Shown here one piece after another: positions 1 to 64,000 of a stretch of 64,000 nt of DNA. The stretch's first letter is position 1. Each line of letters opens with the position of its first letter. The position numbers were made by a program, and so were the translations under genes. The notes under the pieces are model-generated. The model saw only the letters and a list, made by a program, of their open reading frames with translations. It did no database searches and had not been told where the DNA came from. Source of the stretch: an uncultured bacterium (GTDB lineage Bacteria; Cyanobacteriota; Vampirovibrionia; Gastranaerophilales; Gastranaerophilaceae); the NCBI GenBank assembly GCA_949292185.1, contig CASEYP010000007.1:124001-188000 (forward strand). Direction: 5' to 3'.

Positions 1-43
1 ATCCCATATATTAAACATGTCTACATATAAAGGAGAAAACAAA

Positions 44-379
44 ATGCTAAAACGAATTATAATATCACTTATGCTAATATCGGTAGGTTCAATAAGTTTA
101 GCCGCTTGTCCAATAGGAATATCAGGAAGTTGCAAAGCAGATTTAGGATCAGGCATAAACGACAATTTAAACGATAAAATTATCCCTAACAACCTAAACC
201 AAATTTCCAAACCGAACAATTCATTTGATAACAGAACTCAACTGGGACAACCGAATATCCCAGATAACATCAATATGGAACCAAGCCAAGAAGAAAGCAC
301 GCAACCCTATGACGCAAATTGCCAATTTGGAAACTGTATGAACAGAACCAATGCAGGAAGCCAAGGTAACAAAAGATAA
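44..379 (+). CDS. Small putative lipoprotein of unknown function
   Basis: A 111-residue protein begins at the ATG at 44, which has a good ribosome-binding site (AAAGGAG at 29-35). An in-frame ATG at 17 lies upstream of that site and is less likely. The N-terminus is a lipoprotein signal: basic MLKR, a hydrophobic stretch, and a lipobox ending SLAAC, so the mature protein should start at the lipid-modified cysteine. The mature part is hydrophilic and rich in N, P and Q, with four more cysteines. It has no domain I recognise. A strong terminator follows at once. Lipoprotein status is well supported; the function is unknown. Confidence 0.7.
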   Translation: MLKRIIISLMLISVGSISLAACPIGISGSCKADLGSGINDNLNDKIIPNNLNQISKPNNSFDNRTQLGQPNIPDNINMEPSQEESTQPYDANCQFGNCMNRTNAGSQGNKR

Positions 380-380
380 A

Positions 381-412
381 AAAAGAAGGCTATATAAATA
401 GCCTTCTTTTTA
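381..412. terminator. Bidirectional intrinsic terminator
   Basis: A 13-bp perfect stem (381-393 with 398-410) has a 4-base loop and runs of A before and T after. It sits between the converging stop codons at 379 and 431, so it can end transcripts from both sides. Confidence 0.85.
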
Positions 413-430
413 AAACACAAATTAAAAAAT

Positions 431-1804
431 CTATCTTGCACAAATAGTTCTTGCAACATAAACACCAGATGCTGAAGCTTGTAACAAACCTCTTGTAACA
501 CCAGCCCCATCACCTATTGTAAATAGATTTTTAACACCTTCTGTTTCAAGTTCGTTAGTCAACTTAACTCTAGCAGAATAGAACTTAACTTCAATACCAT
601 ACAACAAAGTATATCTAGAAGCTGTTCCAGGAGCTATCTTATCCAAAGCTTGAAGCATTTCAATAATACTTGTCATTTGTCTGTAAGGAATAACCAAACT
701 CAAATCACCAGGAGTAGCACAAGTTAAAGTTGGAGTAATAACGCTTGATTTAATTCTTTCAGGAGTAGAACGTCTGCCATCAAGCAAATCTCCAAATCTT
801 TGAACTAAAATTCCGCCACCCAACATATTTGCAAGTCTTGCAATATGTTGACCGTATTGAATAGGTTCCTTAAACGGTTCAGTAAATTTTTCACTAACAA
901 GTAATGCAAAGTTAGTATTCGGAGTTTTATAATTTGCATAACTATGTCCGTTTACAGTTGCAATACCGTTATAATTTTCTTGAACAACTTCACCGTTTGG
1001 ATTCATACAAAAAGTTCTAACCTCATCCCCGAAAGTTGGAGAATTATATATCAACTTAGATTCATATAATTTAGAAGTTAACGGTTCAAATACAGGAGCC
1101 GGAAGTTCAACCCTAACCCCAACATCAACTGCATTATTAACCATACCGATTTTATGTTGTGCAAATTCTTGAGTTAACCAATCAGCACCTTCTCTACCGG
1201 GAGCGATAATAGTATACTCAGCTGAAATAACTTCACCATTATCAAGCTTAATACCCTTAATTTGTTCGCATTCAACAATTAAAGACTGAGCTGAAACATT
1301 ATTTAAAATAGTAATTCTTTCATCCAAATAATCCTGCATATTTTTTAATACATCTAAACTTCTCTCAGTTCCTAAATGTCTAACAGGAGAATGAACGAGT
1401 TTTAATTCAGCCAAAACAGCCTGATGTTCAATTTCTTCAAAAACTTTCATATCAGTACCGAAGACTTCTTCAGTTGCACCGTATTTTAAATATAATTTAT
1501 CAGCATAATCGATTAAATCTTCAGCCTGTTTTCTTGACATATAATCAACTAAATGACCGCCGACATCGGGAGTAAGTGTAAGTTTTCCATCAGAAAAAGC
1601 ACCAGCTCCGCCCCATCCGCATAACAAACCGCAGCGACGACAATTTACGCATTTTGGAGAACCTTCACGAATAGGACATTTTCTTTTTTCAATACGTTGC
1701 CCTTTTTCAATAAGAACAACTTTCCATTCCGGTTTAAGTTTCATTATTTCTAAAGCCGCAAAAATTCCGGCAGGTCCAGCACCAATTATTGCTACGTTGT
1801 ACAT
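431..1804 (-). CDS. FAD-dependent dehydrogenase (COG2509-like)
   Basis: A 457-residue flavoprotein oxidoreductase. The N-terminus has a Rossmann dinucleotide-binding motif (IIGAGPAG), followed by a cysteine cluster (KCVNCRRCGLLCGWGG) at about residues 50-70. A second FAD contact (TIGDGAGVTRG) lies near the C-terminus. This arrangement matches the uncharacterised FAD-dependent dehydrogenase family COG2509; the physiological substrate is unknown. An ATG five codons upstream (1819) is in frame, but GGAGAA at 1812-1817 lies seven bases before the ATG at 1804 and overlaps the upstream codons. I therefore take 1804 as the start. The gene is divergent from the PBP1A gene and ends at the shared terminator. 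Confidence 0.8.
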   Translation of the reverse strand: MYNVAIIGAGPAGIFAALEIMKLKPEWKVVLIEKGQRIEKRKCPIREGSPKCVNCRRCGLLCGWGGAGAFSDGKLTLTPDVGGHLVDYMSRKQAEDLIDYADKLYLKYGATEEVFGTDMKVFEEIEHQAVLAELKLVHSPVRHLGTERSLDVLKNMQDYLDERITILNNVSAQSLIVECEQIKGIKLDNGEVISAEYTIIAPGREGADWLTQEFAQHKIGMVNNAVDVGVRVELPAPVFEPLTSKLYESKLIYNSPTFGDEVRTFCMNPNGEVVQENYNGIATVNGHSYANYKTPNTNFALLVSEKFTEPFKEPIQYGQHIARLANMLGGGILVQRFGDLLDGRRSTPERIKSSVITPTLTCATPGDLSLVIPYRQMTSIIEMLQALDKIAPGTASRYTLLYGIEVKFYSARVKLTNELETEGVKNLFTIGDGAGVTRGLLQASASGVYVARTICAR

Positions 1805-1938
1805 TCTTATCTTCTCCATTTCTTGTCAACCGTTTAAGTATAACGTGAACAAATTTTATTTTAAAGACTTTGTAAAGATATTTGTAAATACATGCCAAAA
1901 AACGCGAAATTCTTAATAATTTGATATATATTATGAAG

Positions 1939-1947
1939 TGATATAAT
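1939..1947 (+). promoter_or_regulatory. Extended -10 promoter of the PBP1A gene
   Basis: TGATATAAT is an extended -10 element about 30 bases before the start codon. TTGATA at 1921-1926 could be a -35 box, but the spacing of 15 is short. A ribosome-binding site GGGAGA follows at 1965-1970. Confidence 0.55.
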
Positions 1948-1978
1948 ATAATAGTTTACTGATAGGGAGAGAATCTTT

Positions 1979-4138
1979 ATGTCCAGTTCTTATGAAAGAT
2001 ACAAAAGACAAAGAGCCGCAAAAGATATTGCACGAGAAAATATATCAAGAAGAAAACCAAATCAATTTTTTCACAATGTGAAAATGTTTATTCTCATATC
2101 CACTGCATTATGCCTTGCTGGTTTTGTTGCACTAAATTTATATTTGTCATCACTACCGCCAATTCCGGATTTAGAGGAATTTAAACCAAATATTGTTACT
2201 AAATTCTATTCCGCAGATGGTGAAGTAATAAAAACATTTACAGCATACACCTACGATAAAGTTGAGTTAAAAGATGTTCCAGATGAATTAAAAGAAGCAC
2301 TTATCGCAACAGAAGATAAAAACTTCTACCACCATAAAGGTTACGATATTTTTGGTATCGCAAGATCATCTATTCAAAACATTATTGCAGGACGTGCAGT
2401 CCAAGGGGCAAGTACATTAACTCAACAATTAGCAAGAATTTTGTTCTTGTCTAATGAAAGAACAATCACAAGAAAAATAAAAGAACTGGAAGTTGCAGCA
2501 AGAATAGAAAAAACAATATCAAAAGATCAAATTCTTGAAATGTATTTAAATAATGTATATTTAGGAGCCGGAGCTTACGGTGTTTCAGCAGCTTCAAAAA
2601 TATACTTTAACAAAAAATTAAATCAACTAACATTACCGGAACTTGCGCTAATTGCAGGTTTACCACAAGCACCTTCTGTTTATAATCCATATAATAATAA
2701 AGACTTAGCAATCAAAAGACGAAACCAAGTTTTAAAAAGAATGCTAACAATGAAATATATAACAGAAGATGAATATAATAAAGCAATAAAAGCCGAAGTA
2801 AGATTAAGTTCTGTTCCACAAATTTATACAACAAACAAAGCTCCATACTTTAGCGATTATGTAATTAAAGAAATGGAAAAACTTGGATTTGAAGAAACAG
2901 ACATAATCCATGGCGGCTACAAAGTAATAACAACAATAGATTCAAAAGCTCAAGAAGCTGCGAACGAAGCAATTTTAAGAGATTTAAGAAATTACGGACT
3001 TAGAAATAAATCACAACAAGCAGCCGTATTCACATTCAGTCCAATCGACGGAAGAATTATAGTATATGCAGGCGGTAAAAATTACGGCGAAAGCCAATAT
3101 GATAGAGTCCAATCAATCAGACCGCCAGGATCAGCATTCAAACCTATTGTATACGCAGCTGCAATGGAAAAAGGTATATCACCAAACGATATAATAGATG
3201 ATAGCCCTATTACAATAGGCAATTGGTCACCACACAATTACAACCACAGATATAGAGGCAAAATTCCTATATACAAAGCCTTGATGGTGTCCTCAAATGT
3301 ATGCGCAGCAAGAGTAATCCAAGAAGTTGGTATACGTTCTGTAATTCAAATAGCAAGAGTTTTAGGACTAACAACTCCACTTGAATACGATTATACAATT
3401 TCACTTGGCTCAAACGGCGTCAAATTATTTGAATTTGTAAGAGCATACGGCGCATTTGCAAATGGAGGATATGTTGTTCAACCTTATGCAATAGAAAGAA
3501 TAGAAGATTCAAGAGGAAGAGTAATCTATAGAGCAGGCAAAACAAAATCTTCACACCAAATAAGCCTAAAAACAGCAGCAGAAATAACAGCAATGTTAAA
3601 AACTGTAATTCTTTCAGGAACAGGTGCTTCTGCTAATATCGGCAAACCTGCAGCAGGTAAAACAGGAACAACAGATGATTCAAGAGATGCATACTTTGTA
3701 GGTTACACACCTGATCTTGTAACAGGAGTCTGGGTTGGTGACGATAATAACAAAAAAGTTCCAGGCCTATATGGCGGTACAGTACCGGCAAGAATTTGGA
3801 AAGACGTTATGACAGTTGCAACAAAAGATTTAGGCGCAAATGATTTTGAATATCCGGTAATTGAATTAGAAAATTACCACGCATCATTTAGCAAAGCAAA
3901 AGTCATAGGAGATGATGAAATTCCATCCAATGAAACAAGAGAAGTTGCAAAACCTGTAGTTACAGAAACAGAAACTCAAAATACAGAAAACAATTCAACT
4001 CAACCTGTTTCAAATTCATCAAATTCAACAGCAGCACCAGCCGCTGAACAAAAAGCTCCAAAAGCTGCGCCAATTCCAAAAGCTCAAGAAAAAGCAAGCT
4101 CACATATTCCAATGGCAGTGCCTGATAGCTTAAGATAA
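1979..4138 (+). CDS. Class A penicillin-binding protein 1A (glycosyltransferase/transpeptidase)
   Basis: A bifunctional peptidoglycan synthase of 719 residues that polymerises lipid II and cross-links the stem peptides at the cytoplasmic membrane. A cytoplasmic basic N-terminus leads into one transmembrane helix (about residues 36-57). The GT51 domain shows ATEDKNFY with catalytic Glu112, then GASTLTQQLAR at 143-153 and an RKIKE/EKTISK/YLNNVYLG block. The transpeptidase domain has the three penicillin-binding motifs: S385-A-F-K388, S438-S-N, and K561-TGT. The C-terminal 60 residues are a low-complexity S/T/A/P/K tail. It has its own promoter and terminator, so it is probably monocistronic. 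Family and activity are secure; assignment to mrcA rather than another class A paralogue is not. Confidence 0.93.
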   Translation: MSSSYERYKRQRAAKDIARENISRRKPNQFFHNVKMFILISTALCLAGFVALNLYLSSLPPIPDLEEFKPNIVTKFYSADGEVIKTFTAYTYDKVELKDVPDELKEALIATEDKNFYHHKGYDIFGIARSSIQNIIAGRAVQGASTLTQQLARILFLSNERTITRKIKELEVAARIEKTISKDQILEMYLNNVYLGAGAYGVSAASKIYFNKKLNQLTLPELALIAGLPQAPSVYNPYNNKDLAIKRRNQVLKRMLTMKYITEDEYNKAIKAEVRLSSVPQIYTTNKAPYFSDYVIKEMEKLGFEETDIIHGGYKVITTIDSKAQEAANEAILRDLRNYGLRNKSQQAAVFTFSPIDGRIIVYAGGKNYGESQYDRVQSIRPPGSAFKPIVYAAAMEKGISPNDIIDDSPITIGNWSPHNYNHRYRGKIPIYKALMVSSNVCAARVIQEVGIRSVIQIARVLGLTTPLEYDYTISLGSNGVKLFEFVRAYGAFANGGYVVQPYAIERIEDSRGRVIYRAGKTKSSHQISLKTAAEITAMLKTVILSGTGASANIGKPAAGKTGTTDDSRDAYFVGYTPDLVTGVWVGDDNNKKVPGLYGGTVPARIWKDVMTVATKDLGANDFEYPVIELENYHASFSKAKVIGDDEIPSNETREVAKPVVTETETQNTENNSTQPVSNSSNSTAAPAAEQKAPKAAPIPKAQEKASSHIPMAVPDSLR

Positions 4139-4155
4139 AAATAAATAAAACAATA

Positions 4156-4193
4156 AAAGAAGGCGGGAAGTTTCACTTCCCGCCTTCTTTATA
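4156..4193 (+). terminator. Intrinsic terminator after the PBP1A gene
   Basis: A perfect 15-bp stem (4156-4170 with 4176-4190, core GGCGGGAAG) has a 5-base loop and ends in TTT. It lies 17 bases after the PBP1A stop codon. Confidence 0.9.
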
Positions 4194-4238
4194 TAATGTA
4201 AAACTTTTGAAATTAATATTTTAAACACTCTAAAAATG

Positions 4239-4247
4239 TGCTAAGCT
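4239..4247 (+). promoter_or_regulatory. Extended -10 element of ribE, probably leaderless
   Basis: TGCTAAGCT fits the TGnTAnnnT extended -10 pattern and ends six bases before the ribE ATG. There is no ribosome-binding site. Transcription would start at or next to the start codon. No FMN-riboswitch-sized leader is possible in the 60 bases after the preceding terminator. Confidence 0.45.
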
Positions 4248-4253
4248 AATAAT

Positions 4254-4895
4254 ATGTTTACAGGAATTATAGAAGAAACAGGAACAGTAAAATCATTTTC
4301 TAAGAAAACAAACGGAGCAGAAATTGAAATACAATGTTCAACTGTTTTAGAAGACACAAAAATCGGGGATAGTATTGCAATAAACGGAGTTTGTCAGACA
4401 GTAACAAAACTTACAGATAACTCATTTAGCGCAATGGTAAGCGACGAAACCCTTAATATAACGACCTTCAACAAAACAAAAACAGGCGACACAGTTAACT
4501 TAGAAAGAGCTTTGACCCTAAATTCAAGACTTGGAGGGCATATTGTTTCAGGGCACATAGACTGCTTAGGAGAATTTATCTCCTCTGAAAAACTAACTGA
4601 TTTTTATAACCTAACATTTAAAATTCCTAAAGAAGAAGAAAGATATGTTATTTATAAAGGTTCAATAACAATTAACGGAATAAGTCTAACAGTTGCAAAC
4701 ATTCAAGGCGACATAATTAAAACAGCAATTATTCCACACACATTCAACAATACAAACCTCAAAAATCTAAAAACAGGAGATTATGTAAATATAGAAACAG
4801 ATATTTTAGGTAAATATGTTGAAAAAATTTTATCTACGAAAGATAATAGTAAGAGTATAAGTATGAAATTTTTAGAAGAAAATGGATTTGTATAA
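4254..4895 (+). CDS. ribE: Riboflavin synthase, alpha-type
   Basis: This enzyme dismutates two 6,7-dimethyl-8-ribityllumazine molecules into riboflavin and the ribityl pyrimidine. The 213-residue length is normal. The N-terminus MFTGIIEETG is the family signature. The two lumazine-binding repeats show as GGHIVSGHID (about 96-105) and a second barrel starting near the KGSITINGISL segment. The stop codon TAA overlaps the ATG of ribBA (TAATG), so the two are translationally coupled. In Bacillus subtilis this gene is called ribE; in Escherichia coli it is ribC. The usual partners ribD and ribH are not in the window. Confidence 0.95.
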   Translation: MFTGIIEETGTVKSFSKKTNGAEIEIQCSTVLEDTKIGDSIAINGVCQTVTKLTDNSFSAMVSDETLNITTFNKTKTGDTVNLERALTLNSRLGGHIVSGHIDCLGEFISSEKLTDFYNLTFKIPKEEERYVIYKGSITINGISLTVANIQGDIIKTAIIPHTFNNTNLKNLKTGDYVNIETDILGKYVEKILSTKDNSKSISMKFLEENGFV

Positions 4896-6106
4896 TGGAA
4901 AAGAAATTTAGATTTGACACAATAGAAGAAGCAATAGAAGATTTTAAGGCAGGAAAACCTATAATAGTTGCAGATGACGAAGATAGAGAAAATGAAGGAG
5001 ATGTAATAATTTCAGCAGAAAAAGTTACACCTGAAAAGATAAATTTTCTAGCATCTGAAGTTAAAGGTTTAATTTGCCTTGCAATATCCCCAGAAATTGC
5101 TCAGCAATTGGATTTACCACAGATGGTAGAACAAAATAGCGAAGGCATGAAAACAGCTTTTACTGTAAGTATAGACGCCGCTGAAAAATACGGAGTAACA
5201 ACAGGTATCTCAGCATACGACAGAGCAAAAACCGTAGAAGTTGCAACAGCAAGAGATGCTCAACCATCAGATCTTAGACGTCCGGGACATTTATTCCCAT
5301 GCGTTGCAAGAAAAGGCGGTGTTTTAGAAAGAACAGGTCATACTGAAGCAGTTGTTGATTTAGCAAAATTATGCGGCCAAAGACCTGCAGGTGTTATGTG
5401 CGAAGTTATGGCAGAAGACGGGCACATGGCAAGAAGAGATTATCTTAGAGAATTTGCAGATAAGCACGGTATGAAGTTTATTTCAGTAGCCGAACTTATC
5501 GCCTACAGATTAAAATCAGAAAAACTTGTTACAAGAGAAGCTGAAACAACACTTCCAACACCATACGGTGAATTCACACTATACGCATATAAAAATCAAG
5601 TTAACGGAACCGAACACGTTGCACTAGTAAAAGATGACGGATCAGACAAAGTTCCTGCAGTAAGAGTTCACAGTATGTGCCTAACAGGAGATGTTTTCCA
5701 TAGCTTGAAATGCGATTGTAATTCTCAACTTCATAATGCACTTAAATATATCAATGATTATGGCAAAGGTGCAGTTGTATATTTAACAGACCACGAAGGC
5801 CGTGGAATAGGACTTTGCAATAAAATAAAAGCATATAAACTTCAAGAACAAGGTCAAGATACTATCGAAGCTAATATTTCATTAGGATTTAAGTCAGATT
5901 TAAGAGATTATGGAACAGGTGCCCAGATTTTAGTAGATCTAGGCTATACAACTTTTAATCTTATTACCAATAATCCTAAAAAAATTATTGGTCTTGAAGG
6001 TTACGGGCTTAATATTAATGATATAATAAAAGTCCCATCAGAAATTACACCATACAACAAGAGATATATAAATACTAAAAAAGAAAAAATGCACCACTAT
6101 TTATAA
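4895..6106 (+). CDS. ribBA: Bifunctional DHBP synthase / GTP cyclohydrolase II
   Basis: A 403-residue fusion of the two enzymes that make the riboflavin precursors. The N-terminal half converts ribulose 5-phosphate to 3,4-dihydroxy-2-butanone 4-phosphate and carries the acidic motif DDEDRENEGD at 27-36. The C-terminal half opens GTP and shows the zinc ligands Cys261, Cys272 and Cys274 (CLTGDVFHSLKCDC), then HEGRGIGL and TNNPKKI. All expected catalytic blocks are present. It overlaps ribE by one base and is followed 14 bases later by a GNAT gene with its own ribosome-binding site. The next pathway steps must be encoded elsewhere. Confidence 0.96.
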   Translation: MEKKFRFDTIEEAIEDFKAGKPIIVADDEDRENEGDVIISAEKVTPEKINFLASEVKGLICLAISPEIAQQLDLPQMVEQNSEGMKTAFTVSIDAAEKYGVTTGISAYDRAKTVEVATARDAQPSDLRRPGHLFPCVARKGGVLERTGHTEAVVDLAKLCGQRPAGVMCEVMAEDGHMARRDYLREFADKHGMKFISVAELIAYRLKSEKLVTREAETTLPTPYGEFTLYAYKNQVNGTEHVALVKDDGSDKVPAVRVHSMCLTGDVFHSLKCDCNSQLHNALKYINDYGKGAVVYLTDHEGRGIGLCNKIKAYKLQEQGQDTIEANISLGFKSDLRDYGTGAQILVDLGYTTFNLITNNPKKIIGLEGYGLNINDIIKVPSEITPYNKRYINTKKEKMHHYL

Positions 6107-6120
6107 AGGAGTACATTTAA

Positions 6121-7098
6121 ATGTATAATACAAAAGTTTTATCGGCAAACGAATTTGGAAAATTTGAAAATTTATATGAAGATTTTCGTAAAAAAGCGGC
6201 AACAGAATACAATTTTGAACTTGAGCCACTTGATTATGACGGATTTTTAGATGCAATAGATAAAGATTTGATAAAATGCATTGTATTATATAAAGATGAT
6301 GAACCTGAAGCTTTTTTGGTATATACAACAGCTATTTCAGAAGCTATTGAGTTAAATATAATACATAGTCTTACAAAAGAAGACTTTACAGAACAAGCGC
6401 ACGAATTATTAGTAAAATTTCTTGATGTAACAAAACCGCTAAGAAAAGAAAAAATCGTATGCTACCCAATGTTAGGTTCTCAAAAAAGCCTGATTGGAAC
6501 CATTGCAAAATTAGGTTTTAAATTTGTTGGAATAGAAGTTTTAAGATTTAAATTTGACTCAAAAGAATCAAAAGAAATTTTTGAACACGCAAGAACAGTA
6601 AAATTACCTGAAGATTACAAAGTAGTATCTTGGAATAATAAGTATTTTGAAGATGCAGTAAATGTAATCCAAGAATCTTTTAATGACAGTTCAGACGCAC
6701 TATTTGACCCAAGATTTAAAACTACAGACGGCACAAGAGATATTATCCATAAAATTGTAAACGATATATATGCAGAATTTATGCCAAATTCAACAAGCGT
6801 ACTTTTATATCAAGGCGAAGCTGTCGGATTTGCATTTATGAACCTCACAGGCGGTTCAATAGTAAATATTCCACTTGTAGGAATAAAACAAGAGCATCAG
6901 GGAAAAGGTTTATCAACATTAATGCTTAAACACTCAATGGACTTTTTACTACAAGCAATTCAACAATATAACACTCAATTAACAGAAATCAATACAACAA
7001 CCGAAACTGATAACTTACAAGCACTAAGATTATACAAAAATCTTGGATTTATGGAAGATTACAGTTATCCGCAATCTTACCTGCCTTTAGAAAACTAG
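6121..7098 (+). CDS. GNAT-family N-acetyltransferase
   Basis: A 325-residue protein with a typical GNAT acetyl-CoA site near residue 260 (QEHQGKGLSTLML) and the family's final strand-helix pattern (TDNLQALRLYKNLGF). The N-terminal half resembles a second, degenerate GNAT fold, making it a tandem-GNAT protein; this half has no clear CoA motif. A strong ribosome-binding site (AAAGGAG) precedes the ATG. It lies 14 bases after ribBA and probably shares its transcript, but nothing in the sequence ties it to flavin metabolism. The substrate is unknown. Confidence 0.8.
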   Translation: MYNTKVLSANEFGKFENLYEDFRKKAATEYNFELEPLDYDGFLDAIDKDLIKCIVLYKDDEPEAFLVYTTAISEAIELNIIHSLTKEDFTEQAHELLVKFLDVTKPLRKEKIVCYPMLGSQKSLIGTIAKLGFKFVGIEVLRFKFDSKESKEIFEHARTVKLPEDYKVVSWNNKYFEDAVNVIQESFNDSSDALFDPRFKTTDGTRDIIHKIVNDIYAEFMPNSTSVLLYQGEAVGFAFMNLTGGSIVNIPLVGIKQEHQGKGLSTLMLKHSMDFLLQAIQQYNTQLTEINTTTETDNLQALRLYKNLGFMEDYSYPQSYLPLEN

Positions 7099-7130
7099 AC
7101 TTTTATAAAAAAATCAGTTAAATTAATTGT

Positions 7131-8285
7131 ATGTCAGGCATAGATATAAGAAGATTTTTGAATAACTTCGGAAGCAACTATCAACAACAAACACTATCAG
7201 CTAAAAATAGTGTAAATAATGTTGCCCAAAATCAAACCAATCAATCCTCTCAAAATATTGCCTCTCAAACACAAAATATATCTGCAAATCAACCAACCCA
7301 AACAACAAACACCCAACTTGCACAAAATCTTCAATTAAACGCACTACAAAATATGGATAGAGCAGTTTATGCAAAAGAAGTTCTTCAACTTCCAAAAAAT
7401 GTAAATGAATTTATCTATATGCTTCAACGAGGTTTAACCCAAAGCCAATTTAACCAACTATTTGCAAACCAACTTGCAGCCCAACGAAATTCACTCTCCC
7501 AACTTCAAGCCCAAATTCTTGCTCAACTTCAAGGACTAAACACGACACTAAACGACGAAATAATTAATATTCAACTGGTAAATCAATTACAAACATCCCT
7601 AAAAAAACTTGAAATTTTATCAGGCGGAATGATTAACCTGTCTGATATTTCCATTTTGCTTCAAAAGAATGGGAAGGAAGCTTTAACCAAACTAATTATG
7701 TCAATGACAGAAGCTTCAAAATCAGGTATAACAGATCTTTCACAAATGAAAGAAATGGCAAAACTAATAAATGCAAGTATCTCAATAGCTGCTGAAAACA
7801 CCCCGCAGAAAACCTTAAAATTACTATTATTACTTTATTTACCTTGGCTTCCGCTTGAAGAAGGCACAGATTTTGATATTGAAATTCAACAACAAAATAA
7901 AGGAAACGAAGAAAGTGATAGTATCCTTGTAATAACAATTACAACAAAGAATTACGGAACAATAAAAGCAACCCTAATTCTTGAAAGTTCTAATTCTGTG
8001 CAAGTTCAAATTGAATGTTCCGAAGAATTTCCAAAAGATGAACTAAAATTACGAATTGATAAAGAACAAAAATATTATGCAATGGATTCTGTTATATCAT
8101 TTGAACAAAACAACAATTCAACAAAACCTACCCAAAAATCTGAACAATCTGCAAACATAAATATGTCCCAAACAACCGAAATTAATCCATATTTACTTTT
8201 AATGGCACACGCTCTTATTAAACACACAATAGACATAGATAACAATAAAACCTTAGGTATAACCTCACATACGGATAAATTTTAA
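7131..8285 (+). CDS. Q/N-rich protein with FliK-like C-terminal domain (putative)
   Basis: A 384-residue cytosolic-looking protein. Residues 15-70 are low-complexity Q/N/T, 100-165 are helical and Q/L-rich, and 225-325 form a globular region. That region has the order YLPWLPL, a charged linker, a strand-rich segment (VITITTKNYGTIKATLIL) and a weakly conserved last helix (INPYLLLMAHALIKHTIDID). This order resembles the C-terminal domain of divergent flagellar hook-length control (FliK-like) proteins of Firmicutes. That match is from memory and is not certain. There are no flagellar structural genes nearby. No ribosome-binding site is visible; TTAAAT lies seven bases before the ATG and may be a -10 element of a leaderless transcript. 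Confidence 0.5.
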   Translation: MSGIDIRRFLNNFGSNYQQQTLSAKNSVNNVAQNQTNQSSQNIASQTQNISANQPTQTTNTQLAQNLQLNALQNMDRAVYAKEVLQLPKNVNEFIYMLQRGLTQSQFNQLFANQLAAQRNSLSQLQAQILAQLQGLNTTLNDEIINIQLVNQLQTSLKKLEILSGGMINLSDISILLQKNGKEALTKLIMSMTEASKSGITDLSQMKEMAKLINASISIAAENTPQKTLKLLLLLYLPWLPLEEGTDFDIEIQQQNKGNEESDSILVITITTKNYGTIKATLILESSNSVQVQIECSEEFPKDELKLRIDKEQKYYAMDSVISFEQNNNSTKPTQKSEQSANINMSQTTEINPYLLLMAHALIKHTIDIDNNKTLGITSHTDKF

Positions 8286-8379
8286 TTATTGTAAAAACTT
8301 TTAATAAAAGGTAGCAAAATTTTAGATTTTTACGTTTTAAAACACAAATAAAATGTAAAGAAATATTGTTAAACATATC

Positions 8380-8408
8380 TTTACAAAACCTCAAACAACT
8401 GCTATAAT
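8380..8408 (+). promoter_or_regulatory. Strong sigma-70-type promoter
   Basis: TTTACA (8380-8385), 17 bases, TATAAT (8403-8408), with an upstream TG (TGCTATAAT) that makes the -10 extended. It drives the 266-aa gene at 8489 through a leader of roughly 75 bases. Confidence 0.8.
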
Positions 8409-8438
8409 CGTAGTTGTGAAAAAGAGTTAGTGTTAAAC

Positions 8439-8456
8439 GGATTAAGGGGTTAATCC
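8439..8456 (+). other. Short hairpin in the 5' leader
   Basis: GGATTAA (8439-8445) pairs with TTAATCC (8450-8456) around a GGGG loop. It lies about 20 bases before the ribosome-binding site of the next gene and lacks a T-run. It could affect mRNA stability or translation; no known riboswitch shape is recognisable. Confidence 0.4.
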
Positions 8457-8488
8457 AGAAAAATTGAATACAAAAAAGGAGTGTTAGT

Positions 8489-9289
8489 ATGGCAATTACA
8501 CCTATTAACGGCATTAGTGTTAAGCAAAATTATAGAAACAACAATATAAATTTTGCCGGCAAAAGAAGAATGGTTGATAATGATGAAGAACCGCAAGAAA
8601 GTAACTTACCAAGACGATCAAGCAAAATGGCAACAGTTCCGGTAATTGTTTTAATGGCAATGACACCTGGAATGATGGAGGGTAAACAACCAGTAACAGT
8701 ATTACCGGCAAATGCAATTAATATTGAAGCTCCTGCGAACTTAAACAAAGCAGAAAAAGCTGGTGCAACATATTATATGGCAGGAGTAAACCAAAGTGAA
8801 GATTCTGAAGTACCTGAGGTATTAAGTGATGATAAAATACAACATAAAGAAACATTTGTTGCAAATGGTAAAAAATATACAATGTATTACACAGATCTTC
8901 TAAAAGGATTTAAAGGAAGATACAAAGATGTAAGTGATATATATATCGTTCCGCAAGATTTCAAACTAATAAAAGATGACATAGGTTATGAAGCAAATAC
9001 ACCACCAAAAATGATTCAATTCAGATACCACAAGATAAGTGACGATATTAATAATAATTTTGTAGGAGCCGTATTACACCAAAAAATATGTGATGAAAAC
9101 GGTAATAATACAAAATTCAAAACTTGGGAAATTCGTTTACCTGATGAAATAGCAAATAAAATTTTATATTTAATATTAGGTGAAACCGAACTAACCCCAA
9201 CAAAAGGACTTGTTAAACAATATGTACACGTAACAACTCCAAACCTTATGCCAACCAAAATAGAAGATCCGATTCAACAAAATGATTAA
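8489..9289 (+). CDS. Unknown 266-aa protein
   Basis: The start is clear: AAAGGAG lies ten bases before the ATG and a strong promoter lies upstream. The N-terminal 50 residues are polar and basic (IKF-like segment NINFAGKRR near residue 20). A short hydrophobic stretch follows (about 50-62, ATVPVIVLMAMTPGMM), then a soluble region with a repeated YxxY/D pattern to the end. I recognise no catalytic motif. The hydrophobic stretch is too short and too far in for a normal signal peptide. Together with the next gene it forms a block of lineage-restricted proteins. Expression looks high from the promoter; the function is unknown. Confidence 0.6.
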   Translation: MAITPINGISVKQNYRNNNINFAGKRRMVDNDEEPQESNLPRRSSKMATVPVIVLMAMTPGMMEGKQPVTVLPANAINIEAPANLNKAEKAGATYYMAGVNQSEDSEVPEVLSDDKIQHKETFVANGKKYTMYYTDLLKGFKGRYKDVSDIYIVPQDFKLIKDDIGYEANTPPKMIQFRYHKISDDINNNFVGAVLHQKICDENGNNTKFKTWEIRLPDEIANKILYLILGETELTPTKGLVKQYVHVTTPNLMPTKIEDPIQQND

Positions 9290-9374
9290 CAATTGTAACA
9301 GATTTTTAATCAACTGAAAAAATGCCAAAAACCATGTTTTCATGAATTTATAGGCAAAAAAATAGAGAATAAAG

Positions 9375-12300
9375 ATGGCTTTAGATAATAAATTCGATAT
9401 AAACAACCAAAACAAAATTCAAAGTACCCCGATAAACACAGGGAGTACTTCGAGTACAACTGGCACCGAATCTACATCTAAAGTCATTTCTTTTGAGAAT
9501 ACAACAAAACAAGATCCCGTTGTTGAAACAATTAAAACTGAAGAATTTCAACAACTTACACCTGAACAACAACTCGCGGAATTAAAGAAAAAATTCCCTG
9601 ATATTGATGAAAAGGTATTACAAGAAACAATAAACACAGTAAAATCAACAATAGAGCAAAAAGAAAATTCACTCCAAACAACAGATACCCCTTCAACAAA
9701 TGAAAATGTAAGTGAAGAAGAACAATTATTAAACCAATATGCTAAAGAAATCAATAAAAACAATATTGATGATGTAATTGCACACATAAAATTAAAAAAT
9801 CCAAAAGAATTAACACCGGAAGAACAAAAAATATTACAAAATTATGAATCGCCAAAAACTAATACAAAACTAATAATCCGCACAGAAACATTAGAAAAAT
9901 ATATAAATAAATATGGCGATGAAATCGACAACATAATTCCAAAAAACAAATTAAACACTGAAGAATGGAAAAATAAAACGCCAAAAGAAAAACTGGACGA
10001 AAGAGCAGATGCCGTAATAAGTCGATTAAATCCTGATTATGATAAAATAACTGACCCAACTGTAAGAGAAAAAGTTAAGGCAGAATTTTATGATAAAATC
10101 GGTGAAATTATCAATCCTGATTGGGATACATTTACGCCTGAAGACAAATCTAAACGAATTCAAATGCTAGCAGTAATGATGGATGCCTTAGAAACAAGCG
10201 GCAAGCCAATTTCTACGATATTAACTGCTAATGAACAAACACGCAAAGATATAATGAAACAATATGGCGGCAGACTCATAAATGTAATCCTTGCCGACAA
10301 AAATATTGATGTAACTGATCCAGAATGGGCCCAAAAGAATGAAAAAGAACAAATAAACGCTTTTGCAGACTCAGTGCTGGAAACAATAAATCCTGCTTTC
10401 AAAACTTTTAACGAAGAAAAAAAGCAAGAATACAGGGACAACTTTATAAATAAAATTGGCCAAGAATATATACCAAATTGGGACAAACTAAGTAATGAAG
10501 ACAAAGCAAAATATGAAAAAATATTTGCACGTCAAATAAGTGCAATAAAATATTCTGTTGACACTGACGGCAGAATAAAAACATTTGAAGATTTTAAAGA
10601 TTGTACACCAAAACAACAAATAGAATTAATAGAAAAATATGAACAAGCTCAACATTTACCGATATCAGAAACTGATAAAATAATAAGAGAAGCAATTAAG
10701 TCCAAGAATACATACAAAATATCTAACAAAGACGTTATAAAAACAATCGATAAAAAATTAAAAGATAAAGACTTATCCCCTGAAACAAGAGCAGAACTTG
10801 AAAAACTTCGTGAAGAAAAAGTTTTAGCTTCAAAAATCAGCGATAACCCTGATGAGGAAACATTAGCGACCTTAAATTCAACAGAATCAGATATCAAACA
10901 CAAATTTAAAAATAATGCAAAGGTATATTTACAAGACATTGCAAAGACTTACAATTTAGAAAATATCGAAGATATCAAAAACAATAAAGAAGCAATGGAA
11001 TATATCTTTGCTAACTGTAATGACGACAAGACAAGAAGACGTTTATGCAGTCTATTGGGTGTAAATCCAATAGACGTACCACAAAGCAAAGCTCAAGCAA
11101 CAGATGCAATGGCTCAAAACTTAATTAGCGCAGATATAAAAGGTATCCAAACTTCTACAGATGTATTACATAAAATAGGCGCTAAAAAAGTAGTCAAAAA
11201 TGCATTATATGAAACCCCAAAATATGTTAAAGAGCATAATGGCAGATTAGCAATTGGCGGACACGCCGTAAACGTAGATAAAGACTACTCTAACGCAGTA
11301 GCAAAGAGCTGGAACAATCTTGAATATGTAACAACAGAAGAAGCAAAAGCCTTAGGTCGAGATTTTAACACTTCAGAAAACGTTTCTAATGCCGCAAAAT
11401 CACTATTCACAAAGACATTTGTCGAAACAGCAGCAAATGATCAAATAAGAGTAGAATACGGTCAAGAATTATCTAAAATTGATAACTCTTCTGTAACAGA
11501 AGGCTTAGCAGCCGCATCAAATTCTGTTGGAAACGAATACAGAAATCAATATAATTCATACGTAGAAACTGCAGCACAAAATTATCCACCTGAACAACAG
11601 GCAAACATTCGTTCTGCAATGAAAACAGGTGAAATTTCACAAGAAACACTATCTCAAACAACACCACCTTCAAACGAAAATTATTCAAATAAAACATCTG
11701 AAGGTAACCTAGGAAAAGATAGTACAAATACAGCAACAAATAAATCTGCAACATCTGAAGCAGCAAACACACAAAATGCAAACGCAGGAATCCAAAATGA
11801 TGCACCACAACCTCAAGTATCAGGTAGAACATCTGTATCAGATACAACAAACATATACAATACAGCTGCTCAAACTCAGAATTTCACAGCACAATTAAAA
11901 CAACAAAATGTAACAGAACCAACATATTCTACAGCTACATCAGCAACTGAAAATTCAACAACTTCAGCCAAAAATACATCTGCTAAAGCTCAAAATTCAG
12001 CAATTGATGACAATTTTACAACTGAAGCCTTACAAAATAAAAAGGAAGCTGTTGCAAACAATATAGAAAATTACCAAACAAGAGTTGAAACAACAAACAA
12101 AGAACAACAAGCAAAAGAACTTTCAACAGAAAATCTTGAATTTATAGATAACCTTCTTCAAGAAAATACCGAACCTACAAATTCTGAAAGAGAAAAAATA
12201 AGACAAATCTTTAAGAACGCAGGTACAAATATCAATGCAATATATACAATTATAATAGACAAATACGGATCACAAGCCCAAGATAAATTCTTGGAAATTC

Positions 12301-13262
12301 TTGCATCAAACGGGTCTTCTGACAGTATAAGATCTTTTGTTAATGGTATGAAAAGTGATTCCAGTATAATTAAAAAATTGTACACTCATTGTTCAAATCA
12401 AAAACTAAAATCAGAATTGCTAAATATGCTGCCAATCAATGACATCATTTCAATGATAACAGCCGGACAAATTAAGATTTCTGATTTAGGAACAACTAAT
12501 TACAAAAGAGTAATTGCTGAATTAAAACAATCTGACCCTGAAAAATTAAACGAATTATTTGGCGAATTTGAAAACAACATAAGAGATAAAATATCTTCAG
12601 GATACACTCTTAATAATGCAGACCGTTTAGCACTTCAAAACTATCTTACAAATAATATTGAAGGAATGAGTAACACAAAATTTTCAAGATACCTTCAATA
12701 CTTACCAATAGATACAAGAGAAGAACTTGTTGCGCTAAAAAATAATCCAAAAAATAAAACTGAAGAAACAGAAAATTCTCAACCACAAGAGAGCAAAGAT
12801 TCAGTAGATCAAGCCAATAACGCAGCAAAAACAAACGACCTACAAACAGCCAAATCTCAAGACGAAGAAAATATAGAAAAAGAAAATAAAACACAAAGTC
12901 TTGCCCAAGAAAAAGAAAACAAAATCTTCAAAGACTTTGAAACTCAAACCGTACTAAATGACGGAACAAAAGTAAAACGTAAAGAAACATTTGGTGGCAT
13001 AAGTGATAATACAGATATGTACGATGATTATGAAGAAATTTCACAAGTAAATGAAACACCTTCAATGAAAGATCCTGTATTAACACCAGGCTCATACGAA
13101 TGGCAAGTCAAATACAATAAACAAATGGATTACCAACCAAAAACTCCACCGACAAACTTGCCGGAAGAAGATGACGGAATTTTGTTAGGCTCAAACAAAG
13201 TAAGCCAAAGACTTAAAATTGATAAAATGAAAAAAAGAGGACCATTTTATTTTAACGCCTAA
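9375..13262 (+). CDS. Giant 1295-aa unknown protein with internal duplication
   Basis: A single uninterrupted frame of 1295 residues. There is no signal peptide and no transmembrane helix. Residues 1-125 are T/S/Q/E-rich. Residues about 170-277 and 286-400 are two copies of one helical unit (see the repeat entry). Residues 400-735 are charged and helical. Residues about 735-915 are low-complexity N/T/S/A/Q. Residues 925-1090 are again helical and globular-looking, followed by an acidic linker and a conserved-looking C-terminus ending in KKRGPFYFNA. Only a weak ribosome-binding site (AGAGAA) precedes the ATG. Base composition matches the neighbours. No enzyme or adhesin motif is visible; a structural or scaffold role is only a guess. 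Confidence 0.65.
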   Translation: MALDNKFDINNQNKIQSTPINTGSTSSTTGTESTSKVISFENTTKQDPVVETIKTEEFQQLTPEQQLAELKKKFPDIDEKVLQETINTVKSTIEQKENSLQTTDTPSTNENVSEEEQLLNQYAKEINKNNIDDVIAHIKLKNPKELTPEEQKILQNYESPKTNTKLIIRTETLEKYINKYGDEIDNIIPKNKLNTEEWKNKTPKEKLDERADAVISRLNPDYDKITDPTVREKVKAEFYDKIGEIINPDWDTFTPEDKSKRIQMLAVMMDALETSGKPISTILTANEQTRKDIMKQYGGRLINVILADKNIDVTDPEWAQKNEKEQINAFADSVLETINPAFKTFNEEKKQEYRDNFINKIGQEYIPNWDKLSNEDKAKYEKIFARQISAIKYSVDTDGRIKTFEDFKDCTPKQQIELIEKYEQAQHLPISETDKIIREAIKSKNTYKISNKDVIKTIDKKLKDKDLSPETRAELEKLREEKVLASKISDNPDEETLATLNSTESDIKHKFKNNAKVYLQDIAKTYNLENIEDIKNNKEAMEYIFANCNDDKTRRRLCSLLGVNPIDVPQSKAQATDAMAQNLISADIKGIQTSTDVLHKIGAKKVVKNALYETPKYVKEHNGRLAIGGHAVNVDKDYSNAVAKSWNNLEYVTTEEAKALGRDFNTSENVSNAAKSLFTKTFVETAANDQIRVEYGQELSKIDNSSVTEGLAAASNSVGNEYRNQYNSYVETAAQNYPPEQQANIRSAMKTGEISQETLSQTTPPSNENYSNKTSEGNLGKDSTNTATNKSATSEAANTQNANAGIQNDAPQPQVSGRTSVSDTTNIYNTAAQTQNFTAQLKQQNVTEPTYSTATSATENSTTSAKNTSAKAQNSAIDDNFTTEALQNKKEAVANNIENYQTRVETTNKEQQAKELSTENLEFIDNLLQENTEPTNSEREKIRQIFKNAGTNINAIYTIIIDKYGSQAQDKFLEILASNGSSDSIRSFVNGMKSDSSIIKKLYTHCSNQKLKSELLNMLPINDIISMITAGQIKISDLGTTNYKRVIAELKQSDPEKLNELFGEFENNIRDKISSGYTLNNADRLALQNYLTNNIEGMSNTKFSRYLQYLPIDTREELVALKNNPKNKTEETENSQPQESKDSVDQANNAAKTNDLQTAKSQDEENIEKENKTQSLAQEKENKIFKDFETQTVLNDGTKVKRKETFGGISDNTDMYDDYEEISQVNETPSMKDPVLTPGSYEWQVKYNKQMDYQPKTPPTNLPEEDDGILLGSNKVSQRLKIDKMKKRGPFYFNA
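9882..10574 (+). repeat. Tandem 120-residue coding repeat (two units)
   Basis: Within the 1295-aa protein, unit 1 (residues about 170-277) and unit 2 (about 286-400) share landmarks at a constant offset of 119-120. These are ADAV/ADSV at 211/331, NPDYDK/NPAFKT at 219/339, and KIGEIINPDW/KIGQEYIPNW at 241/360. The copies are diverged, so this is an old duplication and not a DNA-level tandem repeat. Confidence 0.65.
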
Positions 13263-13294
13263 AATTTGAGCTGCTTGCTTTTCATAAATTTTTA

Positions 13295-13315
13295 TGCTGT
13301 AATTATATTACAGCA
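13295..13315. other. Intergenic hairpin upstream of ispH
   Basis: TGCTGTAAT (13295-13303) and ATTACAGCA (13307-13315) form a perfect 9-bp stem with a 3-base loop. There is no T-run, so it is a poor terminator. It may stabilise an mRNA end or bind a regulator ahead of ispH. Confidence 0.4.
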
Positions 13316-13356
13316 AGAAATTCTTGCGAGTTCAATTGAAAGAAGACAATTAAAAA

Positions 13357-14226
13357 TTGCCGAAAGAAATTAGACTAGCGAAATTTGCAGGTTTTTGTTA
13401 CGGAGTAAAAAGAGCCGTTGAAACTGTAAAGAAATTAAAATCAGAAAACCCTGAACGAAACATTTGTGTCCTAGGGGAGCTAATTCATAACACTCAAGTT
13501 ATTGATGAATTAGAAAGTTTAGGGATAAAATCATTAAAAGAATTACCGCAACACGGTGATGGAATTTGTGTTGTCAGAAGTCACGGCGAAAGTCCTGAAG
13601 TTTTTGAACAAATAAAAAAAGCAGGATTTGAAGTTTTTGACCTGACTTGTCCTGACGTAAAAAAAGTTCAAAAAAAAGCAATAGAACTTGCCAAAGAAGG
13701 TTATTATCTTGTTATTGTCGGCAAATCTCAACATCCTGAAGTTGTTGCAATTAATGCAAATGCTCGTCAATATAGCGACAACGTCATTGTTGCAGATTCA
13801 CCGGAGCAAATAAAACCTTATGAAAAAGAATTAAAAGCCCATAAAAAAATTGGAGTAGTAGTTCAAACAACCCAAATGTTATCAACTCTAAATGAAATAA
13901 TCACAACTCTAACTCCACTAAGCAAAGAATTACATATAGCAAACACCATTTGCCAAAGTACATCTATGCGTCAATCTGAAGCAATAGATCTTGCAAAAGA
14001 TAGTGACTTAATGATTGTTGTAGGTTCTAAAAAAAGTGCAAATACAACCCACTTAGCAGAAATCCTAAAACCAATAACAAAAACAATTCACATAGAAACA
14101 GAAAACGAATTATCAAATTATGAAGAGTTAATAAAATCTTCAAACAAAATTTCAATAACAGCAGGAGCATCAACTCCAAACAGCGTTATAGAAAGCGTAA
14201 TAAAACACATAGAAAAAGAAAATTAG
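13357..14226 (+). CDS. ispH: 4-hydroxy-3-methylbut-2-enyl diphosphate reductase
   Basis: The last enzyme of the MEP isoprenoid pathway reduces HMBPP to IPP and DMAPP with a [4Fe-4S] cluster. The three cluster cysteines are present at Cys14 (GFCYGVKRAVE), Cys98 (LTCPDV) and Cys199 (NTICQST), close to positions 12, 96 and 197 of the E. coli enzyme. GELIHNTQV, RSHGES and SQHPEV are also conserved. The 289-residue length is normal. The start is a TTG; the N-terminal alignment needs it, but the ribosome-binding site is weak (AGAAG, 13 bases upstream). Forty-seven bases separate it from the S1 gene. Confidence 0.95.
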   Translation: MPKEIRLAKFAGFCYGVKRAVETVKKLKSENPERNICVLGELIHNTQVIDELESLGIKSLKELPQHGDGICVVRSHGESPEVFEQIKKAGFEVFDLTCPDVKKVQKKAIELAKEGYYLVIVGKSQHPEVVAINANARQYSDNVIVADSPEQIKPYEKELKAHKKIGVVVQTTQMLSTLNEIITTLTPLSKELHIANTICQSTSMRQSEAIDLAKDSDLMIVVGSKKSANTTHLAEILKPITKTIHIETENELSNYEELIKSSNKISITAGASTPNSVIESVIKHIEKEN

Positions 14227-14273
14227 TTCAAAAATGAACTTCAAAAATATAAAAGAAAAGGAGAAATAAAAAC

Positions 14274-15350
14274 ATGACACAAGCAACATTAGACGATTTT
14301 GAAAAATTATTAGAAGAAAGTTTTTCAAACGGACATTCAGTAGCTGATATCGTAGAAGGTACAGTATTGAAAAAAGAACAAGACGGTTATTTAATCAGCG
14401 TAAGAGGAGCAAAAACAGAAGCTTTCTTACCTAACAAAGAAATCTCATCAGCAGAAGATGCAGCACCATTAGAAATTGGTGATGAAAAAGAATTCTACGT
14501 ATTAAAAGAAGAACAAGATGAAGAAGGAATGGTATTATCATTAAAAAGACTTGCATTTGCACAAGCTTGGGCACAACTTAATGATGCAAAAGTTCAAGGT
14601 GATACAATTCTTGCAAAAGTTGTTTCAGTTGTTAAAGGCGGTGTATTAGTTGATGTAGCTGATCTAAAAGGATTTATTCCATCTTCTCAATTAAGAACAG
14701 GAACTCCATTTGACGGTCTATTAGATCAAAAAATTGAAGTTAAAGTTCTAGAAGCTGATCCAAAGAAAAACAAACTAATCCTTTCACAAAGACAAGCAGT
14801 AGCTGAACAACGTGATCAAGTAGTAGACAATATCTTAGCTGAATTAAAAGAAGATCAAGTTGTAAAAGGTGAAGTTGTAAGAATTGCAGATTTCGGTGCA
14901 TTCGTAGACATCAACGGAATTGATGGTTTACTACCAATCTCTGAAATTTCATGGCAAAGAATTAAACACCCTTCAGATGTAATTTCTCTAGGCGAAACAA
15001 TCGAAGTTAAAATCATTAAAATCGACCACGAATTAAAGAGAATTTCATTATCATTAAAGAGAATGGGCGAAGATCCATGGCAACAAATCGAAGGTCAATT
15101 CTCAGAAGGTCAAATCATCACTGGAACAGTTAATAAAGTAACAGGTTTCGGTGCATTCATCAACATCTTCCCAGGAGTTGAAGCATTATTACCGGTTTCT
15201 GAAATGGCTGAAGAAAATGTTAATCCATTCAACAAATACAAAGTTGGTGATAGCGTAGAAGTGTTAATTAAAAAATTCACACCACAAGAACACAGAATTG
15301 CACTAAGCGTAAAAGATATTAACAAAAATTCAGAAGAAGCTGCTGAATAA
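14274..15350 (+). CDS. rpsA: 30S ribosomal protein S1 (four S1 domains)
   Basis: A 358-residue RNA-binding protein with four S1 (OB-fold) repeats. These start near residues 20, 105, 195 and 280; the last two each carry the typical VxxxxxFGAFV/I core (IADFGAFVDI, VTGFGAFINI). S1 helps the 30S subunit bind and unfold mRNA. Four domains is fewer than the six of E. coli and is the shorter form seen in cyanobacteria and Gram-positive bacteria. A strong ribosome-binding site (AAAGGAG) precedes the ATG and a strong terminator follows. A general S1-domain RNA-binding protein is the alternative reading. Confidence 0.88.
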   Translation: MTQATLDDFEKLLEESFSNGHSVADIVEGTVLKKEQDGYLISVRGAKTEAFLPNKEISSAEDAAPLEIGDEKEFYVLKEEQDEEGMVLSLKRLAFAQAWAQLNDAKVQGDTILAKVVSVVKGGVLVDVADLKGFIPSSQLRTGTPFDGLLDQKIEVKVLEADPKKNKLILSQRQAVAEQRDQVVDNILAELKEDQVVKGEVVRIADFGAFVDINGIDGLLPISEISWQRIKHPSDVISLGETIEVKIIKIDHELKRISLSLKRMGEDPWQQIEGQFSEGQIITGTVNKVTGFGAFINIFPGVEALLPVSEMAEENVNPFNKYKVGDSVEVLIKKFTPQEHRIALSVKDINKNSEEAAE

Positions 15351-15374
15351 TAAATTAAATAAATAATATTTAAG

Positions 15375-15412
15375 AAAGTGCCAAAATTTAGATTAAATTT
15401 TGGCACTTTTTT
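15375..15412 (+). terminator. Intrinsic terminator after rpsA
   Basis: A perfect 16-bp stem (15375-15390 with 15394-15409, core AGTGCCAAAA) has a 3-base loop and is followed by a T-run. Confidence 0.92.
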
Positions 15413-15469
15413 CATAATTTCACATAGATAATTTTTATAACAAGAAGAATTTATTTTTATTGAGATAAA

Positions 15470-15522
15470 AAATTTTTCATGCTAGCATAAAGAACATAAA
15501 GTAATAAAAATATGAAAAATTT
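15470..15522 (+). other. Inverted repeat in the nusB leader
   Basis: AAATTTTTCAT (15470-15480) pairs exactly with ATGAAAAATTT (15512-15522) around a 31-base loop. It ends just before the GAGG ribosome-binding site of nusB. It is AT-rich and could be chance, but its position fits leader-level control. Confidence 0.35.
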
Positions 15523-15535
15523 ATGAGGTAAAAAT

Positions 15536-16195
15536 ATGCAAGCGCGCAGAGCAGCAAGAGAATTAGCATTTATATTATTTTCACAATTTGATAAAAAAAT
15601 CACATCTTATTCAAAAGAAAATTTAGATGATATTATTTTAAAATCAGTAAGAATATTGTCAAGCAGTGCAAACGATGACTTGAAAGTATCACTAGGCGCA
15701 CTTCTTGATATGAAAAACAAAATTGATGACTACGAAGCAGAACACGAAATCAACTTAAATCGTCCGCTTGATGCTGCAAATATTTCAGTACCACTACCAA
15801 TGACAGCAGATTTAAAAGCCAGAATTGATGAGATGATTGAAGTTGCAGAAAAAGCTTTACTAGCATTAGAAATTGCAGAATTCACAACACTTGAATCTCA
15901 AAACGAAGTTCAAAATTATGCAATTACAATCGCTCAAAATTACCAAGCTCACCACGAAGAAATTGATGATATGATTAAAAAATATTCAACAGGTTGGGAC
16001 TTTGACAGATTAGTAAAAATGGACAAAGATATTCTAAGAATTGCAATAACAGAACTTCTTTACATCAAAGAAACTCCTATGAAAGTCGTTGTTGATGAAG
16101 CCCTGGAACTAGCTAAAAAATACTCAACAGATGATAGTGCAACCTTCATAAACGGAGTACTTGCAAAAGTTATCGTTGATAATGGTATTCAATAA
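15536..16195 (+). CDS. nusB: Transcription antitermination factor NusB
   Basis: NusB, with NusE/S10, binds boxA RNA in rRNA leader transcripts. The N-terminal QARRAARELAFILFSQFDKK and the C-terminal WDFDRLVKMDKDILRIA, ELLYIKETP and FINGVLAKV segments are typical. At 219 residues it is about 80 longer than E. coli NusB. The extra length is a helical insertion at about residues 45-125. Enlarged NusB of about 210 residues is known from cyanobacteria, which supports the lineage call. GAGGTAAAA precedes the ATG and a terminator follows, so it is probably monocistronic. Confidence 0.88.
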   Translation: MQARRAARELAFILFSQFDKKITSYSKENLDDIILKSVRILSSSANDDLKVSLGALLDMKNKIDDYEAEHEINLNRPLDAANISVPLPMTADLKARIDEMIEVAEKALLALEIAEFTTLESQNEVQNYAITIAQNYQAHHEEIDDMIKKYSTGWDFDRLVKMDKDILRIAITELLYIKETPMKVVVDEALELAKKYSTDDSATFINGVLAKVIVDNGIQ

Positions 16196-16222
16196 TAAAC
16201 AAAAAATTTAATTCAAAAAATG

Positions 16223-16252
16223 AAAACAAGGTGAAAGCCTTGTTTTTATTTT
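16223..16252 (+). terminator. Intrinsic terminator after nusB
   Basis: AAAACAAGG (16223-16231) pairs with CCTTGTTTT (16238-16246) around a 6-base loop, followed by a T-rich tract. It abuts the stop codon of the minus-strand regulator gene. Confidence 0.85.
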
Positions 16253-16461
16253 TTCTTTTCACGAATAACAAGCTCATACCCAAGAAAATCTAAAATTTCC
16301 TGCACAGTTTGAAACTTGATACGCTTTTTGCTAAAAGAATCAGATAGACCACCTGCCACCGGAACATTATAACCTACATCTTTCATTTTTAAAGCTAGTT
16401 TACGCATAGATAAGCCCTTACGTAGCAATAATATTCTAACTTCTTCATAAATATCCATCAT
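16246..16461 (-). CDS. Small helix-turn-helix (XRE-like) regulator
   Basis: A 71-residue protein (MMDIYEEVRILLLRKGLSM at the N-terminus) with an XRE-like helix-turn-helix in RKLALKMKDVGYNV. A segment typical of small regulators of this kind follows (KRIKFQTVQEILDFLGYEL). The open frame could extend to a TTG at 16497, but the ATG at 16461 lies seven bases after a -10 element with a correctly spaced -35, so I favour a leaderless start there. It is divergent from the 61-aa gene at 16560, and their promoters share a -35 region, which suggests that it controls itself and its neighbour. There are no phage genes nearby. Confidence 0.65.
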   Translation of the reverse strand: MMDIYEEVRILLLRKGLSMRKLALKMKDVGYNVPVAGGLSDSFSKKRIKFQTVQEILDFLGYELVIREKKK

Positions 16462-16468
16462 ATATAAC

Positions 16469-16497
16469 AGTTTATTTACATTCTTTAAAATTGACAA
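16469..16497 (-). promoter_or_regulatory. Promoter of the XRE-like gene
   Basis: On the minus strand, TTGTCA (16497-16492), 17 bases, TAAACT (16474-16469), then seven bases to the ATG at 16461. The transcript would be leaderless. The -35 box overlaps that of the divergent promoter. Confidence 0.6.
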
Positions 16498-16519
16498 AAT
16501 TATAAATCGTTGTTATATT
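16491..16519 (+). promoter_or_regulatory. Near-consensus promoter of the 61-aa gene
   Basis: TTGACA (16491-16496), 17 bases, TATATT (16514-16519), with an upstream TG at 16511-16512. Its -35 box lies on the near-palindrome AATTGACAAAATT shared with the divergent promoter. Confidence 0.75.
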
Positions 16520-16559
16520 ATACATGACAATATTTTAAATAATAAGACAATAGTTAAGA

Positions 16560-16745
16560 ATGAACGACACAATTTATTTTGATGAAGACGAAGACATAAT
16601 TCTCCCAAACTCAATTTTTGGCGAAATTGTATATCTAAAATTTATTATAACAGATATGATAATGCATCCAAAAGGGTTTAAAAAGAAATATAAATTGTTA
16701 AAAAGACAGATAAGATTTTTCAGATTATGGATGAAAAATAAATAA
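16560..16745 (+). CDS. Unknown 61-aa protein
   Basis: A small protein with an acidic N-terminus (YFDEDEDII), a hydrophobic middle (about residues 18-34, SIFGEIVYLKFIITDMI) and a strongly basic C-terminus (KGFKKKYKLLKRQIRFFRLW). It has an excellent promoter about 40 bases upstream but only a weak ribosome-binding site (GTTAAG). It is divergent from a small HTH regulator and 20 bases upstream of ftsY. The shape suggests a small membrane-associated protein, possibly the target of the regulator. No family is recognised. Confidence 0.55.
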   Translation: MNDTIYFDEDEDIILPNSIFGEIVYLKFIITDMIMHPKGFKKKYKLLKRQIRFFRLWMKNK

Positions 16746-16750
16746 ATTCA

Positions 16751-16759
16751 TGTTATTAT
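16751..16759 (+). promoter_or_regulatory. Extended -10 element of ftsY, probably leaderless
   Basis: TGTTATTAT ends six bases before the ftsY ATG, and there is no ribosome-binding site between them. ftsY may therefore be made both from a leaderless mRNA and by readthrough from the 61-aa gene. Confidence 0.5.
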
Positions 16760-16765
16760 TCAGCT

Positions 16766-17683
16766 ATGTTCGGATTTTTTAAAGACAAGTTAAATGATAT
16801 CAAAAAAGCCGTATCAAATACTGCACAATCCCTAGTTGGAAATGTTGTAGCAGCCGTTGATACAGAAGAAGAAGTTTATTCTGAATTTGCACTTGAAGAC
16901 ATAGAAGATACTCTAATCGGAGCTGATTTAGGCGTAAACTATGCAGCAGAATTAGTTGATAATTTGAGGGCAAAGAAAGACGCAAAACCTTCCGAATTAA
17001 AAAATTATTTAAAAACAGAATTTAAAAAGACACTAGAAGAAGCAGGCTCAACAGAGTTAAATTATAAAGAAAACGAACTTAACATATATTTTATAGCAGG
17101 GGTAAACGGAGCAGGAAAAACCACACTTATTGCCAAAATGGCATATAGATTTAAACAAGAAGGCAAAAAAGTTTTAATTGCGGCAGGGGATACCTTTAGA
17201 GCTGCAGCAGAAGAACAGTTGAATATATGGTCAGATAGAGCCGGAGCTGACATTGTAAGAAAAGATAAAGCTGATCCAGCATCTGTAGTTTATGAAGCCA
17301 TACAAAAGGCCAAAAACGAACATTATGATGTTATATTAGTTGATACAGCAGGACGTTTGCAAAACAAATTTAATTTAATGGAAGAATTAAAGAAAATAAA
17401 AACCGTTATAGATAAGCAAGCACCTGACGCTTTGAGAGAAAGCATATTGGTAATAGATGCAAACACAGGACAAAACGGATTACAACAAGCAAAAGTATTC
17501 ACACAAGCAGTAAATTTAACCTCAGTAGCATTAACCAAATTAGACGGAAGTGCAAAGGGTGCTATAATTATAGCCATTGCAAAAGAAATGAAATTACCTG
17601 TAAAACTTGTCGGAATTGGTGAAAAAATGGAAGATTTAAAATCATTTGACCCAGAGGCATTTATTGAAGCTTTATTTGAATAA
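16766..17683 (+). CDS. ftsY: Signal recognition particle receptor FtsY
   Basis: The SRP receptor GTPase that delivers ribosome-nascent chain complexes to the Sec translocon. The protein has 305 residues. The P-loop GVNGAGKTT is at 112-120, then DTFRAAAEEQL (142-152), DTAGRLQ (193-199), TKLDGSAKG and GIGEKMEDL. It has no long acidic A domain. Instead it opens with an amphipathic, membrane-seeking helix (MFGFFKDKLNDIKKAV), the short form found in cyanobacteria and many Gram-positive bacteria. The next gene follows after 28 bases. Confidence 0.96.
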   Translation: MFGFFKDKLNDIKKAVSNTAQSLVGNVVAAVDTEEEVYSEFALEDIEDTLIGADLGVNYAAELVDNLRAKKDAKPSELKNYLKTEFKKTLEEAGSTELNYKENELNIYFIAGVNGAGKTTLIAKMAYRFKQEGKKVLIAAGDTFRAAAEEQLNIWSDRAGADIVRKDKADPASVVYEAIQKAKNEHYDVILVDTAGRLQNKFNLMEELKKIKTVIDKQAPDALRESILVIDANTGQNGLQQAKVFTQAVNLTSVALTKLDGSAKGAIIIAIAKEMKLPVKLVGIGEKMEDLKSFDPEAFIEALFE

Positions 17684-17711
17684 TTAACAAAAAAAAGAGA
17701 GGGAAAATAAA

Positions 17712-18326
17712 TTGGTAGATGTTTTAAATTTAGCGACAACTAAATTAGGAAACAAGATATATTTACTTGGGAACCAAAATCACAATAAAACCCTAATAAT
17801 AGGTGTAGTACACGGTGATGAACCTCAGGGAGAATATCTAATCGCAAAATATTTAAAAAACAATCCAAATTCTCCACATTTATTTATACCTTGCCTAAAT
17901 CCTGACGGGAAACAATTAAAAACTAGAACTAATGCATCAAAGGTTGATATAAACAGAAATTTTCCAACCAAAAACTGGGTACTTGGTGAAAAAGACAGTT
18001 ATTTTGGAGGAAATGAACCTGCAAGTGAGATAGAAACACAGTTTCTAATAGATACCATAGAAAAATATAAGCCAACCCTTGTAATAACACTACATACGCC
18101 ATATAAAGTTGTAAATTATGACGGGCCTGCAAAAGAAATTGCACAAAAGATTTCAGATATAATAAACTACCCTGTAGAAGAAAGTATCGGCTACCCAACT
18201 CCGGGAAGTTTTGGTACTTATTGCGGGGTTGAAAGAAACATTCCGACAATTACACTGGAAATGGACGAGACATGTCCTATAGAAGAACTTATCCCGCCCA
18301 TATTTAAAATATTTGATTCTATTTAG
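17712..18326 (+). CDS. M14-family zinc peptidase, murein amidase (MpaA)-like
   Basis: A 204-residue metallo-carboxypeptidase-like protein. Zinc ligands appear as HGDEPQGE (HxxE, about residues 35-42) and LHTP (His near 136). The substrate-binding arginine/asparagine pair is in DINRNF, and the catalytic Glu is in TLEMDE near the C-terminus. Small M14 proteins of this kind include MpaA, which cuts the gamma-D-Glu-DAP bond during murein peptide recycling; that role is inferred. There is no signal peptide, so it acts in the cytosol. The start is TTG with AGAGGGA upstream. Its stop overlaps the stop of the opposing LysM gene. Confidence 0.72.
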   Translation: MVDVLNLATTKLGNKIYLLGNQNHNKTLIIGVVHGDEPQGEYLIAKYLKNNPNSPHLFIPCLNPDGKQLKTRTNASKVDINRNFPTKNWVLGEKDSYFGGNEPASEIETQFLIDTIEKYKPTLVITLHTPYKVVNYDGPAKEIAQKISDIINYPVEESIGYPTPGSFGTYCGVERNIPTITLEMDETCPIEELIPPIFKIFDSI

Positions 18327-19108
18327 TCAAATAGTTCACCAAAGAAACCTTTGTAAGGATTGAATGCTTCCGGTTTAACAACAAACTTATCACCTTTATT
18401 CGCTTCAGCAGAATCCCAATCATTTTTACGAACCATCTGGTCTAAATTAAACATTTTGCCTGGTTTATATTTTTTAGTAATTTGCGGATTCATATCTTTC
18501 AAATGACCAGCCGGAAGTTTAAAATCACTTCTTATATCGCCCAATTCTTTAGCTTCTTTTAAGGTTATAACGATATTACCTGTTTTTGCATCAACATTAA
18601 AATTATAATCTTCATTATACTTTAACTCATTTGCTTCCTTAATTTTATTTTGTGCAAGAGTTATTCTTTGTTTCAATTTTTGAGCCTGTTTACTTTTCTC
18701 ACTTGCCTCAAATTCTTTAAGTTCTTTAGCTTCGTACGCTTCTTTTGCATTTATATATAATTTCCAACTTTTATCTGATACATAAGGCATTTTCAATGTT
18801 TGCCCTTCTTTAATTTTATCAGGGTCTAACTTTGGATTTGCTGCTAACACATCATTTATTGATACATGATATTTTGTAGCAATATCAAATAAATTATCAC
18901 CCATTTCAACTCTTACATTCTTAATACCTTCTGGTTTTGGTCTGGTTGGAGCCTTTGAAGAATTATTTTCAGCTTTCGATGACTTATGTTGACCTACAGG
19001 TACATAAGTTTTTTTTGAATTAGCTTTTTTAGGAGCATTTACTTCTTTGTTTGTTGTTGAAGCAGTATACTCACTTGATGTGGATTGTGTAATTTTTAAA
19101 TTTGACAT
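18323..19108 (-). CDS. LysM-domain protein
   Basis: A 261-residue protein with one LysM peptidoglycan-binding domain at about residues 65-107 (MGDNLFDIATKYHVSINDVL, then a KIKEGQTLKMP end). The first 60 residues are K/S/T-rich and disordered, with no signal peptide. The region after the LysM domain is a charged coiled-coil-like helix (about 115-160), followed by a C-terminal part ending in NPYKGFFGELFD. The lack of an export signal is odd for a wall-binding domain; non-classical export or a cytosolic partner is possible. AGGAG precedes the ATG. It converges with the M14 gene and overlaps it by four bases. Confidence 0.75.
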   Translation of the reverse strand: MSNLKITQSTSSEYTASTTNKEVNAPKKANSKKTYVPVGQHKSSKAENNSSKAPTRPKPEGIKNVRVEMGDNLFDIATKYHVSINDVLAANPKLDPDKIKEGQTLKMPYVSDKSWKLYINAKEAYEAKELKEFEASEKSKQAQKLKQRITLAQNKIKEANELKYNEDYNFNVDAKTGNIVITLKEAKELGDIRSDFKLPAGHLKDMNPQITKKYKPGKMFNLDQMVRKNDWDSAEANKGDKFVVKPEAFNPYKGFFGELFD

Positions 19109-19259
19109 AGTTACTCCTCGTTTTCTTAAGCACTTTCTCGATATATACTTATTAAGTATTTTTTATATACAAAGTTGCTTACAATTTTATTTATTTTTAC
19201 AAACGTTAATATAAAACTCATGTTTGTTGTAAAATTACATATATATATGAGGGAATTTT

Positions 19260-20633
19260 ATGAAATTATTTAACTCTTACAGCAATCAACTTGAAGAATT
19301 TAAACCAATAGAAGAAAATAAAGTAAAAATGTATGTATGTGGACCTACCGTATATGATTATGCACATTTAGGACACGCAAGATGTTATATCACTTGGGAC
19401 GTATTATATAGATACTTAAAATTCAAAGGTTATGATGTAACTTATTGTCGTAATGTTACTGATGTTGATGACAAAATCCTAAAAAAAGCTGAAAAAGAGG
19501 GCAAAACTCCAACAGAAGTTTCTCAATATTGGTACAAACAATTTGAAAACTCAATGAAAGCACTTAATACGCTAAAACCTGATATTGAACCTTTTGCAAC
19601 AAAAACATTAGGCGAAATGATTTCAATCGTAAAAGATTTAATCGCAAAAGGTTATGCATACGAAGCAAATGGAGATGTATATTTCAGAGTTAAAAAATTC
19701 CCAAAATACGGATACCTTTCAAAACAACCTATTGATCAACTAGAAAGCGGAGCCAGAATTGAAGTAGGTGAACAAAAAGAAGATCCGCTTGATTTTGCAC
19801 TATGGAAAAAAGATGAAAAATTTGGTTATAAATCACCATGGGGAGTCGGCAGACCAGGTTGGCATATTGAATGTTCAGCAATGAGCAGAAAATATTTAGG
19901 CAAAACTATTGATATTCACGCAGGTGGTGCTGATTTAATCTTCCCTCACCATGAAAATGAAATTGCTCAATCTGAATGCGCTAACGGCTGCAAATTCGTA
20001 AATTATTGGCTTCACAATGGATTTGTTACTATTAACAAAGAAAAGATGTCAAAATCTTTAGGAAACTTCCTAACAATAGATGATATGCTAAAAAATTACG
20101 ATGCCAATACTCTAAGATTATTTATTTTAACAAACCACTACAGAATGCCTGTAGAATTTTCTGATGAAGCTCTAACTTCAGCTCAAGCAGGTGCAAAAAG
20201 ATTGTTAAATACAAAACAAACACCTATCAATGAAAATTTAGATATCACAACAACAGATGAATATAAAGCTTTTGTTGAAGCTATGGATGATGATTTAAAT
20301 ACTTCAAAAGCTCTTGCTGTACTATTTGAATTAGCGACAAAAGCCAACAAAGGCGAAAAAGATGCTTACACAATTTTATATAAACTTGGTACAACTTTAG
20401 GTTTCACATTTGAAAAAGCATCATTATCAGAAGATGATCTTAAAAATGCAATAGAACAAACGTCAAAAGCCTTAGGTAAAACTTTTAGTTCTATGGATGA
20501 AATCATAGAATTAAGAAAACAAGCCCGAGCTGAAAAGAATTGGGATATTGCAGATAAAATAAGAATTGCACTTGATAATGCCGGTGTGATTTTAAAAGAT
20601 ACTAAAGAAGGTACTATCTTAGAAGCAAAATAA
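19260..20633 (+). CDS. cysS: Cysteinyl-tRNA synthetase
   Basis: A class I tRNA synthetase of 457 residues that charges tRNA-Cys. The HIGH-type motif is HLGH at 36-39 and KMSKS is at 262-266. The zinc that selects cysteine is bound by Cys27, Cys205, His230 and Glu234, matching the E. coli ligand order. The helical anticodon-binding C-terminus is complete. A GGGA ribosome-binding site lies a few bases before the ATG. It ends only five bases from the stop of an opposing gene, with no visible terminator. Confidence 0.96.
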   Translation: MKLFNSYSNQLEEFKPIEENKVKMYVCGPTVYDYAHLGHARCYITWDVLYRYLKFKGYDVTYCRNVTDVDDKILKKAEKEGKTPTEVSQYWYKQFENSMKALNTLKPDIEPFATKTLGEMISIVKDLIAKGYAYEANGDVYFRVKKFPKYGYLSKQPIDQLESGARIEVGEQKEDPLDFALWKKDEKFGYKSPWGVGRPGWHIECSAMSRKYLGKTIDIHAGGADLIFPHHENEIAQSECANGCKFVNYWLHNGFVTINKEKMSKSLGNFLTIDDMLKNYDANTLRLFILTNHYRMPVEFSDEALTSAQAGAKRLLNTKQTPINENLDITTTDEYKAFVEAMDDDLNTSKALAVLFELATKANKGEKDAYTILYKLGTTLGFTFEKASLSEDDLKNAIEQTSKALGKTFSSMDEIIELRKQARAEKNWDIADKIRIALDNAGVILKDTKEGTILEAK

Positions 20634-20638
20634 TTCTG

Positions 20639-21091
20639 TTAACTAACAAGTTGACTTAAAAATTCTTTTAATAATCTAATCTTTTCAGATCCGATAATAT
20701 TAAAAGATACTTCTTCTGTGCGCAATTTTAAATAGAATTTTGCGTGATAAAAAGCAATCATCTTGTTATTTATAAAAAATACAATTTGCGGCTTTGACTC
20801 TTCAACCCTAAACGCCTGAATATCCGCAAAATCAATACCCAAACCATTTATCATAATAAAATTTTCTATTATCTTAACATCATCTTTTTTGACAATTTTT
20901 TTAATTATCAAAAACCTTGGCAAATAAATCAGTGTAAAAACAATAGTACTAATTACGGCACATAACATACTAATTCTATGTAAAAACATCAAATACCAAA
21001 TAAATCCGGCAACTAATACATATAAAATTACAACTCCCATAATAATCATAGAAGGTGTCTCATCAATATTAGATTTTAAAAACTCTTTCAT
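20639..21091 (-). CDS. Small membrane protein with PH-like domain (putative)
   Basis: A 150-residue protein with two transmembrane helices (about residues 13-35 and 39-60). A roughly 85-residue soluble domain follows, with alternating strands and a final helix ending in LLKEFLSQLVS. The layout resembles bacterial PH-like (bPH2/YdbT-type) membrane proteins, but no diagnostic motif is present. GAGG lies immediately before the ATG. It follows the 119-aa membrane-protein gene after 15 bases and is probably co-transcribed with it. Confidence 0.55.
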   Translation of the reverse strand: MKEFLKSNIDETPSMIIMGVVILYVLVAGFIWYLMFLHRISMLCAVISTIVFTLIYLPRFLIIKKIVKKDDVKIIENFIMINGLGIDFADIQAFRVEESKPQIVFFINNKMIAFYHAKFYLKLRTEEVSFNIIGSEKIRLLKEFLSQLVS

Positions 21092-21106
21092 ACCTCACCC
21101 AAGAAT

Positions 21107-21466
21107 TTATTTTGTATCCATAGCCTGTCTTACATCATATTTATCCATAAGATTATTTTTCTTATAAGAAGAAATAACAGCTCCTAATCCAAATCCCGCA
21201 ATAACACCAGCAGGAATACCAACAATTGCCCAAGCTAAAGACTTTTTCCTAATAGCCGCAAGCCATCCTATTACAGCAAAAACAGCCACAGACAAAAATG
21301 TTAAATCTAAAAGTTTTCTTTCCTGAGCATTGTATTTTTTAACAAACTCATCAGCTCTAGATTTATCAATCTCATAACTTTGGATATTATCAGGCCTATC
21401 CGGACTCCTTTTAAAGTCCAACCTTACTTTATTATTTCCGATATATGGACCTATCTCTAATCTCAT
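21107..21466 (-). CDS. Unknown 119-aa membrane protein
   Basis: A small protein with a charged N-terminal half. Two hydrophobic helices follow (about residues 54-67 and 75-94, the second glycine-rich, VGIPAGVIAGFGLGAVI), then a basic tail. No ribosome-binding site is visible. TAATAT on the minus strand ends six bases before the ATG, so a leaderless transcript is possible. It lies 40 bases downstream of murJ on the same strand. No family is recognised. Confidence 0.5.
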   Translation of the reverse strand: MRLEIGPYIGNNKVRLDFKRSPDRPDNIQSYEIDKSRADEFVKKYNAQERKLLDLTFLSVAVFAVIGWLAAIRKKSLAWAIVGIPAGVIAGFGLGAVISSYKKNNLMDKYDVRQAMDTK

Positions 21467-21506
21467 AAGCTGATATTAACTTTTCTTTTCGTATTTTTAA
21501 ATTATC

Positions 21507-23105
21507 TTACTTACGCAAAAATTTTGCCGCTAATCTATTAAACAACTCGCCTGCATAATCCATTTTAAATAGTAAATTTAATGGAATATAAACACCCAGA
21601 CAGATAATTGCTATAAGACTTATTTTTATAATCTCAAACGGAATTTTTGGCAACTGTAAAAACTTATCAATTTCAACAGCACACAACCAGCAAACCCCAA
21701 GTGCTATAATACCTGAAATTACCATTTTTAACAAGTTTGTAAACAATGATTTATAATCCATTTTCATTTTTTTAGTAATCAATGCCCCTAACACGCAAGC
21801 ATTAAACAAAGTAACTAATGAGGTTGATAAAGTTATACCACCAATACCAAAATGCATTCTGGTAATTAAGACATAGTTTAAAACTAATTTCAAAACGATA
21901 GAAGAAAATGCCACAACAAAAGGTGTAGCAGAATCATTAAATGAATAATAAACCCTTGTAATAGAATCTCTAAACACATAAGGAATAATAGAAACAGACA
22001 AGAACCATAAAGCTTCAGTTACCATAAAAGTAGCATTCTCATCAAAAACACCATGCTCAAATACTAATCTTACAGCATCCATTCCCACAACCAAAATCCC
22101 AATAATTATAGGAATTGCACCGAAAAATAAAACCCCGACACCTTTATTAAAATAATTCTTTATACCATCATAATCCTTATCTGCAACAAGCCTTGCAAAA
22201 ATTGGAAACAACGGTACCAAAAATGCCGTAACTAATATCCCAACCGGAAATTGAAATACTCTATTTGCATATCCAATAGCAGTCCAAGCACCTTCTGAAA
22301 TAGAAGATGTGAAAAACATATCCACATAAATATGAATTTGCCCAACAGTAGAACTCAAAACTGCAGGGAATAACAATTCACAAATTTCTTTAAAATTTTG
22401 ATTATTTGTAAATGCAAAAACAGGTTTCAAACGGTAACCCAAATTTCTAATATTCGGATACTGAATAATCAACTGTAAAATAGCACCGATAGTTGTAGCC
22501 CAAGCAAGAGCATAACCTTTTTGATCATTCGGCACACCCATTACAACACCAATTATCGCAAGACTCATAATAATCGGTGATAAATTAGGCAACATAAATT
22601 GTCTATATATAATTAAAATCCCATAATAAATACCAACAATTCCACCGATAACCAAAAGAGGTGTCATAATCTTTAAATGAGCAGCCGCAAGATTAATCAT
22701 CTCAGCAGACCCGCCAGATATAATTAACCCCATTATCTGTTTTGGAAATATAAATATAATTGCTGACAATATAAGGAAAAATATAATCGTCGCATTCATA
22801 AAAGTAGAATACAACCGATTAACTTCTTCAGAAGGTTTTTCTTTTAAATCAGGTATCAATTTTGAAAAAATAGCAACAGTGGCACTATGAAAAGGTCCTC
22901 CAACTCCGCCTAACAAAATTAAAGACAGCGAAGGAATTTGATAAGCATAATAATATGCATCAGAAACAAGTGAAGCTCCATAATAATTTGCTATAATAAT
23001 ATCCCTTACAAATCCAATAAGTTTACTTACAATAGTAACAACTGCAATTAACCACGCAGCTTTAAGCACGCTCGGAGCATTATTTTCACTAGCTGTTTCC
23101 GTCAT
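21507..23105 (-). CDS. murJ: Lipid II flippase MurJ (MviN)
   Basis: A 532-residue MOP-superfamily membrane protein with about 14 transmembrane helices. It flips undecaprenyl-linked lipid II across the membrane for peptidoglycan synthesis. The first helices carry the family pattern (TIVSKLIGFVRDIIIANYYG, then SDAYYYAYQIP and LGGVGGPFHSA). The middle contains the PVGILVTAFLVPLFPIFARL segment and an FEHG motif. The gene overlaps the end of spoIID by 17 bases, and its ribosome-binding site (AGGAG) lies inside that gene, so the pair is translationally coupled. This matches the role of both in wall biogenesis. Confidence 0.92.
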   Translation of the reverse strand: MTETASENNAPSVLKAAWLIAVVTIVSKLIGFVRDIIIANYYGASLVSDAYYYAYQIPSLSLILLGGVGGPFHSATVAIFSKLIPDLKEKPSEEVNRLYSTFMNATIIFFLILSAIIFIFPKQIMGLIISGGSAEMINLAAAHLKIMTPLLVIGGIVGIYYGILIIYRQFMLPNLSPIIMSLAIIGVVMGVPNDQKGYALAWATTIGAILQLIIQYPNIRNLGYRLKPVFAFTNNQNFKEICELLFPAVLSSTVGQIHIYVDMFFTSSISEGAWTAIGYANRVFQFPVGILVTAFLVPLFPIFARLVADKDYDGIKNYFNKGVGVLFFGAIPIIIGILVVGMDAVRLVFEHGVFDENATFMVTEALWFLSVSIIPYVFRDSITRVYYSFNDSATPFVVAFSSIVLKLVLNYVLITRMHFGIGGITLSTSLVTLFNACVLGALITKKMKMDYKSLFTNLLKMVISGIIALGVCWLCAVEIDKFLQLPKIPFEIIKISLIAIICLGVYIPLNLLFKMDYAGELFNRLAAKFLRK

Positions 23106-24822
23106 CTTCTCCTACCACTTCTATATAAAACCTAATCCCTTTATTTTTTCCGTGTACTAACGGATATGAAAATATTAACGTATTCAAACCATTTTGTAAA
23201 TACGTGGATAAATCAATTCTATTATATCTTTGAGAGGTATCCAATTCTATTTTTTCATCCACATTATTAACACAAACATCGATATAATCCATATTATATT
23301 TGTTATCAACAACTAAAAATGCTTTACCATCATTTGCCCAAAAAGTTTTAGTAACCTTATTTTGTTCAGGTACAGCAGATAATACAGCAGGAACAGTAGC
23401 AAGCGTAATTCCACTATAATAATGTTTTAAAATTTGGTCAAACGTCATATTTAACTCATTGCCCATATACCCTGCGCCATATTGACTTAAACCTACGCCA
23501 TGACCAAAACCGCCACCATAAGCCTTAACATATATTAAATCACCATTTTCATTATATTCCTGTTCAAATACGACATTCGCACTTGGCAGAGCCTTTCCAT
23601 GATTTGTAAATAGTCTTCTTATTACAAGCTCTTTTTCTACAATATAATTTCCATTATCAGTTTGAATTTCAAGCTTTATAATTTTTCCGGAATCACCACG
23701 TTTTAAGACTTTCAAATTTTTAATAATACCAATAACTTCACCCTTTGCAACAGCCGGCTTAACAAACCCTGTAGCACTCTGAGCAGCTATATTTGCTTGA
23801 ACAGCATCTTGAAGTTCCTGTCCATTCCACTCTCTTTCCCAACGATAATATGATGACTGCTCATCAAATGAATGAGGTTTTGACTTGTAAAATTCAGCTG
23901 CGGCTTCCTCATTATTTAAAGGTTTGAAATCAGGATAATCAGGCTTTGCCATAAGATATGGCTTATGCTCAGGAGGAAAAGCTTTTGTTAAAGGATCTGA
24001 AAATGCATTATGATAACTTTCAGTATAACCGCCTGCCGTAGACGAATACTGTGCAAGGATTAAATCCCACCCATATAAAGCAACAATACCTGTTGTTTCA
24101 GTAACCGCTCTATTTGACAAATCTTTTTCGGTATTAGCACCAAAATAAACCTGACTTGCTACAGAATCTACAACATCATAATTCGGATTACTTTTTGTTC
24201 TTGGAGATAAAACATAATTTCTTGCCGCAACACTTTGCGCCTTCAAAGCTTCTAAACCAAATCTAACAGGCATTTCATTTGGAACAACACCTTTTAGATA
24301 ATCTTCTACAGGCAAAGTATTAACAGTATAAAACTTTCCAGGCTTTGCCAAAGATGCAACCAGTTCTATCTGCCCTCTATAAATCGCATCTTTTCCTGCT
24401 CTTTTTAAATCTTTTATACCCAAAAATCCAAAATCTGTTTTGAAAATAATTGGACCAGAAACTTTTGCAATAACATTTCCATCAGAATCCGTTAAGACAA
24501 AAATTTTACCAACCATAGAGATATTTATAATATTGTTACTATCAAATGTATTAATATAAGTTTTGTTATTATAAACCTCAAATTCACCTGTACCGTATAT
24601 AGCAGATTTATCCCATTCATAAGTCTTAAAATTGTTAGTACCGATACCAACACGCACAATTTTAGATGTCGGGGAACTTGAATACGCATCTAACGCCGCA
24701 GTTTTAGCTATCATCAATGTTGTTTGCGGAATATCTCGAAACATTGCAGCAGCATTTACGCTAGGGGCTGTTGTAGATAATAATAAAAAATTAATTAATA
24801 AAGCAATTCCCAACTTTTTCAT
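23089..24822 (-). CDS. SpoIID/LytB-domain secreted protein (putative lytic transglycosylase)
   Basis: A 577-residue exported protein. The signal peptide is MKKLGIALLINFLLLSTTAP, with cleavage near VNA-AA. The central SpoIID domain has the typical PVEDYLKGVVPNEMP (about 174-188), ALKAQSVAARNYVL and STAGGYTES segments. It ends with GHGVGLSQYGA and HYYSGI (about 440-475). SpoIID enzymes cut glycan strands lacking stem peptides during spore engulfment, but relatives occur in non-sporulating bacteria including cyanobacteria. The C-terminal 100 residues form an extra strand-rich domain. The start is probably leaderless: TATAAT lies six bases before the ATG. Confidence 0.85.
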   Translation of the reverse strand: MKKLGIALLINFLLLSTTAPSVNAAAMFRDIPQTTLMIAKTAALDAYSSSPTSKIVRVGIGTNNFKTYEWDKSAIYGTGEFEVYNNKTYINTFDSNNIINISMVGKIFVLTDSDGNVIAKVSGPIIFKTDFGFLGIKDLKRAGKDAIYRGQIELVASLAKPGKFYTVNTLPVEDYLKGVVPNEMPVRFGLEALKAQSVAARNYVLSPRTKSNPNYDVVDSVASQVYFGANTEKDLSNRAVTETTGIVALYGWDLILAQYSSTAGGYTESYHNAFSDPLTKAFPPEHKPYLMAKPDYPDFKPLNNEEAAAEFYKSKPHSFDEQSSYYRWEREWNGQELQDAVQANIAAQSATGFVKPAVAKGEVIGIIKNLKVLKRGDSGKIIKLEIQTDNGNYIVEKELVIRRLFTNHGKALPSANVVFEQEYNENGDLIYVKAYGGGFGHGVGLSQYGAGYMGNELNMTFDQILKHYYSGITLATVPAVLSAVPEQNKVTKTFWANDGKAFLVVDNKYNMDYIDVCVNNVDEKIELDTSQRYNRIDLSTYLQNGLNTLIFSYPLVHGKNKGIRFYIEVVGEDDGNS

Positions 24823-24828
24823 AATTAT

Positions 24829-24834
24829 ATTATA
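24829..24834 (-). promoter_or_regulatory. -10 element of the spoIID-murJ operon
   Basis: TATAAT on the minus strand ends six bases before the spoIID-like ATG at 24822, and no ribosome-binding site intervenes. No good -35 box is visible. Confidence 0.5.
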
Positions 24835-24876
24835 TGATAAACATCATAAACAATAACCCTATTTATAAAAATAATA

Positions 24877-24918
24877 CAAAAAAAGGGACTGTTGAAAATT
24901 TCAACAGTCCCTTTTTAA
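24877..24918. terminator. Terminator of the rpsF-ssb-rpsR operon
   Basis: A perfect 17-bp stem (24881-24897 with 24899-24915, core GGGACTGTTGA) is flanked by A and T runs on both sides. It lies 18 bases after the rpsR stop on the minus strand and separates that operon from spoIID. Confidence 0.9.
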
Positions 24919-24932
24919 ATCCGTTTACATTA

Positions 24933-25160
24933 TTAGTCAAAAACGTAACTGATAATAGCTGCTTCTCTAGCTTTTTTAATAGCTTTAGCTACCATTCTTT
25001 GGTGAGCTGCGCAGTTTCCTGTAATTCTTCTTGGAATAATTTTTCCAGCTTCAGTTAAATATCTTTTTAACTTAGCAGCATCTTTGTAATCGATTGATGT
25101 AACTTTATCAGCACATAGACTACAATTTTTACGTTTTTTCTTATCGTCTTGTCTTGCCAT
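24933..25160 (-). CDS. rpsR: 30S ribosomal protein S18
   Basis: A 75-residue ribosomal protein with the conserved core DYKDAAKLKRYLTEAGKIIP, then RRITGNCAAHQRMVAKAIKKAR and the C-terminal ISYV. The N-terminal CSLC pair and the GNC cysteine suggest a zinc-binding (C+) version. It is the last gene of the classic rpsF-ssb-rpsR operon. An AAAGG ribosome-binding site lies upstream. Confidence 0.97.
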   Translation of the reverse strand: MARQDDKKKRKNCSLCADKVTSIDYKDAAKLKRYLTEAGKIIPRRITGNCAAHQRMVAKAIKKAREAAIISYVFD

Positions 25161-25220
25161 TTTTTAATTTGCCTTTCTAGCCTTATATTTTCTATTACTT
25201 ATTTTCACTATAAATTATGT

Positions 25221-25631
25221 TTAAAATGGAACTTCTTCATCATCCATCAAAACATCTGTATTAGAGTCTGCAGAAGATTCCATTTCACCAAATGTTAAAA
25301 TATCACCTTCTTCTTCGTGAGAAGAATTTGCAGATGCTCCGCCCATTAACTCAATAGTTGCAGCTTCAATTTCAAAAACTTTCTTTTCAGTTCCATCGTC
25401 CATTTTGCTAATTCCATTTTGCAATCTTCCTTCAACAAGAACCTTTTGATTTTTTGTTAAACTTGACACAACTTCTTCCAAAGCTTGTCTTTTTGATATA
25501 ACTCTAACCAAAGTTTCTTCCTGAGTTCCGATATTCAACACAAAAGATGAAACCGCAACATTATTTGATGTGAAACCTGTTTTTGGTGTTTTGTAAACTA
25601 TTCCTGTAACTACTGCTTTTGCTAATGTCAT
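25221..25631 (-). CDS. ssb: Single-stranded DNA-binding protein
   Basis: A 136-residue SSB with an N-terminal OB fold (VTGIVYKTPKTGFTSNNVAV, VEGRLQNG) and an acidic C-terminal tip (MDDEEVPF) that recruits partner proteins. The OB fold is divergent: several aromatic DNA-stacking residues of E. coli SSB are not obvious. The position between rpsF and rpsR makes the assignment safe. It coats single-stranded DNA in replication, repair and uptake. AAGGAAAAG precedes the ATG. Confidence 0.9.
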   Translation of the reverse strand: MTLAKAVVTGIVYKTPKTGFTSNNVAVSSFVLNIGTQEETLVRVISKRQALEEVVSSLTKNQKVLVEGRLQNGISKMDDGTEKKVFEIEAATIELMGGASANSSHEEEGDILTFGEMESSADSNTDVLMDDEEVPF

Positions 25632-25655
25632 TTTCTTTTCCTTAAAACTACCTGA

Positions 25656-25955
25656 TTATACAGAAGCTTTTGCTGCAACTTCCATAAACATTGTTCTTAA
25701 GATGTTATCGCTTAATCTTAATTGTCTTTTGAATTCAGCAACTTTGTCAGCCGGTAAAGCTAAAACCATTGTTGTGAAGAATCCATCTCTAAAGTTTTGG
25801 ATATCGTAAGCTAATTTTTTTCTTCCTGTTTTATCAGTAGAAACAACATTTCCACCAAATTCAGAAACTGTTGAGCTGATTTTTTCTACAGCTTTATCGA
25901 TTTCTTCTGCATCTAAATTTGGTTTGAATATTGCTAATAATTCATAATTTTTCAT
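25656..25955 (-). CDS. rpsF: 30S ribosomal protein S6
   Basis: A 99-residue protein with the S6 start MKNYELLAIFKPNLDAEEID and the core TDKTGRKKLAYDIQNFRDG. S6 binds S18 on the 30S platform, and the two genes are in the same operon here. A strong AAAGGAG ribosome-binding site lies eight bases before the ATG. Confidence 0.97.
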   Translation of the reverse strand: MKNYELLAIFKPNLDAEEIDKAVEKISSTVSEFGGNVVSTDKTGRKKLAYDIQNFRDGFFTTMVLALPADKVAEFKRQLRLSDNILRTMFMEVAAKASV

Positions 25956-25995
25956 TTATATTTCTCCTTTTACTATTTCTCCAGTGTATGTTTTA

Positions 25996-26025
25996 ATCTT
26001 ACCATGAAAATAGAAATTATTACAA
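25996..26025 (-). promoter_or_regulatory. Promoter of the rpsF-ssb-rpsR operon
   Basis: On the minus strand, TTGTAA (26025-26020), 18 bases, TAAGAT (26001-25996), with a TG one base before the -10 (TGGTAAGAT). The -35 box overlaps the dapF stop codon. Confidence 0.5.
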
Positions 26026-26856
26026 CATGTAATCCGCAGTAAAACTGTATTGAGCAGGGCCGATTAGATAAATATATTCATTCGAATTTTCACGAGTTCC
26101 GCGCCACTCAACGTTTACAGCCCCACCTAACAAATTCACTTTCACATTTTGTTCTGTTAAGTTATTTAAAACACCAGCAACAACACTTGCGCAAGCTCCC
26201 GTTCCGCAAGCTAATGTTATCCCGCAACCACGTTCATAAACTCGCATTTCTATTTCATTTTTTGAAAGCACTTTTACAAACTCTGTATTAGTTTTTTCAG
26301 GGAAATATGGATGAACTTCCATATCTGGGCCATATTTTTTTGCCAATTCCATTGGATCTTCTTGAGTAAAAATTACACAATGCGGATTCCCCATAGAAAC
26401 CGGAGTTATATCAAATTCTTCTCCTTTAACATGAACTTTCCCTTCACCTTCAAACGGAATTTTTTCAGCTTGCAAAATTGGTTTTCCCATATTTACTTTA
26501 ACATTCCCGTTATCCAAAATTTCAGGTCGAATTACCCCGGCTAAAGTTTTAACACTAAATTGCTTTTTATTAACAAGTTTTTTATCATAAGCATATTTTG
26601 CAAAACATCTCATACCATTTCCGCACATTTGAGCTGTTGAGCCATCTGAATTGTAAAAATACCAAGCGATATCAGTTTCACCATTTGGTTTAACATCAGG
26701 GATAATCATTCCATCTGCACCAACACCAAAATGTCTGTCGCAAAGTTTTTTAGCCAATTCATCCATTGAAAGTCCTGATTTTTCGTATTCGGAATAATCC
26801 AATACGACAAAATCATTTCCACAACCTTGCATTTTAGTTATTTTAATTGTTGTCAT
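26020..26856 (-). CDS. dapF: Diaminopimelate epimerase
   Basis: The enzyme interconverts LL- and meso-diaminopimelate for peptidoglycan and lysine. It is 278 residues long. The two catalytic cysteines are Cys78 (MCGNGMRC) and Cys217 (TLACGTGACA), and the N-terminal MQGCGNDFVVLD is conserved. AGGCGGTG lies before the ATG. Together with dapA at 42.5 kb it shows that this organism makes DAP-type wall peptides. It is immediately upstream of rpsF, whose promoter starts in the dapF stop codon. Confidence 0.96.
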   Translation of the reverse strand: MTTIKITKMQGCGNDFVVLDYSEYEKSGLSMDELAKKLCDRHFGVGADGMIIPDVKPNGETDIAWYFYNSDGSTAQMCGNGMRCFAKYAYDKKLVNKKQFSVKTLAGVIRPEILDNGNVKVNMGKPILQAEKIPFEGEGKVHVKGEEFDITPVSMGNPHCVIFTQEDPMELAKKYGPDMEVHPYFPEKTNTEFVKVLSKNEIEMRVYERGCGITLACGTGACASVVAGVLNNLTEQNVKVNLLGGAVNVEWRGTRENSNEYIYLIGPAQYSFTADYML

Positions 26857-26914
26857 AATTCACCGCCTTTTTTGGGTGTATTATAGCGCAATTAAAATAA
26901 TCGAGCAAGAATAA

Positions 26915-27517
26915 TTAAGCTTTCAAATTCATTGGGCTGTAGACTTTTTGATCTTTAATATCAGCTCCTTTTTCTTCTTTTTGAGCTTTATCAAAAGGTT
27001 TATCCCAATATTGAGCAACTACTTTACCAATTTCATTTCCTAAAGAAGATGCTGAAATTGAGCCGATTACAAATGTGATACCTCGAACTACAGGCAACCA
27101 TTTTTTACTAATAGGAAGTTTAGAAAGAATTCCGTCAAGATGATTTTTCATCCAACCTTCACCAATAAACATGCCAGCCAAAGATCCGCCCTCTGCAATT
27201 AAGGTTTTCTTTCTATCCTCTTTATCAGCCATAGCAACCTTAACACCACTTGATGCAACAATTAAAGGGTTAACATTATCAGAAGCAAATTTTACAACCT
27301 TTGAAAGTCCTTTAAAAACTTTATCCGTTTTAGCAATATCATCAAAAGTATCCAATACAACTTTAGCGTGTTTTGAAATAGGATTATTATATTGAGATGC
27401 AGCTTTAATTACAGCAGCGCCCTGACCAATAGTAACAGGCAATCTGCCAATATCACCACTTGTAGTTTTATCGCAGTTTCTTATTGCAAATATTCCTGAT
27501 GCAACGCCACTATACAT
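26915..27517 (-). CDS. Unknown 200-aa protein, possibly membrane-associated
   Basis: A protein with several alanine/glycine-rich hydrophobic segments (VNPLIVASSGVKVAM near residue 90, GGSLAGMFIGEGWM, and VVRGITFVIGSISASSLG near 150-165). It ends in a charged lysine-rich tail. Similar glycine-rich short hydrophobic segments occur in the 128-aa gene at 56785. TATACT lies five bases before the ATG with an inverted repeat upstream, so initiation may be leaderless and regulated. I recognise no family. Confidence 0.5.
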   Translation of the reverse strand: MYSGVASGIFAIRNCDKTTSGDIGRLPVTIGQGAAVIKAASQYNNPISKHAKVVLDTFDDIAKTDKVFKGLSKVVKFASDNVNPLIVASSGVKVAMADKEDRKKTLIAEGGSLAGMFIGEGWMKNHLDGILSKLPISKKWLPVVRGITFVIGSISASSLGNEIGKVVAQYWDKPFDKAQKEEKGADIKDQKVYSPMNLKA

Positions 27518-27530
27518 AAAAAAGTATACC

Positions 27531-27578
27531 TTTCACACTATAACCTACATTTATATAAAGTATTTCATTTGTGTGAAA
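27531..27578. promoter_or_regulatory. Inverted repeat upstream of the 200-aa gene
   Basis: TTTCACAC (27531-27538) and GTGTGAAA (27571-27578) are exact 8-bp inverted copies 32 bases apart. They lie just upstream of the start of the minus-strand gene at 27517. The second arm overlaps a smaller dyad ATTTCA-N6-TGAAAT. The layout suggests a paired operator. Confidence 0.35.
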
Positions 27579-27614
27579 TTGCATAAGTATTAAATTTGTT
27601 TACATTTTTTAAAA

Positions 27615-28610
27615 TTAGTTTTCACATACAGCAGAAGCAATTTGAGATGCTGTAATCTTCAAACATTTCAACTCTTTGCAAGAAGTTTGGCGTCTTGCCC
27701 AAAGACAAGGTTTTAATTCACAATTATCATTTGCCTTAATCGCAAAGACCTTCCCGTTTTTAGGGATTAAAACATTATCATCCGTAGGCCCAAATATTAC
27801 ATAAGTCTTAACACCCAAAGCAACTGCAACATGTAACGGTGCAGAATCTGAACATAAAAATTTATCAGCAGATGCTATTAATTTTGCCAAATCTTTTAAA
27901 CTTTTTGTTGTCCCATATAAATTCTCAAAATTTTGAGTACGAACTTTTTGCAAAATCTCTTCTATACATTCCTTATCATCAGGTCCACCAACAAGCATAA
28001 CCTTTTTACCTTCTGCAACAAGAAGATCTATTGTTTTTGCCCAAGTCTCAGCTGGTATTGTTTTAATACAATTTTTTTGTACACTTAATTTACTTACCCC
28101 AGGGTGTATCAACACAGAATTTGCAATTTTTTCACCAGAAGTTAGGTTTATTTCAGGAAGTTCTGTGTTATAGCTTGTAATATCTCTTATCAAATCATGA
28201 TACATTTTACAAGCATACTGATTTTTATTCAAAGGCATTGCATGTGTAAGCAAAATTTCGCTTAATTTTCCCGTATTATACCCGCAACGCTCTTTTATAC
28301 CTGTTAAAAATAAAAGAATACTTATCAACTTATTTCCGCCAGATGAAACAACCAAATCATAATGTCCCTGACGAGCTTTTAAAATTAAATTAAACAATTC
28401 AAAATACTTATTTTTACCCTTAACATCAATAAGCATCAAATCATCTATAATATCAGTTAAATCTTTAATACCTTTACTTCTTGGCTCAAGTGCAAGTGTA
28501 ATCTCACTTTCCGGAAATTCTTTTTTCAAAGATATCAAAGTTGGAAGGAAAAATATTTCATCTCCAATCCCGCCAAAATTTATTGCAAGTATTCTCTTTT
28601 TCTTATCCAT
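27615..28610 (-). CDS. Glycosyltransferase family 9 (heptosyltransferase-like)
   Basis: A 331-residue GT9 protein. The N-terminus MDKKKRILAINFGGIGDEIF fits the family's nucleotide-sugar fold opening, and the C-terminal half has HPGVSKLSVQ, LVGGPDD and CSDSAPLHVAVALGVKTYVI-type segments with the donor-binding Asp/Ser. GT9 enzymes add heptose or related sugars to the LPS inner core; the exact sugar cannot be read from sequence. A CxxxxC pattern near the C-terminus (CELKPCLW, CKELKC) also occurs in family members. TATAAT lies six bases before the ATG. Confidence 0.8.
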   Translation of the reverse strand: MDKKKRILAINFGGIGDEIFFLPTLISLKKEFPESEITLALEPRSKGIKDLTDIIDDLMLIDVKGKNKYFELFNLILKARQGHYDLVVSSGGNKLISILLFLTGIKERCGYNTGKLSEILLTHAMPLNKNQYACKMYHDLIRDITSYNTELPEINLTSGEKIANSVLIHPGVSKLSVQKNCIKTIPAETWAKTIDLLVAEGKKVMLVGGPDDKECIEEILQKVRTQNFENLYGTTKSLKDLAKLIASADKFLCSDSAPLHVAVALGVKTYVIFGPTDDNVLIPKNGKVFAIKANDNCELKPCLWARRQTSCKELKCLKITASQIASAVCEN

Positions 28611-28616
28611 AAGTCT

Positions 28617-28646
28617 ATTATACTAAAAAAAAGCAATATTACACAA
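28617..28646 (-). promoter_or_regulatory. Promoter of the GT9 gene, leaderless
   Basis: On the minus strand, TTGTGT (28646-28641), 18 bases, TATAAT (28622-28617), then six bases to the ATG. No ribosome-binding site is present. The -35 box lies in the last codons of yifB. Confidence 0.5.
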
Positions 28647-30177
28647 TGCCAAAATTTTCATCCATTCTATACTGAAGTGCCTGAGTTAAATGTATAGCTG
28701 ATATATCTTTACTACCATCTAAATCTGCAATAGTTCTGGCTATTTTTAAAACTCTATCATACCGTCTTCCGGATAATTGATATTTCACAATCGCAGCCTT
28801 CATTATAGTTTTAGATTTTTCATCTAACTTACAATATTTTTTAACCAAATCTGAAGTTAATTCTGAATTAGTTAAAATTGATTCACTCTTATATCTTTCG
28901 ACTTGAATATTTCTAGCCTTAACAACACGTTCTCTAATTTTTGCTGAAGATTCCTCTTCATCATTTGATAATAAGAGTTCTTCCGGAGTCAATCTTGGAA
29001 CATTTATCTGCAAATCAATTCTATCAAGTAACGGCCCTGATAATTTTGCACGATATCTGCTAATTTGAAAATCCGAACACGTGCAAGGCTTTTCTCTATC
29101 TCCTAAAAATCCGCAAGGACAAGGATTCATAGCACCAAGCAACATAAATTTGGCAGGATATTTTATTGAATGTTTTGCCCTTGAAATAACAATTTCGCCA
29201 TCTTCTAACGGTTGTCTTAAAACCTCCAAAACCTGACGCGGAAATTCCACCATTTCATCAAGAAACAAAACTCCTCTATCAGCAAGAGTTATTTCACCAG
29301 GCTTTGGAGTACTTCCGCCACCAATAATTCCATTTGCAGATGCTGTATGATGAACAGCTCTAAATGGTCTTTTTACAACAAGAGGTTCTTCAGATGATAA
29401 AAGTCCGCATATACTGTAAATTTTCGTCAACTCCAACGCTTCTGATAACTCTAACGGCGGTAATATCGAAGGAAAACATTTTGCCATAAGAGTTTTGCCT
29501 GACCCTGGAGAACCTGACATCAATAAATTATGTCCCCCTGCTGCTGCAATTTCAAGGGCTTTTTTAGCCTTATGCTGACCTTTTACATCTTTAAAATCAT
29601 ACGCATAATTAACTTCAACTTTTTCTGATAAATACTTATTGACATCGATATACGTTTTTTCGATTTTACAATCCGTAAAATGATTTACAACTTGAGTTAA
29701 ATGCTCTGCTCCATATACAATAACTTCACCATTTAAAGCTGCCTCTTTAGCATTTGCCTTTGGAACAATAACATTTTTAACCCCAGCATCTTTTAAACCT
29801 AAAACTAATGGTAATACCCCATTAACAGCTCTTATTGTTCCATCTAAGGATAACTCGCCAATAAACGCATAATCTTTTAATTTTTCAGAATCCAATACCT
29901 CTTCTTCTGTTAAAATTCCTATAGCAATAGGTAAATCAAAACTTGTACCAACTTTTTTCAAATCAGCAGGAGCTAAATTTATAACAACTTTTTTCGACGG
30001 AAAAGTATATCCGGAATTTTTAATTGCAGATTTAACCCTATCCCTTGCTTCATTAACTGACGCATCAGGCAAACCCACAATAGAAATTGATGGAAGCGAA
30101 TTAACAACATCAGTTTCCACAAAAACTTCGTATGCGTTTAACCCTATTACTGTTGCTGTCTTTACCGTATTAACCAT
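28639..30177 (-). CDS. comM: YifB/ComM-family AAA+ ATPase (Mg-chelatase-like)
   Basis: A 512-residue protein with an N-terminal Lon-protease-like fold, a central AAA+ domain (Walker A GSPGSGKTLMAKCF, Walker B GVLFLDEM) and a C-terminal Mg-chelatase domain. A cysteine cluster (NPCPCGF, PCTC) lies in the AAA+ part. ComM is a branch-migration helicase that helps integrate incoming DNA in natural transformation; other members are simply called YifB. The open frame extends eight codons further up (30201), but an extended -10 element sits six bases before the ATG at 30177, so I take that as a leaderless start. Confidence 0.87.
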   Translation of the reverse strand: MVNTVKTATVIGLNAYEVFVETDVVNSLPSISIVGLPDASVNEARDRVKSAIKNSGYTFPSKKVVINLAPADLKKVGTSFDLPIAIGILTEEEVLDSEKLKDYAFIGELSLDGTIRAVNGVLPLVLGLKDAGVKNVIVPKANAKEAALNGEVIVYGAEHLTQVVNHFTDCKIEKTYIDVNKYLSEKVEVNYAYDFKDVKGQHKAKKALEIAAAGGHNLLMSGSPGSGKTLMAKCFPSILPPLELSEALELTKIYSICGLLSSEEPLVVKRPFRAVHHTASANGIIGGGSTPKPGEITLADRGVLFLDEMVEFPRQVLEVLRQPLEDGEIVISRAKHSIKYPAKFMLLGAMNPCPCGFLGDREKPCTCSDFQISRYRAKLSGPLLDRIDLQINVPRLTPEELLLSNDEEESSAKIRERVVKARNIQVERYKSESILTNSELTSDLVKKYCKLDEKSKTIMKAAIVKYQLSGRRYDRVLKIARTIADLDGSKDISAIHLTQALQYRMDENFGIV

Positions 30178-30183
30178 ATGGGC

Positions 30184-30192
30184 AGTATAACA
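30184..30192 (-). promoter_or_regulatory. Extended -10 element of yifB/comM, leaderless
   Basis: TGTTATACT on the minus strand ends six bases before the ATG at 30177. No ribosome-binding site exists, and the upstream in-frame ATG lies inside this promoter. Confidence 0.6.
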
Positions 30193-30205
30193 CAATATCA
30201 ATAAT

Positions 30206-30234
30206 TTGTCTTTTATATTAAACCGTGATACTAT
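30206..30234 (+). promoter_or_regulatory. Promoter of the M16-like gene
   Basis: TTGTCT (30206-30211), 17 bases, TACTAT (30229-30234), with TG at 30226-30227 making the -10 extended. A GGGAGAG ribosome-binding site follows before the ATG at 30262. Confidence 0.6.
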
Positions 30235-30261
30235 TGATTCATACAGGGAGAGATTTAAAAT

Positions 30262-31476
30262 ATGATCAAGGAAATCGCAAAATTACAAAACAATATCGAA
30301 TATTTATACAGAAAAAATGAAAATACACCACGTATGGCTATATGCCTAAACTTTTCAATTAATAAGCCTGAAGTTAAACCAGGTGTATATTCACTTATGG
30401 CAAGACTTTTATTCCAAGGTACAAAAAATTACAATTCAGAAGAATTGGCAAATGAATTTGAAAAATACGCTATAGACTTTTCAAGTGAATACCTTTCAAA
30501 TTGCCTAAAATTAAAAGTTGTATGCCTTAATGAAGACTTTTCAAAAGCTCTTGATCTTTTATATGAAGTAATACAAAATTCTACATTCCAAGAATTTGAA
30601 AAAGAAAGATTAAAATTAAAATGCGAAATTCCTGCAGAATTAGATTCTCCAAGAACAACAGTCCTTGATAAGTATTCTCAAACAATCTTTGAAAATCACT
30701 ACTATGGAAACACTTTATCTTTAATCTTGCAAAATATTGATACCATAACAAAAGAAGATGTTATCGAAGCTTACAAATATATATTAGCCAACAGTAAAAA
30801 ATGTATGGCAGTAGTCGGAGCTTTAGACAAAGAAGAATTTTTACCACAATTAGAAAATACAATAGGACAAATTCCACCATCAGTTGATAGCGAATTTTTA
30901 ATAACAAAACCTGAATTAACAGAAAGTAAACGCGTAGAAATTGAACGACCTGATCTTAACCAAGCTCATATAGTAAAAGGTTGGTTAGTTCCATCTTTTG
31001 AAGAAGAAGAACATCTACCACTTATTTTACTAAATATTATACTTGGAGCTTGTGGTCTATCTTCAAGATTATTCCTAGAACTTCGTGATAAAAAAGGTTT
31101 AGCTTACGTTGTTAGAAGTTCGTATGAATCTGTGAAATTGGTTGGAAGTTTTATTATATATATTGCAACAGAACCTAATAACATAGAAGTATCTTTAAAA
31201 GGTTTTGATGAAGAAATCGAAAAAATAAAAACAGTTCCTGTATCAGAAAAAGAATTGGAAGATGCAAAAAATAATCTTATCGGCAAATACGCATTTCTGG
31301 AAGAAACAAATATCCAACAAGCTTGCACATACGCAAAATCAGCAACTTTAGGACTAGGATTTGATTTTGTTGATAAAATTAAAGAACAAATCAAAGATGT
31401 AACTCCTGAACAAATATTAAAATGTGCACAAAAATGTTTTAATGATAAGTATGTCATTGCAATAATAAAACCTTAA
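30262..31476 (+). CDS. M16-family peptidase homologue lacking the zinc site
   Basis: A 404-residue protein with the two-domain M16B (pitrilysin/MPP-like) fold. It has the conserved LLFQGT (about residues 51-56) and the C-terminal RLFLELRDKKGLAYVV segment. Where active members have HxxEH just before the LF-GT block, this protein reads S-L-M-A-R, so both zinc histidines and the catalytic Glu are missing. It therefore resembles the non-catalytic partner subunits (MPP-alpha type) that pair with an active M16B chain to form a clamshell. No active partner is in the window. The promoter and a GGGAGAG ribosome-binding site are clear. Confidence 0.82.
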   Translation: MIKEIAKLQNNIEYLYRKNENTPRMAICLNFSINKPEVKPGVYSLMARLLFQGTKNYNSEELANEFEKYAIDFSSEYLSNCLKLKVVCLNEDFSKALDLLYEVIQNSTFQEFEKERLKLKCEIPAELDSPRTTVLDKYSQTIFENHYYGNTLSLILQNIDTITKEDVIEAYKYILANSKKCMAVVGALDKEEFLPQLENTIGQIPPSVDSEFLITKPELTESKRVEIERPDLNQAHIVKGWLVPSFEEEEHLPLILLNIILGACGLSSRLFLELRDKKGLAYVVRSSYESVKLVGSFIIYIATEPNNIEVSLKGFDEEIEKIKTVPVSEKELEDAKNNLIGKYAFLEETNIQQACTYAKSATLGLGFDFVDKIKEQIKDVTPEQILKCAQKCFNDKYVIAIIKP

Positions 31477-31497
31477 CTTATCAGCTAATAGTTTTTT

Positions 31498-31529
31498 CTC
31501 TCAACTTTGAAAAAAATTTCAGTTGAGAG
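31498..31529 (+). promoter_or_regulatory. Hairpin covering the ribosome-binding site of the OmpA/MotB-like gene
   Basis: CTCTCAACT (31498-31506) pairs exactly with AGTTGAGAG (31521-31529), and the inner bases TTGAAA/TTTC extend the stem. The ribosome-binding site AGAGGA (31526-31531) for the GTG at 31539 is largely inside the 3' arm. When folded it should block translation; it has no T-run and so is not a standard terminator. Confidence 0.6.
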
Positions 31530-31538
31530 GATTGTTGC

Positions 31539-32132
31539 GTGAGAAATAAAATTAGAAGAATTAAATATTTTATTTACTTTATAATCCTCTCATGGTCTAT
31601 AATTCCAACATTTGCCACAGAAAACTCTCAAAATTCACCTCAAATTACAGGTCAATTAACTCAAAATAAATATAATCAAAGTTCAAATATAGAAGACCTG
31701 TTCTCAAAAAACTTAAATCTTGGGAATTGCATTATATATACAAAAGTTCCAAGGGGTTTGGTTGTTAGCATTTGCAGTACAGTTTTTTTTGATGAAGGAC
31801 AAGACATTTTACTTGAAAGTTCCAAAACAATATTATCGACAATAGCCCAAATTCTTAAAACAATGAACAAATCTTGTAGTATCGAAAGTAATACAGCTTA
31901 CAATTCTTATGAAAAATCAAAATATAAATCAAATTGGGAACTTTCAACAGTTCGAGCAGGCAAAATTGTAGATTACCTCATTAAAGTCGAAAAAGTAAAT
32001 CCGCAAAAAATTCATGCAATAGGCTTTGGTGAATTTATGCCATTTAAAAGTAACGTAGATTACAAAAACTCAATGGATAAAAGAATTGATTTCGTAATCC
32101 TAAATTATGAAAAAGAAAACCCACTAAATTAA
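31539..32132 (+). CDS. OmpA/MotB C-terminal-domain protein
   Basis: A 197-residue protein with an N-terminal hydrophobic segment (about residues 9-26, YFIYFIILSWSIIPTFA) that is a signal peptide or anchor. The C-terminal OmpA-like peptidoglycan-binding domain shows VFFDEGQDIL, NWELSTVRAGKIVDYLI and IHAIGFGEFMP, then a KRIDFVI end. The NWELS-xx-RA pattern is typical of MotB and related anchors. The start is GTG with GAGAGGA upstream, which is buried in a hairpin. Its TAA stop overlaps that of the opposing FliA-type sigma gene. It could be a MotB-like stator relative or a general envelope tether; no MotA gene is next to it. Confidence 0.72.
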   Translation: MRNKIRRIKYFIYFIILSWSIIPTFATENSQNSPQITGQLTQNKYNQSSNIEDLFSKNLNLGNCIIYTKVPRGLVVSICSTVFFDEGQDILLESSKTILSTIAQILKTMNKSCSIESNTAYNSYEKSKYKSNWELSTVRAGKIVDYLIKVEKVNPQKIHAIGFGEFMPFKSNVDYKNSMDKRIDFVILNYEKENPLN

Positions 32133-32965
32133 ACAATAGCTTGTTGAAGTCTGGATGCACGATTTTCGTTCAAAATATTTTTCAATTTCATAATAGCTTG
32201 AGCATGCAACTGACAAACTCTAGATTCTGACATTCCTAAAGTTTCTCCGATTTCTTTCATTGTCATATTCTCTTGATAATACAAAACCATCAAAACTCTT
32301 TCACGTTCAGGAAGTCTTTGCAATGCTTTTTGAAGATCTGATCTTGCATTTTGTTCTTCCATACGTTCTTGCGGATTAAGTTTGTGAGAATCTTCAATAG
32401 TATCAATAATTTCCATACTATCTTCAGAGCTGCCGCGTTTGTCATAAATTGAAGTTACAGTAACATCTTCTGACAAAATTTGAGTAACCTTTTCAGGATC
32501 CATATCTGTATAAGCTGCAATTTCTGCTGTAGTTGGCATTCTGCCAAGTTCTTGCTTCAAATATTCTGTAGCTTGTTTTATATCTTTAATTTTCTTTCTT
32601 ACACTACGTGGTAAAAAGTCTTGTGATCTTATTCTATCTAATATTGAACCACGAATTCTTATAAGTGCATAAGTTTCAAATCTTGTATTCTTTTGAGGTG
32701 AAAAACGCTCAATAGCATTAATTAAACCTTCAACCCCATAACCTGCAATATCTTCAATAGAAATTGTAGCCGGCAATGAAACCTTAACACGTCCTACAAC
32801 ATATCTTACAAGATAAATATATTGAACAATCAATAAATCTCTAGAATGCTTATCAGTTTTATCAGCCAGATATTTCCCCCACAATTCAGTGAGTTCATCT
32901 TCAGATAACCTTTTTATATTATTGTAAGAGGAAAAATCAAAACCTTGTTCCATTAACCTACCCAA
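32129..32965 (-). CDS. FliA/WhiG-family RNA polymerase sigma factor
   Basis: A 278-residue sigma-28-type factor. Region 2 is at about residues 45-130 (SIEDIAGYGVEGLINAIERF, then RFETYALIRIRGSILDRIR). Region 3 includes LPRSVRKKIK and ELGRMPTTAEIA. Region 4 is PERERVLMVLYYQENMTMKE with the helix-turn-helix IGETLGMSESRVCQLHAQA. In flagellated bacteria FliA drives late flagellar genes; WhiG and other members run different programmes. The exact start is unclear (TTG at 32965 or ATG at 32953). It converges on and overlaps the OmpA/MotB-like gene by four bases. Confidence 0.87.
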   Translation of the reverse strand: MGRLMEQGFDFSSYNNIKRLSEDELTELWGKYLADKTDKHSRDLLIVQYIYLVRYVVGRVKVSLPATISIEDIAGYGVEGLINAIERFSPQKNTRFETYALIRIRGSILDRIRSQDFLPRSVRKKIKDIKQATEYLKQELGRMPTTAEIAAYTDMDPEKVTQILSEDVTVTSIYDKRGSSEDSMEIIDTIEDSHKLNPQERMEEQNARSDLQKALQRLPERERVLMVLYYQENMTMKEIGETLGMSESRVCQLHAQAIMKLKNILNENRASRLQQAIV

Positions 32966-33118
32966 TTCTCTTTTGTTTACATATCTATTCTATAATATCT
33001 GGTTTTTTAAACATCATTTAAAAAGATGAAAACCCCTTACTCTTATTAAAGTTTTTCTAATACATGTAATTGAATACAAATAAAGCCATGCAAAAAAGCA
33101 CAACTTAAGCATGTATAT

Positions 33119-33934
33119 TTAATCAATAAAAGCTATAGGATAAACTGATTTTAAAGCTTTCACAAGCTCCAAATCTATTTCCGCATATAACGCTGCAGAT
33201 TTTTTAGCATGACAACTTGAGAGAACTTCCGCAGTAGGTGAAATAATCATAGAAGACCCAATAGCACTAATTTTATCACTTATTCGGCCTATTTGATTTG
33301 AACAAACACAATAAACCATATTATCAAAAGCCCTTGTTCTATTTAAAGCCACCCACATATCTTTTGCATATTTTAGTGCACGTATATCATCGTAAATGTC
33401 ACTTGGAACAACCCACGCTGTTGGTAACACAATTATTTCTGCCCCCATTTGTACCAGTTTTTTATAATGCATAGGATAGCGAATATCATAACAAATTCCA
33501 ATTCCGACTTTCCCAAAATCAAAATCCACCACAACAGGCTCTTTTCCTGCAGTAATTCTATCCCCTTCTGTTCCACCTAAATAATTATATAAGTGGATTT
33601 TTCGATATTTTGCCAATATATTTCCACTACGTCCAATTGCAAAAGATGTATTATATAATTTCCCGCCAGCAGACTCTATTATTGTACCCGCTATAATATT
33701 AACATTATATTTGACAGCCCACTTTTGAACTTCTTTTATAACATTTCCACCTTTATCATCTTCGGGACTATTAACAAATACCTCATGATTTATACCGGTA
33801 GAAAAAAATTCAGGTAAAACAACCAAATCTAAAGATTTTTCAGAATTTTTAGATATAAAATCTTCTACTATTTCTAAGTTTCTTTTTTTGTTTCCTATTA
33901 CAGGTTCAAATTGAATATCTAAAATCCCTACCAT
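33119..33934 (-). CDS. Carbon-nitrogen hydrolase (nitrilase superfamily amidase)
   Basis: A 271-residue hydrolase with the Glu-Lys-Cys triad: Glu42 in VLPEFF, Lys112 in KYRKIHLYN and Cys148 in GIGICYDIRYP. This class cleaves small amides such as omega-amides of 2-oxo acids or carbamoyl compounds; the motifs resemble the Nit2/omega-amidase branch, but the substrate is not certain. Two ATGs stand in tandem. GGAGG is only two bases from the first (33937), so the second at 33934 is the better start. It stands alone between the sigma gene and bioB, which is divergent. Confidence 0.85.
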   Translation of the reverse strand: MVGILDIQFEPVIGNKKRNLEIVEDFISKNSEKSLDLVVLPEFFSTGINHEVFVNSPEDDKGGNVIKEVQKWAVKYNVNIIAGTIIESAGGKLYNTSFAIGRSGNILAKYRKIHLYNYLGGTEGDRITAGKEPVVVDFDFGKVGIGICYDIRYPMHYKKLVQMGAEIIVLPTAWVVPSDIYDDIRALKYAKDMWVALNRTRAFDNMVYCVCSNQIGRISDKISAIGSSMIISPTAEVLSSCHAKKSAALYAEIDLELVKALKSVYPIAFID

Positions 33935-33981
33935 CATTTCCTCCAGCTATTAGATTATTATACCATATATATTTTTTAAAA

Positions 33982-34010
33982 TTGACATGTATATATGTCT
34001 GAACTAATAT
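33982..34010 (+). promoter_or_regulatory. bioB promoter with a dyad in the spacer
   Basis: TTGACA (33982-33987), 17 bases, TAATAT (34005-34010). An inverted repeat GACAT-N6-ATGTC (33984-33999) overlaps the -35 box and spacer, a position typical of a repressor site. It does not match the known BirA operator pattern. Confidence 0.65.
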
Positions 34011-34041
34011 CTTATATAATAAAAAGAAGAAGGATAGGGAT

Positions 34042-34974
34042 ATGAATAGCACATTAAAAAAAACTTATACAAAAGAAGAGTTACTAAAATTATATAATTT
34101 ACCACTTGAAGAGCTTTTAAAAGAATCTTCAAAATACATGTCAAACAATGTTGAATTTTGTTCATTGATAAATGCAAGAAACGGTAAATGCTCTCAAAAT
34201 TGCAAATACTGTGCACAAAGTTCTCACTATAGAACAGATATAGAAACATTCCCATTAGTTGATAAAGAAGAAGTTAAAAAAGCTGCATTAGAAGCTATTG
34301 AACACAAAGCTTCTCGTTTTGCAATAGTAACAAGCGGAAAAACTCCTGATGAAGGTAGAGATTTTCAACTTGAACTTGATATGATTAAAGAAATCAATAG
34401 CTTAGGAAAGTTAAAACCATGTGCATCTATCGGAATTCTAAATGAAGAACAAGCAAAACAATTAGCACAAAGCGGATTAAAAAGATTTCACCATAACATA
34501 AACACATGCAGATCATATTATCCTGAAGTTTGCACAACTCACACTTTTGAAGACAGAATTAATACCTGCAAACTTGTTAAAAAATACGGAATGGAATTAT
34601 GCTGCGGCGTGATTTTAGGAATGGGAGAAAGCGTAGAACAAAGAGTTGAAATGGCAATGGAACTTGCTGAAATTGAACCTAATTCAATTCCAATAAATAT
34701 CTTAATGCCTATACCTGAAACACCATTTGAAAATTACCATGACAAAATAGATGAAGAAAATGTTTTAAGAACAATGGCAATCTTCAAAATTGCAAACCCA
34801 CAAGCTGTTGTACGTTTTTGCGGTGGCAGAATGAGATTATCTCAAGAAAATCAAGAACTTGCTCTAAAAACTTGTGTCGAAGGTATTTTGATAGGTAACT
34901 ACTTAACAACAGTAGGTAGAGAACCGGCAGAAGACTTAGAAACAGTTAAAAAATTAGGTAAAAATTTAATATAA
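34042..34974 (+). CDS. bioB: Biotin synthase
   Basis: A radical-SAM enzyme of 310 residues that inserts sulfur into dethiobiotin. The [4Fe-4S] motif is Cys50-x3-Cys54-x2-Cys57 (GKCSQNCKYCAQSSHY). The second-cluster residues appear in HHNINTCR and the ELCCGVILGMGE segment, and the substrate-binding VRFCGGR motif is near residue 255. The ribosome-binding site AGGATAGGG precedes the ATG. No other bio genes are adjacent, so dethiobiotin must be made by genes elsewhere or taken up. It ends two bases from the stop of the opposing aroE. Confidence 0.95.
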   Translation: MNSTLKKTYTKEELLKLYNLPLEELLKESSKYMSNNVEFCSLINARNGKCSQNCKYCAQSSHYRTDIETFPLVDKEEVKKAALEAIEHKASRFAIVTSGKTPDEGRDFQLELDMIKEINSLGKLKPCASIGILNEEQAKQLAQSGLKRFHHNINTCRSYYPEVCTTHTFEDRINTCKLVKKYGMELCCGVILGMGESVEQRVEMAMELAEIEPNSIPINILMPIPETPFENYHDKIDEENVLRTMAIFKIANPQAVVRFCGGRMRLSQENQELALKTCVEGILIGNYLTTVGREPAEDLETVKKLGKNLI

Positions 34975-34976
34975 AA

Positions 34977-36548
34977 TTATAAATTTTCTAATGCCGCAAT
35001 TTTCATATCTTTAAAGTCAGGAACTCTTCCTGTCCAGATTTTTTCGGCTGCTGCAGCTTGATAAATAAACATATCAACACCATTTATAGTTCTATAACCA
35101 TTTTTCTGAGCCAATTTTAATAATAAAGTTTTTTTAGGGTTATAAATAACATCATAAACAATAGCCCCGCTTGGTAATGTTCTAAGTTCATTTTCTTCAA
35201 CAGGCGTCATATCAGCAGCTCTTCCCTGCATACCGATTGGAGTTGTATTAACTAATATCTGAACATCAGACAAATCTCTTATCCGCTCAATTTGAAAAGC
35301 ATGAAATTCAACTTTTTGAAATTTATTTCTCAAAAAGTTCAACAATTCCAAACTGTTAGGAATATTTCTTGTAAAGATTTTAATCTGTTTTACCTGATTT
35401 TGAGCCAAAGCAGTAATTGCAGCTCTTGCAGCCCCGCCTGTTCCTAAAACTCCGGCCGTTTTACCTGCCAAAATTATATCTGACGGAATTGCATCTCTAA
35501 ACCCTATAACATCTGTATTATATCCAACCATTGTTTTATCAGGATTAATAACAACAGTATTAACTGCACCCACAATATCTGCAGATGGATCAATTTTATC
35601 TAAAAATAACGTAATCGGTAACTTTAACGGTATAGTTACATTAAATCCTGCAAATCCGTTATTCTTTAAATATTTAACTCTATCAACCAATGTATCAGGT
35701 GGAGTTTCTAAAATATCATAAGTAGCATCTATTCCTAAACTCTTAAATCCTGCATTATGAATATACGTTGATAAAGAATGTCCTAAAGGATAACCGATAA
35801 CACAATATTTATTAAGATTTCTAGTTTCTGAAACTGCAGTCTGTATCTTTTCTTCTGAAAGATTACCTGTATATTTATGAGTTTGAGAAGAAGACTGAGT
35901 TCCACTTATTGTTTGAGACTGAATTGTTGTATTTGAACTCATAGATCCTGAATAACTGTCAAATGAATTACTTGATAAATAATTGTTATTATTTTCTAAT
36001 CCTGAACTTTGAGTTGAAAAATTTGAATTAAAACTATTTGAATAATTTTTATAAACTTCAGAATTTGTATCAACTGAAGGTTTGGAATAAGTTGTTGTCC
36101 AAGAAGAATTTGATGATACTTCAGTCGGTTTTGTTTGGTCGTTTTGTATAGAATTTTGTGAACCAAAAACACTTGATGAAGTATTATTTAAAACATGTTG
36201 ATTTGAATTTGAACTTATATTTGCATCTTGATTTGTATAAGATACATTATGTGATTCATAATTATTCTGAGGTTGTGAAGGTTGATTATAAGTGTTTGAT
36301 ATATTTGTTTGATTTGGCGAATTATATGAAGTTGCTTGATTATTTTGAGCACTATAATTGTGCGAGAACACAGGAGTATTTTGAGTTTCAGGCTGAGAAT
36401 TTTCAGTCGCCACATTATTAACTTGAGGAACAGAATTTGTCTGTTGAGCCTCACTTTCCATCTGCTGCTTTAACTCAGAAAGACTAATACTTACACCTTG
36501 CGCTTTTAATTGTTTATAGCGTTCATATAATTCTTTACTTACAGCCAT
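34977..36548 (-). CDS. aroE: Shikimate dehydrogenase with long disordered N-terminal extension
   Basis: A 523-residue fusion. Residues about 245-523 are a complete AroE that reduces 3-dehydroshikimate to shikimate: YPLGHSLSTYIHN, NVTIPLK with the catalytic Lys, GYNTDVIG with the Asp, and the NADPH loop GTGGAARAA. Ahead of it lie a 35-residue helical segment (AVSKELYERYKQLKAQGVS) and about 190 residues almost wholly of S, N, Q and T. AAGGA nine bases before the first ATG shows that the extension is translated from the start, and the frame is unbroken. Normal AroE has about 275 residues and no such tail. It is the last gene of the lptC-lptA-TPR-dprA-topA run. Confidence 0.92.
   Translation of the reverse strand: MAVSKELYERYKQLKAQGVSISLSELKQQMESEAQQTNSVPQVNNVATENSQPETQNTPVFSHNYSAQNNQATSYNSPNQTNISNTYNQPSQPQNNYESHNVSYTNQDANISSNSNQHVLNNTSSSVFGSQNSIQNDQTKPTEVSSNSSWTTTYSKPSVDTNSEVYKNYSNSFNSNFSTQSSGLENNNNYLSSNSFDSYSGSMSSNTTIQSQTISGTQSSSQTHKYTGNLSEEKIQTAVSETRNLNKYCVIGYPLGHSLSTYIHNAGFKSLGIDATYDILETPPDTLVDRVKYLKNNGFAGFNVTIPLKLPITLFLDKIDPSADIVGAVNTVVINPDKTMVGYNTDVIGFRDAIPSDIILAGKTAGVLGTGGAARAAITALAQNQVKQIKIFTRNIPNSLELLNFLRNKFQKVEFHAFQIERIRDLSDVQILVNTTPIGMQGRAADMTPVEENELRTLPSGAIVYDVIYNPKKTLLLKLAQKNGYRTINGVDMFIYQAAAAEKIWTGRVPDFKDMKIAALENL
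35874..36443 (-). repeat. Low-complexity S/N/Q/T-rich coding segment in aroE
   Basis: Residues about 36-225 of the AroE fusion. The segment is dominated by Asn, Ser, Gln and Thr with scattered Tyr and few charged or hydrophobic residues, a prion-like composition. The codons vary, so it is not a simple DNA microsatellite. Confidence 0.85.
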
Positions 36549-36574
36549 AATGTCAATCCTTATATTTAATTATT

Positions 36575-38899
36575 TTAACCTTCTTGCTGTTGTGGAGTTT
36601 CAGTTTCTTCCATAGTTTTTTTGTAACCGCATTTCAAATTAGAACAAGAAATTACCGTTCCTTTTTTAAGAACTTTTTTAACTAAAAGACTTCCACAATT
36701 CGGACAAGTTTCACCTGTCGGCTCATTCCACAATACAAAATCACAATCAGGATATTTATCACATCCGAAAAATACTGTACCACGTTTTGATTTTCTTTCA
36801 ACTATTGTACCTTTTCCACATTTTGGACAAGTTACACCTGTTGATTTTCTAAAAGGTTTACGATGTTTGCACTCAGGATTTGTGCATTCCATATACTTTC
36901 CATAAGGTCCAACTTTGAAAATCATATCAGAACCGCATTTTTCACATTTTTCTTCACAAACTTCCTGAGGTTTTTCGGAGGAATTTTCTTCACTTTCTTC
37001 CATTTCCTGCATAACATTTAAAGACATTGCCGTCTTGCATTCAGGATACCCTGAACACCCTAAAAATTGTGAACCTGTTTTACTTGTTCTTAAAACCATT
37101 GGTTTGCCGCAATTTGGACAGGTATATTTAGTTTCAATCGTAACTTTTTGAGCTGTTTTCATTACAGAATTTACTTCTTCCATAAACGGAGTATAAAAAT
37201 CTTGTAAAACCTTTACCCAAACAGCTTCTTTATCTGCAATTTTATCAAGTTTTTCTTCCATGCCCGCAGTAAATTTATAATCCATAATATCTGCAAACTG
37301 TGAAACTAACTGTTTTGAAACAGTACGACCCAAAAGTGTAGGTCTAAGTGCTTTATCTTTCTTTTCAACATATTTTCTTGTCTGAATAACAGTAATAATA
37401 GTAGCATAAGTAGAAGGTCTACCAATACCGTATTCTTCCAAGGCTTTTACCAAAGATGCTTCATTATATCTTGGAGGTGGTTGTGTGAAGTGTTGTTTTG
37501 GATCAATTTTCTTGCATACAACCTTATCACCTTTTTCTAAATCTGGAATTTTAGCATCCGATGATTTTTCCTCATCCTCTTCAGAATCGTTATATAAAGT
37601 TAAAAATCCGTCAAATGTAATCTTGCTTGTACCTGCTCTTAGTGTATAATCACCTGAAGTTATTTCTATTGATTTATTTGCAATTTCAGCAGGTGCCATT
37701 TGAGAAGACATAAATTTTTCCCAAATTAATTTATACAATTTGTACTGATCATTATCCAAATATTTTTTTATACTTTCAGGGGTTCTTTCAGGATATGATG
37801 GACGAATAGCTTCGTGAGCATCTTGAACATTTTGTTTTCCTTTTGCATAAACATTTGCTTTTTCAGGATAATATTTTTCTCCGTAATGCTCTAAAATAAA
37901 ATCATGTGCCATATTTTGAGCATCTTCAGAAACTCTGACACTATCGGTTCTCATATAAGTAATTAAACCGACCGGAGTACCGTCTATTTCAATACCTTCA
38001 TATAACTTTTGCGCAACTTGCATTGTCTTTGATACGCCAAACCCTAATTTTGAACTCGCTGCTCGTTGCATTGTTGAAGTTATAAATGGTGCTGTAGGTT
38101 TTCTCTTTGTTGATTTTTTTGTAACTTTTGATACTTCGTATTGTGTTTGCGGATTTGTTAAATAATCTACAATCTTTTGAGATTCGTCTTTATTTTTTAT
38201 AGTTTTTTCAATAGATTTATTTTTTATTTTTGCAAGTTCAGCCTCAAAAGTCTTGCCATCTTTATCTAATAGCGCATGAATTGACCAATACTCTTGAGGT
38301 ACAAATGCTTCAATTTCATCTTCTCTTTCGCAAATCATTCTAAGCGCTACAGATTGAACTCTTCCTGCTGATAAATTTCTATTTCCAATTTGTTTCCACA
38401 AAACAGGACTCAATTTAAAACCTACTAATTTATCCAAAATTTGTCTTGTCTGTTGAGCCTGAACCATATCCATATCAATATTTCTAGGGTGCTCTACAGA
38501 ATATTTAACAGCCTTTGGAGTAATTTCGTTAAATACAATTCTGCAAATTTTATCATCCGGAACTTTTAATACCTGTCTTACATGCCAGGCAATAGCTTCT
38601 CCCTCACGATCGGGGTCGGATGCAAGATAAATTTTATCTACTTTTTTTGCTAAATCATTTAACTTTTTAACAACTTGTTGTTTCCCGGGGATAATTTCAA
38701 ACTTAGGTTCAAAGTTATTGTTAACATCAAACCCTAAATTTTGTGTTGCAGAATCTTTTGTCGGCAAATTTCTAATATGCCCGTAACTTGCCTCTATCTG
38801 ATAATCTCCACCTAAAATCTTTTTAATAGTTTTTGATTTTGCCGGTGATTCGACTATTACTAACGATTTTTCTTTTGATTTACTCTTCGCTTCTGCCAT
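36575..38899 (-). CDS. topA: DNA topoisomerase I
   Basis: A type IA topoisomerase of 774 residues that relaxes negative supercoils. The Toprim domain starts at SLVIVESPAKSKTIKKIL with DPDREGEA further on. The active-site Tyr lies in GLITYMRTDS, and EAIRPS is conserved. After about residue 610 there are four C4 zinc ribbons (CPNC...CSGYPEC, CEKC...CTNPEC, CPKC...CDKYPDC, CPNC...CSNLKC), one more than in E. coli TopA. AAGGAT precedes the ATG. It follows dprA by six bases; the dprA-topA order is widespread. Confidence 0.96.
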   Translation of the reverse strand: MAEAKSKSKEKSLVIVESPAKSKTIKKILGGDYQIEASYGHIRNLPTKDSATQNLGFDVNNNFEPKFEIIPGKQQVVKKLNDLAKKVDKIYLASDPDREGEAIAWHVRQVLKVPDDKICRIVFNEITPKAVKYSVEHPRNIDMDMVQAQQTRQILDKLVGFKLSPVLWKQIGNRNLSAGRVQSVALRMICEREDEIEAFVPQEYWSIHALLDKDGKTFEAELAKIKNKSIEKTIKNKDESQKIVDYLTNPQTQYEVSKVTKKSTKRKPTAPFITSTMQRAASSKLGFGVSKTMQVAQKLYEGIEIDGTPVGLITYMRTDSVRVSEDAQNMAHDFILEHYGEKYYPEKANVYAKGKQNVQDAHEAIRPSYPERTPESIKKYLDNDQYKLYKLIWEKFMSSQMAPAEIANKSIEITSGDYTLRAGTSKITFDGFLTLYNDSEEDEEKSSDAKIPDLEKGDKVVCKKIDPKQHFTQPPPRYNEASLVKALEEYGIGRPSTYATIITVIQTRKYVEKKDKALRPTLLGRTVSKQLVSQFADIMDYKFTAGMEEKLDKIADKEAVWVKVLQDFYTPFMEEVNSVMKTAQKVTIETKYTCPNCGKPMVLRTSKTGSQFLGCSGYPECKTAMSLNVMQEMEESEENSSEKPQEVCEEKCEKCGSDMIFKVGPYGKYMECTNPECKHRKPFRKSTGVTCPKCGKGTIVERKSKRGTVFFGCDKYPDCDFVLWNEPTGETCPNCGSLLVKKVLKKGTVISCSNLKCGYKKTMEETETPQQQEG

Positions 38900-38905
38900 T
38901 TATCC

Positions 38906-39994
38906 TTAAACCTTTTTGTATCTATCCCCGCCGCACTGTTTTATTATGCCTTTAAGCTCCATTGTTGTCAAGTTCATTAGCAAATCATCCAGTTGTAAAT
39001 TGGTTAGCGCTAACAACTCATCAACTCCTTTTTCTTCAATCTCTAAATTTTTATATATCAATTCCTCTTCATTTGTCAACATAGGAAGTGTAAGCTGTTC
39101 GGAGATATTATCAGTTTTAACTTCCCAATTTAGAGCATTTAAAATATCCTCGCTTTCTGTAACTATAGTCGCTCCGTTTTTCAAAAGTTTATAAATTCCT
39201 TGAGTATTAGGATTAGAAATTAATCCCGGAATACACATCAATTCTCGACCTTGTTCCAATGTTAAATTTGCAGTAATTAAAGCTCCGCTTTTTAAAGAAG
39301 CTTCAGCAACCAAAGTTCCGTAAGATAATCCTGAAACAATCCTATTTCTCTGAGGAAATCTAAATTTCATAGGCTCAAATGTTGGATAATATTCTGTAAC
39401 CACTGCCCCATATCCATTTTCGATATTTTGATACAAGGTTTTGTTACTGGCAGGATAAACATGATCCAATCCGCTTGCGATAACACCTATAGTTTTTAAA
39501 TTATTTTCAATAGCAGAAGTATGAGCAACAGTATCAATTCCTGACGCTAACCCAGAAACTATACAAATGTCAGTTCCGCAAAGCCCTGATAAAATCTTTT
39601 TTAAATCTTCTCTTCCGTGTAAACTTGCCTTTCTTGACCCTACAACAGCTAAAGTTTTATCTAAATTACAATCAAATAACTTGCCTTTGTAATATAAAAC
39701 TGCAGGTGGATTATCTATATTTTTAAGCATTTGGGGATAATTTTCATCTTCCAAAGTTAAGAAATTTATTCCACGGGTTTCTACATCTGCATAAGCTCTA
39801 TCAATATCAACTTTATCTCTGTATTTTAAAAAATTTTCAGCTTTCTTTACACTCAAACCTTCTATATTTTTTAAATCAGATAACGAACTGTTAAAAGCTT
39901 TTTCAATATCGTGAAAATACTCATACAAATTTTGAATAAATTTGCTGTCAATTTGCTCTATAGAAGAAAATGCAATCCAGTATTTGTCCTTCAT
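38906..39994 (-). CDS. dprA: DNA-processing protein DprA (Smf)
   Basis: A 362-residue DprA that loads RecA on incoming single-stranded DNA in natural transformation. The N-terminal helical (SAM-like) part has an HhH-like IEGLSVKKAENFL. The Rossmann core carries VGSRKAS, IVSGLASGIDTVAH, FPQRNRIVSGLS and the following VAEASLKSGALITA. A C-terminal winged-helix (about residues 300-362) completes the protein. GAGG lies 12 bases before the ATG. It is followed at once by topA and preceded by a TPR gene. Confidence 0.94.
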   Translation of the reverse strand: MKDKYWIAFSSIEQIDSKFIQNLYEYFHDIEKAFNSSLSDLKNIEGLSVKKAENFLKYRDKVDIDRAYADVETRGINFLTLEDENYPQMLKNIDNPPAVLYYKGKLFDCNLDKTLAVVGSRKASLHGREDLKKILSGLCGTDICIVSGLASGIDTVAHTSAIENNLKTIGVIASGLDHVYPASNKTLYQNIENGYGAVVTEYYPTFEPMKFRFPQRNRIVSGLSYGTLVAEASLKSGALITANLTLEQGRELMCIPGLISNPNTQGIYKLLKNGATIVTESEDILNALNWEVKTDNISEQLTLPMLTNEEELIYKNLEIEEKGVDELLALTNLQLDDLLMNLTTMELKGIIKQCGGDRYKKV

Positions 39995-40011
39995 AAAAAG
40001 TCAACAACCTC

Positions 40012-40785
40012 TTATTTTTCCATCTTCTTCTTAATATTTTCAATTAATTTATTAGCAGAATCTTTTTCTTCTTGCGGAATATCAAAATTTAAATAATCTT
40101 CCAAATACTCTATAGCATCCTCATAATCGCCCCTTGCCATAAACAAAATAGCAACTTTTTTATATGGTAACGGGAATTTATTATTAGTAGCAATAGCTTT
40201 CAAAAAGTTTGAAATAGCCTTATCAATCTCATCATTAGCCTGATAAGCTTCTGCCAAATAATAATAAATTAATTCATTATCCTGCTTGTATTCTAATACA
40301 TTTTCAAAATTTTCAATCGCAGAATCATAATTTCCGAACTCAAAATAAACCTTAGCTAAATCATAATAAGCATCATAATTATCAGGCTGCTTTTCCAAAA
40401 TATAAACTAATTCATCAATCGCCAAATCCAATTTAGCATCTTCCATATAAAAACGAGCTAAATAATGTCTGAAGATAATATCATCAGGCAACATATCAAT
40501 AGCATAAGATAAAATATTTATACCTTCGCCCAATCTTTTTTGCTTGTAATATAAATCTGATAAATTGATATAGCATTGAGGAATTTTAGGATTTAATTCG
40601 ATACTTTTCAAATAATTTTTCTCAGCTTTTTCCTCATCTCCTATGTTTGCATAGCATAAACCTAAATTGTTATATATTTCGGCATTATCTGTTTCGACTT
40701 CCAAAACAGATGAAAATAAATCTATAGCACCATTCCAATCCTGTTTTTTAAAACATTCTAAAGCTTTATCAATTTTCTCATTCAT
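40012..40785 (-). CDS. TPR-repeat protein
   Basis: A 257-residue protein built of about seven tetratricopeptide repeats. Successive units show AIDLFSSVLEVETDNAEIYN, NLGLCYANIGDEEKAEKNYL, and ADYDLAKVYFEFGNYDSAIE-type patterns with the usual G/A/Y/P positions. There is no signal peptide or membrane segment, so it is a cytosolic protein-interaction scaffold. It lies six bases after lptA and 17 bases before dprA. The partner is unknown. Confidence 0.85.
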   Translation of the reverse strand: MNEKIDKALECFKKQDWNGAIDLFSSVLEVETDNAEIYNNLGLCYANIGDEEKAEKNYLKSIELNPKIPQCYINLSDLYYKQKRLGEGINILSYAIDMLPDDIIFRHYLARFYMEDAKLDLAIDELVYILEKQPDNYDAYYDLAKVYFEFGNYDSAIENFENVLEYKQDNELIYYYLAEAYQANDEIDKAISNFLKAIATNNKFPLPYKKVAILFMARGDYEDAIEYLEDYLNFDIPQEEKDSANKLIENIKKKMEK

Positions 40786-40791
40786 AATAAA

Positions 40792-41766
40792 TTATAATCC
40801 TAATGTAACATTATCATCACTTCCAGAACCGATATTCTTAATTACAGTTCTAGTATTTCCTTGAGCATCAAAGCTCTTAGGCTGCATTGTCATCTTAATT
40901 TTATCAGCATAAATTGTTCTAACACCTTGAGTTATACTTGAACGACCGGTAAAATATGCTTCGTTAGGTTTTTTAGAACCTGCCCCCGGATACAATGTAA
41001 CCTTAGGACCTGCAGCATAATAATCCTGATACCAAATTCTTACATTTCCACTTGCGTTAAATATAGATTTGTTTTGGTTATATTGTTGGTAACTTGATTT
41101 CAATACCAATTTTGAACCATCATCCATAACAGCATTTGATGTTGTATTGCCGTATGCCGTTAAATTACCAGTTCCTGCTTCGTAAACAAATTTATCTGCA
41201 TAAGACTCATTATTTTCTTGTTTAACTTTTGCATTTCCTAACAATACCAATCTTTTTAAATCGCCGCCTTTATCAGTGGTTATTTGAGCTTTGTTAGAAA
41301 AAGTTTCAATACCTTTATACATCATTGTAACAGCACCAGTTGCTGTCATTACGCCTGTTTTTGTATCATATTCCTGAACATCAGAGTTTATAACTACAAT
41401 CGGAGTTTTTCCTTCAAAAACTACAGACTGAGTATCACCCTCTGCTCTTATTATTTTGGTAATCAATGATACTTTTAAAATATTTGCTTTTACTTCTCTT
41501 TTTTTATTTTGCTTTACTTCAAAGGCATAAGGTTTATCATAAAAAGTAGCAGTGTCTAATTTCTGATCCTTTGTAATATTTACATCAGCATTTTCACCCA
41601 CAACTTTTAAATCATCAACAGAAACTTTTACATTTCCGTTAAATTTAATCTTATTATCAGCTTCATTAAATGTCTGACTTTTTGATTCGATAACCAAATC
41701 AGAAGCCTTAACAGCTAAACCTGATAACAATAAAAGTGCTGTAATTACAGTTAAAAACTTTTTCAT
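40792..41766 (-). CDS. lptA: LptA/OstA-like periplasmic protein
   Basis: A 324-residue exported protein. The signal peptide MKKFLTVITALLLLSGLAVK ends near AS-DLVIE. The mature part is a series of short beta strands of the OstA/LptA type (FNGNVKVSVDDLKVVGENAD, ATGAVTMMYKGIETFSNKAQ), about twice as long as E. coli LptA. Such beta-jellyroll proteins bridge LPS from the inner-membrane exporter to the outer membrane. An in-frame ATG six codons upstream overlaps lptC; the ATG at 41766 directly starts the signal peptide and lies one base after the lptC stop. Confidence 0.8.
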   Translation of the reverse strand: MKKFLTVITALLLLSGLAVKASDLVIESKSQTFNEADNKIKFNGNVKVSVDDLKVVGENADVNITKDQKLDTATFYDKPYAFEVKQNKKREVKANILKVSLITKIIRAEGDTQSVVFEGKTPIVVINSDVQEYDTKTGVMTATGAVTMMYKGIETFSNKAQITTDKGGDLKRLVLLGNAKVKQENNESYADKFVYEAGTGNLTAYGNTTSNAVMDDGSKLVLKSSYQQYNQNKSIFNASGNVRIWYQDYYAAGPKVTLYPGAGSKKPNEAYFTGRSSITQGVRTIYADKIKMTMQPKSFDAQGNTRTVIKNIGSGSDDNVTLGL

Positions 41767-41767
41767 A

Positions 41768-42349
41768 CTACTTTTTATCCTCATAAACTTTTGATACCGT
41801 ATTTCCGCTTATTTGAAAGCTTGAATATGTTGGGCTGATAACAATTTTATCAGCGGTAGATAACAATTCTTTTCCCTTTTGAATTCTTATATGCCCCTCA
41901 GCAACAATAGGAGAATGAGAATTGTACCAGTGAAGTTTATCTGCCTTCAAGGTAATTCCGTCTTTTAAGGCAATAAATGTATCCTTATATAAAACTATAT
42001 CACCTTTTTTAGAATCGTAAGTTCCTTTTGAAGATTCAAAACTCATTGAAACTTCATTATCTTTATAAAAATTACCGATAACTTTATTAAGTTGAGCAAT
42101 ACCTAATTTGCTATCCCATTTACCGGTTTCACCATATATTTCCCAGTATTTTTGGTCATCTTTTGTTTCGGTCAAAATAATACCTTGAACAATAGCTTCT
42201 TGTTCATCTCCATTTGATTGAAGTTGTTTACGATTAAAATCATGAGTAATAACACCTGCCGTAATAAAAGCCCAAGCCAATATTCCGCCAATTGCCATAA
42301 ATACTAATACATATAATCTTTTCTTTTTCGATAAATCCTGCCAGTTCAT
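41768..42349 (-). CDS. lptC: LptC-like LPS export protein
   Basis: A 193-residue bitopic protein with a short basic N-terminus, one transmembrane helix (about residues 11-32, LYVLVFMAIGGILAWAF) and a beta-strand-rich periplasmic domain. LptC links the LptBFG exporter to LptA, which is the next gene. Motifs include the WDSKLGIAQLNKV and LKADKLHWYNSHSPIVAEGH segments. A leaderless start is likely: TGCTAAAAT lies seven bases before the ATG. It heads a six-gene minus-strand run ending with aroE. Confidence 0.75.
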   Translation of the reverse strand: MNWQDLSKKKRLYVLVFMAIGGILAWAFITAGVITHDFNRKQLQSNGDEQEAIVQGIILTETKDDQKYWEIYGETGKWDSKLGIAQLNKVIGNFYKDNEVSMSFESSKGTYDSKKGDIVLYKDTFIALKDGITLKADKLHWYNSHSPIVAEGHIRIQKGKELLSTADKIVISPTYSSFQISGNTVSKVYEDKK

Positions 42350-42356
42350 ACCATAA

Positions 42357-42365
42357 ATTTTAGCA
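42357..42365 (-). promoter_or_regulatory. Extended -10 element of the lptC operon, leaderless
   Basis: TGCTAAAAT on the minus strand ends seven bases before the lptC ATG. No ribosome-binding site is present. Confidence 0.55.
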
Positions 42366-42439
42366 CAAAAGATTTCAAAATAAAAAATTCAAAACCATAA
42401 ATTAAATAACTTAATAAAAAAGACATTATTCTTAATAAT

Positions 42440-42469
42440 TAAACAATATATTTACTTTTGTAATATAAT
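42440..42469 (+). promoter_or_regulatory. Putative dapA promoter
   Basis: TAAACA (42440-42445), 18 bases, TATAAT (42464-42469), giving a leader of about 30 bases with the AGAGGG ribosome-binding site. Confidence 0.5.
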
Positions 42470-42505
42470 TTTAATGTATAGATTAGGGAAACAGAGGGTA
42501 TTTAC

Positions 42506-43414
42506 ATGGCTTTAAGATTTGATTGCGGAGAAGTAATTACTGCAATGGTCACTCCTATGGATAAATCCGGGAATATTGACTATGATAAAGTAGAAATTCT
42601 TGCAAAACATTTAATAACCTCTGGAAGTGATGCCATACTCGTGGCTGGAACCTCCGGAGAATCTCCTACATTAACAAACGAAGAAGAAATTGAATTAGTC
42701 AGCACAGTAAAAAGAGCTGTAGCAAACAAGGCAAAAATAATACTTGGTGCAGGTTCAAATTCAACTCAAACAGCTGTTGAATATACAAAATTTGCCCAAA
42801 AAGAAGAAGTTGATGCAATATTATCAGTAGTGCCTTATTACAACAAACCAAATCAAAAAGGAATAATTGAGCACTTCTCAACAATTGCACAATCTACAAA
42901 TCTTCCGATAATTCTGTATAATATACCGTCAAGAACTGGTGTTAATATGCTTCCTGAAACAGTAGCATATTTGGCTGAAAAATATAATAATATCATTGGA
43001 GTTAAACAAAGTTGTCCTGATATGGATATGGTTTCAGAAATGAAACTGCTTTGTCCTGACGATTTTGTTATTTATTCAGGTGATGACAGCCTGACATTAC
43101 CTATGATGGCATTAGGAGCTCATGGAGTTATTTCAGTAGCTTCACACCTATTTGGATCAGAAATTAAATCAATGATAAGGAATTTTAAATCAGGGGAATA
43201 TATTGCAGCAAGAAATATGCACAAAACTCTATATCCAGTATTTAAAAAATTATTTATGGCTCCAAATCCGATACCAGTCAAAGCCGCTTTGGAATATAAG
43301 GGAATTATTGAATCTTATTTGAGGAAACCTCTTGTCACATTAAATGATGAAGAAAAAATAGAATTATTCAAGGTAATTGACAGAGTAAAATCAGAATTAA
43401 GCGAAGAAGGCTAG
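42506..43414 (+). CDS. dapA: 4-hydroxy-tetrahydrodipicolinate synthase
   Basis: The first committed enzyme of DAP and lysine synthesis condenses pyruvate with aspartate semialdehyde. It has 302 residues. Schiff-base Lys167 is in GVKQSCPD and Tyr138 is in ILYNIPSRTG; the pyruvate-binding loop is GTSGESPTL at 48-56. All core motifs are intact. AGAGGG precedes the ATG. It is upstream of secD by 69 bases and could be partly co-transcribed with secDF. Confidence 0.96.
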   Translation: MALRFDCGEVITAMVTPMDKSGNIDYDKVEILAKHLITSGSDAILVAGTSGESPTLTNEEEIELVSTVKRAVANKAKIILGAGSNSTQTAVEYTKFAQKEEVDAILSVVPYYNKPNQKGIIEHFSTIAQSTNLPIILYNIPSRTGVNMLPETVAYLAEKYNNIIGVKQSCPDMDMVSEMKLLCPDDFVIYSGDDSLTLPMMALGAHGVISVASHLFGSEIKSMIRNFKSGEYIAARNMHKTLYPVFKKLFMAPNPIPVKAALEYKGIIESYLRKPLVTLNDEEKIELFKVIDRVKSELSEEG

Positions 43415-43483
43415 TTCCTTTTAGTTTAAAATAAATTATTATAAAATAAAACAGTTTATAGTTATACATAAGAGGGTAGAAAA

Positions 43484-44815
43484 TTGAAAAACAAAATTAT
43501 TATGTTTTGGATCATTGTAGGGATAGCAATTGCTTGTATCTTTACAATCTACAAAAAACCAACCAAGTTAGGTCTTGACCTTGTAGGTGGTTCAAGAATT
43601 ATGCTTGAAGCCCGTACTACTGAATCCGTCAAGAAAATTACTCCTGAAGTTATGAGCAGATTGCAATATGCAATTGAAAGCAGGGTAAACAAACTAGGGG
43701 TATCAGAAACAACAGTTGCTCAGGTAGGCGATAAAAGATTGCTAGTTGAGATTCCACAAATTACAGACTTAAAAGAAGCTGAAGCATTCTTGGGCAAAAC
43801 AGCTCAATTAGAATTTAAACAACCTGTATTTGATGCAAACAAACAGCACAAAAGAGATGATAAAGGACAATTGATGTGGGAATCTACAGGTTTAACAGGC
43901 GAAGATTTAAAATCTGCATCAATAGGTTCCGATCAATCAGGTCAATGGACTGTATCATTAGAATTCAATGCTAAAGGTGGAACAAAATTCGCAGAACTTA
44001 CAGAAAAATTAGTAGGCCAACAAATGGCTATATTCTTTGACGGCGAAGAAATATCCGCTCCTGTAATCAGAGAAACTATATACGGCGGCAGAGCTGAAAT
44101 TTCCGGAGGAAACAGTGGATTTGAATATGAAGAAGCTGATAGAATGGTTAATTTATTAAATGCCGGAGCTTTGCCTGTACCATCTGAAATAATACAGGAA
44201 AATACAGTAGGTCCTACTTTAGGTGCAGATAGTATTGAAAAATCAAAATTTGCCGGGTTATTGGGTATTGGACTTGTAATGTTATTTATGGTCTTATATT
44301 ACAGATTACCGGGACTTATTGCCGACGTTGCATTAGTTATATATGCATTAATATTATTTGCATTATTCAAAATTATTCCGGTTACATTAACACTTGCAGG
44401 TATCGCAGGATTTATCCTATCAGTCGGTATGGCTGTCGATGCCAATATATTGATATTTGAAAGAACAAAAGAAGAATTAAGAGCTGGCAGAAACTTGTTC
44501 ACAGCAATTAATTCTGGATTTGACAGAGCATTTACAAGTATCTTCGATTCTAATATGACAACAGTCCTTGCATGTGTCATTTTATACTTCTTAGGTACAA
44601 GTGTTGTTAAAGGTTTTGCTCTAACTTTGGCATTAGGTGTAATCGTTTCTATGTTTACGGCAATTACTGTTACTAAAAACTTTATGCACTTAATCTTCGG
44701 AACCGGAGAATTAAAATATCCGGCTTTATTTGGTCTGTCTAAAGATGAAATAGGCCATGATTATGAAGTTACAGAAACTAAACGTGAAAAAGCACGTTTT
44801 GGTATATTAGACTAA
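43484..44815 (+). CDS. secD: Protein translocase subunit SecD
   Basis: A 443-residue RND-type membrane protein that, with SecF, uses proton motive force to help pull proteins across the membrane after SecA. One N-terminal transmembrane helix is followed by the LGLDLVGGSRIMLEA motif, a large periplasmic domain, then five helices near the C-terminus. Those helices include FILSVGMAVDANILIFERTKEE with the conserved Asp/Arg. The start is TTG with AGAGGG upstream. secF follows after 22 bases. Confidence 0.95.
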   Translation: MKNKIIMFWIIVGIAIACIFTIYKKPTKLGLDLVGGSRIMLEARTTESVKKITPEVMSRLQYAIESRVNKLGVSETTVAQVGDKRLLVEIPQITDLKEAEAFLGKTAQLEFKQPVFDANKQHKRDDKGQLMWESTGLTGEDLKSASIGSDQSGQWTVSLEFNAKGGTKFAELTEKLVGQQMAIFFDGEEISAPVIRETIYGGRAEISGGNSGFEYEEADRMVNLLNAGALPVPSEIIQENTVGPTLGADSIEKSKFAGLLGIGLVMLFMVLYYRLPGLIADVALVIYALILFALFKIIPVTLTLAGIAGFILSVGMAVDANILIFERTKEELRAGRNLFTAINSGFDRAFTSIFDSNMTTVLACVILYFLGTSVVKGFALTLALGVIVSMFTAITVTKNFMHLIFGTGELKYPALFGLSKDEIGHDYEVTETKREKARFGILD

Positions 44816-44837
44816 GAAAGTATGAGGGTAAAATAAA

Positions 44838-45809
44838 ATGTTTAATATGAAAAAAACAGTACACGTTGTAAAATATAGAATTTTGTGGATATGTTTATCA
44901 GCTTGTCTGTTAACTCCAGGGATTATCGCAATGATATATTCTATGATTACATATCCGACTCATTCACCTGTAAAAGTAGGTATTGACTACACAGGCGGTA
45001 CTATTTTACAATACGGAGTCAAAGAAGAAGTTAAAAACAATGATGTTGCAAAAACAAGAGACGATCTTGATGCTGTTGGAATAGAAAATCCTTATATCCA
45101 AATATTAGATGTAACTCCAACAGAAGAAAACAATAATATTAATTCAATAATTTCTATTAAAACTAAATTTATAGATGAAGGCTCTAATACAACAGATGAA
45201 ATAACTAAAGCTGTACAAAAAGAATACAAAGATGCCGAATTAATTCAAGTAAGTTCTGTTGGTCCAACACTGGGAAAAGAATTGTTCAAAATGTCTGTTT
45301 TAGCTCTTACCCTTGCTATGCTGGGTATGATTATTTATATCTCGCTAAGATTTAAATTTGATTACGCACTTGCAGCCATATTAGGACTGGTACATGACGT
45401 ATTATTTGTAGTTGGGGCATTTTCAATTCTTGGAATATTCTTTGATGTCCAAATTGATGGTTTATTCTTAACCGCAATATTAACTCTTATAGGGTTCTCA
45501 ATAAACGATACTATCGTTACGTTTGATAGAGTCAGAGAAAATTTAAGATATTATGGTAAGAAAATGTCATATGGCGAAATTATTGATGTATCAGTAAGCC
45601 AAACTCTTGCAAGAAGCATTAATACATCTTTAACAGTATTATTAACATTACTTGCTTTATACTTCTTCGGAGGAGTAACTACAAAAGATTTCGTTCTGGC
45701 TATGATACTTGGTGTTGTTGTCGGAGTATATTCAAGTATTTTCTTCTGCTGTATGTTAGTTGATTTCTGGGAAGAAAGAAAGAATAAAAAGAAAGCAGCT
45801 GCAGCATAA
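44838..45809 (+). CDS. secF: Protein translocase subunit SecF
   Basis: A 323-residue partner of SecD. It has an N-terminal helix, the VGIDYTGGTILQYG motif near residues 47-60, a periplasmic loop, and five C-terminal helices with LTLIGFSINDTIVTFDRVRE, the family's D/R motif. The tail is basic (EERKNKKKAAAA). TGAGGG lies before the ATG and a strong terminator follows, so this ends the dapA-secD-secF run. YajC is not in the window. Confidence 0.95.
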   Translation: MFNMKKTVHVVKYRILWICLSACLLTPGIIAMIYSMITYPTHSPVKVGIDYTGGTILQYGVKEEVKNNDVAKTRDDLDAVGIENPYIQILDVTPTEENNNINSIISIKTKFIDEGSNTTDEITKAVQKEYKDAELIQVSSVGPTLGKELFKMSVLALTLAMLGMIIYISLRFKFDYALAAILGLVHDVLFVVGAFSILGIFFDVQIDGLFLTAILTLIGFSINDTIVTFDRVRENLRYYGKKMSYGEIIDVSVSQTLARSINTSLTVLLTLLALYFFGGVTTKDFVLAMILGVVVGVYSSIFFCCMLVDFWEERKNKKKAAAA

Positions 45810-45832
45810 GAAAATTTGTCAAAACAAACACA

Positions 45833-45866
45833 AAAAAGACCTCTTTATAAAAGAGGTCTTTTTTTT
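45833..45866. terminator. Terminator between secF and the EF-hand gene
   Basis: A perfect 14-bp stem (45833-45846 with 45850-45863, core AGACCTCTTT) has a 3-base loop and an A-run before and T-run after. It can act for both converging transcripts. Confidence 0.92.
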
Positions 45867-45883
45867 ATTTATAAATAATATTT

Positions 45884-46204
45884 TTAATCCGAAATATAAA
45901 TATTATCAGATAAGAAATTCTTATATTCGATATAGTCAATCATTTTATTATTATCTAAATCATATTTATCAAACTCATCTGACAATTCTTGAATCTGCTT
46001 CATAATAGAATCCGGACCTTTTTTTTCTAGCCCTTCCATATCTTCAGCTAACAACTTTATAAAATTTACCATCCATTCATTTTTTGAGATAAAATAACTT
46101 TTATCACTATCAATCTTAATAAAATCTTTTGCAATTTCTTCATCTGTTAAGTTTCTATACCCAGCAGGAATAGTATTTTTTTCTTGAGTAATAATGTAGT
46201 GCAT
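45884..46204 (-). CDS. Small two-EF-hand (calcium-binding) protein
   Basis: A 106-residue protein with two canonical 12-residue EF-hand loops: DSDKSYFISKNE at 32-43 and DLDNNKMIDYIE at 82-93. Both have acidic or polar residues at positions 1, 3 and 5, Ile at 8 and Glu at 12; only the usual Gly at position 6 is replaced (Tyr and Lys). Helices flank both loops and a 38-residue helical linker separates them. There is no signal peptide, so it is cytosolic. AGGAG lies 11 bases before the ATG. It is the last gene of a three-gene operon after the SLOG and HEAT-like genes. Calcium binding is inferred from sequence. Confidence 0.72.
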   Translation of the reverse strand: MHYIITQEKNTIPAGYRNLTDEEIAKDFIKIDSDKSYFISKNEWMVNFIKLLAEDMEGLEKKGPDSIMKQIQELSDEFDKYDLDNNKMIDYIEYKNFLSDNIYISD

Positions 46205-46219
46205 AATACTTTTATTCTC

Positions 46220-47389
46220 CTATATTGCCATAATAACACTTTTTATATTTTCATTTGAAACAGCTTGATACGCAGTTTCCTTATCATTTTCAGATAATGC
46301 GCCTAATGATTTTAAAACTTCAACAGCTCTCAAAACCAAAGTTTGATTAGATGAAGATAACAATTCTCTAACCAAATCCGCATCATGCGTATAATCTAAA
46401 GCTGTATAAACAAATAAACTATCATCTCGCAATTCATCATCTGAAAACTTTAACAATTCATCTTTATTTAATGAGAATAACAATTTTTTAATATCTAAAA
46501 CTTCCTGTTTAGTTTCTTTAGATTCATCAAACAAATACTCATCATTTTCAGTCAAAACATCAAATTTATTTATAGCATTTAATAAAACCACAGCACTTTC
46601 AGATGTAATTTTATTATTCATAAGCATTCCAAAAACATCATAAAGCTGAAAATCAAGAACACAAGATAATCCAAGAATTTCACCTAATCCGTTTATTATC
46701 AAATTTAAAATATAAAGACAGTCAATTTTATTTATTTTATATAAAGAAATCAAATCACATAAATACGGAATTTCGCCTGCAATATTTTCAGCAAATGAAG
46801 AATTTTTAACAGCCACAATTATATAAGGTAAAGCATCTTTATTGCCATAAGCCACCAAAAATCTAACACCATCTAAAACTTTAAAACCATCATCACTTTT
46901 TAACAAATCTAAAGCCTGTTCATAAGATGATTTTTCGCCAAATGCGGCCAAAGTCGCAGCACAATTTCCGCTCAAATAACCATTTTCGCTATACATATTT
47001 TGTTTTAATAAATCAATAGCTAAAGGGTCTTGAATATATGAAAAGAATTTTGCGCAATAAGTTTTTTCATCCTCAGAGCCATTTTCAAAAATTTCAAGCA
47101 TTCTATCTGTCAAATCATCATCTGCGTAATTTGCCAAATTAGAAACAATAAATTCTTCATACGAAGGCGAATAAAACTTTAAAAAGTTCAACAAATTCAA
47201 ATAATTTGACTCATTACAAACTTTTGCAAGTCTATTTGCCACATTTTGCTTAACAAAATCGAACAAAAACTCATCTTGAGAAACCAACTCGGAAAACAAA
47301 TCACAATCCGAATTATTTATGACACTATATGCAACAGGTTCAAAATCTTTCGGATTTTTACCGGTTAATTTCTTTAATTTATCACTCAT
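46220..47389 (-). CDS. HEAT-like repeat protein, unknown role
   Basis: A 389-residue all-helical acidic protein with HEAT-like repeats (for example DPLAIDLLKQNMYSENGYLS, then AATLAAFGEKSSYEQALDLL, and VLRAVEVLKSLGALSE at the end). It has no signal peptide and no catalytic motif, so it is likely a scaffold or adaptor. It lies 16 bases after the SLOG gene and 15 bases before the EF-hand gene on the minus strand. The repeat call is based on helix periodicity; it could be another alpha-solenoid type. Confidence 0.6.
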   Translation of the reverse strand: MSDKLKKLTGKNPKDFEPVAYSVINNSDCDLFSELVSQDEFLFDFVKQNVANRLAKVCNESNYLNLLNFLKFYSPSYEEFIVSNLANYADDDLTDRMLEIFENGSEDEKTYCAKFFSYIQDPLAIDLLKQNMYSENGYLSGNCAATLAAFGEKSSYEQALDLLKSDDGFKVLDGVRFLVAYGNKDALPYIIVAVKNSSFAENIAGEIPYLCDLISLYKINKIDCLYILNLIINGLGEILGLSCVLDFQLYDVFGMLMNNKITSESAVVLLNAINKFDVLTENDEYLFDESKETKQEVLDIKKLLFSLNKDELLKFSDDELRDDSLFVYTALDYTHDADLVRELLSSSNQTLVLRAVEVLKSLGALSENDKETAYQAVSNENIKSVIMAI

Positions 47390-47405
47390 AAAGAAGAGAC
47401 CTTAA

Positions 47406-48005
47406 TTAATCTAGATAAAAGACAGTTATAACTTTATGACCTTCTTCAGCGTATTGAACAGCGTTATGTAAAGTTTTACTAGTATGAGATAAGAAACAAA
47501 TTAATTGATTACATTCATCAATAATTTCACGGTTACAAACGCGAGAAGCATCCACCAAAGTCATCATAGCACGGTCAGCGTGTTCAATGATATTAGGAAC
47601 ACCAATCAACTGATCTTGAACATCAGAAGGTTGTTGACCAATAGTTTGCGGTAAAATTACACACAACTTTTCAGGATTAGCCTTCATAGCGCCACGAATA
47701 GCAGCAGCGTTAGTTCCTGAAGAACCACCTGACGTAATGATTGTATTACCCTGCATAACTAAAGCTGTAGCAAGGGTTTCAATCATTTGTTGATGAGTGA
47801 TAGGAAGATTTCTACTACCAATAATCGCAATTTTCTTAGCGGATTGTTTAATTGTAGCAAGCTCCATAGCCAATTCATCTACAGTATTAGGAGCGTCGGA
47901 TTTTACAGTGTCCATATCGTCATCAATAGGTACAACTATTGATTTTTGAGCATCATCATTTGTATCATCCGAACTTAAAATTATATCCTTATCACTTTCT
48001 GTCAT
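47406..48005 (-). CDS. SLOG/DprA-like Rossmann-fold protein
   Basis: A 199-residue protein. The first 55 residues are acidic and disordered. The rest is a DprA/SLOG-type nucleotide-binding core: IAIIGSRNLPITHQ (about 58-71), NTIITSGGSSGTNAAAIRGA (about 91-110) and a final KVITVFYLD strand. It lacks the winged helix and the FPxRN motif of true DprA, which is encoded separately at 38.9 kb. SLOG domains bind nucleotide-derived ligands and occur in signalling and defence proteins as well as in DNA uptake. AGAAGG precedes the ATG. It heads the SLOG-HEAT-EF-hand operon. Confidence 0.7.
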   Translation of the reverse strand: MTESDKDIILSSDDTNDDAQKSIVVPIDDDMDTVKSDAPNTVDELAMELATIKQSAKKIAIIGSRNLPITHQQMIETLATALVMQGNTIITSGGSSGTNAAAIRGAMKANPEKLCVILPQTIGQQPSDVQDQLIGVPNIIEHADRAMMTLVDASRVCNREIIDECNQLICFLSHTSKTLHNAVQYAEEGHKVITVFYLD

Positions 48006-48089
48006 TTTTCATTTACCTTCTAATTGCATTAATAACATTTTTCAACTATGCTTGATTATAGCATATTTTTTTTTATTTGGGAAGAGGTC

Positions 48090-50609
48090 ATGGAAAAACT
48101 ATTAGAAAATCTTAATAAGGAACAACAAGAAGCAGTACAAACAACGCAAGGTCCACTGTTAATTTTGGCAGGTGCCGGATCTGGAAAAACAAAGGTTCTT
48201 ACAACAAGAATAGCCTATATGATTCAACATGGGGTAAGACCAAGAAACATTTTAGCAGTAACATTCACGAATAAAGCTGCCAAAGAAATGAAAGAACGTA
48301 TCGGCAAGATTATTGGTGAAGATACCGTAAAATATATGTGGGTTGGAACATTCCACGGAATTTGCGGAAGAATTTTGAGAGAGAATATTGATAAATACAA
48401 TACCTCAACAGGCAAACATCTAGATAAGAACTTCACAATCTATGATGATTCTGATACAAATCAAATAATTACAAGGGCAATCAAAAAACTTAATTTAGAT
48501 GATAAGGTATATCAAACAAAACTTGTAAAATCTGTTATATCAAACGCAAAAAATAAAATGCAAGATGCACATACATTTGCGACATTTGCAAGAGATTTCA
48601 AATCGCAAAAGATTGCATCAATCTATGAAGAATACGAAAAATCATTAAATAACAATAATGCAATAGATTTCGATGATATGTTAATGCTTACAGTAAAATT
48701 ACTTGAGCAAAACGAAGAAGTAAGACAGCAATACTATGATAGATTTCAACACATAATGGTTGATGAATACCAAGATACAAACTTAGCACAATACAAATTA
48801 GTTAATATGCTATACACAAATCTATCAAAAGACGTTCCGCAAGAGCGTTCATTATGCGTAGTAGGAGATGTTGACCAATCAATATATTCTTGGCGTGGTG
48901 CAGATTTTACAATCATAATGAACTTCCAAAAAGATTATCCAAAAACAAAACTTATAAAACTTGAACAAAATTACCGTTCAACAGCACACATATTAAATGC
49001 CGCAAACGCAGTTATCGAAAACAATAACGAGCGTGTTGATAAAGTTTTATATTCAAATAAAGGAGAAGGTGAAAAATTAAGTTATTATATAGCAGATGAT
49101 GAAGCTGATGAAGCAAATTATATAGTAAGCAATATAAAAAGAACAGCTCACGGAAATTACAATCAATTTGCAATATTATATAGAACAAATAACCAATCCC
49201 GTGCCCTAGAAGAAGCTTGTATGGCAACAGGAGTTCCATATAGAATATATGGCGGCACAAAATTCTACGATAGAGCAGAAGTTAAAACCGTAATATGCTA
49301 TCTAAAACTTATAAATAACACTGATGACTCTCAAAGTTTGCGCAGAGTAATAAATATTCCAAAAAGAGGAATAGGTGAAACTACATTAAAAAATCTGTCA
49401 GACTTTGCAAATTCAAGAGATATAAGCCTTTTTGAAGCAATAAAAATTTGTGAAGAATCTGATATCAATTCAAAAACTCAATCAAAATTAAAAGACTTTG
49501 CAAACTTAATCTACAAATTCCAACAAGCAAAAGATTCTTATACCCTAAAAGAATTTGTAACACTTGTTATAGAAAAATCAGGATACTTAGCAGAACTTCA
49601 AGCAAAAGCCGTAAGTGATCCGGAAGTACAAGATGATATAAACAACTTGCAAGAACTTGTAAACGTTGCAGAAGAATTTATTCCGGAAGAAGAAGACAAT
49701 ATCTTAGGTGAATTTTTGCAACAAGTAGCCTTAGTATCAGACCTTGATTCAATGGTAGATGAAGCAAACAACGTAACAATGATGACACTTCATGCTGCAA
49801 AAGGTCTTGAATTTCCAATAGTATTTATAGCCGGAATGGACGAAGGAATTTTCCCAAGTCAAAGAACTCTGCAAGTTCCATCAGAAGTTGAAGAAGAGCG
49901 CAGACTTATGTACGTTGGTATAACAAGAGCAGAAGAAAAGCTATATCTCGTTTCAGCCAAACGTCGTCAAACTTGGGGTGAATACAGATACTACAACCCG
50001 TCAAGATTTATTGAAGAAATTCCGCATAACCTGATAGAATCAACTGAATCAGAAAGCAGAATGAGCAATTCTTCAACATTTAGAAATGCAGTATCAAAAG
50101 CAAGAGAATCATACGCAAAAACTGATTCAGACGGATACGTAAGACCATCATCAGGATTTGGTACAAACTTTGTAGCTCCACAAAGAAGAGGTTTAGCAAG
50201 TTCCAATAAACCAAGTTCTAATTATACAAATTCAAGCTACAATAAACCAACAAGCAACAGAACACCACAACGCACGATTATCGTAAAATCTGCAATAAAT
50301 AAAAAACGAGAAGAAGAAAAAATTGCAGCATTTTTCAAAGATAATGCAATAAAGCGTATGGCAGATGAACGCCGTCAACGCCTTGAAGCAGAACGCCAAA
50401 AAGAACAGGAAAGAAAACAAGAACGCGATAATGCCAAAATTATTGATGATATATATGATGTAGGACAAAGAGTATTCCACGAACAACTTGGAATAGGCCA
50501 TGTAACTGATGTAATGACAGTAGGCGAAAGCGTAATGTACACAATTGATTTTGGCAAACTTGGCAAAAAAGCAATGGATGCGACATACGCAAAATTAAAA
50601 AAATTCTAA
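48090..50609 (+). CDS. pcrA: UvrD/PcrA-type superfamily 1 DNA helicase
   Basis: An 839-residue 3'-5' helicase. Motif I is GAGSGKTKVL near residues 28-37, motif II is VDEYQDTN, motif III is GDVDQSIYSWRGAD, motif IV QNYRST, motif V TLHAAKGLEF and motif VI YVGITRAEEKL. A disordered S/N/T linker (about 660-740) and a basic coiled-coil with an SH3-like C-terminal end (QRVFHEQLGIGHVTDV) match PcrA/UvrD. The frame opens at 48048, but the N-terminal alignment and GGGAAGAGG just upstream favour the ATG at 48090. It acts in repair and replication restart. Confidence 0.92.
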   Translation: MEKLLENLNKEQQEAVQTTQGPLLILAGAGSGKTKVLTTRIAYMIQHGVRPRNILAVTFTNKAAKEMKERIGKIIGEDTVKYMWVGTFHGICGRILRENIDKYNTSTGKHLDKNFTIYDDSDTNQIITRAIKKLNLDDKVYQTKLVKSVISNAKNKMQDAHTFATFARDFKSQKIASIYEEYEKSLNNNNAIDFDDMLMLTVKLLEQNEEVRQQYYDRFQHIMVDEYQDTNLAQYKLVNMLYTNLSKDVPQERSLCVVGDVDQSIYSWRGADFTIIMNFQKDYPKTKLIKLEQNYRSTAHILNAANAVIENNNERVDKVLYSNKGEGEKLSYYIADDEADEANYIVSNIKRTAHGNYNQFAILYRTNNQSRALEEACMATGVPYRIYGGTKFYDRAEVKTVICYLKLINNTDDSQSLRRVINIPKRGIGETTLKNLSDFANSRDISLFEAIKICEESDINSKTQSKLKDFANLIYKFQQAKDSYTLKEFVTLVIEKSGYLAELQAKAVSDPEVQDDINNLQELVNVAEEFIPEEEDNILGEFLQQVALVSDLDSMVDEANNVTMMTLHAAKGLEFPIVFIAGMDEGIFPSQRTLQVPSEVEEERRLMYVGITRAEEKLYLVSAKRRQTWGEYRYYNPSRFIEEIPHNLIESTESESRMSNSSTFRNAVSKARESYAKTDSDGYVRPSSGFGTNFVAPQRRGLASSNKPSSNYTNSSYNKPTSNRTPQRTIIVKSAINKKREEEKIAAFFKDNAIKRMADERRQRLEAERQKEQERKQERDNAKIIDDIYDVGQRVFHEQLGIGHVTDVMTVGESVMYTIDFGKLGKKAMDATYAKLKKF

Positions 50610-50635
50610 AAATTTATACTAATAAAAAAGCTTTA

Positions 50636-50644
50636 TGCTAGAAT
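50636..50644 (+). promoter_or_regulatory. Extended -10 element before the PC4-like gene
   Basis: TGCTAGAAT fits the extended -10 pattern about 30 bases before the ATG at 50676. An AAGGAGAG ribosome-binding site follows. No good -35 box is seen. Confidence 0.4.
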
Positions 50645-50675
50645 AAAAAACGAGAAGATAAATAAGGAGAGAGAA

Positions 50676-50915
50676 ATGGCAGATTCAAAAATTTTAGCAA
50701 CAATCGAAAGATCAGACACTGAACAATTACAAATTTCAATTAGCGAATATAAAGGAAGAAGTTACTTAAATATGAGAATATTTTATACAACAGATGATGG
50801 TGCAACTTGGTTACCAACTAAAAAAGGTGTAACTTTCACTCCTGATCAATTAGACATTTTAACAGAAGCAATAGAAGAAGCTAAACAAGAACTTATGTCA
50901 GCAGAAGCTGAATAA
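50676..50915 (+). CDS. PC4/p15-like single-strand-binding transcription cofactor
   Basis: A 79-residue protein with the core SEYKGRSYLNMRIFYTTDDG followed by WLPTKKGVTFTPDQLDIL. This matches the bacterial PC4/YdbC-like (transcriptional coactivator p15) family, whose members are small dimers that bind single-stranded DNA. The role in bacteria is poorly known; likely transcription or replication-linked. It sits between two helicase genes (pcrA 66 bases upstream, priA 46 bases downstream), which fits an ssDNA-related job. The ribosome-binding site (AAGGAGAG) is strong. Confidence 0.75.
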   Translation: MADSKILATIERSDTEQLQISISEYKGRSYLNMRIFYTTDDGATWLPTKKGVTFTPDQLDILTEAIEEAKQELMSAEAE

Positions 50916-50961
50916 TTAATAAATTACCAATAAAAAATTAAAACAAAAAGGATTATCAATA

Positions 50962-53274
50962 ATGGAAGACGGTATTCAAAATAAATTGTTTGAAATTCCA
51001 CAAACTCGAAAATTAACATTAAAAAAGCGAGAGCCTTCCAACAATGTTGATAATCCTTCTGTTATAAAACATAAATACGCAGTCTGCCTTGTTAATATAA
51101 AAGCGCTGGGCGTAAAAACATTTAGCTACCTTATTCCTGATGAAATGCAAGATAAAATTCAAATAGGTCAAGCACTACTTGTTCCATTTGGAAGACAAGG
51201 ATTAATAAACGGATTTTGCGTAGGATTTTCAGATTATCTTCCGCCAGAAATCAGAGCCAAAAGAATAAGTAAAATTCTTGATGAAACCCCACTATTTTCT
51301 GTTGAATACCTAAAATTATTAGAATGGGTGGCAAATTATTATTGTTCAGATTTAATAACCGTATTAAACACTGCAATTCCATTAAAATTAATCGAAAAAT
51401 CTTTAAAAACAGAACAATCTATTGAATTTGTAAAAACAGAAGGTGCAACCAAAAGACAGCTGGAAATTTTAAATACACTACAAGAAAAAGGCAAAATGCC
51501 ACTAATAGAATTTGAAAAACTAGCTAAAACAACAAGAGCAACAATCAAAAAGCTTGAAACACTTGGCTGTATCAAATTAACAGAAGAACAAATTTATAGA
51601 AACCCACTAGATATTTTAAATATTGATAAAAAAGAAAATTTATATGAACTTTCACCAACACAACAAAAAGTATATGAAGGAATTTCAAAACAAATAAAAG
51701 AAGAAAAATCTCCGCAAATTTTACTTCACGGAATAACCGCAAGCGGAAAAACTGAAGTATATTTTAAACTAATCGATGACACTATAAAAAGCGGTAAAAA
51801 TGTTCTATTTTTAGCCCCGGAAATAGCCTTAGCATCCCAACTAACAAAACGCTTAGCCAAGAAATTCGGGACAAAAGATGTTGCAATCTGGCACAGTAGT
51901 ATTTCAGAAGGTGAAAGATATGATGTATGGCAAAAATTATACAAAGATGAAATAAAAATACTTGCAGGGGCAAGATCAGCAGTATTTGCCCCGTTAAAAA
52001 ACATCGGGTTAATTATAATAGATGAAGAACACGAAGGCGCCTACAAACAAACATCACCGGCACCAAGATATGATGCAAGACTTGTTGCCAAAAAACTTGC
52101 AGAATTTAATAAATGTCCACTTATACTTGGTTCTGCGACCCCTGATATTTCAAGTTATTATAGGGCAATAAACACAAATCACTTATATGAAATGCTAACC
52201 CGTTATAACAACGCTAAAGTTGCACCGGTAACAGTTATAAATATGCAAGAATATGGACGTGCTGCCTATAAAAGTTTAATATCAAAACCTCTACAAACCG
52301 CAATAAAAGAAACTCTTGATAATAAACAACAAGTAATTTTACTAATAAACCGCAGAGGATTTTCAACCTACACCCAATGCCAAGGCTGTGGACACGTTAT
52401 AGAATGCCCAAATTGTGCGATTCCAATGATATGGCATGCAAAAGACAATATGCTAAAATGCCACTACTGTAACCACGTTGAATATTTTCCTGATGTTTGC
52501 CCAAATTGCGGATTTGAAGGATTAAAAAATTCAGGTACAGGAACTCAAAAAATAGAACAATACATAAAAGATTTATATCCTGATTATAACGTTGAACGTA
52601 TTGATAGCGATGTTTTGGTTAGAAAAGGTGAACATATAAGATTACTAGAAAAATTCCAAAAAGGTGAAATTGATATCCTTGTCGGAACTCAAATGATAGC
52701 AAAAGGTCTTGATAATCCAAATGTTACACTTGTTGGCGTAATTTCCGCTGATGCAAGTTTTAACCTGCCTGATTTTAGAGCATCAGAAAGAGGTTTTCAA
52801 CTCCTAACCCAAGTTGCAGGACGTGCAGGACGTGGAGAATTTAGAGGTCGTGTATTATTTCAAACATATAATCCTGAATATTATGCCTTGGAAAGTGCTA
52901 AATCTCAAAATTATTTTGAATTTTATCAAAAAGAAATAGCTTCCCGTGAAGAATTTGATTACCCGCCATTTAGTCAAATTATAAGACTTATTCTAAGTTC
53001 GCAAAATAATTTCCGAGCAGAAAAAGCAGCCCAAGAAATTGCCCTGCGATTATGCACAATGATTGAAAAATTCGGTTTTGGCGAAAGACTTGATGTTCTT
53101 GGTCCAACACCTTGTGTTATTGAAAAAATAAATGGCTATTACAGATTTCAAATTCTAATCAAAAATAAACTTGAAGATAAAGGTCATCAATTTGTTTCAA
53201 GCTTTTTAAATAAAATTACTGCTCCAAAAGATATCAAATTAACAATAGATGTCGATCCACTGGATATTTTATAA
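50962..53274 (+). CDS. priA: Primosomal replication restart helicase PriA
   Basis: A 770-residue superfamily 2 helicase that rebuilds replication forks. The 3'-DNA-binding domain is N-terminal (SYLIPDEMQDKIQIGQALLV). Walker A is GITASGKTEVY and motif II is IIDEEHEGAYKQ. The zinc-binding insert has CQGCGHVIECPNC and CHYCNHVEYFPDVCPNCG, giving eight cysteines. Motif VI is QVAGRAGRG. AAGGA precedes the ATG. It ends at a bidirectional terminator facing gyrA. Confidence 0.95.
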   Translation: MEDGIQNKLFEIPQTRKLTLKKREPSNNVDNPSVIKHKYAVCLVNIKALGVKTFSYLIPDEMQDKIQIGQALLVPFGRQGLINGFCVGFSDYLPPEIRAKRISKILDETPLFSVEYLKLLEWVANYYCSDLITVLNTAIPLKLIEKSLKTEQSIEFVKTEGATKRQLEILNTLQEKGKMPLIEFEKLAKTTRATIKKLETLGCIKLTEEQIYRNPLDILNIDKKENLYELSPTQQKVYEGISKQIKEEKSPQILLHGITASGKTEVYFKLIDDTIKSGKNVLFLAPEIALASQLTKRLAKKFGTKDVAIWHSSISEGERYDVWQKLYKDEIKILAGARSAVFAPLKNIGLIIIDEEHEGAYKQTSPAPRYDARLVAKKLAEFNKCPLILGSATPDISSYYRAINTNHLYEMLTRYNNAKVAPVTVINMQEYGRAAYKSLISKPLQTAIKETLDNKQQVILLINRRGFSTYTQCQGCGHVIECPNCAIPMIWHAKDNMLKCHYCNHVEYFPDVCPNCGFEGLKNSGTGTQKIEQYIKDLYPDYNVERIDSDVLVRKGEHIRLLEKFQKGEIDILVGTQMIAKGLDNPNVTLVGVISADASFNLPDFRASERGFQLLTQVAGRAGRGEFRGRVLFQTYNPEYYALESAKSQNYFEFYQKEIASREEFDYPPFSQIIRLILSSQNNFRAEKAAQEIALRLCTMIEKFGFGERLDVLGPTPCVIEKINGYYRFQILIKNKLEDKGHQFVSSFLNKITAPKDIKLTIDVDPLDIL

Positions 53275-53286
53275 ATCATAGCAATA

Positions 53287-53320
53287 AAAAAGATGAAGCA
53301 TTTATTACTTCATCTTTTTT
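53287..53320. terminator. Bidirectional terminator between priA and gyrA
   Basis: AAAAAGATGAAG (53287-53298) pairs exactly with CTTCATCTTTTT (53308-53319) around a 9-base loop, with A and T runs on the two sides. It lies between the converging stop codons. Confidence 0.85.
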
Positions 53321-53340
53321 ACTATATAAACCGAATATTT

Positions 53341-55899
53341 TTATTCTTCTGAAGGGTTATCCAACAAACTTGTTTGTTGAATATCTTCTGATTTTGCTTC
53401 AGGTTCATTTGAAGAAGAAGATTTAATTGTTACATCATCTTCATCAGGGTTAAGAATTTTATTAACTGAACATACAGTATCATTATCTGATAAGTTTTGA
53501 GCTCTAACACCTGTTGCAGGACGGCCTTGTTGAGAAATTGAACCTGCATTCAATCTTGTTACAACGCCATTTGATGTTACTAACATGATATCATCAGATT
53601 CTTTAACGATAGTTAATGCAACAAGTCTTGATGTACTTGATTTAAATTTAGTTGCAATCAAACCAATACCGCCTCTGTTTTGAGTTCTAAATTCAGATAA
53701 TTTAGTACGTTTACCAAAACCGTCAGAAGTTACAACAAGCAAATCTGCATCATAATCTTGAGGAACAATATCGCATCCTACAATTTCATCACCAGTACGT
53801 AATTTCATAGAAATTACACCTCTTGCACTTCTGCCTAAAGGTCTTAAATCTTGGATTGGGAATCTTATTGCCATACCGCAAGATGTACCGATAATAATTT
53901 CATCCTTAGCAGTTGCAAGTTTAACCCAGCATAAGCTATCGCCTTCATCCAATCCAATAGCAATAATACCGTTTCTTCTGATATTAGTGAAGTTATCCAA
54001 TTCAATTCTCTTGATATAACCTTTTTTAGTAAGCATAATCAAGTTCAAATCTTTAGAGAATGTACTTACAGGAACAACCGCTGTAATACGTTCATCCTGA
54101 TCAATAGGTAAAACATTTACAATAGGAAGACCTTTTGATTGACGACCGCCTTCAGGGAAGTCATAAACATTCAAGCTGTAAACAGTACCTTTTGATGAGA
54201 AGAACAATACTTTATCATGCATCATAGCTGTGAAGAAGTGTTGAATATCATCATCATCCTTTGTTTTAATACCTGATTTACCTCTTGTAGCACGGTTTTG
54301 ACGTTCAAATGTATCTAAAGATATACGTTTCAAATATCCTTGGTGAGTAATAAATACTGCCATTGGAGTATTTGGAGTTAAATCTTCAATAGTTACTTCA
54401 CCTTGTTCTGGTAAAATTTGAGTTTTTCTGTCATCGCCGTATTTTTCTTTATCTTCTAAAAGTTCAGCTTTAATAATATCTAAGATTTTTTGACGACTTG
54501 CCAAAATGCTTTCATACTCTTCAATCTTTTTCAACAATTCGTCATATTCAGCTTTAACTTTGTCTTGTTCCAAACCTGTCAAACGTCTTAATTGCATTTC
54601 CAAAATTGCATTAGCTTGGTCAACGTCTAACCCGAAACGACTCATTAAACCTTCACGAGCATCATCTGTGGTTTTAGATTTTTTGATAAGTTCAATAACT
54701 TCATCAATAGAACCTAAAGCAATTATTAAACCGGCTAAAATATGAGCTCTAACCTTAGCTTTTTTCAAGAAGAAAATAGTTCTTCTTGTTACAATTTCAA
54801 TTCTGTGTTCAACAAATTCATTTAATACTTCGTACAAATTCATCAAGCGAGGTTGCTTACCACAAAGAGCAACCATATTAACACCAAATGTTGTAGCTAA
54901 TTGAGTATATTTAAACAAATTATTTTTAACAACATCAGGTTTAGCATCACGTTTCAATTCGATAACAATTCTCATACCTTCACGGTCAGATTCATCACGA
55001 ATATCAGAGATACCAGTAATTCTTTGATCTTTAACAAGTTCAGCAATCTTTTCAATCAACTGAGCTTTATTAACTTGATAAGGAATTTCAGTAACAACAA
55101 TAGCAGTTCTAGCCTGACGACCACCGCCGCCTGCAATTTCTTCAAATCCTGCAACAGCAGACATTTTGATAGAGCCTCTACCTGTTTCATAAGCTTGTTT
55201 AATATCATTTAAACCAATAATTGTTGCAGCTGTAGGGAAATCTGGACCTTTGATATATTCCATCAATTCAGGAACTGTAATTTTTGGATTATCAATTAAA
55301 GCAATAGTACCGTCAACAACTTCGCACAAGTTATGTGGAGGAATATTTGTTGCCATACCAACTGCAATACCTGAAACTCCGTTTAATAATAACATTGGAA
55401 GTCTAACCGGAAGAACAGAAGGTTCTTGCAGGGAACCATCAAAGTTTGGCTCAAACTCAACAGTTTCGCAATCAATATCAGCAAGCATTGATTGAGTAAT
55501 TTTATGCATACGAGCTTCTGTATAACGCATTGCAGCAGCTCCGTCACCATCAACAGAACCGAAGTTTCCATGCCCGTCAACCATTAGATATCTCGTAGAA
55601 AAGTCTTGAGCCATACGAACTAAAGCTTCATATACAGAACTGTCGCCGTGCGGGTGATATTTACCTAAAACTTCACCAACGATACGAGCACATTTCTTAA
55701 ATGGTTTATCAGGATACATTCCAAGTTCATTCATTGCGTATAAAATACGTCTGTGAACCGGTTTTAAACCATCTCTAACATCAGGTAATGCACGTCCTAC
55801 AATTACACTCATCGCATAATCGATATATGAACGTTTCATTTCTTCTCTTATATTTACAGGAACAATATTCCCGTGATTAAACATATTCTGCTGAGTCAA
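53341..55899 (-). CDS. gyrA: DNA gyrase subunit A
   Basis: An 852-residue type IIA topoisomerase subunit. Catalytic Tyr126 is in [10 protein letters not shown]. The quinolone-determining region reads [14 protein letters not shown], with Ser87 and Glu91 at the places of E. coli Ser83 and Asp87, a sensitive-type serine. The C-terminal beta-pinwheel carries [17 protein letters not shown] in the GyrA-box position instead of the common Q-R-R-G-G-K-G; from memory, cyanobacterial GyrA has the same ATRGK pattern. The start is a TTG with GGAGGG seven bases upstream. ParC is less likely given the full set of C-terminal blades. Confidence 0.92.
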
Positions 55900-55933
55900 T
55901 ACTCTTCCCTCCAGTCTGTCATTCCCTGATACT

Positions 55934-55942
55934 AGTATAGCA
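55934..55942 (-). promoter_or_regulatory. Extended -10 element of gyrA
   Basis: TGCTATACT on the minus strand lies about 34 bases before the TTG start. A 10-bp perfect palindrome ATACTAGTAT (55929-55938) overlaps the -10 and the start-site region. Confidence 0.55.
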
Positions 55943-56007
55943 CAAACATATTCTACAGGGCTAAATCTTTACAAGGGGTAAAGTTTTTTAACAACAATTA
56001 AAGTAAA

Positions 56008-56664
56008 TTAATTGTTCTTTTTCATATAACCTGCAAAATCTTCTCTTCTCCACTCAATATCAGAACGGATTTTCTTAGCCGGAACGCCTGCAATCAAGAT
56101 ATTTTCTTCATCAAACTTTTTATTAACCAAAGCACCTGCCCCGACTACACTTCCATTAGGTATAACAGAACCCTTAAATATCAAAACTCTCATTCCAAGC
56201 CAAACATTATTACCAATAACAATATCTTCCGGCGGATTTAAAAGTTCCCCTGTTTTTCTATCTAAAATTATATGCCCGTCATTATTTCTAATCATAATTT
56301 CACGAGCAAACATACATTCATCCCCAATAGAAATATTTTTACCGTTTTTAGCAACAATATGAACATCTCTATATGCTGAAAGTCCTGAACCTACAGAAAT
56401 TTTAGAACCACCTTCCATTCCAAAAGTTGTATGTCTGATTGTTCTATGTCTAGTAGGTTTCAAATAAAATTCATTATTATTACCATCCATAACTATTGCA
56501 ACATTTATAAAATTTGACGGCAATTCTATTGTAACTTTGTTATTATCCCCTGTAATTGTTATACTCAAGCCCTTAATTTCTGAACCATCTACAACTTGGT
56601 TATCTTTTATAAAAACAATTTCATTATTAATACCATTTAGCTTAAATTTAGGATTTAATTGCAT
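56008..56664 (-). CDS. Hexapeptide-repeat (left-handed beta-helix) acyltransferase
   Basis: A 218-residue protein of the LbH acetyltransferase type. Isoleucine-rich hexapeptide turns run from about residue 60 to 200 (ISVGSGLSAYRDVHI, ISIGDECMFAREIMI, VIGNNVWLGMRVLIFKGSVI, VVGAGALV). The catalytic His is probably in the NDGHIILD segment. The family moves acetyl groups to sugars of polysaccharides or LPS; the acceptor is unknown. The first 60 residues are a strand-rich extension. GAGG lies nine bases before the ATG. It follows gyrA by about 110 bases without a terminator. Confidence 0.78.
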   Translation of the reverse strand: MQLNPKFKLNGINNEIVFIKDNQVVDGSEIKGLSITITGDNNKVTIELPSNFINVAIVMDGNNNEFYLKPTRHRTIRHTTFGMEGGSKISVGSGLSAYRDVHIVAKNGKNISIGDECMFAREIMIRNNDGHIILDRKTGELLNPPEDIVIGNNVWLGMRVLIFKGSVIPNGSVVGAGALVNKKFDEENILIAGVPAKKIRSDIEWRREDFAGYMKKNN

Positions 56665-56784
56665 AATAAAAACCTCATATAAACTTTATGTTAACATATA
56701 TAACTAATTATTACAAATAAAAGCAAATATTTTATTTGTTTATCCTTACACAATATGTAAAGGTAATAAATGAAGGTTTAATAG

Positions 56785-57171
56785 ATGTCGTTTAAAGTAG
56801 AAATTACACCAATACCTAATAGTAATAAAAACAGAGTTTCATCATACAATGAAACTAATACTGACTCCAAAAATCCTAAACGTACATTGAACAGAACTTA
56901 TATAGTACCTAAAGAAAATACCGATGAATTTGTAAGCAAAATAAAAAAATCAGAAAAAAATAAATTGATAACAGTTGGACTTAGTGCTCTGGCAGGAGCA
57001 AGTATTACGCTTGGTGCAGGTTTAAAATATATGAAAAATATAGATGGCAATTTCCTTGGATTAATTACTGTTGTTGCAGGAGTAATTACAGGACTTATAC
57101 CTTATGCCATAGAAAATAACAAAGAACAAAAATTATTACAAAAACTAAACGTTGAAGAAATCAAATCATAA
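56785..57171 (+). CDS. Unknown 128-aa membrane protein
   Basis: The first 55 residues are polar (Asn/Ser/Thr/Lys). Two hydrophobic, glycine-rich helices follow (about residues 61-82, ITVGLSALAGASITLGAGL, and 90-109, LGLITVVAGVITGLIPYAI), then a short charged tail. AAGG lies about eight bases before the ATG. It converges with the 57176 gene with only four bases between stops. No family is recognised. Confidence 0.5.
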   Translation: MSFKVEITPIPNSNKNRVSSYNETNTDSKNPKRTLNRTYIVPKENTDEFVSKIKKSEKNKLITVGLSALAGASITLGAGLKYMKNIDGNFLGLITVVAGVITGLIPYAIENNKEQKLLQKLNVEEIKS

Positions 57172-57175
57172 AATT

Positions 57176-57496
57176 TTATTTATCAGCCCTATGAAGAGCT
57201 TGTTCTGTTAAATGAATCCACTTTGCGTGATTATAATTTTCATAACTTTTTGCAAACTTTATAAGTGCATCAACTAAAACTCTTCCGCTATCAGATTTCC
57301 CAACGATTAAATAATCACCATTTTCATTTTCGCAATACAAAATTTCTTTATGAACAATTTTATCAATATTATTTTTAGGATTTTTATTGATAACGGCTCT
57401 TAACCATTCGTGTAAAAGTTTTAACGGGGTAGTTTTTCTGGTTAAAAGTTCATCATTATGTTGTTGTAAATATTTTGCAAACTCTGAAATTATCAT
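57176..57496 (-). CDS. Unknown 106-aa protein downstream of comF
   Basis: A soluble protein with an N-terminal helical part (ISEFAKYLQQHNDELLTRKT) and a mixed C-terminal part (DYLIVGKSDSGRVLVDALIK). The open frame extends ten codons further up into comF (57526), but the ATG at 57496 starts four bases after the comF stop and suits reinitiation. No ribosome-binding site is clear. It is probably co-transcribed with comF; no family is recognised. Confidence 0.5.
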   Translation of the reverse strand: MIISEFAKYLQQHNDELLTRKTTPLKLLHEWLRAVINKNPKNNIDKIVHKEILYCENENGDYLIVGKSDSGRVLVDALIKFAKSYENYNHAKWIHLTEQALHRADK

Positions 57497-57500
57497 AAAA

Positions 57501-58148
57501 TTACGTCCATGGTGTTGTTGTCGCAAAACAAGTTATATCACAAATACCGACTTTATTAAACTCTTTTATCATTTCTTCAAAAGTCGAACCTGTTGTACAG
57601 ATATCATCTATAATCAAAATTTTCTTATCAGGAATTAGATTTTCTTTATGAACTTCAAACGCCTTATCTAAATTTAGCATTCTTTGACTTTTATTCAATT
57701 TGTATTGAGGTCTTGTATCTTTAATTCTTTTTATCAATTCAAAATTAACCTCATATCCTGAGAGTTTTGAAAATTCAACAGCAACCAATTCCATATGATT
57801 ATATTTTCTTTGTTTTTTACGTTTTGGAAATATCGGCACAGGCACAATCTGAAAATCACCATCAATACCTAATCTTGTCCAGTATTCCCACATAAATTTT
57901 GCCTGATAATATGCCAAATCTTTTTGTCGATGATATTTCAATCCTCTTATCATTTTTTGAAGATTTTTTGAATAAACACCTGCACAATAAATATCTACTC
58001 CATTAAATTTTCTATTAACCTGAACAGGCAAAAATTCTAAATCATCAAAACATTTTGAACACATCTTGACAGATTCTTTAGACTTTCCGCAAAAATAGCA
58101 TTTCTTTTTATATATCCAATCTAATAAACCGATAAAAAAATCTTTCAT
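57501..58148 (-). CDS. comF: ComF-family phosphoribosyltransferase-like protein
   Basis: A 215-residue protein with an N-terminal zinc ribbon (CYFCGKSKESVKMCSKC) and a phosphoribosyltransferase fold with the PRPP loop IDDICTTGSTFEE near residues 180-192. It also has the conserved MRGLKYHRQKDLAYY-type segment (MIRGLKYH). ComF is needed for DNA uptake in competent bacteria, consistent with dprA and yifB/comM in this window. The frame could start at a GTG at 58157, but TGTTAATGT lies seven bases before the ATG at 58148, suggesting a leaderless start there. Confidence 0.85.
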   Translation of the reverse strand: MKDFFIGLLDWIYKKKCYFCGKSKESVKMCSKCFDDLEFLPVQVNRKFNGVDIYCAGVYSKNLQKMIRGLKYHRQKDLAYYQAKFMWEYWTRLGIDGDFQIVPVPIFPKRKKQRKYNHMELVAVEFSKLSGYEVNFELIKRIKDTRPQYKLNKSQRMLNLDKAFEVHKENLIPDKKILIIDDICTTGSTFEEMIKEFNKVGICDITCFATTTPWT

Positions 58149-58155
58149 AACGACC

Positions 58156-58164
58156 ACATTAACA
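58156..58164 (-). promoter_or_regulatory. Extended -10 element of comF, leaderless
   Basis: TGTTAATGT on the minus strand ends seven bases before the comF ATG at 58148. There is no ribosome-binding site. Confidence 0.5.
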
Positions 58165-58207
58165 TATAATTAAACTATTGTAAAAAAATATACAGCAAAA
58201 TCCCTTG

Positions 58208-58216
58208 TGATAAAAT
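58208..58216 (+). promoter_or_regulatory. Extended -10 element of the secreted GxSxG gene, leaderless
   Basis: TGATAAAAT ends nine bases before the ATG at 58226 and no ribosome-binding site intervenes. It is back to back with the comF promoter. Confidence 0.5.
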
Positions 58217-58225
58217 ATCAATATT

Positions 58226-59374
58226 ATGAAAAAGATTTTATTTACACTGCTATGTCTTGGATTACTACAAGTTCCAACGATAGCGCAAACAACAAACCTT
58301 ACATTTTTATATATTAACGGTTCAAATAACAACGATACAAAAATGAAAGACTGGTATATTAATGGAGTAAAAAAACTTCATCCAATCCTGAAAGAAAAAT
58401 TTGAACAAAACCCACAAATTCAAAATTGGGCGAAAAAGAATAACCTAATTATAGAAGATGAACCTCAAATATTTTTCTGGGGTTACGATAGCAAAACAGA
58501 CTTAGATTTTGTAAAAGAAAGATTAAATCTTTCAAAAGCAATAAGTTCACTTTTAGCATACGAAATACGAAGTTTATTAACCCAATTTATGCATGATGCT
58601 ATATGGGTTCAAAAAACTCATAATATGCTGACAATACTTGATGGGTTAAACGATAGAGTAAAAGAACAAGCAGAACACGGGCAAAACGTTATCTTATACG
58701 GATATTCAGCAGGCAGTTTTGTTACATATCAATATATGTTATACAAACTTCCATACATAAAATTTGATAAATTATTTCAAGCACTAAACGCTGATGAAGA
58801 TATTATCAAACTTGCACAAGAGCACCCGCAAAAAGATACCTGTCTTTCAGCATTATCCTATGAAAAAGGAAATATTGGCGTTATCACAAATGAAGGTCAT
58901 CTTGTTCTAAACCAAAACAAAGAACAATTAAAAGAAAATTATCTAAAAATGGATGAAATGACTGACAAATATTGTGCTCCAAAAGGTTATGTAAAAGGTG
59001 CTGTAAATTTCGCAAGTCCAATTCCATTATTCTATTCAGATATGGCAGACCCGAATTATGAAATGACTTTTTATAACAAATATATGTATAAATACATTAT
59101 CGAAAACGGAATATATTTTCTTACAGTAAACTTTAAAGAAGATCCGCTAGGTTTTCCAACAAGTAAAAACTTAACGCTAAAACAAGTAGAAGAATTAACC
59201 GATATGAAATTTGAAAATCCGACAGGGGTTGTCTATGATAATTCCGGAATTTGGTCAAGACGATCAGCGCTATTTGCACACACTTCATATTGGTCAGCCC
59301 GAAAAGTATTTGCAAAAGGTGTTGTAGAAGGTTTTGTAGAAGGTACAAAATTTTACTATGATAAAAACGATTAA
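58226..59374 (+). CDS. Secreted alpha/beta-hydrolase-like protein, unknown substrate
   Basis: A 382-residue exported protein. The signal peptide MKKILFTLLCLGLLQVPTIA ends near AQT. A nucleophile-elbow motif GYSAGSF (GxSxG) at about residues 158-164 follows a strand (NVILY), as in alpha/beta hydrolases. The early LTFLYINGSNNND segment could form the oxyanion region. Catalytic Asp and His cannot be assigned safely. It may be an esterase or lipase. It starts a possible operon with the next three genes (29- and 1-base gaps, then 19). Confidence 0.62.
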   Translation: MKKILFTLLCLGLLQVPTIAQTTNLTFLYINGSNNNDTKMKDWYINGVKKLHPILKEKFEQNPQIQNWAKKNNLIIEDEPQIFFWGYDSKTDLDFVKERLNLSKAISSLLAYEIRSLLTQFMHDAIWVQKTHNMLTILDGLNDRVKEQAEHGQNVILYGYSAGSFVTYQYMLYKLPYIKFDKLFQALNADEDIIKLAQEHPQKDTCLSALSYEKGNIGVITNEGHLVLNQNKEQLKENYLKMDEMTDKYCAPKGYVKGAVNFASPIPLFYSDMADPNYEMTFYNKYMYKYIIENGIYFLTVNFKEDPLGFPTSKNLTLKQVEELTDMKFENPTGVVYDNSGIWSRRSALFAHTSYWSARKVFAKGVVEGFVEGTKFYYDKND

Positions 59375-59403
59375 CAAATTATAAAATAAACGAGGTATAA
59401 ACA

Positions 59404-59997
59404 ATGACACAAACGCAACAAACTTTTTTATTTGACCCAGGATTTGCACAACACACAACAATTTTATCAATAAATGTTGAATACATATATGCGGCAATAA
59501 ACCAATTTAAAAACTTTGGTCAAAAAAAAATGAAATTCAAAATGCTATATCCGCAAATAATTAATATGGTTAATAACAATGTAGGATTTTGTCTTGGATG
59601 CTTACTTTGGGCAGTATATATAAAATCTCACGATAACGCTATTATAGAAGGTAATCCTTGCCTTGGAGATACATACAACGAAGAAGAATCTGTTGAAGAA
59701 GTTGATTACTCAATTCAATATTTTACCCAACTTCAAAAAGATGCAAAATATTACCTTGGAACAACTTACGAAATAAATCCTAAATATATTGAAGTTCTTG
59801 AAATCTATAAAGATTTTCTAACATTAAACAAGAATTTTGTAGAAACAAAAATTTCAAATGATATTATTCTGCCGAACAATATCAAAATTCCAGAGCAAAA
59901 TGATTTAGAAAAAATTTATACAAAAATCCACGACGTAATAAAAACAGGTAAATTAATAGACTTAATAGAAGAATTTGATTTAATAAAAAAAGGATAA
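59404..59997 (+). CDS. Unknown 197-aa soluble protein
   Basis: A protein without a signal peptide or membrane helix. It has one hydrophobic patch (NVGFCLGCLLWAVYI near residues 60-74) and a helical C-terminal half. GAGG lies upstream of the ATG. It is one base from nagZ, so the two are translationally linked. I recognise no family. Confidence 0.5.
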   Translation: MTQTQQTFLFDPGFAQHTTILSINVEYIYAAINQFKNFGQKKMKFKMLYPQIINMVNNNVGFCLGCLLWAVYIKSHDNAIIEGNPCLGDTYNEEESVEEVDYSIQYFTQLQKDAKYYLGTTYEINPKYIEVLEIYKDFLTLNKNFVETKISNDIILPNNIKIPEQNDLEKIYTKIHDVIKTGKLIDLIEEFDLIKKG

Positions 59998-59998
59998 A

Positions 59999-60970
59999 AT
60001 GGCAACACTAAAAGAAAAATTATACCAAATGTTCATACTAGGAACAGAAGGTGAAGGATATAAACAAGCACTAAAACAAGGTCTTGGAGGTATAATATTT
60101 TTCACAAAAGATATACAAACCAAAGACCAATTCAAAAACCTGATAAATGAAATAAAATCAGAAAGCCTTATTCCTCCATTTTTATCAATAGACCAAGAAG
60201 GCGGAAGAGTAGAACGTACAGAAAATATACATAACGGTAAAAAATATTTATCAGCAAAATACGCTTACCAAGAAGGTCCTGAATTTCTTGCAAAACAAAC
60301 CGAAGAAATTTCAAAAGAACTAAAAGATTATGGTATAAATCTAAATTTTGCACCATGTATTGACACAAACACAAATCCTAATAATCCAATAATCGGAGAA
60401 AGAGCATTCTCCTCAAACCCTGATGATGTAATTCAAGGAGAAAAAATCGTATCAAAAATCTATTCTCAAAACGGTATAATTCCTTGTGTAAAACATTTCC
60501 CTGGACACGGTGATGCAAATAAAGACAGCCATTTAACTTTGCCTGAAATAAATTTATCCTTAGAAGAAATGGAAAAAACACATATCAAACCATTCAAATC
60601 CGCAATTCAAAACGGTATAGATATGGTAATGATTGCACACCTGCATTGTACATGTTTTGAAAAAGATGAAATTCCAACTTCTCTAAGCCATAATGCCATA
60701 AATTATCTAAGAAAAACTCTAAACTACAATGGCATTATAATTTCAGATGACATGATAATGAAAGGTGTTGCAAAATTTGGCGAACCTCAGGCTGCACTAA
60801 TGGCAATCAACGCAGGAGTTAATATACTAATTTATAGAAATTCAGACAACAATATAATTGATATAATTGAAAAAATTTATCAAAAAGCTATAATTGATAA
60901 TAATCTACAAGATAAAATAAATACTTCATTTAAAAAGATAGAGAATTTAAAATTAAAATATCTAATATAA
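59999..60970 (+). CDS. nagZ: Beta-N-acetylhexosaminidase (GH3, NagZ-type)
   Basis: A 323-residue glycoside hydrolase family 3 enzyme. SIDQEGGRVERT, KHFPGHGD with the catalytic His, and ISDDMIMKG with the nucleophile Asp are present. NagZ removes GlcNAc from anhydro-muropeptides during wall recycling. There is no signal peptide, so it is cytosolic, and it is single-domain as in NagZ. AAAGGA overlaps the end of the preceding gene. Its job fits the murein amidase-like M14 protein and DAP genes elsewhere in the window. Confidence 0.9.
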   Translation: MATLKEKLYQMFILGTEGEGYKQALKQGLGGIIFFTKDIQTKDQFKNLINEIKSESLIPPFLSIDQEGGRVERTENIHNGKKYLSAKYAYQEGPEFLAKQTEEISKELKDYGINLNFAPCIDTNTNPNNPIIGERAFSSNPDDVIQGEKIVSKIYSQNGIIPCVKHFPGHGDANKDSHLTLPEINLSLEEMEKTHIKPFKSAIQNGIDMVMIAHLHCTCFEKDEIPTSLSHNAINYLRKTLNYNGIIISDDMIMKGVAKFGEPQAALMAINAGVNILIYRNSDNNIIDIIEKIYQKAIIDNNLQDKINTSFKKIENLKLKYLI

Positions 60971-60989
60971 AAATAAGGAGAAAAATCTA

Positions 60990-61574
60990 ATGAAACTAGA
61001 TAAATCTGAAAAAATAATACTTATAATATTGGTATTCCTTATAATTGGAGCATTTATATCAATAAAAAATAAAACATTCCTACCAACACCAAAAATAGAA
61101 TCCAATGCATTTTTTGTAAATAGCCAAAATGAATATAAACTTCCACTATACACAAAAGCAATATCCGAAAAATATAATGTATTTAAAGACATCTACACAT
61201 CAAATGAAAAAATACTTGTATATGGAATTCATCCTGACTCAAATGACCCAATGGATAATACAACATTTCAAAAACAAATGGAAGAAGCTTTAAAAAAAGC
61301 AAATTTAAAATATAAACCTATAGCCTATGCAGATTGGGAAGATGAAATTTTAGCAATACTAGTCCGCAACAGAAATACAATCAATCAAGAATCCTGTAAA
61401 ATACAAAATAGTGATGGCGAAAAAATAGAAAATATTATCGATATAAGTGAAAAATGTTTTAATCGCAGCTGCATAATAGATAATCAACACAATAAATATA
61501 TCGTAATAAGCCGAGATATTAATTTTATAATAAATGTATTAAACGAACACGAAAAAAGAATTAACAAGCAATAG
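60990..61574 (+). CDS. Unknown 194-aa protein with one N-terminal membrane anchor
   Basis: One transmembrane helix (about residues 9-25, [17 protein letters not shown]) is followed by a soluble domain. The domain has several cysteines ([16 protein letters not shown]) that could form disulfides if the domain is periplasmic. Segments like [13 protein letters not shown] and [13 protein letters not shown] recall thioredoxin-like folds but carry no CxxC. GGAG lies before the ATG. No family is recognised. Confidence 0.5.
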
Positions 61575-61633
61575 TTAACAAACTTGCGAAAATCCAATTA
61601 GAAAGTATAATGGATTTAAAAAAGGGAGAGTGT

Positions 61634-62875
61634 ATGAATCTGGAACATTTGAAAAAAACTGATCCGCTAATTGCAGAACAAATAGAATTAGAATTACAAA
61701 GACAACAGGAAACAATAGAATTAATAGCAAGTGAAAACTGCACATCACAAGCAGTAATGGAAGCTTGCGGAAGCGTTTTAACAAATAAATATGCAGAAGG
61801 AAAACCCCACAAACGTTACTACAACGGTTGTGAACATATTGACGTAATTGAAGAGACTGCACAAAAAAGAGCATGCTCTCTTTTCCACATGGATCATGCC
61901 AATGTACAACCTCATAGTGGCGCTCAAGCAAATATGGCAGTATTTATGGCAACAATGAAACCTGGTGATAGAGTTTTGAGCATGGATTTATCAAATGGCG
62001 GACACTTATCACACGGTTCTCCTGTAAACTTTTCAGGCTTATATTATGATGTAAAAAGTTACGGAATAAACGATAACGGCGAAATTGATTACGAGAATGT
62101 AAGACAAATGGCGCTTGAACATAAACCAAAATTAATTATTTGTGGAGCTAGTAATTATTCTAAAATAATTGATTTCAAAAAATTTAAAGAAATAGCAGAT
62201 GAATCAGGAGCCTTACTTTTAGCAGATATAGCACATATAGCAGGTCTTGTTGCTGCAGGAATTCACCCATCACCTGCACCATATTGTGATTTTGTAACAA
62301 CAACAACACATAAATCACTAAGAGGTCCAAGAGGCGGAATTATTATGTGCAAAGAACAATATGCAAAAGATATTGATAAAGCCGTATTCCCGGGACTTCA
62401 AGGCGGACCTTTGGAACATATTATTGCAGGTAAAGCTGTTGCTTTATTAGAAGCTTCAAAACCTGAATTTGTTGAATATGCAAAACAAATTGTTAAAAAC
62501 GCAAAAGCTCTTGCTCAAGGCCTTATGGATGAAGGTATGGACATTGTAGGTGGCATGACTGAAAACCACTTGATGACATTAGACTTAAGAAAAACAGGAA
62601 AAACAGGAAAAGATATGGCTAATGTCTTAGAAACAGTTGGTATTACAGCTAATAAAAACACTGTACCAAACGATCCACAAAGTCCATTTGTAACAAGCGG
62701 AATAAGATTAGGTACTCCGGCAGTTACAACAAGAGGGTTCAAAGAAGACGATATGACTGAAGTTGCAAAAATTATTGCATCTGCAGTATTTTCGTCAGAT
62801 AATACAGTTGCACTGCAAAATTTGAAAGAACGTTCTTTGAAATTATGCAGAAAATATCCTTTATACACTGACTAA
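61634..62875 (+). CDS. glyA: Serine hydroxymethyltransferase
   Basis: A PLP enzyme of 413 residues that interconverts serine and glycine and makes 5,10-methylene-tetrahydrofolate. N-terminal [13 protein letters not shown], then [20 protein letters not shown], and the PLP Lys in [13 protein letters not shown] are intact. The frame opens at 61610, but GGGAGA lies a few bases before the ATG at 61634, and alignment with the family also starts there. wecA follows after 29 bases and is probably co-transcribed. Confidence 0.96.
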
Positions 62876-62904
62876 TAACAAGGAGAAGAATTATAATTAT
62901 TAAA

Positions 62905-63930
62905 TTGGCACATGCACACATAATCGGAACAATAATAGCCTATATTTTTGGGGTATTTATAGTTCCTATGGTTATAAGTTTTTCAAAAAAAGAAGGACTT
63001 GTGGATGTTCCAAATGAAAGAAAAATTCATACCAAACCAATCTCCAGACTTGGAGGTATCGCGGTATGGGCAAGTACCATGCTTACATTTTTATGCTTGG
63101 TAATGCTAAGCTATTATCCATACGGAAAATTAATGTCAGGTATACTATTAGGAAGCTCTTTAATGTTTCTTTTAGGACTTATAGATGATGTATATGGGTT
63201 AAGTGCGAAATTTAAATTACTTATTCAAGTCTCTATAGCAACAATAGTTTACCTGTTAGGCGTACAAATAAACAGTGTACCATTTTTCGGAGGATTTGAT
63301 TTAGGCTGGTTGTCTTATCCTATTACATTGCTTTGGATTGTCGGGATTTCTAATGCCGTTAACTTTATTGATGGTGTAGACGGACTTGCCGGATCAGTTG
63401 TTACAGTAAACTCAATTACCTTGGCAATTCTTGCAATCACATTGAGCCCACCAAACCCAATAAGCGCATTAATTGGATTTATTTTAGCAGGTTCTATGCT
63501 TGCATTTTTAACATTCAATTTTAACCCTGCAAAAATCTTTATGGGTGATAGCGGTTCATTATTTTCAGGATTCACACTTGCTACAATTTCAATAACAGGC
63601 GTTATGAAAGTTGCAACATTAGCAATTTTGTTACCTTTTGTAGTTTTAGCAGTTCCAATAATCGATATAACCTATGCAAGTTTAAGAAGAATTGCAAAAG
63701 GTCAATCTCCATTTGTTGCTGATGCTGAACATATTCACCACAAATTATTACATGCCGGATTTTCACAAAAGAAAACCGTTGTAATTATAACTTCAGTAGC
63801 AATCTTATCAGGCGGTTTAGCTTGTTTATTTGCAAGCCACAACGCTATAAAATACTATTTCTTTTTAATAATAGCAGTCGTAGCTATTATGCTTTTATTA
63901 AATTTAATAAGAGTATTGACAAAAAAATAA
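62905..63930 (+). CDS. WecA/TagO-type undecaprenyl-phosphate GlcNAc-1-phosphate transferase
   Basis: A 341-residue integral membrane transferase with about 11 helices. It loads a sugar-1-phosphate on undecaprenyl phosphate for O-antigen or other envelope glycans. Motifs are DVPNERKIHTKPISRLGG, LIDDVYGL, NFIDGVDGLAGS and IFMGDSGS. The AEHIHHKLLHAG segment is the His motif of WecA/TagO and separates it from MraY. The start is unusual: TTG lies 19 bases from the AAGGAG site, with non-canonical ATA/ATT codons closer to it. It follows glyA. Confidence 0.9.
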   Translation: MAHAHIIGTIIAYIFGVFIVPMVISFSKKEGLVDVPNERKIHTKPISRLGGIAVWASTMLTFLCLVMLSYYPYGKLMSGILLGSSLMFLLGLIDDVYGLSAKFKLLIQVSIATIVYLLGVQINSVPFFGGFDLGWLSYPITLLWIVGISNAVNFIDGVDGLAGSVVTVNSITLAILAITLSPPNPISALIGFILAGSMLAFLTFNFNPAKIFMGDSGSLFSGFTLATISITGVMKVATLAILLPFVVLAVPIIDITYASLRRIAKGQSPFVADAEHIHHKLLHAGFSQKKTVVIITSVAILSGGLACLFASHNAIKYYFFLIIAVVAIMLLLNLIRVLTKK

Positions 63931-63944
63931 GTTTCTATTATAAT
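63916..63944 (+). promoter_or_regulatory. Perfect sigma-70 consensus promoter at the window edge
   Basis: TTGACA (63916-63921), 17 bases, TATAAT (63939-63944). The -35 box is in the last codons of the wecA-like gene. It drives whatever lies just beyond 64000. Confidence 0.85.
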
Positions 63945-63982
63945 GTAGGGCATATAAATTTAGAATATGATTACTCAGTTTT

Positions 63983-64000
63983 ATGAAGAGTTTTTTGTCT
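63983..64000 (+). CDS. Possible start of the next gene (truncated)
   Basis: An ATG at 63983 opens MKSFLS and runs out of the window; another ATG at 63967 in a different frame is also open. Neither has a clear ribosome-binding site. Only the consensus promoter upstream argues for a gene here. The product is unknown. Confidence 0.25.

Follow-up and report, generated by a model that had tools for sequence, protein, structure and literature searches.

Long disordered arms are unusual on the core-metabolism enzymes of bacteria, and a described case close to the one reported here is the SrpI-associated cysteine desulfurase (CyD), a family-2 encapsulin cargo whose 225-residue disordered N-terminal domain, with sparse conservation and two short motifs, is a proven docking arm (PMC8049743). 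The closest solved relatives of the shikimate dehydrogenase (AroE) described here, PDB 1nvt and 2egg, resemble it across the whole catalytic core in a full-length match, with alignments that begin near their own N-termini, whereas our protein has 246 additional N-terminal residues. Within our partial coverage of the literature we found no paper describing a disordered extension on AroE, and the extension is apparently lineage-specific and undescribed. From a 64,000-nucleotide stretch of an uncultured Gastranaerophilaceae genome (hereafter the window) and its relatives, we arrive at a reading, held at a probability of roughly 0.5, in which the window AroE is a sole, normal shikimate dehydrogenase with a lineage-specific N-terminal docking arm that would tether it to a partner or to itself.

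The aroE open reading frame runs on the minus strand from 36548 to 34977 and encodes 523 amino acids, which matches the coordinates of the initial annotation exactly (the strand had been left unstated there) and places AroE, a head and an S/N/Q/T-rich region in one frame, as had been reported. It lies directly downstream of topA (end at 36575) and dprA, and the dprA-topA-aroE order is retained in most relatives, extended and plain alike. The core is a complete AroE, matching TIGR00507 at E=2e-67 over residues 248-522 with 227.2 bits against an equivalog cut-off of 200.2, and Pfam Shikimate_dh_N at 1.1e-25; the Pfam N- and C-domains of AroE score above threshold, and the central PF01488 domain falls slightly below it (20.5 vs 24.3 bits). 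Its substrate- and nucleotide-binding domains retain the conserved catalytic Lys and Asp together with the motifs NVTIPLK, AVNT, YNTD, GTGGAARA and GxDM, and K309, N330, D346, Q497 and G369/G371/G372 are invariant (n=66 sequences). The genome also encodes AroB, AroC and two members of the AroA/MurA family in frames of ordinary size (369, 352, 429 and 450 aa), none of these pathway enzymes being extended. Because the genome holds a single AroE, the extended one, this must be the working enzyme, its activity predicted, of an apparently functional pathway.

Table 1. Features of the extended aroE gene and its upstream neighbour, in window coordinates.
Feature	Coordinates	Strand	Description
topA (DNA topoisomerase I), upstream neighbour	36575..38899	(-)	gene order
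Ribosome-binding site region before head	36549..36566	(-)	AATATAAGGATTGACATT then ATG
Head, residues 1-36	36441..36548	(-)	predicted helix 5-16, turn, helix 23-36; signature; pN/pS 0.14
Linker (predicted disordered), residues 37-244	35817..36440	(-)	62% S/N/Q/T; motifs WTTTYS, KYTGNL; pN/pS 0.53
AroE core, residues 247-523 + stop codon	34977..35810	(-)	conserved motifs; pN/pS 0.07

The extension had been called real and translated, with a ribosome-binding site of its own, and both points are borne out. The start ATG is preceded by AAGGATTGAC, a Shine-Dalgarno-like motif stands before the head in 66 of the 71 extended homologues, and the window gene has neither an in-frame ATG, GTG or TTG from residue 203 to the core nor an in-frame start with a ribosome-binding site near the core. 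When pN/pS was pooled pairwise over 17 close pairs, the values for head, linker and core (0.14, 0.53 and 0.07) indicated strong purifying selection on the head, nearly matching that on the enzyme core, and a linker that is weakly constrained and fast-changing in sequence and length. Since the head is under such selection, it is translated. The proposal that the true start is internal and that the upstream frame is open by chance, leaving the extension an annotation artefact, had no evidence found in its favor, is refuted by this selection and retains a negligible probability; the open frame and the conservation of the head in 71 homologues likewise exclude a frame error.

The head, initially described as helical, was modelled by AlphaFold from a 66-sequence alignment as helices 5-16 and 23-36 with pLDDT ~90, and the isolated head again yielded two helices, with confidence reduced to a mean pLDDT of 77. 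Its signature, [ED]-L-x-x-[RK]-Y-x-x-x-K-A, includes a tyrosine (Y11) and a lysine (K15) found in 71/71 homologues. One g1 sub-clade has lost helix 2 and retained helix 1, with GFxAL shortly past helix 1 in most of its members, as expected if helix 1 binds. We found no significant known family for the head among Pfam, NCBIfam, PHROGs and PDB sequences, and no non-AroE protein bearing it in its own genome and 58 relatives (E<0.01). Comparison of the head model with 3 PDB chains gave a best Z of 3.4. Sequence matches to designed toroids (5byo, 4yxz) were not counted, since they reflect a short helix motif that these artificial proteins repeat, and apparent non-AroE matches in other genera of the order lie within unrelated proteins and look like chance.

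The linker, about 208 residues in the window protein, is predicted to be disordered: AlphaFold leaves residues ~55-227 unstructured, mostly at pLDDT <50 against about 96 for the core, and FoldIndex gives -0.17 for the linker and +0.24 for the core. Its richest 80 residues reach 66% S/N/Q/T, the highest value for any of the 226 ORFs in 254 kb (the window plus ~190 kb of further stretches, 13% of the genome), where the best-window value has a mean of 29% and an sd of 8%. Other S/N/Q/T-rich proteins examined in this sample have no assigned function or are TPR, HEAT or UvrD proteins, and are not biosynthetic enzymes. Among the sequences surveyed, two window proteins of 1295 and 384 aa (9375-13262 and 7131-8285, plus strand) lack a Pfam match and have S/N/Q/T-rich segments (57% over 80 residues); a UvrD/PcrA helicase (48048-50609, plus strand) has an S/N/T/R-rich segment ahead of a C-terminal tudor-like domain; and at L153:9843-10898 (plus strand) a 351-aa protein without a Pfam match, RNA-binding-like, combines an N-terminal CxxC...CxxC zinc-ribbon-like motif with a long YNNNRQGGYNR repeat region.

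The initial annotation had made prion-like character the essence of this region, a description that is not supported. One criterion for such character is at least 30 Q+N per 80 residues. Judging disorder and prion-like character by AlphaFold confidence, FoldIndex and Q/N counts, we found that the window protein reaches 31/80 and is the only one of the 71 homologues to pass this level. Each homologue has its own linker, ~25 to 231 residues long after the head and ranging from S/N/Q/T-rich to P/Q/E-rich, with identities of 38-60% in several pairs examined; those of g2, g6, g7 and g8 have a median of 39% S/N/Q/T and more charged residues and proline. Short motifs nevertheless recur by clade, all far above within-linker shuffles, although shared ancestry inflates the counts: Y[TS]GN[VLIS] in 24/42 linkers (shuffled mean 0.06), a WxTTY-type motif in 22/42 (0.15) and EVPSYxFGP in 13/29 (0.00). 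The g1 set comprises Y[TS]GN, WxTTY and GFxAL, and that of the g2 group YVQxTI, PETVK and EVPSYxFGP; because the motifs vary between genera, any linker-borne interaction has turned over. Elsewhere in its own genome, WxTTYS did not exceed a reversed-pattern control. Collectively, these sequence comparisons indicate that prion-like character is not conserved, while disorder, the head signature and clade-specific short motifs persist.

In two species, a REP-like palindrome (ATCCTGAACTTGTTTCAGGAT) lies in frame within the AroE linker (L099:3160-3357 and L091:3184-3270), followed in L099 by a second GC-rich palindromic stretch. The same palindrome occurs at other Gastranaerophilales loci (L043, L047, L056 and L088), and none was found within the window. 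These in-frame palindromes are reminiscent of Rickettsia palindromic elements, and they show one route of linker growth.

All 71 distinct extended homologues come from Candidatus Gastranaerophilales gut genomes and belong to five genera (g1, g2, g6, g7 and g8) of one family, which fits the earlier suggestion of a lineage-specific expansion. The head profile matches 34/36 genomes of the window's genus (E<0.001), with a single frame of AroE size in each, except that one gene is divided between contigs. Plain AroE, with frames of ~280-330 aa, is found in g4, g5, g9, g10 and some thirty further genera sampled in the family, and plain length prevails in most of the sampled phylum, in keeping with the initial remark that such a region is not normal for AroE. 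Genome G066 holds a further extended Gastranaerophilales AroE (L161). Long AroE frames in G285, G280, G292 and G325 proved to be an open frame upstream of plain AroE without an S/N/Q/T arm and were set aside.

The distribution of extended and plain forms on the AroE tree requires four changes. The simplest account has a single gain close to the root of this part of the family, a loss in the large plain clade and two more within g1 (L121 and L123). A single gain is favored over two because the head sequence is shared. In L123 a plain AroE still has topA directly upstream, with no head remnant; in L121 a plain AroE has relocated to a different neighborhood. This second gene (L121:2025-2882), of g1 type and outside the topA-aroE neighborhood, is fast-evolving (branch 0.49). 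Because the extension has been cleanly lost in at least two lineages, it is accessory to catalysis, and because the whole of it is lost in L121 and L123, it is dispensable there.

How such an arm might act can be outlined from its two parts. Residues L7, R10, Y11, K15 and A16 on one face of helix 1 would bind a partner, either a different protein or a second AroE chain, and the linker would serve as a flexible spacer that provides reach and secondary contact motifs. The arm would thereby raise the local concentration of AroE at the partner and leave its chemistry unaltered. We count in favor of a docking arm the constraint on the head with invariant Y11 and K15, the predicted hairpin, the linker with its predicted disorder and its motifs, the single AroE in a genome with other pathway genes, the g1 sub-clade that retains helix 1, and the architecture shared with SrpI-associated CyD. 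Against it we count that no partner was found, that no further protein in the genomes searched bears the head, that the motifs vary between genera and that two g1 lineages are without the whole extension. More tentatively, and on balance doubtful, the head may represent a docking domain not described before, one that brings an enzyme of primary metabolism to a particular partner or site and gives Gastranaerophilales a spatially organized shikimate pathway.

Among the other explanations, self-association of the head is unlikely. Head hairpins would here dimerize or oligomerize and sticky Y/S/N/Q-rich linkers would let AroE cluster or condense, a scheme consistent with the conserved face of the hairpin, with a polar-rich linker containing ~8% aromatics and with the lack of a second head-bearing protein, which a self-binding head would predict. 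Some heads also share with the SinI/SinR dimerization hairpin (PF08671) a similar short helix-turn-helix with a G-I-S-x-E-E-L turn, and 5/16 gave weak SinI matches; these are, however, non-significant (best E 0.029, under the gathering score), and the head protein has no DNA-binding domain. Neither Q/N richness nor linker length is conserved, and linkers of ~25 residues are short for phase separation. Less likely again is a near-neutral history in which a single event between topA and aroE produced the extension, which was then kept mainly because the start codon and ribosome-binding site had moved to it, with the linker left to drift and swell. The high linker pN/pS, variable length, mobile palindromes in frame in two linkers and clean losses agree with such drift, but it is already strained by the head, whose constraint approaches that of the catalytic core and which has two residues invariant in all 71 sequences, and linker motifs persist.

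That the head is a basic amphipathic helix placing AroE at the membrane or at RNA or DNA is quite improbable: helix 1 does have a basic charge of +2 to +3 and in some clades is modestly amphipathic, but its mean hydrophobicity is negative, its hydrophobic moment varies from 0.04 to 0.42 across clades and its invariant residues are Y and K, with no hydrophobic stripe. We consider it more improbable still that the arm loads AroE as cargo into a protein shell, in the manner of microcompartment enzymes or of the cysteine desulfurase packaged by family-2 encapsulins. The arm has the architecture of that of SrpI-associated CyD, yet no BMC shell protein (PF00936) or family-1 encapsulin (PF04454) was detected in 60 family genomes, where positive controls were. 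The initial annotation had suggested that the region could target AroE to a condensate, a pole or a surface; one form of targeting, entry into a shell, lost support through these searches. An SrpI-type shell (PF19307) had no match in 21 genomes of the genus, a search in which the positive control also went undetected.

The docking-arm reading, which we prefer, concerns an arm that is datable, open to comparison over dozens of genomes that include natural losses, and reducible to a 36-residue element. Should the arm recruit AroE to a partner, this would count as evidence for a spatially organized shikimate pathway in uncultured gut bacteria, and a strongly constrained head joined to a fast-evolving linker that takes up mobile palindromes in frame offers a clean case of disordered-arm evolution. 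In AROM and other fused shikimate enzymes (PDB 5swv, 7tbv, 2gpt and 3fbt) the AroE domain likewise sits within a larger polypeptide, but the partner in AROM-type fusions is another folded enzyme domain, whereas the window AroE is joined to a small hairpin by a disordered arm. The likeness to SrpI-associated CyD, in which an ordinary enzyme also carries a long disordered N-terminal domain, is one of architecture only, the enzyme and the motifs being different from those of the window AroE.
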